Shown piece by piece: positions 1 to 34,020 of a DNA stretch of 34,020 nucleotides (the first letter of the stretch is position 1; every line of letters starts with the position of its first letter). Under the pieces are notes generated by a model. The model was not told where the DNA came from. It did not search any database and saw only the letters and a list, made by a program, of their open reading frames with translations. Source of the DNA: Thermodesulfobacteriota bacterium. Its GTDB lineage: Bacteria > Desulfobacterota > DSM-4660 > Desulfatiglandales > Desulfatiglandaceae. The DNA is taken from the NCBI GenBank assembly GCA_030837545.1, contig JAUPKI010000014.1, forward strand, positions 1 to 34,020. The letters are read 5' to 3'. Made by a program: the position numbers and the translations under genes.

Positions 1-248
1 AGCCTCATCCAGAAGGCCGTGAAACATGCGGCCCTTCGGGTCGGCGTCGCTAAGAAAGTGAGTTGCCATACCTTGCGCCACTCCGGAGTTTATCCCGCAA
101 CGGCTGGACCACGCATCTGTCTGATGCAGGCTACAACATCCGCACGGTGCAGGAACGGCAGGGACATGCGGGTGTTTCCACCACCATGGTCTGCACCCAC
201 GTATTGAACAGACCCGGGCTTTGGGTCAAGAGCCCGGCAGATATTTGA
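1..248 (+). pseudogene. C-terminal fragment of a tyrosine recombinase (integron-integrase-like), frameshifted
   Basis: Frame 1 reads ...CHTLRHS, then the homologous continuation moves to frame 3: [45 protein letters not shown], matching the HxLRHS...THLLEAGxDIRTVQELLGHxxVSTTMIYTHVLNRxGxGVxSPxD pattern. An extra segment and frame change lie between HS and THL. Runs off the left edge. Confidence 0.75.
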
Positions 249-614
249 AAGCTATCGAATCCTGTCCTTCCCCAATAATCCTCTCTACTTCTCTCCGAAC
301 CAAATGTCAACAGGCAGATGAAACCGGCCTAAATGGGCCCGCGCCTTCTTGTTATCGTTGGCGAAGGATATTGGTGACAGCCGGCGACTCCGTGTCGATA
401 TGAATGGTGGCCGACAGTGGATTCTGTGACAACGGTTTTCTCTCCCAATGGGAAAATAGCTCCCGTCAGGAGATGGGTAGGGAACGTCTGAGACGATACT
501 CCATCATATAATATCTCCATCCCACAGCTTCCCGCAGAAATGCTGCCATGGCAACACGGTGATAAACAGGTTGATTTTTTCCGGGAATTTGTCTCTTAAG
601 ACAAGGAGACGTTC

Positions 615-2315
615 TCATCCCTTTACAGGGGGGGGCTGAACCTCGCCTGCCACCACATAGAGGGGCATCTCCCCGCTGACCCCCTTGAGACGGGCCGAGA
701 ACCGCCTCTCTATCCGGATTCTCTGCCCCACATGCCTGTAAACCGCCTCCGAGACGACCAGCTCCCCCGGGCCTGCCTCTGACTGAATGCGCTGGGTGAG
801 GTTCACGGGCGATCCCACGATGCCGTACTTGGCCCTGGTTTCAGATCCGATGTTTCCCACCACCACCTCGCCTGCGTGAATCCCGATGCCTATGTCCAGT
901 TCGGGGAAGCCCTCTTCCCTGGCGGCCTGATTGAAAGACCCCATCCCCTCCCTCATTTCGAGACCGCACTGGAGGGCCTGGTCCAGTGCCGGCTGAAGTG
1001 GTCCTTCAAAGGGATCAAAGAAGGCCAGAATGGCGTCCCCGAAGAAGTCCACGATAATGCCCCGGTGCTTCTGGACCACCGAGATGATATGGGCAAGGTA
1101 TCGGTTCAGGAAAAGAATGATCTTCTCGGGGCTCAAGGTCTCGCTCAAGGGGGTAAAGTCCCGGATGTCGGCCATCAGTATGGCCACTTCCCGTTTCTTC
1201 CCGCCCAGCCTGGAGGCCTCGGGCCGTTTAAGCAGGTCCCTGGCGATCTCCGGGTCCACATATCGGCCGAAGGTGTTGGCGATGAAATCCCGTTCCTTCA
1301 AACCCTCGACCATGGCGTTGAAGCTCTGCGTGAGCTGGCCGATCTCATCGGTGCGGTCCACCTTGACGGGGGCGCCGTACTCCCCCCGGGCCACATTCTG
1401 GGCTGAATGGGAGACGGCGATCAGGGAGCGGACCATCTTGCCGGTATCCATCCCGACCAGGACGATGACCAACAAGATGCACACAGCCCCGCCCAGGGCA
1501 TAGTAGGCCCGATACTGAAGAATGGGGGCCAGGATCTTTTCCCCCGGAGCAAAGAGCACAATCGTCCAGGGCGCCATCGCGATTCTGCAGAATCCCGCCA
1601 CTTCCTTCGGGGGATGACCCGTGCCCAGGATGGTTCCAAAGGGTTTGATCTTCATTTCCTCCAGGACCGCAAGCTCAAGGGCATTGCCGTCTTCGCCCAG
1701 CCGTGAGCGGCCTGCCATGAAGGAGGCGGTATGGGCCAGGTAATTGCCCTGATGGTCCACAAGGCAGGCCATATCGCCCTGCCACCACCCCAGGGACAAA
1801 ATGTCCTGCATCAGATAGTCGAACCGGATGGATATCTCGATGCGTCCCACCGGATTCCCGGCCTCGTCCAGAAGTTCGGAGATGAGGGAGACGGTCTCCT
1901 TGTCTTTGTGGGCGTCGTACCGGGGAGCTGTAACCTGAGCGACCCCTCCCCTGGAAAAGCGCATGGCGTGGCCCCCGGCCATAAGCCCCCGGACCCGGTC
2001 GCCGGACATCATCCGACCTCCGGTTTGGGGTGCGTTTCCCCGCGTCTCACCCCCGGCCCACGTGATAGTAACCTCCTCGACCCCCTCCAGTTCTTCAATC
2101 CGCTTGAGAATCCACTCCTGGATGAGAAGGACACCCCGTTCTCCCGATGTGGTGTGAAAGATCTCAAGCCATCCCATGGGCCGGTTCAGCCGCATGGTGA
2201 TGTGGTGGCCGGCCCTCTGGAGCTTGGCGATGGCCCCTTCTTGCCATTCGGCCAACATGACATTCTTGGCGTAAACAAAGCCCAGAAACCCCGCCGAGAC
2301 CAAAAAATGGGCCAC
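615..2315 (-). CDS. Membrane-associated class III adenylate/guanylate cyclase with HAMP domain; likely original start near 2366 with in-frame TAG at 2319-2321
   Basis: 566 aa ORF; HAMP-like segment (VARGEYGAPVKVDRTDEIGQLTQSFNAMVEGLKER) then cyclase core (REVAILMADIRDFTPLSE...DFFGDAILAFF...IGIHAGEVVVGNIGSETRAKYGIVGSPVNLTQRIQ). Confidence 0.92.
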   Translation of the reverse strand: MAHFLVSAGFLGFVYAKNVMLAEWQEGAIAKLQRAGHHITMRLNRPMGWLEIFHTTSGERGVLLIQEWILKRIEELEGVEEVTITWAGGETRGNAPQTGGRMMSGDRVRGLMAGGHAMRFSRGGVAQVTAPRYDAHKDKETVSLISELLDEAGNPVGRIEISIRFDYLMQDILSLGWWQGDMACLVDHQGNYLAHTASFMAGRSRLGEDGNALELAVLEEMKIKPFGTILGTGHPPKEVAGFCRIAMAPWTIVLFAPGEKILAPILQYRAYYALGGAVCILLVIVLVGMDTGKMVRSLIAVSHSAQNVARGEYGAPVKVDRTDEIGQLTQSFNAMVEGLKERDFIANTFGRYVDPEIARDLLKRPEASRLGGKKREVAILMADIRDFTPLSETLSPEKIILFLNRYLAHIISVVQKHRGIIVDFFGDAILAFFDPFEGPLQPALDQALQCGLEMREGMGSFNQAAREEGFPELDIGIGIHAGEVVVGNIGSETRAKYGIVGSPVNLTQRIQSEAGPGELVVSEAVYRHVGQRIRIERRFSARLKGVSGEMPLYVVAGEVQPPPVKG

Positions 2316-2389
2316 GGGCTACAGGGTCAGAAGGGTGAGACGATGCCTGAGACTTCTAATGTGCATGATCCGTTGCATGCCTCCCCCTT

Positions 2390-2521
2390 CACCTTTTCCA
2401 GGAAGTTCACGATAAAATGGTTCCTATCGACATCATCTCCGAATATCTCCCCCCTTTCAATTCCCCTAATCATGATATGGTGCAGGGCTCCCACAGCATC
2501 TATTCGAGATCTCCTTGTCAT
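2390..2521 (-). pseudogene. N-terminal relic of REP-associated tyrosine transposase (RAYT / Y1_Tnp)
   Basis: MTRRSRIDAVGALHHIMIRGIERGEIFGDDVDRNHFIVNFLEKV matches the typical RAYT start (MPRxxRIDAPGALHHIIxRGIERxxIFxDDxDRxxFLxRL); homology ends after about 44 aa. Confidence 0.8.
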
Positions 2522-2609
2522 AATTCACCTCTACACATTCAACTTTGCACCTGTCAAGTTAACAACGCCCCCGTGATTCATTCAATCGTCAATCCTGAAT
2601 CAACAACCA

Positions 2610-4913
2610 TCAATCCAATGCTTTTCTTACCGTCTCTGCTAAATCCCGCATGACCATCGGCTTCATCAGAAAGGCCTTGATCCCCATCTCTTTTGCCTTC
2701 TCGAGCGACATCCGTTCGCTGTGGCCGGTGCAGATGATAATCGGGATATCAGGACGGATGGTCATCATTTCCTGGGCCAGTATGTCGCCCGGCATGTGGG
2801 GCATGGTGGTGTCGGTAATCACCAGATCGAACTGCTTCGGGTCCTTTCTGAACAGGGCCAGGGCTTCGATGCTGCTTGTCATGGAGGTCACCTCGTATCC
2901 TAAGCGCTGCAGCATCTCCTTTCCCATCCTGGCCAGGGCCGCTTCGTCGTCAATAAACAGTATCCGTTCATCGCCTGTGGGCGCCGGGGTCTCTTCTTCG
3001 GGCCATGGTCTCTGTTCCTCCGCCTGGGACAGAGGAAGATAGACATGAAACTTAGAACCTTTCCCCGGTTCGCTCTCGACCGTCATGACGCCCCCATGTT
3101 GTGAGACAATCCCATGGACCACGGAAAGCCCCAGGCCCGTGCCCATCCCCTTCTCCTTGGTGCTAAAATAGGGTTCAAAGATCTTTGCGATGATTTCAGG
3201 GGTCATTCCGCACCCGGTGTCGCTCACCGTCAGCCTGAGATACCCTCCCGGACCGAGATCCAGTTCTACGTTCCGCGTTCCGAACTCCGCATTCCGAAGG
3301 TTCACCTCCAGGATGCCCCCGCTCTTTTCCATGGCATAGGCTGCGTTGGTGCACAGATTCATGAGCACCTGGTGCATCTGCGTGGGATCTGCATCGATGA
3401 TTCCAATATCCTTGTCGTACGTCTCTCGAATCTCGATGGTGGAAGGGAGGGTGGAACGTAATAGACTAAGGGCCTCCTTGACGATATATTTCAACTGCAT
3501 CGACTGCCTTTCCTGGTCCTGACTCCGGCCCACGGCAAGGATCTGTCGGATGAGAAGCTTGGCCCGATTCGCCGATTGAACCACCTCTTTCAGGTCCGCA
3601 TAAGGCTTACTCTCCCTGCCCAGCTTCATCTGGGCCAGTTGCGCATACCCCATAACGGCCGACAGGATATTGTTGAAATCATGGGCGATGCCTCCCGCCA
3701 GGGTGCTGATGGCCTCCATCCTCTGGGCGCGCCGGACCTGGGCTTCAAGCCTCTTCTGTTCCTCCTGGGCCTGAACGCGCTCGGTGATGTCGCGGATGAT
3801 CATGCTGGTTTTTTGCTGACGGCTCGAATCGACGAAGACCGCCGATGTGATTTCCACGGGAAATTTGTCACCGTTGGCACGAAGCATCGTGATTTCGGCC
3901 ATCTCTGAGCCCTTGCGCATCCGTTCGCTCAAGGGTGCCTGTAGATGCGGTCCCGTCATATCCACCAAACCGTTGCGCCCGAGGCTTCGGATTTCCTCCA
4001 GGGACCTGCCGAACATCTCGCAGGCAGCCGGATTGGCGTCGAGGATGGAGCCGTCCGGGTTGGTCAACAGGATCGCGTCCTTTGAATGCTCGAACAAAGA
4101 GCGATATCTCTCCTCGCTTTCCCGGAGTTCCCTTTCCGACCGCTTCCGCTCGGTTTGGTCCTCCGCATGGACGATAATCATATCCGGAGGAATAAAAGCA
4201 TAATGCACGGAAAGAAATCTTCCCGGTGCGAAGTGTTGAGAAACAATTTCCCTTCTCACGACGGAGTGTTCTCTACAGCAAAGATTCATGTCCATAAGGA
4301 CCTGCGGATCGTTTCTATACAGCTTTAAGGCGCTGGTCCCGAGTCGGTCGACGACCTTGCCGTTGGTCAGTTGAAGTGCGGCGCGGTTAAAATCGACAAG
4401 AGTGAAGTCGTCTTCCCTTTTCCTCCAGGTAAAGGTCGGGATGGGACTTTCTTGATAAAGATTTCTGAAGCGTTTCTCGCTCTCTCGCAGGGCCTCCTCC
4501 GCCTGCTTGCGTTGGCTTCTTGATTTTGCCTCTTCCATTTCCCGTTCGACGGCGGCAGAGAGACGGAACAGCTTGCCTTTCATGAAGAAATCACGTGCGC
4601 CCGATCGCATGCACTCCACAGCCGTCTCCTCGCCGATCGCGCCCGACACGATGATCAGGGGAATGTCGATGCCGGTTTCCTTCAACAGGGCAATGGCGGC
4701 AAGGCCATTGAAATGCGGCAGATGGTAATCGCAGAGGACAACATCCCAGGTCGTCTCCCGGAGGGCCTTCCGCATGGCCCCGGCATCTTCCACACGTTCA
4801 TATGTCGGCTCGCAGCCTCCCTTCTTGAGCGCATGGATCATCAAGAGAACGTCGTCTTCCGAATCTTCAACCATGAGAACACGAAGCGGCTTGCCCATCT
4901 TCTTTATCCTCAC
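2610..4913 (-). CDS. Hybrid sensor histidine kinase/response regulator (REC-PAS-PAS-HisKA-HATPase-REC)
   Basis: N-terminal REC (VLMVEDSEDDVLLMI...VVLCDYHLPHFNG), PAS, HisKA (STLAGGIAHDFNNILSAVMGYAQLA), HATPase (DTGCGMTPEIIAKIFEPYFSTKEKGMGTGLGLSVVHGIV), C-terminal REC (ILFIDDEAALARMGKEML). GTG at 4913 overlaps the upstream TGA; ATG at 4898 is an alternative. Confidence 0.93.
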   Translation of the reverse strand: MRIKKMGKPLRVLMVEDSEDDVLLMIHALKKGGCEPTYERVEDAGAMRKALRETTWDVVLCDYHLPHFNGLAAIALLKETGIDIPLIIVSGAIGEETAVECMRSGARDFFMKGKLFRLSAAVEREMEEAKSRSQRKQAEEALRESEKRFRNLYQESPIPTFTWRKREDDFTLVDFNRAALQLTNGKVVDRLGTSALKLYRNDPQVLMDMNLCCREHSVVRREIVSQHFAPGRFLSVHYAFIPPDMIIVHAEDQTERKRSERELRESEERYRSLFEHSKDAILLTNPDGSILDANPAACEMFGRSLEEIRSLGRNGLVDMTGPHLQAPLSERMRKGSEMAEITMLRANGDKFPVEITSAVFVDSSRQQKTSMIIRDITERVQAQEEQKRLEAQVRRAQRMEAISTLAGGIAHDFNNILSAVMGYAQLAQMKLGRESKPYADLKEVVQSANRAKLLIRQILAVGRSQDQERQSMQLKYIVKEALSLLRSTLPSTIEIRETYDKDIGIIDADPTQMHQVLMNLCTNAAYAMEKSGGILEVNLRNAEFGTRNVELDLGPGGYLRLTVSDTGCGMTPEIIAKIFEPYFSTKEKGMGTGLGLSVVHGIVSQHGGVMTVESEPGKGSKFHVYLPLSQAEEQRPWPEEETPAPTGDERILFIDDEAALARMGKEMLQRLGYEVTSMTSSIEALALFRKDPKQFDLVITDTTMPHMPGDILAQEMMTIRPDIPIIICTGHSERMSLEKAKEMGIKAFLMKPMVMRDLAETVRKALD

Positions 4914-5359
4914 TTTCCCACGGGAGCAGTCTCATTCCAGATCAGCCAGTAAAGCCCGACAGCCTTGATGGCTTCGGTAAACTGTGCGAAATCGACGGGC
5001 TTCCGGATGTAACTGTTGGCGCCCAGTTTGTACCCGTTGATTTTGTCCTTTTCCTCTTCCGATGACGTCAGAATGACCACCGGAAGCAGACGGGTGAGTT
5101 CATTCTGCCGAATGCGTTTCAAGACCTCCAAGCCGTCAATCTTTGGCAGCTTCAGATCCAGCAGGACAACGATGGGCAGTTCCTTTAGACTCCTCCCGGC
5201 ATGCGCCCCCGTGCCAAAAAGGTAATCCAGGGCCTCCACACCGTCTTTCGCAACAATCATCCTGTTAAGGATTTTGTTCTTCTTTAAGGCCCGAATCGTC
5301 AATTCCACATCATCGGGATTGTCCTCCACCAGCAGAATAATTTTCTCTCCCATGATCAA
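4910..5359 (-). CDS. Single-domain response regulator (Rcp1-like)
   Basis: KIILLVEDNPDDVELTIRALKKNKILNRMIVAKDGVEALDYLFG...IVVLLDLKLPKIDGLEVLKRIR...VVILTSS; overlaps downstream kinase start. Confidence 0.93.
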   Translation of the reverse strand: MIMGEKIILLVEDNPDDVELTIRALKKNKILNRMIVAKDGVEALDYLFGTGAHAGRSLKELPIVVLLDLKLPKIDGLEVLKRIRQNELTRLLPVVILTSSEEEKDKINGYKLGANSYIRKPVDFAQFTEAIKAVGLYWLIWNETAPVGK

Positions 5360-5401
5360 TCCCTCCTTACTCCCCTCTGTAAATGGGCGCCGCTATTTTA
5401 T

Positions 5402-7510
5402 TCAGGGCAACGTAAAATAGAATGTTGCCCCTTTTCCGATTTCCCCTTCCGCCCGTACCTGCCCCCTATGACGATGGATGATCCGCTGCACTGTCGCCAG
5501 GCCGACCCCGGTCCCGGGAAACTCATCGGATGTATGGAGGCGCTGAAAGGCGCCGAACAGCTTGCCCACATAGGCCATGTCAAACCCGACGCCGTTGTCC
5601 CGAATAAAACAGGCCGTCTCTCCATCCCTGACGGCCGTGCCGAACTCGATTCGGGGATGCGCTTTCTTGCCCGAGAACTTAAAAGCATTGTCCACCAGGT
5701 TTTCCATGGCAATCTTCAGCAAGTAGGGATCACCCTGAACCGTGATTCCCCCCTGGACGGTCAGATCAACGGCTCTGTCGGGATTGCCCTTCTGATGCGC
5801 CTCCGCAATATCCCGGATCATGCCGCTCAAGTCAACGGATTCATGTTTCATTTCGGCCCGGGTTATCCTTGAGAGTTTCAGCATGTCGTCGATCAGCAAG
5901 CCCATCCGCTGCGTCGCCTTGCGCACCCGCTCCAGGTAGGTCTTTCCGGTATCATCCAGGGGCTTATTCTGATAATCCTCGAGCAGCGCCTGGCTGAACC
6001 CGTCAATGCTTCGGAGCGGCGCGCGCAGATCGTGGGAAACGGAATAGCTGAAGGACTCCAGTTCCCTGTTGGCGGCGCTCAACTGCGCGGTACGTTCGAT
6101 CACACGCTGTTCCAGTTCGGTATTGAGTTCCATGATCTCTTTTTCCGCCTTCTTGCGATCAGAGATGTCAATGCAGGCGCCCACCCACTCCCGAACATTT
6201 CCGTTCTCGTCAAACAATGGAATACCGCGGGCCAGATATTCCCTATACACGCCATCGTATCGGCGCAGACGGTATTCGGTTTCATACAGGCCTTTTTCTG
6301 CAATGGCTTTTCTCCATATCTTTTCGGTAGGGTCGCGGTCGTCCGGATGAATATCCTCTATCCACCCAAAACCCTTGAACTCTTCATAGCCGCGGCCGGT
6401 ATATTTGCTCCAGGAAGGATTGTCTTCCACCATCTCTCCTTGATCGTTTGTCGTCCATGCCAACTGCATGGTTATGTCAACATAGGACTGGTAGCGCTCC
6501 TCGGCTGCGCGTATTTTTTTCTCTGCTTGCAACTGCTCCTGGATCTGTTGAGTCGTCAACTGCTTTCTTGAATAGGCGAGGAATAAAACGATGGACAGGA
6601 ACAGCAGAAAGGCAATCGTCGTCACCTGGATGTAGTATGCAGACCCTGACAGGAGGATGCTGCGCTTGTCCCGTCCCACGAGGACGGTCCAGCCGATATT
6701 GCCTACCTGGGCAAATGAGATGTACCTTATGCCCCCGCCGAGATCGGGGTCGTCCACAGCGAAGGTATTATTCTTTGCGGCCATCGCCTTGTTCATGTCG
6801 GATTGGAATGGATAAGGCCTTATCCCCTTTTCATAATCATAACGGCTGCTGTAGACGATCTGGCCTTTCCGGTCGGTTATCGAGGTGCTTCCGCCGGGAT
6901 CGACTGGCACCTGCTTGAAGAGCTTGCTCAAATCAACCGTCCGCTGGGTGTTCACCAGGATGCCGATCACCTCCCTCTTTTCATGAATGAATGGGACGCT
7001 GATTTGGATCGCGAGATCCTTTTCTCTAACAATTCTCAGCATGACATCCGATATGTTGGGTTTCCATTCCTTACTGACGTCCTTGTACCACTCCCGATAG
7101 GCAAAGTTCTTCCCCATGACCTCCGGACGCTCGGGATAAGCGGTCCAGAGTGTGCCCTGCCTGTCGGTAATGATCAGGATGTCAATATCGGGGTCGCTGT
7201 CTATCAGGCTGATCAGATGCACCTTTGCTTTTTCGACGTCTTTATCCCTGACGGCCTGGAGCATGAGCGGCCGATGAGTGTAAGACTGCATTACAGCGAT
7301 GATCCGTTTGAGACGTTGATCCAGGATCAGGGAAAGGAGATTTGCGGCTTCCCTGTCCTCTTTTAGGATATGCTCAGTGTGGATCGTATGATGTCGATAG
7401 CATATGAAGAAAGTGACGGTAGAGAGGATGACAAAGACCAGGACGATCACCAGGGAGAAATACCGGCGTTCCATGAGCCAGGGATTAGAATGAGCATCCT
7501 TGTCAGCCAT
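5402..7510 (-). CDS. Membrane sensor histidine kinase (periplasmic Cache-like sensor, PAS/PAC, HisKA, HATPase)
   Basis: N-terminal TM (YFSLVIVLVFVILSTVTFFICY), Cache-like extracellular region, second TM, PAS/PAC, ESFSYSVSHDLRAPLRSIDGFSQALLEDY and FIRDNGVGFDMAYVGKLFGAFQRLH...GTGVGLATVQRIIHRH. Confidence 0.93.
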   Translation of the reverse strand: MADKDAHSNPWLMERRYFSLVIVLVFVILSTVTFFICYRHHTIHTEHILKEDREAANLLSLILDQRLKRIIAVMQSYTHRPLMLQAVRDKDVEKAKVHLISLIDSDPDIDILIITDRQGTLWTAYPERPEVMGKNFAYREWYKDVSKEWKPNISDVMLRIVREKDLAIQISVPFIHEKREVIGILVNTQRTVDLSKLFKQVPVDPGGSTSITDRKGQIVYSSRYDYEKGIRPYPFQSDMNKAMAAKNNTFAVDDPDLGGGIRYISFAQVGNIGWTVLVGRDKRSILLSGSAYYIQVTTIAFLLFLSIVLFLAYSRKQLTTQQIQEQLQAEKKIRAAEERYQSYVDITMQLAWTTNDQGEMVEDNPSWSKYTGRGYEEFKGFGWIEDIHPDDRDPTEKIWRKAIAEKGLYETEYRLRRYDGVYREYLARGIPLFDENGNVREWVGACIDISDRKKAEKEIMELNTELEQRVIERTAQLSAANRELESFSYSVSHDLRAPLRSIDGFSQALLEDYQNKPLDDTGKTYLERVRKATQRMGLLIDDMLKLSRITRAEMKHESVDLSGMIRDIAEAHQKGNPDRAVDLTVQGGITVQGDPYLLKIAMENLVDNAFKFSGKKAHPRIEFGTAVRDGETACFIRDNGVGFDMAYVGKLFGAFQRLHTSDEFPGTGVGLATVQRIIHRHRGQVRAEGEIGKGATFYFTLP

Positions 7511-7633
7511 TATATTTTCCTCACTCCTTGTTATCCGTCATGGATAACCGCCGACCCAAGCAGGTCAGCCGTCGCCAAGACAACCCGTCCGGTTAAGGGG
7601 TGGTCGGGCAGAAGGAACATCTCTCCAGTTTTG

Positions 7634-7759
7634 TTCAGCAATTCTCATTATGAAGTGGACTTGGAGTCAAAATGCTGTGTGAGCGGCATCTTGCCATCCC
7701 GCGGCGGGACTGGAAAGCCGCTCCCACAAGGTTATCTTTCCAAAATGAGAATTGCTGAA
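7634..7759. repeat. 126-bp TIR-bounded (MITE-like) element enclosing a REP-like hairpin
   Basis: Perfect 16-bp inverted repeat: ttcagcaattctcatt (7634-7649) and aatgagaattgctgaa (7744-7759). Inner hairpin tgtgtgagcggc (7676-7687) / gccgctcccaca (7717-7728). Confidence 0.7.
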
Positions 7760-7845
7760 TTTTGGTGCATTATATCGCTTTTCTGAATTGTCCGCAATCG
7801 GAAGTAACATCAACTTAGGGGCTTCGCCCCAATTGGAATAATGGA

Positions 7846-9204
7846 ATGTTGGAACACTGCTATGTGGGATCCAACGCCGCAACACCGACTACCCTGATTG
7901 AATCCCTGACCGATTCCATAAGGGCCGGCCAACCACGGTTGCCCTTTATGAAGATGGTGCATCTGCTCCTTCAGGGACCGATCCCGTATCTGGAAGAGGG
8001 ATTGCAGGACCGGGTCATGGCCTATTCCATTTTTTCCGGCGGCGAGGTGCGAAAGGCCGCCAACCAGGGCCGCGCCTACTACCTGCCCTGTACGCTGGCC
8101 AATCTGGACAGCCTGATCGGGCCCGGTGAAAAATACCAGACCCATATGGTCTTCATGAAGGTGACCCCGAACACCCAAACCGGAGAACTCAGCCTGGGAC
8201 TTTCCGTGGAGGCGCTCCACACAGCCATCGATCACGCCAGAATCGTCGTGGCCGAGCTGGATCCGACGATGCCGTTTACCCAGGGCCAGAGTGTGATTGA
8301 CGCCAGTTCCATAGACTACCTGGTGGAAGATGATGTCAAGCCGGTTTATACCTTCGACCCGCCCGACTTCGACAATCTGCCCAATGCAGAGAGGAGAATC
8401 GGTGAACTCATTGTCGAACATTTCATTCACGACGGCGTGACCCTCCAGGCCGGGATCGGCAAGATCCCTGATTCGGTGATCGGCATCATTCGGGACGGTG
8501 GCTTCAGGGACCTGGGGGTCCAGACCGAGCTTTACGGCGATGGGCTCATGCTCCTGCAAAAACTGGGGATTGCCACGAATCGGAAGAAAAAGGCCAATCG
8601 GGGGTACAGCACCACATCGCTGATTATGGGATCAAGAGAACTGTATGACTTCTGCCACATGCGCACCGGCGTACAGATGCGTCCGTGCTCTTACACAAAC
8701 GGGGCCGAAATTATCCGCAAAAACACTCCATTTATCTCTATCAATACGGCCATCGGCACCGACCTGTTCGGCAACGTCTGGGCCGATTTCATCGATCCTC
8801 GAAAATATTACAGCGGCGTGGGGGGCCAACCCGATTTTATCCGGGCCATCAACCGCCGGAGATACGGCACGCCCATTATTGCGGTCAAGAGCATCACGGA
8901 CAAGGGCGATTCAAAGATCGTGGCCCGCCACCCGCCGGGAATCACCCTGACAGCGTCTTCCTATGACGGCGTGGTCATTGTTACCGAGTACGGGATTGCA
9001 GACCTCCGTGGCTTGACCACTGGAAACAAGGCCGTCGCCATCGCCAGCATTGCCCATCCGCGATATAGAGACGCCTTGATGAAACAGGTGGTTGAAGATC
9101 CGTTTTTCACCAAGCCTCATGGTTTCAGACTGGACCAAACCCCCTACGGGGTAACGCCTTATACGGGAGGTGTCCCCGAGCCTGGAATCGGGGTCGAATC
9201 CTGA
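7846..9204 (+). CDS. Acetyl-CoA hydrolase/CoA-transferase family (4-hydroxybutyrate CoA-transferase-like), apparently 5'-truncated
   Basis: VGSNAATPTTLIESL...TLQAGIGKIPDSVIGIIRDGGFRDLGVQTELYGDG...IAVKSITDKGDSKIVARHPPGITLTASSYDGVVIVTEYGIADLRGLT. The expected N-terminal stretch before VGSNAATP is missing; no convincing SD at the available ATGs. Confidence 0.85.
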   Translation: MLEHCYVGSNAATPTTLIESLTDSIRAGQPRLPFMKMVHLLLQGPIPYLEEGLQDRVMAYSIFSGGEVRKAANQGRAYYLPCTLANLDSLIGPGEKYQTHMVFMKVTPNTQTGELSLGLSVEALHTAIDHARIVVAELDPTMPFTQGQSVIDASSIDYLVEDDVKPVYTFDPPDFDNLPNAERRIGELIVEHFIHDGVTLQAGIGKIPDSVIGIIRDGGFRDLGVQTELYGDGLMLLQKLGIATNRKKKANRGYSTTSLIMGSRELYDFCHMRTGVQMRPCSYTNGAEIIRKNTPFISINTAIGTDLFGNVWADFIDPRKYYSGVGGQPDFIRAINRRRYGTPIIAVKSITDKGDSKIVARHPPGITLTASSYDGVVIVTEYGIADLRGLTTGNKAVAIASIAHPRYRDALMKQVVEDPFFTKPHGFRLDQTPYGVTPYTGGVPEPGIGVES

Positions 9205-9319
9205 TCGTTAACGATTCGGCCTCATCGATGGCCTTCTTGGGACAATGCCCATCCAACTCCCCCTCGGCCAATCTCCGAAGCTCAGCGAAGAACCGGCCTC
9301 TTTCTCAAGATACATGCTG

Positions 9320-9363
9320 CGGTGCTACGCTCCCGGTGCGTCTATCCCGGATTGTCTCCGCAT
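9320..9363 (-). pseudogene. Short second RAYT N-terminal relic
   Basis: Minus strand from 9363: MRRQSGIDAPGA*HR, compare RAYT MxRxxRIDAPGALHHI; TTG(Leu)-to-TAG type change. Very short, so tentative. Confidence 0.45.
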
Positions 9364-9539
9364 GAGTTCGCTGTGTCATCTTAGCAAAGGGAAGGCAGCG
9401 CAATGTTGCATGGGCGTGCCCAACATCTCCCATCCCCTATATCAGCCTATCCGTGCCTTGTTCGGATCCCATTCAAACAGTAGCCCCATAAGATGTCGCA
9501 TTTCTCCTTTGTCAATAACGAAGGCAGAACGATATTGCA

Positions 9540-9683
9540 GACCTCGTTCGTTTTCCCGTTCCAGACCAGCTCCACCTCCCGCTTGTCCTCAAACAACAGA
9601 AACCGATACTTCTCCGGCAGCGGCTTATCCGCCTCAATAAACCGGATAATCTCCTGCTATTCCTGCTCCGTCAATCGCGGCAT
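9540..9683 (-). pseudogene. N-terminal relic of an adenine-specific DNA methyltransferase (type III Mod-like)
   Basis: Minus strand from 9683: MPRLTEQE*QEIIRFIEADKPLPEKYRFLLFEDKREVELVWNGKTNEVCNIVLP, with TAG at 9657-9659 and loss of the rest of the gene. Assignment from memory of this N-terminal motif. Confidence 0.5.
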
Positions 9684-9729
9684 GAATGTCCTCTTTCATT
9701 TATCTGTCACCTTACCGTCCCGCATGGGG

Positions 9730-9897
9730 TCAAGATTTTTGGAGATGTAACGGAAAGCTAAGGGGCGCGGCTTTTGTCGCGTCCTCCTTGAGCGACTTGT
9801 TGGCCCTTTCCTTTTCCTTCAATTCGTAAGCTTTGAGCTTTCGATTGAACTCATAAAGATCGCTGATCTTCTTGAGTACCCTATCGATCTTTGTCAT
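9730..9897 (-). CDS. Small basic protein overlapping the nucleotidyltransferase gene
   Basis: MTKIDRVLKKISDLYEFNRKLKAYELKEKERANKSLKEDATKAAPLSFPLHLQKS; ATG at 9897 lies within the 3' end of the upstream gene (stop at 9881). Confidence 0.5.
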   Translation of the reverse strand: MTKIDRVLKKISDLYEFNRKLKAYELKEKERANKSLKEDATKAAPLSFPLHLQKS

Positions 9898-10339
9898 CTT
9901 CGAGCTTCTCAAAATCGGCCTGATCCTGCTTCGAGTCCCTCGACCTCTTAAGCCAGAACAGATCATTTTTATTCGCAAGCATAACCCTTCCTTCTTCCGA
10001 CTCCGCTACCACTGTATCCTGGATTATCCTTCTGACCTCTTCATCTTTGGCAACAAGAATATCGATCATCATTTCATCTTCCGGGGTGACCTTCAAGAAC
10101 CTGTGAAGCTCGATGGCTACGTTCCTGAATGTCCAGGGTGATGTAGATTCGAAATATTCATCGTTCTCGAGAATGCCTTTGGTTTTCTCGAAATCCTCGG
10201 AATCAACAAGAAGGTCGATATCCCGGGTAAAGCGTGGCTCTGTATAGAACGCCATCGCAACTCCACCCACAAGAGCATACCTCACCTTGTGCTTCTCCAA
10301 CTCCATTACCAACCGTTTGAATTCTTCGAACACATTCAT
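9881..10339 (-). CDS. Nucleotidyltransferase-fold protein (AbiEii / DUF6036-like)
   Basis: MNVFEEFKRLVMELEKHKVRYALVGGVAMAFYTEPRFTRDIDLLVDSEDFEKTKGIL...; the GGVA...RxTxDIDLLV motif is the NTase GG/hDh signature. Confidence 0.82.
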   Translation of the reverse strand: MNVFEEFKRLVMELEKHKVRYALVGGVAMAFYTEPRFTRDIDLLVDSEDFEKTKGILENDEYFESTSPWTFRNVAIELHRFLKVTPEDEMMIDILVAKDEEVRRIIQDTVVAESEEGRVMLANKNDLFWLKRSRDSKQDQADFEKLEDDKDR

Positions 10340-10376
10340 TCTGTTTTCCTTAAAGCCAACGGAAAGCTGTGCGCCT

Positions 10377-10703
10377 TTAAAGGCCAAGGCCGAGTTGGGT
10401 GGTGATGGCTTTGCCAATACCATCCATTTCAGCCTTGGAAATGGAGCCCGCTGAATTGATAAGTCGTTTCTTATTTACTGTAGTAATCTGATCGGCCATT
10501 GCCTTAGACTTCTGACCACGAAACGTCACATATGCTTCGCTCGGATAGAGTTTATCAGTATGGCTCGTTATAGGCACGACCTGGACCCGGTTCAGATAAT
10601 GATTTGCAGCGTCATTGCTTACGATGATGGCTGGTCTTTGTTTGCGGATTTCGCCTCCGGTGGAAGCTTCGAAATGAATCCACCACACTTCACCTCTCTT
10701 CAT
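10377..10703 (-). CDS. MazF/PemK-family endoribonuclease toxin
   Basis: MKRGEVWWIHFEASTGGEIRKQRPAIIVSNDAANHYLNRVQVVPITSHTDKLYPSEAYVTFRGQKSKAMADQITTVNKKRLINSAGSISKAEMDGIGKAITTQLGL. Confidence 0.9.
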   Translation of the reverse strand: MKRGEVWWIHFEASTGGEIRKQRPAIIVSNDAANHYLNRVQVVPITSHTDKLYPSEAYVTFRGQKSKAMADQITTVNKKRLINSAGSISKAEMDGIGKAITTQLGLGL

Positions 10704-10923
10704 CGTTGATGTCTCCAATTGTGCCTTCGGCCCATTCAAGGGCTTCAGCTTCCCTGATTTGATCAGATGCCATCTCCTTATATGCAGAATACATGTCGCT
10801 TTTGAGAACATGTGGACGAACTAAGTCTTCAATAAATCTACTGATTCTTCGTGGACCAATGACTGTTCGCAAGCCCTCATAAACCTCTTCGTTTATGGTC
10901 ACTGTGAGTTTCTTTTGCATCAT
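10690..10923 (-). CDS. Antitoxin paired with the MazF-like toxin
   Basis: MMQKKLTVTINEEVYEGLRTVIGPRRISRFIEDLVRPHV...EGTIGDINDEER; RHH-like N-terminus, overlaps toxin start, SD aaggaggtgatt just upstream. Confidence 0.85.
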   Translation of the reverse strand: MMQKKLTVTINEEVYEGLRTVIGPRRISRFIEDLVRPHVLKSDMYSAYKEMASDQIREAEALEWAEGTIGDINDEER

Positions 10924-10940
10924 AATCACCTCCTTAAACA

Positions 10941-10977
10941 TTGCACGTATAGTAACACGTGCAATATTCAGTGTCAA
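10941..10977 (-). promoter_or_regulatory. Sigma70-type promoter with palindromic operator for the TA/nucleotidyltransferase operon
   Basis: Minus strand TTGACA (10977-10972), 17-bp spacer, TACTAT (10954-10949); palindrome TTGCACGT-8nt-ACGTGCAA (10941-10964) covers the -10; SD and ATG follow. Confidence 0.75.
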
Positions 10978-11035
10978 GGCGCCAAAGTAGGTCATGACCA
11001 GGGCACAGGATCAGCTTCGCGGGCGAGAATTCTTT

Positions 11036-11108
11036 TGAAAGCGGCATGTTGCCATCCGGCAATAAGGGGCGGGATCGAGGCTGCATCCCGCAGGCCGAGA
11101 CTCTCACA
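11036..11108. repeat. REP-like hairpin repeat, copy B
   Basis: aagcggcatgttgccatccggcaataaggggcgggatcgaggctgcatcccgcaggccgagactctcaca, similar to 14803-14867 and to the core of 7676-7728. Confidence 0.65.
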
Positions 11109-11202
11109 GGAAAAGGAAACCCCCTCATTCGCGGTTGGGGATTATTCTCATGCCACATCATGATTAATAAACTATCCTATTGAGTTTCTTCTATATTTTG
11201 GC

Positions 11203-11883
11203 TTAACAAAATCCAAAAACAGCTACTTCTTCCAGACGTTTTTTTTGTAACACCGGGACTTCGGCGCCGTCGACCGGATAACCGGTCACCAGGATCATAA
11301 AAGGCTTTTCGTTTGAAGGTCGGGACAGCACCCTATTCAAAAAGGCCATGTTGGCGGGGGTATAAGTTAATGAGGCCAGCCCGGCATGGTGGAGGGCGGT
11401 AATCAGCATGCCGGTGGCGATCCCCACCGACTCCTGTACATAGTAGTGTTTCTGCTTTTTGCCGTCCGCATCATAGCCGTGACGTTGAGAGAATATGACA
11501 ATGAGATAGGGCGCTGAGACCAGAAACGGTTTGTGATAGATGGTCCCCAGGGGGGCGAGCGCATCGACCCACTGCCGTGTGGCTTGGGCCGTATAAAATT
11601 CACGCTCCACGGTCTCGGCGGCTTCGCGAATCTCTTTTTTCACTTCGGGGTCCGACACCACCACAAAGGTCCAGGGCTGGATGTTGGCGCCGCTGGGCGA
11701 CGCGGCTGCCGTTCGGATACAGTCTCTGATAATCTCCACGGGGACGGGTCGATCCGAAAAATGGCGCACGCTTCTTCGTCGTTTCATCTCCAGGTAAAAA
11801 TCGGCAGCCCGCTGCTTCATCTCCTCAACTGGATATTCCCTGTACCCGCGATAAGGTTCAAATGCCTTTTCAGTCATGCCCAT
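11203..11883 (-). CDS. Nitroreductase-superfamily flavoprotein closely resembling iodotyrosine deiodinase
   Basis: [99 protein letters not shown]...[32 protein letters not shown]...[16 protein letters not shown]. Confidence 0.9.
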
Positions 11884-12016
11884 GCTCCTGTCTGTCTCGT
11901 GTCCATATTACAACGGCGTCCGCGATAAGATTCTCCCTTTTTGAGCGGATGCCTATCATTATCAACCGGCGGCGATGACAATAAAAGCAAAGGGTCTTCT
12001 TTGAAGAACGTGCCTC

Positions 12017-13348
12017 TCAGATATCTTTCAGGAGTCGGTTGGCAGGAGATTGATGAATCGCCTCGCGGAACGTCTCCAAGGCCGCTGAGAGCGACGCTGA
12101 CGCCGCCGTTTCCGCCACCCGAATGGAACGTAGCCCCCTCTGATCCAGGGCATCCAGGACACGGGCCACCGTCATATCGTGAATGGTGAAGGCTGGCTGG
12201 TAGGCCGGATCATTTTTGTCGGTCGCCTTGATTTCAGACGCAATTCCGCTGTGAACCAGATCAAAGAGGATCTGCCGCAACAGGCGAATGGGGATCTCGA
12301 GGATCTGGGAGATCTCCTGGGCTGTCAACGGCTTCTCTCCGCTGGCAAAACGATGCGTCAACAAATGGGCCACCATGAGAGAGAGAAGCCTTTTGAAGGA
12401 TAGACTGATCTTTTGAGAATCCGGTTCAAACTCGTAGGTGTCAACATTTTGATGGGCAAAAGAAACCTCCGCGCCGATAAGGACAATCATCCAACTGAGT
12501 TGGAGCCATGCGAGAAAGAGAGGGAGCGCCGCAAAGCTCCCATAGATGGCGTTGTATTTGGAGACCCCTACCTGAAAATGGATGTATCCCCACTGGACGG
12601 CTTGATAAACCGTCCCGGCAATGATGCCCGCAATGAGACCCGACCTGAATCGGACCTTGGTGTTCGGCACCAGGATATAGATAAAGGTGAAAAGTCCCCA
12701 GATCACACAATAAGGGAGCAGCTTCAGCAAAAAAAATATCAGATTGCTGACATACCCTAATAAAGCAAACTTGGCGGTAATCGTCGCCACCTGGGTACTG
12801 ATGAAAATCGTGATGCTGCCCGACATGGTCAGCAGGATGGGACAGATCACAAGGATGGTCAGGTAATCGCTGAACTTCCTTCCGAGACTCCGGCCTTCTT
12901 CGATGCCCCAAATGTCATTGAAGGAATTTTCAATATCCCTCAGGACCCGTATCACGGCCCAGAAGAGGACCGCCATGCCGACACCCGCTATGACCCCGCC
13001 TTTGGTTGCCTCTAAGAGGGAGTGGGCAAAATCGATGATTCGTGTCGCCACCTCCTCCTGGCCCTGAAATCTTTCCAGGAGATCTTCCTGCAGAAACTTT
13101 TCAAACCCGAACCCCTTGGCAATGCCAAAGCCCATGGCCAAGACCGGAACAATGCCCAGGAGGGAATAGAGCGTCAGGGCCGAGGCCCTCAGATGGATCC
13201 GGTCCTCATTAAACCCGCGAGTGGCCAGGAGCACGATTCGGAGCAATCGGATCCCGAACGATCTCTTCTTGGAAAGATCCTTCAGGCGGATTCTCCAGAC
13301 GCCGGTCCTGATAAATTCCATGAACTGCGAGGTCACAACCCCTCCCAA
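12017..13348 (-). CDS. YihY/BrkB-family inner-membrane protein with C-terminal winged-helix-like domain
   Basis: RASALTLYSLLGIVPVLAMGFGIAKGFG...FWAVIRVLRDIENSFNDIWGIEEGRSLGRKFSDYLTILVI...YNAIYGSFAALPLFLAWLQLSWMIVLIGAEVSFAHQ; start may be 13321. Confidence 0.9.
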   Translation of the reverse strand: MGGVVTSQFMEFIRTGVWRIRLKDLSKKRSFGIRLLRIVLLATRGFNEDRIHLRASALTLYSLLGIVPVLAMGFGIAKGFGFEKFLQEDLLERFQGQEEVATRIIDFAHSLLEATKGGVIAGVGMAVLFWAVIRVLRDIENSFNDIWGIEEGRSLGRKFSDYLTILVICPILLTMSGSITIFISTQVATITAKFALLGYVSNLIFFLLKLLPYCVIWGLFTFIYILVPNTKVRFRSGLIAGIIAGTVYQAVQWGYIHFQVGVSKYNAIYGSFAALPLFLAWLQLSWMIVLIGAEVSFAHQNVDTYEFEPDSQKISLSFKRLLSLMVAHLLTHRFASGEKPLTAQEISQILEIPIRLLRQILFDLVHSGIASEIKATDKNDPAYQPAFTIHDMTVARVLDALDQRGLRSIRVAETAASASLSAALETFREAIHQSPANRLLKDI

Positions 13349-13723
13349 ATTATGTCGGGCACACCCTCGTGGTCGAGCATTGAGATTTCAATATAACGGA
13401 GGAGGAAGCTTGCTGTCAACAACGGGATTGAAGGGCGGAAAGGCCAAGGCCCTGACGAGCCTATCCATCTCTCTCTTCTGATTAAATCAGGCATGGCTCG
13501 CACATTTTTTGTCGGATTTTTGTTGTTTTCTGGTCTTGCTTGTTATATGAAATTTAGTATTTATGGCTCCCTACCCCATACAGAGACTCCTTTTCCGTAC
13601 AATACCCCATGTTCGAGTCGCAGTATCTGCGGGCCGGAGACCAGACAGGGAAGGGACGTGACGCAACCCGTAAGACATTGCGGTGTAATTTGCTGGTTGG
13701 GTCGATAGTTGAAGAGGGAGACC

Positions 13724-13915
13724 ATGCCCCTGCAAATCGATACGGAAGCGATGAATGCCAGGATCCTGGCCATAAAAAAGAACGCCATGGAACTGTACCG
13801 TATGGCGGATGATTTTCCGGCCGTTGCCAGAAATTCGGCCCGAATTCTTGCAAGCGCCAGGATGTTGGAGTTGAACCTGTCGGACCTCGAGGACCTCGAG
13901 GGGAATGATTCATAA
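13724..13915 (+). CDS. Small hypothetical protein (63 aa) upstream of NRDE gene
   Basis: MPLQIDTEAMNARILAIKKNAMELYRMADDFPAVARNSARILASARMLELNLSDLEDLEGNDS; ends 6 nt before the next ATG; gagggagacc upstream could serve as SD. Confidence 0.65.
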   Translation: MPLQIDTEAMNARILAIKKNAMELYRMADDFPAVARNSARILASARMLELNLSDLEDLEGNDS

Positions 13916-13921
13916 AGACAG

Positions 13922-14692
13922 ATGTGCCTCCTTCTGCTCGCCCTTCATGCCCATCCTGTTTACAAACTGGTTATTGCCGCCAACCGGGATGAATTCTACG
14001 ATCGACCGACGGCAGCCGCTGGATTCTGGAATGAACGCCCTGACATTCTGGCAGGGAGAGATCTGCGCTCAGAAGGAACATGGTTCGGGATCAGCAGAAG
14101 AGGGAGGATCGCAGCCGTTACCAATTATCGCGATCCGGCCTCTCTCAAGCCCGATGCACCCTCCAGGGGCAGGTTGGTCAGTGATTTTCTCGCAGGCGAA
14201 GAGGAGCCAGAGGCATATTTATCCAGAGTGGACCTAAGGGGAGGGGACTATAACGGGTTCAACCTTGTCGTGGGCATCGAAGATCGCCTCTGCTGGTATT
14301 CCAACCGGGGACATGACATTCACCGCATCACGCCCGGAATCCATGGCCTCAGCAACCATCTCCTGAATACCCCATGGCCCAAGGTCTCCCGGGGAAAGTC
14401 CGCCCTGAGGCAGATGCTTTCCAATACCCCCCACCCCTCGCCAGAGGCCCTTTTTGAAATCCTCGTCGACCGATCCGTTGCAGCCGATGATCGCTTGCCG
14501 GACACGGGGGTCGGGATCGAATGGGAACGCCTTCTGTCACCCATCTTCATCGCCAGCCCCAGCTATGGAACCCGGTCTTCCACAATCCTTCTCATGGATG
14601 GGGAAAACCGCGTCACCTTCCTGGAAAGGACCCACAGTTCAGCGCCGGATCAACATAGGGACGTGGCATTTGAATTTATGATTCAGGACTGA
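13922..14692 (+). CDS. NRDE (TANGO2-like) family protein
   Basis: MCLLLLALHAHPVYKLVIAANRDEFYDRPTAAAGFWNERPDILAGRDLRSEGTWFGISRRGRIAAVTNYRDP carries the NRDE motif. Confidence 0.93.
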   Translation: MCLLLLALHAHPVYKLVIAANRDEFYDRPTAAAGFWNERPDILAGRDLRSEGTWFGISRRGRIAAVTNYRDPASLKPDAPSRGRLVSDFLAGEEEPEAYLSRVDLRGGDYNGFNLVVGIEDRLCWYSNRGHDIHRITPGIHGLSNHLLNTPWPKVSRGKSALRQMLSNTPHPSPEALFEILVDRSVAADDRLPDTGVGIEWERLLSPIFIASPSYGTRSSTILLMDGENRVTFLERTHSSAPDQHRDVAFEFMIQD

Positions 14693-14802
14693 AAGACAGG
14701 GAAAGACGCTTGCCAAACCAGGAGTATTGGGGGGCGGGGACCTGTTTTCGTGGCAAATGCTCATGGCGACGAGGTTTGTCGCTTCCGGGGATGAGTTCTT
14801 TT

Positions 14803-14867
14803 TGTGAGAGTGGCATGCCGCCATCCCGCGGGATCGAGGCTGGATCCCGCAGGGCGGGACTCTCACA
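14803..14867. repeat. REP-like hairpin repeat, copy C
   Basis: tgtgagagt (14803-14811) and actctcaca (14859-14867) are perfect inverted 9-mers; inner gcgggatc / ggatcccgc also pair. Confidence 0.7.
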
Positions 14868-14931
14868 GGCAAAAACCAGTCATTTTGCCCATTCGTGTCA
14901 TTCGTGTCATTCGTGGTTAAAAATCGGTTTC

Positions 14932-16500
14932 TTATTTGGCATACCCTACGGCCCGAGTTTCACGGATCACGGTCACCCTGATCTGGCCTGGATAGGTCAA
15001 TTCCTTTTCTATCTTTTTTGCAATTTCATTGCAGAGCAGATGGGCCTGGTCGTCGTCCACGAGCTTACTTTCAACCATGATCCGGATTTCCCTGCCAGCC
15101 TGAATGGCAAACGACTTGCTCACCCCATGAAAAGAGGTGGCAATCTCCTCAAGCTTTTCGAGTCGCTTGACATACGACTCCAGCATTTCTTGGCGGGCCC
15201 CCGGTCTGGCGCCGGAGAGGGTATCGGCAGCCTGGACCAAAACGGCCAGTATCGATTCGGGCTGTACATCTTCATGATGGGCCGCAATGGCATGAATGAC
15301 CTGGGCCGATTCCCCGTGTCTCCTGGCCAGATCCGCCCCGATAAGCGCATGGGGGCCCTCTACCTCATGATCCACGGCCTTCCCGATGTCATGGAGGAGC
15401 CCTGCCCGCTTCGCCTGCTTTACATTGACACCGAGTTCGGCCGCCATGACGCCACACAGAAAGCTGACTTCCATGGAATGCTGGAGCACATTCTGCGTAT
15501 AGCTGGAACGATACTTGAGTCGTCCAATAAGTTTGACAAGTTCTGGATTGATCCCGTGGACCCCCACATCAAAGGTAGCCTGCTCACCGGCCTCCTTGAT
15601 GCTTGCTTCAATCTCCTTGTCCACCTTGGCGACAATCTCCTCGATCCTGGCCGGGTGAATCCTGCCGTCATCAATGAGCCGCTCCAGCGAAATCTTGGCG
15701 ACCTGCCGTCTCACCGGGTTAAAACCAGACAATATGACCGCCTCAGGAGTATCGTCGATAATCAGATCGATCCCCGTCGCTGCCTCAATCGCGCGAATAT
15801 TTCTCCCCTCTCTCCCGATGATCCGCCCCTTCATCTCTTCGTTCGGAAGGCTCACCACGGAAACGATCTTTTCAGCCGCATAATCCCCGGCGTACCTCTT
15901 GACAGCCAGGGCGATAATCTCCTGGGACTTCCGGTCGGCCTCAGTCCTCGCCTCATTTTCAATCCTTCGAATAATCTTTGCCGCATCATGCTTGGCCTCC
16001 ATTTCCATGGAACTGATCAGGATCTGCTTGGCCTCTTCCACGGAAATCCCGGCGAGTTTCTCCAACTGCTTCCTCTGATCCGAAACGAGGCGGTTATACT
16101 CATCCTCCTTCTTCCGGATCTCCTTCCGGGTCCTGTCAGTCTCCTGTTCCCTTTCGGAAATCTTCTCCTCCCTTTTTTCTAACTGCTCGACCTTTTTATC
16201 AAGTTGCTCTGTCTTGTGAAGCAGGCGCTTTTCCTGGATCAAGAGGTTCTCTTTCTTCTCCCTGTTCTCCTTTTCAAACTCGAGCTTCATCTGGTAAACA
16301 GAGTCTTTGGCCTGAAGGGCCGTCTCTCTTTTGATCGTCTTGGCCTCTTTCTGGGCCTCAGCCAATATCCTTTTGGAGTATTCTTCAATGGCCTCGATTC
16401 TGTTCTCTACAAGTTTCTTGCGGACCAAGAAGCCGACAAGAGACCCTACCATCAGGCCTGCCCCGATCAACACAACGATATACACAGCGCTTATCACCAT
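14932..16500 (-). CDS. rny: Ribonuclease Y
   Basis: N-terminal TM, long coiled coil, KH ([44 protein letters not shown]), HD ([43 protein letters not shown]), C-terminal [21 protein letters not shown]. Confidence 0.98.
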
Positions 16501-16554
16501 CTTGACTAACGCTCCTGATTCATCATCAATCTAATTCACCACTTCCGCCGCAAG

Positions 16555-16640
16555 CCTCGGGGATTCTCCAAATTTAAGGAGAATTCCTTACCTGTTAAGT
16601 TCGCTCGCTAACCCCGCGGCAAGCAACAGGGCATGCACTT
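16555..16640. repeat. Inverted-repeat-rich element in the rny 5' region
   Basis: gattctccaaatttaaggagaattc is an inverted repeat, followed by aaccccgcggcaagc; resembles the ccccgtagcttgctgcgggg hairpin near 24637-24668. Confidence 0.35.
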
Positions 16641-16916
16641 GCTGTGAATTCTCGAAAATAATGGTAAGTATGGTCTTTCGCTTCAGATTTCAGGTTCAGA
16701 ATAAATACAAGGCAGATTCACCACAGAGGGGGTCGTTTTGGAACGGAAAGGGCCACATCCGCACATCAAAGCGGCCCATCCATAGGAGACAGGGGGATAA
16801 AAGGCACTACCAACGGCCATGCAACCATGCGCTACTTTATCGGCTTCTCAACAATGTTCGAAAAACCATTTCAGCTTTGAAACACACCATCACGATTTGT
16901 CCTTATTCGCTCTAAC

Positions 16917-17044
16917 GATTATATGAGTCGCACGCAGTGCAGTTATCCCGATAACCCCTCTCACACCTGGATGCCTTATATGTCGTAACCCCCGGAACAG
17001 CACGGGCCCCAAACAAAACCGTGCGGATACGGAGGAATATAATC
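16917..17044 (-). ncRNA. ssrS: Candidate 6S RNA (core region; true ends probably extend outward)
   Basis: Immediately downstream of zapA and before rny. Minus strand: terminal GATTATAT (17044-17037) pairs with ATATAATC (16924-16917); internal CGCAC/GTGCG pairing; small hairpin GTTAT-CGGG-ATAAC on the 3' arm. Confidence 0.5.
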
Positions 17045-17085
17045 CCTTGAGACCCCTCTTGAGGCGCCTATCCTGGACATATCGC

Positions 17086-17367
17086 CTACTGAGACAGGGC
17101 GTCGATCTGCTCATTGAGGGAACGAATCCGGGCCTCCACATATTTTGCCAGCTCATCGCGTTCTCTCAACGCCTGGAAATAATCGCTGGCCACATAAAAC
17201 GCAGCCAGGATGGCCGCCTTCCCTTCTGAAAGATGGGCCCCGCTGTTTCTGATCTCCCCCAGCTTGACATTTATGAATTCAGCGATCTCCCTGACTCGCT
17301 CTTCATCCTCATCGCTCCTTAACAGATACTCGTGATCAAGGATTCTGATTCTGATAGGCTTCTTCAT
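17086..17367 (-). CDS. zapA: Cell division protein ZapA
   Basis: MKKPIRIRILDHEYLLRSDEDEERVREIAEFINVKLGEIRNSGAHLSEGKAAILAAFYVASDYFQALRERDEL; zapB-like gene adjacent. Confidence 0.92.
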   Translation of the reverse strand: MKKPIRIRILDHEYLLRSDEDEERVREIAEFINVKLGEIRNSGAHLSEGKAAILAAFYVASDYFQALRERDELAKYVEARIRSLNEQIDALSQ

Positions 17368-17513
17368 ATCCCCGTCAGATGCTCACTGGCTGCACAATGA
17401 GATTCTCCGTGATTGGCCTGGGATAGGGTCTCATAGCTCTTTTCTCTTCGGCAAGCGTCCCACCCCGCAAACCACCTTGAAAATCTCCTGAAAACACATG
17501 CTGGAGCAGGCCC

Positions 17514-17801
17514 CTAACCGTCGATCTGCTCGATTTTTTCCAAGAGAGACACAATTCGCTTCCTGGCCTTGTCCCGGCCTGATTTAAGGCCTTCCACCTC
17601 CCGTGTCAGGTCCGTCAGCTTTTCCTCCTGAATCTGGAGCTTTTCATTCAGCGATTCCTTCTCGGTCTTCAGACCCTTTATCGTCGTTATCAGTTTGTCT
17701 ATTTTTTCTTCGAGCAATTGAAATTGATCGGTCTCTTCCGAATTCAAAGCGTTCCAGCCACTATACTGGCTGGTCTTCTCCCCTTTTTCCATGGTATTCA
17801 A
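17514..17801 (-). CDS. zapB: ZapB-like coiled-coil cell division protein
   Basis: FQLLEEKIDKLITTIKGLKTEKESLNEKLQIQEEKLTDLTREVEGLKSGRDKARKRIVSLLEKIEQIDG upstream of zapA. Confidence 0.8.
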   Translation of the reverse strand: MNTMEKGEKTSQYSGWNALNSEETDQFQLLEEKIDKLITTIKGLKTEKESLNEKLQIQEEKLTDLTREVEGLKSGRDKARKRIVSLLEKIEQIDG

Positions 17802-17893
17802 ATCCTCTCCATTTTTATTAACTTACGGTAAAAATCATCCATTTTTTAACGGGTTACGAGTCCAAACATGGAGCACGTTGGAATCAAAGCCAG

Positions 17894-18046
17894 TAATTAG
17901 TGCCTGAACGGAAACCGGCAAAATTCTTTTATAGTCCCCCTTTGGGTTAAAGGGGGATTTAGGGGGATTTTTTCAAATTGACTTCTTTTCATCCAATCCC
18001 CCCTGCCCCCTTTGCGAAAGGGGGGTTTTCGTTCAGGCACTAATTA
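17894..18046. mobile_element. 153-bp MITE-like element
   Basis: 22-bp TIRs taattagtgcctgaacggaaac (17894-17915) and gttttcgttcaggcactaatta (18025-18046), one mismatch; internal G/C-run inverted repeats (ccccctttgggttaaagggggatttagggggatt ... aatcccccctgccccctttgcgaaagggggg); no ORF. Confidence 0.8.
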
Positions 18047-18087
18047 GGCATATTACCCCTGGAATCGCAAAAGGTCAATAAATAAAA

Positions 18088-18115
18088 AAGGGCAAGCGCC
18101 ATGGCGCTTGCCCTT
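18088..18115 (-). terminator. Rho-independent terminator of the ATP synthase operon
   Basis: Perfect palindrome aagggcaagcgccatggcgcttgccctt followed on the minus strand by a T-rich run (ttttttattt), just past atpC. Confidence 0.9.
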
Positions 18116-18144
18116 CTACACAGATCAGTTACAACCGTCTGCAG

Positions 18145-18555
18145 CTATCCCCTCTTTTCTGCAACCCGTATCCGTACAATGGCCCTTTTCAGGGCCGCTT
18201 CGGCCCTGAGAAAATCAATGTCTCCGGCGCTCCGATCTCTGGCCAGCCTTTCCTTGGCCCTCTCCATTGCCTTACGCGCGCGCTCCACATCAATCTCAGC
18301 GGCCTTTTCAGCCGCATCCACAAGGACAGAGACCCGGTTGTCAGAGACCTCGGCAAACCCTGTGGTAACAACAAACCGCTCTGTCTGACCCCCCGATGAA
18401 TACCGCAGTTCGCCCGGCACAATCCCTGAAAGAAACGGCACATGGCCCTCAAGGATCCCAAACTCCCCCAAGGATCCCGGAGCCACGACAATTTCCACAT
18501 CCTGGCTCACCATTACCTTTTCTGGGGTCACAACCTCCAGATGTAGTTTTCCCAT
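18145..18555 (-). CDS. atpC: ATP synthase F1 epsilon subunit
   Basis: MGKLHLEVVTPEKVMVSQDVEIVVAPGSLGEFGILEGHVPFLSGIVPGELRY. Confidence 0.97.
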   Translation of the reverse strand: MGKLHLEVVTPEKVMVSQDVEIVVAPGSLGEFGILEGHVPFLSGIVPGELRYSSGGQTERFVVTTGFAEVSDNRVSVLVDAAEKAAEIDVERARKAMERAKERLARDRSAGDIDFLRAEAALKRAIVRIRVAEKRG

Positions 18556-18569
18556 GAACTATTCCTTTA

Positions 18570-20003
<1,434 letters not shown>

Positions 20004-20020
20004 TTATATGTTAGAAACCA

Positions 20021-20902
20021 TTATCCCTTCAAGGCCTCGGCGCCACCCACGATGTCCATCAGTTCAGCCGTAATAGCCGCCTGTCGTGCCTTATTGTATA
20101 CCAAGGTAAGACTCTCTATAATATCATTGCAGTTCTTGGACGCGTTGTCCATGGCGGCCATCCGCGCTGCATGTTCACTCGTCTCGTTTTGCAGGAAGGC
20201 ATTGTATATCTGGACGCTGATATGCTTGGGCAGGAGTTCAATCAGTAGGCCTTCGGGATCAGGCTCGCAAAGATACTCTGTGGCGCCCGCCGACGTCTTG
20301 GCTCCCACATCCGCCTTGGGGGGCTCGATCGGAATCAGCTTGACCATTGTCGGCAACTGCTTGGCCATGCCGACAAAATGGCTGTACATCACATAGACCT
20401 CGTCTACCTCGCCCGACAGGTAGCGGTTGATAAAGCCGGCGGTCATCTGATTGATGAACGACATATCCACATTGCCGTACAAATTCATATGGCTGTCCAC
20501 CAGATGAAAATTGTGTTTACGGAAATAATCTCGTCCCTTCTTGCCTACGGTGGTGAAACTGCACGCGATCCCTTTTCCCTGCGTCTCTTTTGTCCATTTC
20601 TCTGCCGTGGTGATGAGATTCATGTTAAAACTGCCACAGAGGCCTCTGTCCCCGGTAAAATGCAAGAGTTCGGCCCGGGCAACAGCATCTCGTTTCACAA
20701 GGAGCGGGTGTACATCGGGCTCGATACGCATGGCCAGGTTGCTGAGCACCTCGGAGAACTTCCTTGCATAGGGTTCAAAACCCTCCATCCTCGTCTGGGC
20801 GCCGCGGAGCTTTGCCGCGGCCACCATATTCATGGCCCTGGTAATCTGCCTTGTTTTTTTGACAGCGCCTATCTTTCGAAGGATATCTCTTAAGGTTGCC
20901 AT
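20021..20902 (-). CDS. atpG: ATP synthase F1 gamma subunit
   Basis: MATLRDILRKIGAVKKTRQITRAMNMVAAAKLRGAQ...TGDRGLCGSFNMNLI...MAAMDNASKNCNDIIESLTLVYNKARQAAITAELMDIVGGAEAL. Confidence 0.98.
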   Translation of the reverse strand: MATLRDILRKIGAVKKTRQITRAMNMVAAAKLRGAQTRMEGFEPYARKFSEVLSNLAMRIEPDVHPLLVKRDAVARAELLHFTGDRGLCGSFNMNLITTAEKWTKETQGKGIACSFTTVGKKGRDYFRKHNFHLVDSHMNLYGNVDMSFINQMTAGFINRYLSGEVDEVYVMYSHFVGMAKQLPTMVKLIPIEPPKADVGAKTSAGATEYLCEPDPEGLLIELLPKHISVQIYNAFLQNETSEHAARMAAMDNASKNCNDIIESLTLVYNKARQAAITAELMDIVGGAEALKG

Positions 20903-21018
20903 GTAGCCTTTCTCTCTTTATGTATGGTGTTCAATCTGATCGTTGAATGACGGGGGTGTTGATGGTCTCTCTTACCCAATCTACCCGATCCGTTCACCAA
21001 AGCAGGCGAACTTAATGG

Positions 21019-22533
21019 TTAAGCAGCCGGATGGAACATCTCCCCGAATTCATCGAGGGCCTTCCTCAGCTTTCCATCAGTCTCCTCTGAAATATTGCCG
21101 CTGTCCTTGACGTCCTTCAGGATTTCGGGGTGCTTGCTGTCCATGAACTCCAGCATCTGCTTCTCATAGCTGGCAACGGACGCCTCCGGCCATTTATCCA
21201 GGTACCCGTTTGCCGCGGCAAAGAGGATGGCGACCTCTTTTTCAGCCGGCATGGGCTGATACTGAGGCTGCTTCAAGACTTCCACAAGCCGTCGACCCCT
21301 GTTCAACTGCTTCAGTGTTGCCTTATCCAGATCGCTCCCGAACTGGGCGAATGCCTCCAGTTCCCTGAACTGGGCCATATCCAGACGAAGGGTCCCCGCC
21401 ACCTTTTTCATCGCCTTTGTCTGGGCCGCGCCCCCCACACGGGATACGGAAAGCCCTACATTGATCGCCGGACGGACGCCTGAGAAGAAGAGGTTCGGCT
21501 CTAAGTAGACCTGGCCGTCCGTAATGGAGATCACGTTGGTGGGGATATAGGCGGAAACGTCGCCGGCCTGGGTCTCAATGATCGGCAGGGCCGTCAGCGA
21601 GCCGCCCCCCAATTTGTCATTCAGTTTGGCAGCTCGTTCCAGGAGACGCGAATGGTTATAGAAAATGTCTCCGGGGAACGCCTCCCGGCCCGGGGGCCGC
21701 CTGAGGAGGAGCGACACCTGCCGGTAAGCCGTGGCCTGTTTGGAGAGATCATCATAAAGGATCAGGGCGTGTTTTCCCTGGTCCCGATAATATTCACCGA
21801 TAGCGCATCCGGCATAGGGTGAAATGAACTGCTGGGTGGCCGGGTCGCTGGCGCAGGCTGCGACGACCGTGGTATATTCCATGGCCCCATGTCGCGCCAG
21901 GATATCCACCACCTGGGCAACGGTCGATTTCTTCTGGCCCGTGGCAACATAAATGCAATAGATGTCCGTATTCTTCTGATTGATAATGGCATCTACGCAA
22001 ATGGCCGTCTTGCCGATCTGCCGGTCGCCGATGATCAGTTCCCGCTGTCCCCTTCCGACCGGCGTCATGGCATCAATGGCCTTGATGCCGGTGTACATCG
22101 GCTCCTTCACCGGCTGGCGGGCAATAACCCCGGGCGCCACCATCTCAACACGACGGAATTCGGTTGCCTCTATGGGACCCTTTCCGTCAAGGGGCTGACC
22201 GACGGCGTCGATAACCCTGCCGAGGACCGCCTCACCAACAGGGATCTGGGCAATCCTTCCCGTCCGCTTGACGGTGTCGCCTTCCTTGATCTTGGAGTCG
22301 TCCCCCATGATGGCCACACCCACGTTATCCTCTTCCAGATTCAGACAGAGTCCAAAGATGCCGCCCGGAAATTCAACCATTTCCATGGCCATGGCCTTTT
22401 CAATCCCATAGACACGGGCAATACCGTCGCCCACAGAGAGAACGGTACCGGTCTCACTCACCTCGACCTTCTTTTCGTAGTCTTTAATCTGGTCACGGAT
22501 TACCTGACTGATTTCTTCTGCTCTGATCTCCAT
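21019..22533 (-). CDS. atpA: ATP synthase F1 alpha subunit
   Basis: [65 protein letters not shown]. Confidence 0.99.
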
Positions 22534-23084
22534 TAGTTGTATTCACCCCTTTTTAATGATTCTTTGAGCCCTTCCAGTTGGGCCTTTACACTCCCATCCA
22601 ATACCAAATCCCCAATCCTAACGACAAGCCCCCCGATGAGGGACGCGTCTTCTCTTACCTCGATCTTAACTTCTTTTGCAGTCAGTCCTTCAAGGGCAAC
22701 TGCCAGCTTATCCCGGGCCTCCTTCTTGAGAGGTTTGGCCGTAATAATATCCGCGCGGGTGATATTTGAGATCTCATCGGTGAGTTTCGAGTAATACGCG
22801 ACGATCCCCTGAATGCCCCCAATCCGGTTCTTATCCAGCAGGAGCCTCAGGAAATTTTTGGTCAGATCAGCGAAGGGGCTTTTGGCCAGCACGGCGTCGA
22901 GCACCCGTTTCCGCTCCTCCACAGAAAAAATCTGGTTGGCAATCACCTTAATAAATTCCCTGTTTGCAGAGCAGAACGCGCCGAATTCGTTAAGGTCTTT
23001 TCCATACGCGATGTAATTGCCATCTTCTTGCCCTAAGCTGAGCAGCGCCTTAGCATACCTTTTGGAAATCCTTGAACCGATCAA
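22533..23084 (-). CDS. atpH: ATP synthase F1 delta subunit
   Basis: [30 protein letters not shown]...[37 protein letters not shown]; overlaps atpA start. Confidence 0.96.
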
Positions 23085-23686
23085 TGTAGCCTCTCCACCC
23101 TTTCTATGAATTCACTGACCAGATGGTCCTGATCGCTGTCCGTTATCTGTTGCGCAATGATATCGTTAGCCTTTGCCGCAGCTATCTCAGCCACATCCTG
23201 ACGCAGCCTGTCCTTAGCGCCCTGGACCTGACGCTCAATGGTCATTTCGGCCTGAGCCAGAATCTGAGCGGCCCGCTCCCTGGCCTCTTTAATAATCTTT
23301 TCTTTTTCCGCTGCCCCATCAGCCCTGAACTGATCGATGATCGCCTTCTTCTGAACCTCAAATTCCCTCAGCTTCTTCTCCAGCTCACCGCAGAGCCCCT
23401 CCGCGGCCTCCTTATCTCTCTTCAGAGATTCCAACTTCTGCCGAATCTCTTCCTTACGATTTGCAAAAAAGTCCTTGATCGTGGTCTTTCTAATGACCAC
23501 CGCCAGGATGATTACCAACAATACAAAATTCAGGATTCGATACAGCAGATCAGTTACGTTGCCTCCACCGTGTCCTCCACCCTCTCCGCCGCTGGCCAAG
23601 GCAAGCCCGCAAAAGGCCAATGACGTCATCAGGGTGCATGCAGCGATGGATAAAGGTCTTCCCCATCCCGTCCTAAACCTGATCAT
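23081..23686 (-). CDS. atpF: ATP synthase F0 b subunit (with N-terminal signal-like extension)
   Basis: LLYRILNFVLLVIILAVVIRKTTIKDFFANRKEEIRQKLESLKRDKEAAEGL...; coiled coil; overlaps atpH. Confidence 0.93.
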   Translation of the reverse strand: MIRFRTGWGRPLSIAACTLMTSLAFCGLALASGGEGGGHGGGNVTDLLYRILNFVLLVIILAVVIRKTTIKDFFANRKEEIRQKLESLKRDKEAAEGLCGELEKKLREFEVQKKAIIDQFRADGAAEKEKIIKEARERAAQILAQAEMTIERQVQGAKDRLRQDVAEIAAAKANDIIAQQITDSDQDHLVSEFIERVERLH

Positions 23687-24111
23687 TGAATGCTCCTTCC
23701 CAATATCTTCTGGGCCAATTCCTCTGAAAAACCAGCAATCTGTGCCTCAAGCGCCTCTTTCGCAGCCGCCACTTTTGCCTCTATCTCTTTCTTTGCGGCA
23801 TCCAGTTTCTGCTCTACCGCGGCGCCAGCCTCCTGCAATATCCTTTTTTCATCTTCCAATCCTTGGCTCTTCAGCGTCTCTTTTGACGCATAGCCCTCTT
23901 TCCTGGCCTGAACCTGCCCTTCTTCGATGTCCTTTTCGCTGCGCTCGGCGCGACCTTCATAGTTGTGGATCATTTCTAACCGCGAGGCCATCTCTTCCTC
24001 TCGCCGAGCGAGAATCTTGCGAATAGGCTTGAAGAGGATGAAATTGAGTATGAAGAGGAGGGCGAGGAAGTTAGCGATTTGGAGGATCACGGTGCCGTCA
24101 ATGTTCAGCAT
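23683..24111 (-). CDS. ATP synthase F0 b' subunit
   Basis: MLNIDGTVILQIANFLALLFILNFILFKPIRKILARREEEMASRLEMI...; second b-type subunit upstream of atpF. Confidence 0.93.
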   Translation of the reverse strand: MLNIDGTVILQIANFLALLFILNFILFKPIRKILARREEEMASRLEMIHNYEGRAERSEKDIEEGQVQARKEGYASKETLKSQGLEDEKRILQEAGAAVEQKLDAAKKEIEAKVAAAKEALEAQIAGFSEELAQKILGRSIQ

Positions 24112-24222
24112 ATCAGATACATCCTTTCATTGCTGTTAATTATCCCGAAACGCACTCGTTTTCTGGAAGGGTAAGGCCTTTTACAAAAAAAAAATCACCT
24201 TGTCAAAACTTTTTTTTGCCTC

Positions 24223-24525
24223 TCAGACACCATTATTTATCTCCGATGTCCCTTGGAGAAATGCCATCTTGATTTCAACCGCTTTCTCTTTCAACTCGGT
24301 ACTGCAGTTTCCCTCGAACACAACCCCGGCGCTGATGACGACCGATGGGGCCTCGATGTCTCCAAAGACCCTGGCCGGAGGAACGACCACAATCTTTTCG
24401 CCTGCTGTCATATGCCCGCGAACTTCACCGCAAAGCGCGTTATCTGACACCTTCCACGTCTCATGCTCTCGCTGCTTCGACGATTTGATCAGGGCTCCAT
24501 ACCACACCTTCATACGATTACGCAA
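24223..24525 (-). CDS. Bactofilin-like protein, apparently N-terminally truncated
   Basis: VSDNALCGEVRGHMTAGEKIVVVPPARVFGDIEAPSVVISAGVVFEGNCS resembles the C-terminal half of bactofilin (GxVxGxVTAxExVxLxPxxRVxGDIxxPxLVIxEGAVFEGxC); first ~25 residues do not fit. Confidence 0.6.
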   Translation of the reverse strand: MRNRMKVWYGALIKSSKQREHETWKVSDNALCGEVRGHMTAGEKIVVVPPARVFGDIEAPSVVISAGVVFEGNCSTELKEKAVEIKMAFLQGTSEINNGV

Positions 24526-24636
24526 GAAAAATCACAAAATAATCAAGAATCGTAAAAAGGGCTATCTTTTCCATTGGTTTGCTCATTTAATTTACCTGCA
24601 GATACCGCCCGGCGCCCCCAATCGAAAATGCTCAGC

Positions 24637-24668
24637 GAGGCCATTCCCCGTAGCTTGCTGCGGGGTTC
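24637..24668. repeat. Hairpin repeat (ccccgtagcttgctgcgggg)
   Basis: ccccg-t-agc-tt-gct-g-cgggg forms a near-perfect stem-loop in an otherwise empty intergenic region. Confidence 0.45.
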
Positions 24669-24808
24669 TTCAATCCGTGTAACCAGCGAAAATATTGATT
24701 GACAAGCGACTCAATGGCTGCTTAACTACCCAACTTGGAAAAGGGTCTCCATCTCAAATCTCATTCGGTTAGAATACCTTAAAAATCAGACTTTAGGCGC
24801 TTCAATCG

Positions 24809-25951
24809 ATGGATTTTCATTTTACTGCAGAACAACTGATGTTCAAGGAACAGGTCATCCGTTTCGCCAAAAAGGAGATTGTTCCGAGGGTCCAGGAGCA
24901 CGATCTCAAAGGGGAATTTGATGCGCACGCCTTTCGCAGGCTGGGCGACTTCGGGATTCTGGGCCTTCATTTTCCTGAGGCATTCGGCGGAAGTGATGCC
25001 GATGTGGTGACCACCGTCCTTGCAGGAGAGGCCCTGGGCGAGGCCGGGGTGGATGGCGGACTGACCCTGGCCTATGGCGCCCACACCTTCCTGTGCGCGG
25101 ATACGATTCTTGCGCACGGGACCGATGCCCAGCGTGCCGCATATATCCCGAAACTGGCCACAGGCGAGTGGATCGGATGCATGGGGCTGACAGAACCGGC
25201 GGCTGGGTCCGATGTGGCCTCCATGACGACCCGGGCCGAAAAACAGGGGGACCGATATGTCCTGAACGGGAATAAGATGTTTATTACCAACGGACCGGTC
25301 GCCGATGTGGCAGTGGTCTATGCCAAGACGGGCAAAGATCTCAAACACGCGGGGATCTCCGCTTTCATTGTGGAAAAGGGGACCCCGGGGTTTTCTGCCG
25401 GCAACAATCTGATCAAGATGGGGGTGCGGACCTCCCATACCTCTGAGTTGATCTTTGAAGACTGCGAAATTCCGGAGACGCATCTCATCGGTCAGGAGGG
25501 GGGCGGGTTCCTCATGGCCATGCAGACCGTGGAATGGGATCGAAGCGCCCTGTTGGCCCCATTTGTGGGCGGGATGACATATGTCCTCCAAAAGTGCGTT
25601 CGTTACGCAAAAGAACGATACCAGTTCGGTCGCCCCATCGCCCAGTTCCAGGCCATCAAACACAAATTGGCTGACATCAAGATCTTTATCGAGGCGGCCA
25701 GGACCTTGTGCTATCGCATCGCATGGTGCAAGGACCAGGGAAGACCCCTTAATCACCTGGCAGCGGCCGTTGCCAAGCTGTTTGTGGGCGACTGGGGCCT
25801 GGGACCCGCCAACGATGCCATGGTCCTTTTCGGAGGATACGGATACTGTCATGAATACGAGGTGGAACGGTATTTCAGGGACAGCAGACTGGCCCCCATC
25901 GGGGGCGGAACCTCCGAGATCCAGAAAAAAATCATATCGAAACTCATCTAA
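24809..25951 (+). CDS. Acyl-CoA dehydrogenase (ACAD1)
   Basis: MGLTEPAAGSDVASMTTRAEKQGDRYVLNGNKMFITNG...CVRYAKERYQFGRPIAQFQAIKHKLADIKIFIEAAR...LFGGYGYCHEYEVERYFRDSRLAPIGGGTSEIQKKIISKLI. Confidence 0.96.
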   Translation: MDFHFTAEQLMFKEQVIRFAKKEIVPRVQEHDLKGEFDAHAFRRLGDFGILGLHFPEAFGGSDADVVTTVLAGEALGEAGVDGGLTLAYGAHTFLCADTILAHGTDAQRAAYIPKLATGEWIGCMGLTEPAAGSDVASMTTRAEKQGDRYVLNGNKMFITNGPVADVAVVYAKTGKDLKHAGISAFIVEKGTPGFSAGNNLIKMGVRTSHTSELIFEDCEIPETHLIGQEGGGFLMAMQTVEWDRSALLAPFVGGMTYVLQKCVRYAKERYQFGRPIAQFQAIKHKLADIKIFIEAARTLCYRIAWCKDQGRPLNHLAAAVAKLFVGDWGLGPANDAMVLFGGYGYCHEYEVERYFRDSRLAPIGGGTSEIQKKIISKLI

Positions 25952-25975
25952 AGCGAACGACGGGTACATCGCGGA

Positions 25976-27109
25976 ATGAATTTTGACGTGGGGGAAGTGG
26001 AGAAGCAGCTCTGCGAGCGGATCAAGGGGTTATTGAGCGCCGATACAGGGGTTGATCTGATCCAGCCGGAAGGCGACCGAATGCAAGAGGTCCGGACGAC
26101 CACAGTGCGCTGGTTGACATCGCTGGGCCGGGAGGGCTACCTGACCCCGGGCGTTATGGACGGCCGCAACAGCGTCTCCCTTGTGGTCATTCAGGAGCAG
26201 CTCGCGGCCCTGGCCCCTTCCCTTTTCCTGTCCGTGGAGGCCAGCACACGCATCTTCGGACGCCTCATTGCCGCCTATGGCACATCCACGCAGAGAGAAG
26301 CCATTCTTCCAGGCCTCACAAGCGGTCAACTCATTGGCGCAGCAGCCCTCTCCGAAGAGGGAATGAACATTGAGAACGATCCGCTGAACACCACGGCCGT
26401 TCCCTCCACGGATGGGTTTCGTGTCACGGGTTCCAAGGGTCATGTGGTCAACGCAGCATTGGCAGACTGGATCGCTGTGGCCGGAAAGATCGACGGTGAA
26501 CCGGAGACGGCCTTCTTCCTTATTGAAAAGGGGAGCAAAGGCCTCCTGATAGGCGACAGACTGGCGACTCTCGGGTATGAAGGCGCAGTGATATCGCCCC
26601 TCCGTCTTGAAGACTGCCCGGTCCCATCCACCCATGTAATTCGCCCCATAGATGGAAACAACGCCCTGAAGACGGTTCGGTTGTGGGAGGATCAGGTCCT
26701 GACGGCCGCAAGCCTGGGGCTGATGCGACGTGCCTTTGACGGTGCAGCGGCACATGCCAAGGCCCATCAAAGCGGCGGAAAGCCGATCATCGCCTATCAG
26801 GAGGTCGGATTTAAACTGGCCGAGATGCTGACCCTCTTCCAGACGTCTCAGCTCCTGGCCTATCGAGCGGCCTGGATGTCTGAATCAGGAGACCGGGAGG
26901 CCAACGCCCTGGCCAGTTGCGCCAAGGTATTCTGCGCCGAGTCTGCCGAGAAAATCGCCAGCGAGGCATTGCAGATCTTGGGAGGAAAGGGTTATCTTCG
27001 CGGCAACCCTGCGGAAGAGGGCTACCGCGATGCCAAATACCTTCAGATCGCAGGGACATCCACGGAGATATCTCGCATGAAGATCGGGGATGCGGTCCTG
27101 GCATATTGA
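25976..27109 (+). CDS. Divergent acyl-CoA dehydrogenase-family protein (ACAD2)
   Basis: IGAAALSEEGMNIENDPLNTTAVPSTDGFRVTGSKGHVVNAALADWIAVAGK...KVFCAESAEKIASEALQILGGKGYLRGNPAEEGYRDAKYLQIAGTSTEISRMKIGD; 24 nt after ACAD1 stop. Confidence 0.9.
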   Translation: MNFDVGEVEKQLCERIKGLLSADTGVDLIQPEGDRMQEVRTTTVRWLTSLGREGYLTPGVMDGRNSVSLVVIQEQLAALAPSLFLSVEASTRIFGRLIAAYGTSTQREAILPGLTSGQLIGAAALSEEGMNIENDPLNTTAVPSTDGFRVTGSKGHVVNAALADWIAVAGKIDGEPETAFFLIEKGSKGLLIGDRLATLGYEGAVISPLRLEDCPVPSTHVIRPIDGNNALKTVRLWEDQVLTAASLGLMRRAFDGAAAHAKAHQSGGKPIIAYQEVGFKLAEMLTLFQTSQLLAYRAAWMSESGDREANALASCAKVFCAESAEKIASEALQILGGKGYLRGNPAEEGYRDAKYLQIAGTSTEISRMKIGDAVLAY

Positions 27110-27200
27110 TCGATTTGCAAAAGGGTTGCGGGTTTCTTGGGTTCGTTGGGTTTGTTGGGTGGTTCGCGGTTGACGGTTGCAGAATGGAAGGAGCCGACGA

Positions 27201-27977
27201 ATGAGCGACGATCTGTTATATGAGATAAGGAACGGCGTGGCCTTTCTGACCATCAACCGTGAGGAGAGGAGAAATGCCCTCAGCCAGGAGATGATCCTGT
27301 CTTTTCTGGACCGGCTGGCCGATGTGGACCAAAATGAGGAAATCAATGCGGTTTGTCTCACGGGCGCAGGCGAGAGGTCCTTCTGCTCCGGGGCGGATCT
27401 GGCCGTCACCCTGGCAGGACAAGAGGAGGATCGTCTGTCCGGGCCCAGAAACTATGCGCGGCTCCTGAAGGAAATGGCCAAATGCGGCAAACCCCTTGTC
27501 GCCCGCGTCAACGGGCCCTGCCTTGCCGGGGGTATGGGACTCATGCTGTCCTGCGACATCGTCATCGCCAGAAACGATGCCTATTTCCAGACCCCGGAAG
27601 TGAATGTAGGGATCTTTCCCATGATGGTGGGGGCCCTTCTCTATCGAAACCTACCCAGGAAAAAGGCCGTGGACATGGTCCTGACCGGTCGGAAAATTTC
27701 GGCCCCTGAGGCAGAACGTATGGGCATGATTACGCGGGCCGTCAAGCCGGATGAACTGGAGTCTGAGATTCAAATCACACTGAAAGCCCTGACCTCCAAG
27801 AGTCCGATCGGCACGCGCATCGGCAAGGAGGCCTTCAGGGTCATGAGCGACATGCCCTTTGAGCCGGCCGTGGACTATTTGTGCGAGGCCCTGGGCAGGG
27901 TCATCTCAACCCAGGATGCGATGGAGGGGATGACGGCATTTCTCCAGAAGAGACCCCCCAAATTTACAGGCAGATAG
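27201..27977 (+). CDS. Enoyl-CoA hydratase/isomerase family protein
   Basis: LLYEIRNGVAFLTINREERRNALSQEMILSFLDRL...GAGERSFCSGADLAVTLAG...KPLVARVNGPCLAGGMGLMLSCDIVIARNDAYFQTPEVNVGIFPMM; SD ggaagg upstream of ATG 27201. Confidence 0.95.
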   Translation: MSDDLLYEIRNGVAFLTINREERRNALSQEMILSFLDRLADVDQNEEINAVCLTGAGERSFCSGADLAVTLAGQEEDRLSGPRNYARLLKEMAKCGKPLVARVNGPCLAGGMGLMLSCDIVIARNDAYFQTPEVNVGIFPMMVGALLYRNLPRKKAVDMVLTGRKISAPEAERMGMITRAVKPDELESEIQITLKALTSKSPIGTRIGKEAFRVMSDMPFEPAVDYLCEALGRVISTQDAMEGMTAFLQKRPPKFTGR

Positions 27978-27995
27978 GATTGAAGAGCTAAACCA

Positions 27996-28820
27996 ATGGA
28001 TTTCAAACTGGGGAAGAGTTATCATGAATTGGTGATTGGCGAGGAGGCCAGTTTTACCAAGACCATCACGGAAACGGATGTCTACCTCTTTGCCGGCATC
28101 AGCGGAGACTTTAACCCGATGCACGTCAACGAGGAATTCGCAAAACGGACCCCCTTCAAGACGAGAATCGCTCATGGCGGACTCCCCCAGAGCCTCATTG
28201 CCCCGGTCCTGGGGATGAAGCTGCCGGGACTGGGAACCATCGCAGTGGAAATCTCCTGCCGTTTCAAGGCCCCGGTCTTTTTTGGCGACACCATCACAGC
28301 TTCCGCCCGGATTGTGGAAAAGATCGAGAAGAAGCAATGGGTCCGAATGGCGCTTTCCTGGACCAATCAGCATGGAACATCCATCGCTGAGGGGGAGGCA
28401 GTGGTCATGCCGCCCCCGAAGACCCCTCAGCCATTAACGGATGAAGGGGATGCAACGGACAGACGCAACCCAACAGAAAAGGAGGATAAACGAATGGCAT
28501 TAACGAGTGTAAAAGAGGTGTTTGGCAAGATGCCCGAGGTCTTCAATGCGAACGCGGCCAAGGGGCTCAATGTGGTCTTCCAGTATGTGATCACCGGGGA
28601 CAACGGCGGAAGCTGGAATGTGGTGGTCAAAGACGGCGCCTGCCAGGTCAATGAAGGCGCCCATGCATCGCCGTCCGTCACCCTGACCATGTCGGGCGAT
28701 ACATGGCTCGGGATCGTCAACAAACAGACCAACGGAATGCAGGCCTTTATGACCGGGAAACTCAAGGCCAGTGGCGATATCATGCTGGCCCAAAGGATCG
28801 AACAGTTGTTTCCACTGTAG
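27996..28820 (+). CDS. MaoC-like dehydratase fused to SCP2 sterol-carrier domain, with internal SD/start for SCP2 at 28494
   Basis: MaoC: FTKTITETDVYLFAGISGDFNPMHVNEEFAKRTPFKTRIAHGGL. SCP2: VFGKMPEVFNANAAKGLNVVFQYVITGDNGGSWNVVVKDGACQVNEGAHASPSVTLTMSGDTWLGIVNKQTNGMQAFMTGKLKASGDIMLAQRIEQLF. Linker encodes aaaaggaggataaacgaATG. Confidence 0.9.
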   Translation: MDFKLGKSYHELVIGEEASFTKTITETDVYLFAGISGDFNPMHVNEEFAKRTPFKTRIAHGGLPQSLIAPVLGMKLPGLGTIAVEISCRFKAPVFFGDTITASARIVEKIEKKQWVRMALSWTNQHGTSIAEGEAVVMPPPKTPQPLTDEGDATDRRNPTEKEDKRMALTSVKEVFGKMPEVFNANAAKGLNVVFQYVITGDNGGSWNVVVKDGACQVNEGAHASPSVTLTMSGDTWLGIVNKQTNGMQAFMTGKLKASGDIMLAQRIEQLFPL

Positions 28821-28823
28821 TAA

Positions 28824-29055
28824 GGGTTCACAGGTTCTGGGTTCAACGTTCAAGGTTGGGGACAAAGACAGAATTGACGACCCGAAAACCTGCCGAAGCA
28901 GGCTGTCTTCGCTAAATAGGTTCCACCGGGCCACTGGTTTTCGGGGGGCAACGGAAAGTACGGGGTTTTCATAAGACAATCCGCCTCCAACGTGGAAGTC
29001 GGGCGGCAGAAATGCAACCCTGAACCTCTGAACCTTTGAACCCGTGAACGGTTAC
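28824..29055. repeat. Inverted-arm intergenic element, copy 1 (GGTTCA-rich arms)
   Basis: Left arm gggttcacaggttctgggttcaacgttcaaggtt; right arm aaccctgaacctctgaacctttgaacccgtgaacggtt; shares core (cataagacaatccgcctccaac) with 32630-32782. Confidence 0.65.
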
Positions 29056-29248
29056 CCACTGTAGATGTCGGCGTGTCGTCACGCGGGCTCACAGAGGCCA
29101 TAGCGCAGGGATGAACTCCCCGAGGGCTTCTGTGACCCTGCGTGACCCTGCCCGCCAACCTGCTGAAAGACGCAAACGAGTGCTCCCTCTGGCCGGCAAA
29201 AAGGCCAGTCAGATGAGACAAAAGATTTATGGTAAGTGACTAAAGTGT

Positions 29249-29283
29249 GGAGTTAGGAGTGTGGAGTTAGGAGTCAGGAGTTT
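29249..29283. repeat. Degenerate heptamer tandem array (GGAGTNN x5)
   Basis: GGAGTTA GGAGTGT GGAGTTA GGAGTCA GGAGTTT. Confidence 0.75.
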
Positions 29284-29354
29284 AAATCGGAATTCTCCTG
29301 TTCTTAACTTTAGGCACTCCAAACTCGTAACTTCAAACTTGCAAGAACGAGCAA

Positions 29355-29389
29355 CCAGTATCCAGCATCCAGTATCCAGAAACCAGAGA
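29355..29389. repeat. Degenerate heptamer tandem array (CCAGNNN x5)
   Basis: CCAGTAT CCAGCAT CCAGTAT CCAGAAA CCAGAGA, 20 nt upstream of the next CDS start. Confidence 0.75.
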
Positions 29390-29409
29390 CTATCATCCGG
29401 CGACGCGGC

Positions 29410-30552
29410 ATGGAAGGCTTTCAGGAATATTTCGGAGAGACCCACCATATGGTTCGGGAGACCGTTCGCAGGTTCGTTGAACGGGAGATCCGACCCTTTG
29501 TGGATGAGTGGGAGGAACAGGGGGAGTTCCCTCGGAACCTCTATGCCAAGGCAGGGGTTGCAGGCATCCTCGGCATCGGCTACCCGGAGGCCTATGGCGG
29601 TTCTGACGGGGACATCTTTGTAAAGATCGCCGCCGCCGAGGAGTTGATGCGATGCGGCTCCGGAGGCGTGGCTGCAGGTCTCGGCTCGCTCGACATTGGA
29701 ATTCCCCCGATTATCGCCCTGGGCGACGATGATCAGAAATCGCGTTTTATCCCCCCGGTGCTCCGGGGGGAAAAGATATCGGCCCTTGGCATCACAGAAC
29801 CGGATGCCGGCTCAGATGTGGCCAACATCCGCACAAGGGCCGTTCGAAAAAATGACCACTACGTGGTGAACGGGAGCAAGATGTTCATCACCAGCGGTGT
29901 CCGGGCGAATCAGTTGACCTGCGCGGTTCGAACCGGCGGCGAGGGATACGGAGGGATCAGCCTCCTTGTCATCGAATCCGACACCCCCGGCTACTCCGTC
30001 TCCAAAACGCTGAAGAAGATGGGCTGGTGGGCATCGGATACGGCCCAGATCTTCTTCGAGGATTGCCGAGTGCCGGCAACAAACCTTTTGGGCAACGAGG
30101 GTCAGGGTTTCTATGGCATCATGGAGAACTTCCAGAATGAGCGGCTGCAGCTCTCTGTCATGGCCAACATGACCGCTCGAATGGCCCTGGAAGAATCCCT
30201 GAAATACGCTCGGGAAAGAAAGGCATTCAACCGCCCCCTTTCTGGTTTTCAGGTCACGCGTCACAAGTTGGCCGATATGGCGACCCTGGTGGAGGCCAGC
30301 CAGGAATTCACATACCGGGTCGCGGCCAGGATAGGCACCGGAAAAACCCAGATCAAAGAGATCTCAATGGCCAAGAATTTCGCCTGCATGGTCAGCGACC
30401 GGGTCACCTACGATGCCGTGCAGATACACGGAGGCTTTGGCTACATGAGGGAATACCTGGTGGAAAGGCTCTACAGGGACAACCGCATCCTCTCTATTGG
30501 AGGGGGCACACAAGAGATCATGAAAGAGATCATCTCCAAGATCATCCTATGA
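29410..30552 (+). CDS. Acyl-CoA dehydrogenase (ACAD3, long-chain-ACAD-like)
   Basis: LGITEPDAGSDVANIRTRAVRKNDHYVVNGSKMFITSG...FQNERLQLSVMANMTARMALEESLKYARERKAFNRPL...QIHGGFGYMREYLVERLYRDNRILSIGGGTQEIMKEIISKIIL. Confidence 0.96.
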   Translation: MEGFQEYFGETHHMVRETVRRFVEREIRPFVDEWEEQGEFPRNLYAKAGVAGILGIGYPEAYGGSDGDIFVKIAAAEELMRCGSGGVAAGLGSLDIGIPPIIALGDDDQKSRFIPPVLRGEKISALGITEPDAGSDVANIRTRAVRKNDHYVVNGSKMFITSGVRANQLTCAVRTGGEGYGGISLLVIESDTPGYSVSKTLKKMGWWASDTAQIFFEDCRVPATNLLGNEGQGFYGIMENFQNERLQLSVMANMTARMALEESLKYARERKAFNRPLSGFQVTRHKLADMATLVEASQEFTYRVAARIGTGKTQIKEISMAKNFACMVSDRVTYDAVQIHGGFGYMREYLVERLYRDNRILSIGGGTQEIMKEIISKIIL

Positions 30553-30577
30553 TGATCCGGGATTGAGGACAGGACCC

Positions 30578-31633
30578 ATGGAAAGCGAGGAAAGAAAAAA
30601 CGCCTATGCCGAGGCGGGCGTTGACATAGAGGCTGGCAACCGATTTGTGGATATGATCAGGCCGATTGTCAAAAAAACCCATACACCGGGTGTTATGACG
30701 GACATCGGGGGGTTTGCGGGCGTGTACTCCCTCAACGTTCAGAACCTCAAAAAGCCTGTCTTGGTCAGTTCCACAGACGGGGTTGGGACCAAGTTGAAGG
30801 TCGCATTCATGCTCGATAAACATGACACGGTCGGGATAGACCTCGTGGCCATGTGCGTCAACGACATTGTGGTTCAAGGAGCCACTCCCCTTTTTTTCCT
30901 TGACTACATATCCATGGGGAAGCTGAAAACGGAACGGGCCATCGACATTGTCAAAGGGATCGCCGCGGGATGCGAGGAGGCCAGATGCTCGCTCATCGGA
31001 GGGGAGACCGCTGAAATGCCCGGTTTTTATCACGGGAATGAATATGACCTTGCGGGATTCGTAGTCGGCCTGGCCGATAACGAGGAATTGCTGGACGGCG
31101 CAGAGATTGCCGTGGGTCACAAGATTATCGGCATCGGTTCCAGCGGACTCCACAGCAATGGCTACTCACTGGTGCGCAAGATCTTTTTCGATGGACTCAA
31201 GATGTCGGTGCATGACCACGTCGAGGACTTCGGCAGGACCCTGGGGGAGGAACTCCTGGAACCGACCCGCATATACGCAAGGGCCATCAGCAATCTCAGA
31301 CGGGACTTCCGGATCTACGGCATCTCACACATTACAGGGGGGGGGCTGATCGACAATCCGCCGCGTATTCTCCCCTCCCGGTGCAAAGCGGTCATTGACC
31401 GATCCGCCTGGACCCCGCATCCGATATTCCACTACATCCAGCGGGCGGGGCGAATACCGGACCACGACATGATGCTGACATTTAATAACGGCCTGGGGAT
31501 GCTTATCGTCGTGAGCGAAGAGGAAACCGATGACATACTCGTGAGGCTGAAGGCCATGGGAGAAACCGCCTACTGTGTCGGGACCATAGAACCGAGAGAT
31601 GCAGGCGAAGATCCTGTCCGGTTTATGGGTTGA
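30578..31633 (+). CDS. purM: Phosphoribosylformylglycinamidine cyclo-ligase
   Basis: YAEAGVDIEAGNRFVDMI...LVSSTDGVGTKLKVAFMLDKHDTVGIDLVAMCVNDIVVQGATPLFFLDYISMGKL...GGETAEMPGFYHGNEYDLAGFVVG...HITGGGLIDNPPRILP. Confidence 0.98.
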   Translation: MESEERKNAYAEAGVDIEAGNRFVDMIRPIVKKTHTPGVMTDIGGFAGVYSLNVQNLKKPVLVSSTDGVGTKLKVAFMLDKHDTVGIDLVAMCVNDIVVQGATPLFFLDYISMGKLKTERAIDIVKGIAAGCEEARCSLIGGETAEMPGFYHGNEYDLAGFVVGLADNEELLDGAEIAVGHKIIGIGSSGLHSNGYSLVRKIFFDGLKMSVHDHVEDFGRTLGEELLEPTRIYARAISNLRRDFRIYGISHITGGGLIDNPPRILPSRCKAVIDRSAWTPHPIFHYIQRAGRIPDHDMMLTFNNGLGMLIVVSEEETDDILVRLKAMGETAYCVGTIEPRDAGEDPVRFMG

Positions 31634-31714
31634 AGGAGCGTCAACAAGGGTTAGACACGGCTGAGGGTTCAGTTTTTCTGCAGGGGTGTTAAGGACGATT
31701 TAGATGGAGCGTGT

Positions 31715-31756
31715 GAACGAGGAACATTGAACATCGAACGTCCAACATCGAATGAA
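31715..31756. repeat. Degenerate heptamer tandem array (GAACATC-like x6)
   Basis: GAACGAG GAACATT GAACATC GAACGTC CAACATC GAATGAA. Confidence 0.7.
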
Positions 31757-31869
31757 AAACAAACTCCAACGTTAAGCATTTTAGGCATTTTCAACTTTAG
31801 GCACTTTAGCTCACTTTAGTCACTTAAAACACCTTACCGGCTTTTCTTCTCGAAGATAAAGGAGACACC

Positions 31870-32184
31870 ATGTTTGGACTTGGCCCCACAGAACTGATCG
31901 TTATCGCGATTATTGTCCTTCTCATTTTCGGCGCCAAGCGGCTTCCGGACATCGGAAAAGGGTTGGGAGGGGCTGTCCGGGAACTCAAGAATGTCAAGAA
32001 GGAATTGAGATCCGATAAGGCGACCGTCAACCCAAATGAGAAACAACTTGAGGCAAAGGGAGAGGAAGCCCCCCCCTCTCTGGAGGCCAAAATGGCCAAC
32101 AAGGTCCTGGAACAGATGCCGGGCGTCAAAAAGATCATGGATGTAAAAAAAAAGGCGGAAACGGTCAAGAATCTGTTCACATAG
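31870..32184 (+). CDS. tatA: Twin-arginine translocase TatA/TatE-family subunit
   Basis: MFGLGPTELIVIAIIVLLIFGAKRLPDIGKGLGGAVRELKNVKKEL; aaaggagacacc upstream. Confidence 0.93.
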   Translation: MFGLGPTELIVIAIIVLLIFGAKRLPDIGKGLGGAVRELKNVKKELRSDKATVNPNEKQLEAKGEEAPPSLEAKMANKVLEQMPGVKKIMDVKKKAETVKNLFT

Positions 32185-32195
32185 ATCCTGTCAAC

Positions 32196-32765
32196 ATGCA
32201 GAGCACCTTGTGCGAACTCCCTGACGGCAATCCCCCCTCAACAGAAATACAAAAGATCCTTGCCCAATGCAGGACCATCGCCGTGGTGGGGCTTTCCCCA
32301 AAGGAATCCAGGGACAGCAACAGAGTCGCCCGGTATCTGATGGAACAGGGCTACGAGGTCGTCCCCGTTAATCCAGGTCAGAGGGAGATACTCGGAAAGA
32401 CGTGTTACAGGTCTCTGGCGGATATCCCGTTTCAGATCGATATGGTTGACCTCTTCCTGAACCCCACGCGGGTGGCCCCGGTGGTCGATCAGGCCATTGA
32501 CCGGGGGGTTCTTGTCATCTGGATGCAGTTGGGCATCGTCCACAACGCCGCTGCCCAAAAGGCCAGGGAGTCAGGCGTCCAGGTGGTCATGAACAGGTGC
32601 ATCATGCAGGAACACAAGAAAAAGGCGCAAGGGTCCACAGGTTCCGGGTTAAACGTTTCCCGCTGCAGAGCGGGATTGAGGAATAAGGACAAAGGGGGGC
32701 ATAGGACAATGCGCCTCCAACCTGGGATTGGGCAAAAACATAACGTTGAACCTCTGAACCGTTGA
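32196..32765 (+). CDS. CoA-binding (Rossmann) domain protein with repeat-derived C-terminal tail
   Basis: ILAQCRTIAVVGLSPKESRDSNRVARYLMEQGYEVVPVNPGQREILGKTCYRSLADIPFQIDMVDLFLNPTRVAPVVDQAIDRGVLVIWMQLGIVHNAAAQKARESGVQVVMNRCIMQEHKK; the rest is read from the intergenic element. Confidence 0.93.
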   Translation: MQSTLCELPDGNPPSTEIQKILAQCRTIAVVGLSPKESRDSNRVARYLMEQGYEVVPVNPGQREILGKTCYRSLADIPFQIDMVDLFLNPTRVAPVVDQAIDRGVLVIWMQLGIVHNAAAQKARESGVQVVMNRCIMQEHKKKAQGSTGSGLNVSRCRAGLRNKDKGGHRTMRLQPGIGQKHNVEPLNR

Positions 32766-32782
32766 ACCTTTTAACGGTTACA
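32630..32782. repeat. Inverted-arm intergenic element, copy 2
   Basis: gggtccacaggttccgggttaaacg ... cataggacaatgcgcctccaacctggg ... aacgttgaacctctgaaccgttgaaccttttaacggttac; parallels copy 1 at 28824-29055. Confidence 0.65.
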
Positions 32783-32795
32783 AAATAGCCATGGA

Positions 32796-34020
32796 TTAGC
32801 CTGCAAGGGCGATCATCTCAATCTCCACGGCCGCCCCTAACGGGAGGGCCGCCACCTGAAAGGCGCTTCGCGCCGGTGGATCCGAGGCAAAATAGGTCCC
32901 ATACACCCCGTTGAACGCTGCAAAATCCCTTATATCGGCCAGGTAAACCGTCGTCTTGACCACCCTTGAGAAATCGGCGCCCCCGGCCTTCAGGACGGCC
33001 TTCAGATTCTCCATGGTCTGACGGGTCTGGGCTTCAATTCCCCCCTGTACCAGTTTCCCGGTCGCCGGATCCATACCCACCTGGCCCGAGGTGAAGAGAT
33101 AGTCTCCTGCCCGGACCGCCTGGCTGTAAGGGCCCAAGACCCCCGGGGCCTTGTCCGAGTACACCGCGTGCTTCACAGGGCATTCCCCTCTTTTCGTCCC
33201 TGCTTCGTCCTCCTGAAGGTACTCCGCTGCGGCCATTTCAGCCAGCTTGTATTTTTGCACCTTCCCGCTCTGGGTCATGGGAAAGCCGGAGACGATCTTA
33301 AAATAGTGCGGCAACAGGCTCTCGTTGAGATAATCTTTTGCATATGCGGCAAGGGCAATCTCGGATGCCTCCGATCCCTCTTTCAATTTCAACCAGGCCG
33401 CCACCTCCTGTCCCCTTTCCGGGTGAGGGAAGCCGAAGACCTGGACTTCCGATACATCCGGATGCCGGTAAATGCACTCCTCCACCTCAAGCGGATGAAT
33501 CTCAACGCCGTCCCTGACAATCACATCTTTCAGCCGGCCGGTGATCCTGAAATAGCCAGCCTCATCCATCTCCCCCAGGTCTCCGGTGTGGAACCATCCA
33601 TCCCGATCCACAGCAGAGGCCGTGGTGCCCGGCATACGGTAGTATTCCTTCATCAAAAAGCCTCTGGTGCACAGCTCCCCCTGGGTCTTCGGTGGAAGAC
33701 CATCGCCCGTAGCCGGGTCAACGATCTTGACCTCATTGCAGGGGAGCGAGGTACCGATGGTCCCCACCCTTAGCTCGATAGGATCATCCGGTCGGGTCAT
33801 GGTGATCCAGGAAGACGCCTCGGTAATCCCATACGCCACGGTGATATAGGAGACCCCCACATCCTCCACGAGCCGCTTCATCAACTCCGTGGGACAGGGG
33901 GCCCCGCCGACCGTCCCTTTTTTGTCGGGTGCCCACCATTTTTTGCGATAATCCGGATGGTCCAGGAGCGCATTGTGCATGGACGGGGTACCGTATATGG
34001 CCGTACATTGTTCCTTATGA
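32796..34020 (-). CDS. AMP-dependent acyl-CoA synthetase (partial at window edge) fused to RidA/YjgF domain
   Basis: YGTPSMHNALLDHPDY...YGITEASSWITMT...GELCTRGFLMKEYY...GWFHTGDLGEMDEAGYFRITGRLKDVIVRDGVEIHPLEVEECIYRHPDVSEVQVFGFPHPERGQEVAAWLKL...SGKVQKYKL, then VKHAVYSDKAPGVLGPYSQAVRAGDYLFTSGQVGMDPATGKL...PARSAFQVAALPLGAAVEIEMIAL. Reading frame open to the window end. Confidence 0.92.
   Translation of the reverse strand, partial: HKEQCTAIYGTPSMHNALLDHPDYRKKWWAPDKKGTVGGAPCPTELMKRLVEDVGVSYITVAYGITEASSWITMTRPDDPIELRVGTIGTSLPCNEVKIVDPATGDGLPPKTQGELCTRGFLMKEYYRMPGTTASAVDRDGWFHTGDLGEMDEAGYFRITGRLKDVIVRDGVEIHPLEVEECIYRHPDVSEVQVFGFPHPERGQEVAAWLKLKEGSEASEIALAAYAKDYLNESLLPHYFKIVSGFPMTQSGKVQKYKLAEMAAAEYLQEDEAGTKRGECPVKHAVYSDKAPGVLGPYSQAVRAGDYLFTSGQVGMDPATGKLVQGGIEAQTRQTMENLKAVLKAGGADFSRVVKTTVYLADIRDFAAFNGVYGTYFASDPPARSAFQVAALPLGAAVEIEMIALAG

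What the first reader, a model, noticed from the sequence alone, without database searches (positions are those of the whole stretch)
11203..11883. Bacterial iodotyrosine-deiodinase-like flavoprotein hidden under a generic nitroreductase fold
Seen: the protein aligns by eye to mammalian iodotyrosine deiodinase over most of its length (RRSVR, AxSPSGAxxxPWTFVVVxDPxVKxxIR, RxWVxxLxxLxT, HYY, SVxIAxGxLxxALxxAGL, TxTPxN, GYP). The three residues that bind the amino-acid zwitterion in human IYD (E157, Y161, K182) appear at the correct spacing: E-R-E-F-Y, 8 residues to W, then K in HKPFL. Inference: possible reductive dehalogenation of halotyrosines or related phenols, in a lineage where organohalide metabolism is relevant.
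Basis: partly seen in the sequence, partly recalled or inferred. Interest (0 to 1): 0.68.

Follow-up and report, generated by a model that had tools for sequence, protein, structure and literature searches.

The report
Bacterial iodotyrosine deiodinase homologue (ordinary)
This gene encodes a bacterial version of the flavin enzyme that strips iodine from tyrosine in the animal thyroid; the identification is right, but such bacterial enzymes are already known and widespread, and what this one does in its own cell remains unproven.

Summary
Window 11203-11883, minus strand, encodes a 226-aa soluble protein (probably 224 aa from the second ATG at 11877). It is a full-length homologue of iodotyrosine deiodinase (IYD): 1e-71 to Haliscomenobacter hydrossis IYD, 2e-54 to human IYD. 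The zwitterion-binding triad E157/Y161/K182 is present as E93/Y97/K118 without gaps, as are the FMN motif RRSVR, PSGA and the Thr next to flavin N5 (T175). The AlphaFold model superposes best on substrate-bound, lid-closed IYD structures (rmsd 0.9-1.3 A, TM 0.92-0.94). A tree puts it inside a 46-row IYD clade (support 100/99) with human, mouse and Haliscomenobacter IYD. All 90 bacterial relatives examined keep the triad; at least 574 loci in a species-level collection encode relatives. Bacterial IYDs with solved structures already exist, so this is a new member of a known kind. The link to organohalide metabolism is not supported: no reductive dehalogenase or flavin halogenase was found in this genome, and neighbouring genes are unrelated and not conserved. 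Reductive dehalogenation of halotyrosines is the likely capacity; native substrate and electron donor are unknown.

The parts
11203..11883 (-). IYD-family FMN flavoprotein gene, 226 codons plus stop TAA at 11203-11205
   Evidence: translation; phmmer to IYD structures E 1e-71 to 2e-26; Pfam Nitroreductase PF00881 3e-24; purifying selection, dN/dS about 0.24 against the orthologue in the same genus
11885..11890 (-). CAGGAG, Shine-Dalgarno-like; favours the ATG at 11877 as start
   Evidence: sequence; orthologue starts; inference
11764..11778 (-). RRSVR (residues 36-40), FMN phosphate-binding motif, equals human R100-R104
   Evidence: alignment of 92 rows; role from knowledge of IYD structures
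11671..11697 (-). PSGANIQPW (residues 63-71), FMN and substrate phenolate contact loop, human P127-W135 with A130 equal to A66
   Evidence: role from knowledge of IYD structures
11530..11607 (-). active-site lid E93-K118 with the zwitterion triad E93, Y97, K118 and W105, L109, T114
   Evidence: ungapped with human and H. hydrossis IYD, triad in 90 of 90 bacterial rows, absent from nine nitroreductase outgroups; model matches lid-closed IYD structures best
11356..11367 (-). T-Y-T-P (residues 173-176); T175 equals human T239, the Thr beside flavin N5
   Evidence: role from knowledge of IYD structures
11239..11244 (-). K214-K215; K214 replaces human R279, a conservative change shared by 51 of 90 bacterial rows

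Best explanation
A cytosolic, homodimeric FMN protein of the iodotyrosine deiodinase subgroup of the nitroreductase superfamily. Shown here: homology, fold, and all the residues that bind FMN and the amino-acid zwitterion. Inferred from characterised IYDs: a halotyrosine (or similar ortho-substituted tyrosine) stacks on FMN at the dimer interface, E93, Y97 and K118 grip its amino and carboxyl groups and close the lid, T175 next to flavin N5 favours one-electron steps, and reduced FMN expels halide to leave tyrosine. Not shown: activity, preferred halogen, electron donor and role in the cell. The most likely role is salvage or detoxification of stray halogenated (or nitrated) tyrosine taken up from the environment, as a stand-alone gene.
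For: phmmer and profile matches to H. hydrossis, human and mouse IYD over the full length; triad and FMN residues identical and ungapped, invariant in 90 of 90 bacterial rows, absent from nine nitroreductase outgroup proteins; model pLDDT 91.8, best hits are ligand-bound IYD structures at rmsd 0.9-1.3 A, while nitroreductases and BluB-like proteins follow at TM 0.55-0.67; IYD clade 100/99 with human, mouse and H. hydrossis IYD inside; dN/dS about 0.24.
Against: No genomic context points to halotyrosine: no conserved neighbours, no halogenase or RdhA in the genome. The gene is patchy, 9 of 37 genomes of its family and 8 of 395 of its phylum, so it is dispensable. The characterised IYDs in the tree sit in one sub-clade beside, not around, the query, so activity is inferred by homology rather than strictly bracketed (the 6pz0 IYD sequence could not be placed). 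The 90 rows are the closest relatives, so their invariance is not an unbiased sample.
Confidence: 0.8

Rival explanations
1. An IYD-fold protein whose physiological job is not dehalogenation: a reductase of nitro- or other ortho-substituted tyrosines, or a tyrosine-responsive flavin reductase, with dehalogenation as a side reaction.
For: No halogen-related neighbours and no halogen enzymes in the genome; C. elegans SUP-18, an IYD orthologue, acts on a potassium channel and its substrate is unknown (PMC3930498).
Against: The zwitterion-binding triad and lid are strictly kept, and two bacterial IYDs were named and crystallised as deiodinases, one with mono-iodotyrosine. Nothing positive points to another substrate.
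Confidence: 0.35
2. A generic NAD(P)H-dependent nitroreductase or a BluB (dimethylbenzimidazole synthase) rather than an IYD.
For: Pfam gives only PF00881; the best NCBIfam match is BluB at 63.5 bits.
Against: BluB score is far below its 150-bit cut-off; the protein falls outside the nitroreductase and BluB-like rows and inside the IYD clade; it has the IYD lid, which those lack; fold matches to BluB-like and nitroreductase structures are much poorer than to IYD.
Confidence: 0.03
3. Part of an organohalide respiration or halophenol degradation system of the host.
For: Two genomes of the same order have strong RdhA matches (G055, G059).
Against: No RdhA in this genome, its genus, or above cut-off in its family; G055 and G059 have RdhA but no IYD. 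No transport or electron-transfer genes adjoin the gene. H. hydrossis IYD was crystallised with 2-iodophenol (5krd), and from memory of that work the simple phenol is bound but not efficiently turned over.
Confidence: 0.05

Closest known systems
Haliscomenobacter hydrossis IYD (PDB 5ko7, 5ko8, 5krd)
   Same: about 50% identical, full length, soluble, same triad and lid, TM-score 0.93 to the mono-iodotyrosine complex
   Different: K214 instead of Arg at the FMN phosphate position of human R279; Y174 instead of His next to T175
Human and mouse IYD / DEHAL1 (PDB 4ttb, 4ttc, 3gb5, 3gfd)
   Same: 44% identical in the structural alignment, E157/Y161/W169/K182 and RRSVR, PSGA, T239 all kept
   Different: no N-terminal membrane anchor (hydropathy); Q69 for E133
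IYD of PDB 6pz0, 6q1b, 6q1l, 6tyk (192 aa; from memory, Thermotoga neapolitana)
   Same: IYD fold, phmmer E 2e-26
   Different: shorter and more distant, 32% identity, TM 0.74
BluB and BluB-like flavoproteins
   Same: same superfamily, TIGR02476 63.5 bits
   Different: below the family cut-off, no IYD lid

Membership tests
Iodotyrosine deiodinase (IYD) | full-length sequence homology closer to IYDs than to other nitroreductases | tested here: met
   E 1.2e-71 (H. hydrossis), 1.8e-54 (human), then 1.6e-15 for the first non-IYD
Iodotyrosine deiodinase (IYD) | zwitterion triad Glu/Tyr/Lys at human 157/161/182 in the lid | tested here: met
   E93/Y97/K118, ungapped
Iodotyrosine deiodinase (IYD) | FMN-site residues RRSxR, PSGA, Thr239 | tested here: met
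   R36-R40, P63-A66, T175; R279 is Lys
Iodotyrosine deiodinase (IYD) | alpha-beta nitroreductase fold with the IYD lid over FMN | tested here: met
   model best matches lid-closed, ligand-bound IYD structures; FMN, ligand and dimer were not modelled and side-chain contacts were not measured
Iodotyrosine deiodinase (IYD) | falls in the IYD clade | tested here: met
   100/99 support for the 46-row clade, outgroups on long branches
Iodotyrosine deiodinase (IYD) | reductive dehalogenation of halotyrosine | not testable with these tools
   needs an enzyme assay
BluB (TIGR02476) | score above curated cut-off of 150 bits | tested here: not met
   63.5 bits
Reductive dehalogenase RdhA (organohalide respiration) | PF13486 domain protein in the genome | tested here: not met
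   none in own genome although the search finds it in G055 and G059; genome about 97% complete, 456 contigs

The most novel reading that the evidence does not exclude
In a deltaproteobacterium that has no RdhA, the gene is a stand-alone, cobalamin-free route for dehalogenating free halotyrosines (for example bromo- or iodotyrosine from marine or sediment organic matter), with a dedicated but unidentified electron donor.
Probability: 0.25. Interest if true: 0.4.

Novelty: new member of a known kind. Interest (0 to 1): 0.2.

Why it matters
It corrects what automatic annotation would say ('nitroreductase family protein') and adds a well-supported IYD to a lineage where few genomes carry one. The open question, what bacterial IYDs do in nature, is not made more testable by this gene alone, because its neighbourhood gives no clue.

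Tried and rejected
Operon or guilt-by-association: ORFs around the window gene, nine loci from relatives and about 70 named loci were compared; no neighbour is shared beyond close kin. The most frequent neighbour, a 2-hydroxyacid dehydrogenase in 13 loci, occurs mainly in Gammaproteobacteria such as Woeseiaceae and probably reflects shared descent. Promoter and terminator scan: one site of each kind, no more than in shuffled sequence. RdhA and flavin-halogenase search of the genome: none. Second copy of IYD in the genome: only a 27-residue remnant on another contig. Placing the 6pz0 IYD in the tree: its sequence was not printed by the tools, and I did not write it from memory. Primary papers on bacterial IYD and on the superfamily are not held in the library; a 2026 review states that IYD is known from mammals to bacteria, citing Phatarphekar et al. 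2014 (PMC13078365).

Full report
WHAT IS THERE. The reading frame at 11203-11883 is on the minus strand and encodes 226 residues. The plus strand of the same stretch is broken by stops. A Shine-Dalgarno-like CAGGAG at 11890-11885 and the starts of the orthologues favour the second ATG (11877), giving 224 residues (inference). There is no hydrophobic N-terminal segment, so no membrane anchor like that of animal IYDs. The gene is under purifying selection: dN 0.108 and dS 0.459 against the orthologue in the same genus, which is 80% identical.

IS THE OBSERVATION RIGHT. Yes. Against all protein chains in the PDB, the best matches are H. hydrossis IYD (1.2e-71), then mouse and human IYD (about 1e-54), then a shorter IYD (6pz0, 2e-26); the first protein not called an IYD comes at 1.6e-15. 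Pfam sees only the superfamily (PF00881), and NCBIfam has no matching equivalog: BluB scores 63.5 bits against a cut-off of 150. In an alignment of 92 rows, human E157, Y161, W169, L173, T178 and K182 correspond without gaps to E93, Y97, W105, L109, T114 and K118. The triad residues are invariant in all 90 bacterial rows; these are the nearest relatives and so not an unbiased sample. FMN-site residues are also kept (R36, R37, S38, R40, P63, S64, G65, A66, T175); only human R279 is replaced, by lysine, as in 51 of the 90. Nine other nitroreductase-family proteins from this genome and its relatives do not carry the triad.

Fold: an AlphaFold model made with 49 relatives has mean pLDDT 91.8, with the lid stretch (residues 91-120) at block means of 82 to 88. 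Its best PDB matches are the mono-iodotyrosine complex of H. hydrossis IYD (TM 0.93, rmsd 1.2 A) and ligand-bound human IYD (TM 0.94, rmsd 0.9-1.0 A), ahead of the ligand-free forms of the same proteins, in which fewer residues are ordered; BluB-like and nitroreductase structures follow at TM 0.55-0.67. FMN, ligand and dimer were not modelled, so side-chain contacts were not measured. Tree: the query lies within a clade of 46 IYD rows with support 100/99 that also contains human, mouse and H. hydrossis IYD; the outgroups are long-branched, so the internal order is uncertain, but the clade itself is clear.

HOW COMMON. In the named species-level collection at least 574 loci encode relatives, in Gammaproteobacteria, Alphaproteobacteria, Acidobacteriota, Chloroflexota, Planctomycetota, Gemmatimonadota, Bacteroidota and others. 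Near the window it is patchy: 9 of 37 genomes of its family (one of them broken into two pieces), 1 of 24 others of its order, and 8 of 395 drawn from its phylum. The host is probably a deltaproteobacterium: one genome of the same order, G044, has its IYD on a contig of the same number and length as the named record 'Deltaproteobacteria bacterium M55B121', and the nearest named IYDs are deltaproteobacterial (inference).

CONTEXT AND FUNCTION. The neighbours in the window are a BrkB/YihY membrane protein upstream, and downstream a PemK/MazF-like toxin with a small partner gene and a nucleotidyltransferase. The relative in the same genus keeps the YihY neighbour, others do not, and no neighbour is shared across genera. 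The genome has no reductive dehalogenase, although the same search finds strong ones in two genomes of the order, and no flavin-dependent halogenase. So nothing ties the gene to organohalide metabolism. The mechanism I think most likely is that of characterised IYDs: halotyrosine stacked on FMN, zwitterion gripped by E93, Y97 and K118, reductive loss of halide from reduced FMN. This is inferred from homology and conserved residues, not shown. The native substrate and the electron donor are open.

NOVELTY. Bacterial IYDs are known, two have solved structures named as such, and a 2026 review says IYD is known 'from mammals to bacteria' (PMC13078365). C. elegans has an IYD orthologue whose substrate is unknown (PMC3930498). 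This is a new member of a known kind and, apart from better annotation, ordinary. The 0.8 given to the best explanation is for the biochemical capacity (an IYD able to dehalogenate halotyrosine); the rival at 0.35 concerns the physiological role and can be true together with it.

Noticed in passing
G000:C433, locus L007 1501-1581, minus strand: A 27-residue stretch 74% identical to the C-terminus of this IYD, with unrelated sequence before it: remnant of a second, decayed copy, or a contaminant contig.
   Followed up: partly
G033:C166, loci L017, L018, L027: The IYD orthologue in a family relative is split into two pieces with a stop codon: decaying copy or assembly error.
   Followed up: no
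window 10377-10995, minus strand: PemK/MazF-like toxin (PF02452, 4.5e-24) with a small overlapping upstream gene that looks like its antitoxin, though no antitoxin family matched.
   Followed up: partly
window 9881-10423, minus strand: Nucleotidyltransferase (PF14907, and AbiEii just above cut-off), directly downstream of the PemK-like toxin; possibly a second toxin-type gene.
   Followed up: partly
G055:C319 and G059:C272 (loci L125, L126): Strong RdhA reductive dehalogenase matches in two genomes of the same order that lack IYD.
   Followed up: no
loci L039, L041, L051, L060, L064, L068, L069, L071, L074, L079, L082, L094: A 2-hydroxyacid dehydrogenase lies within three genes of IYD in many gammaproteobacterial loci; likely shared descent.
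   Followed up: partly
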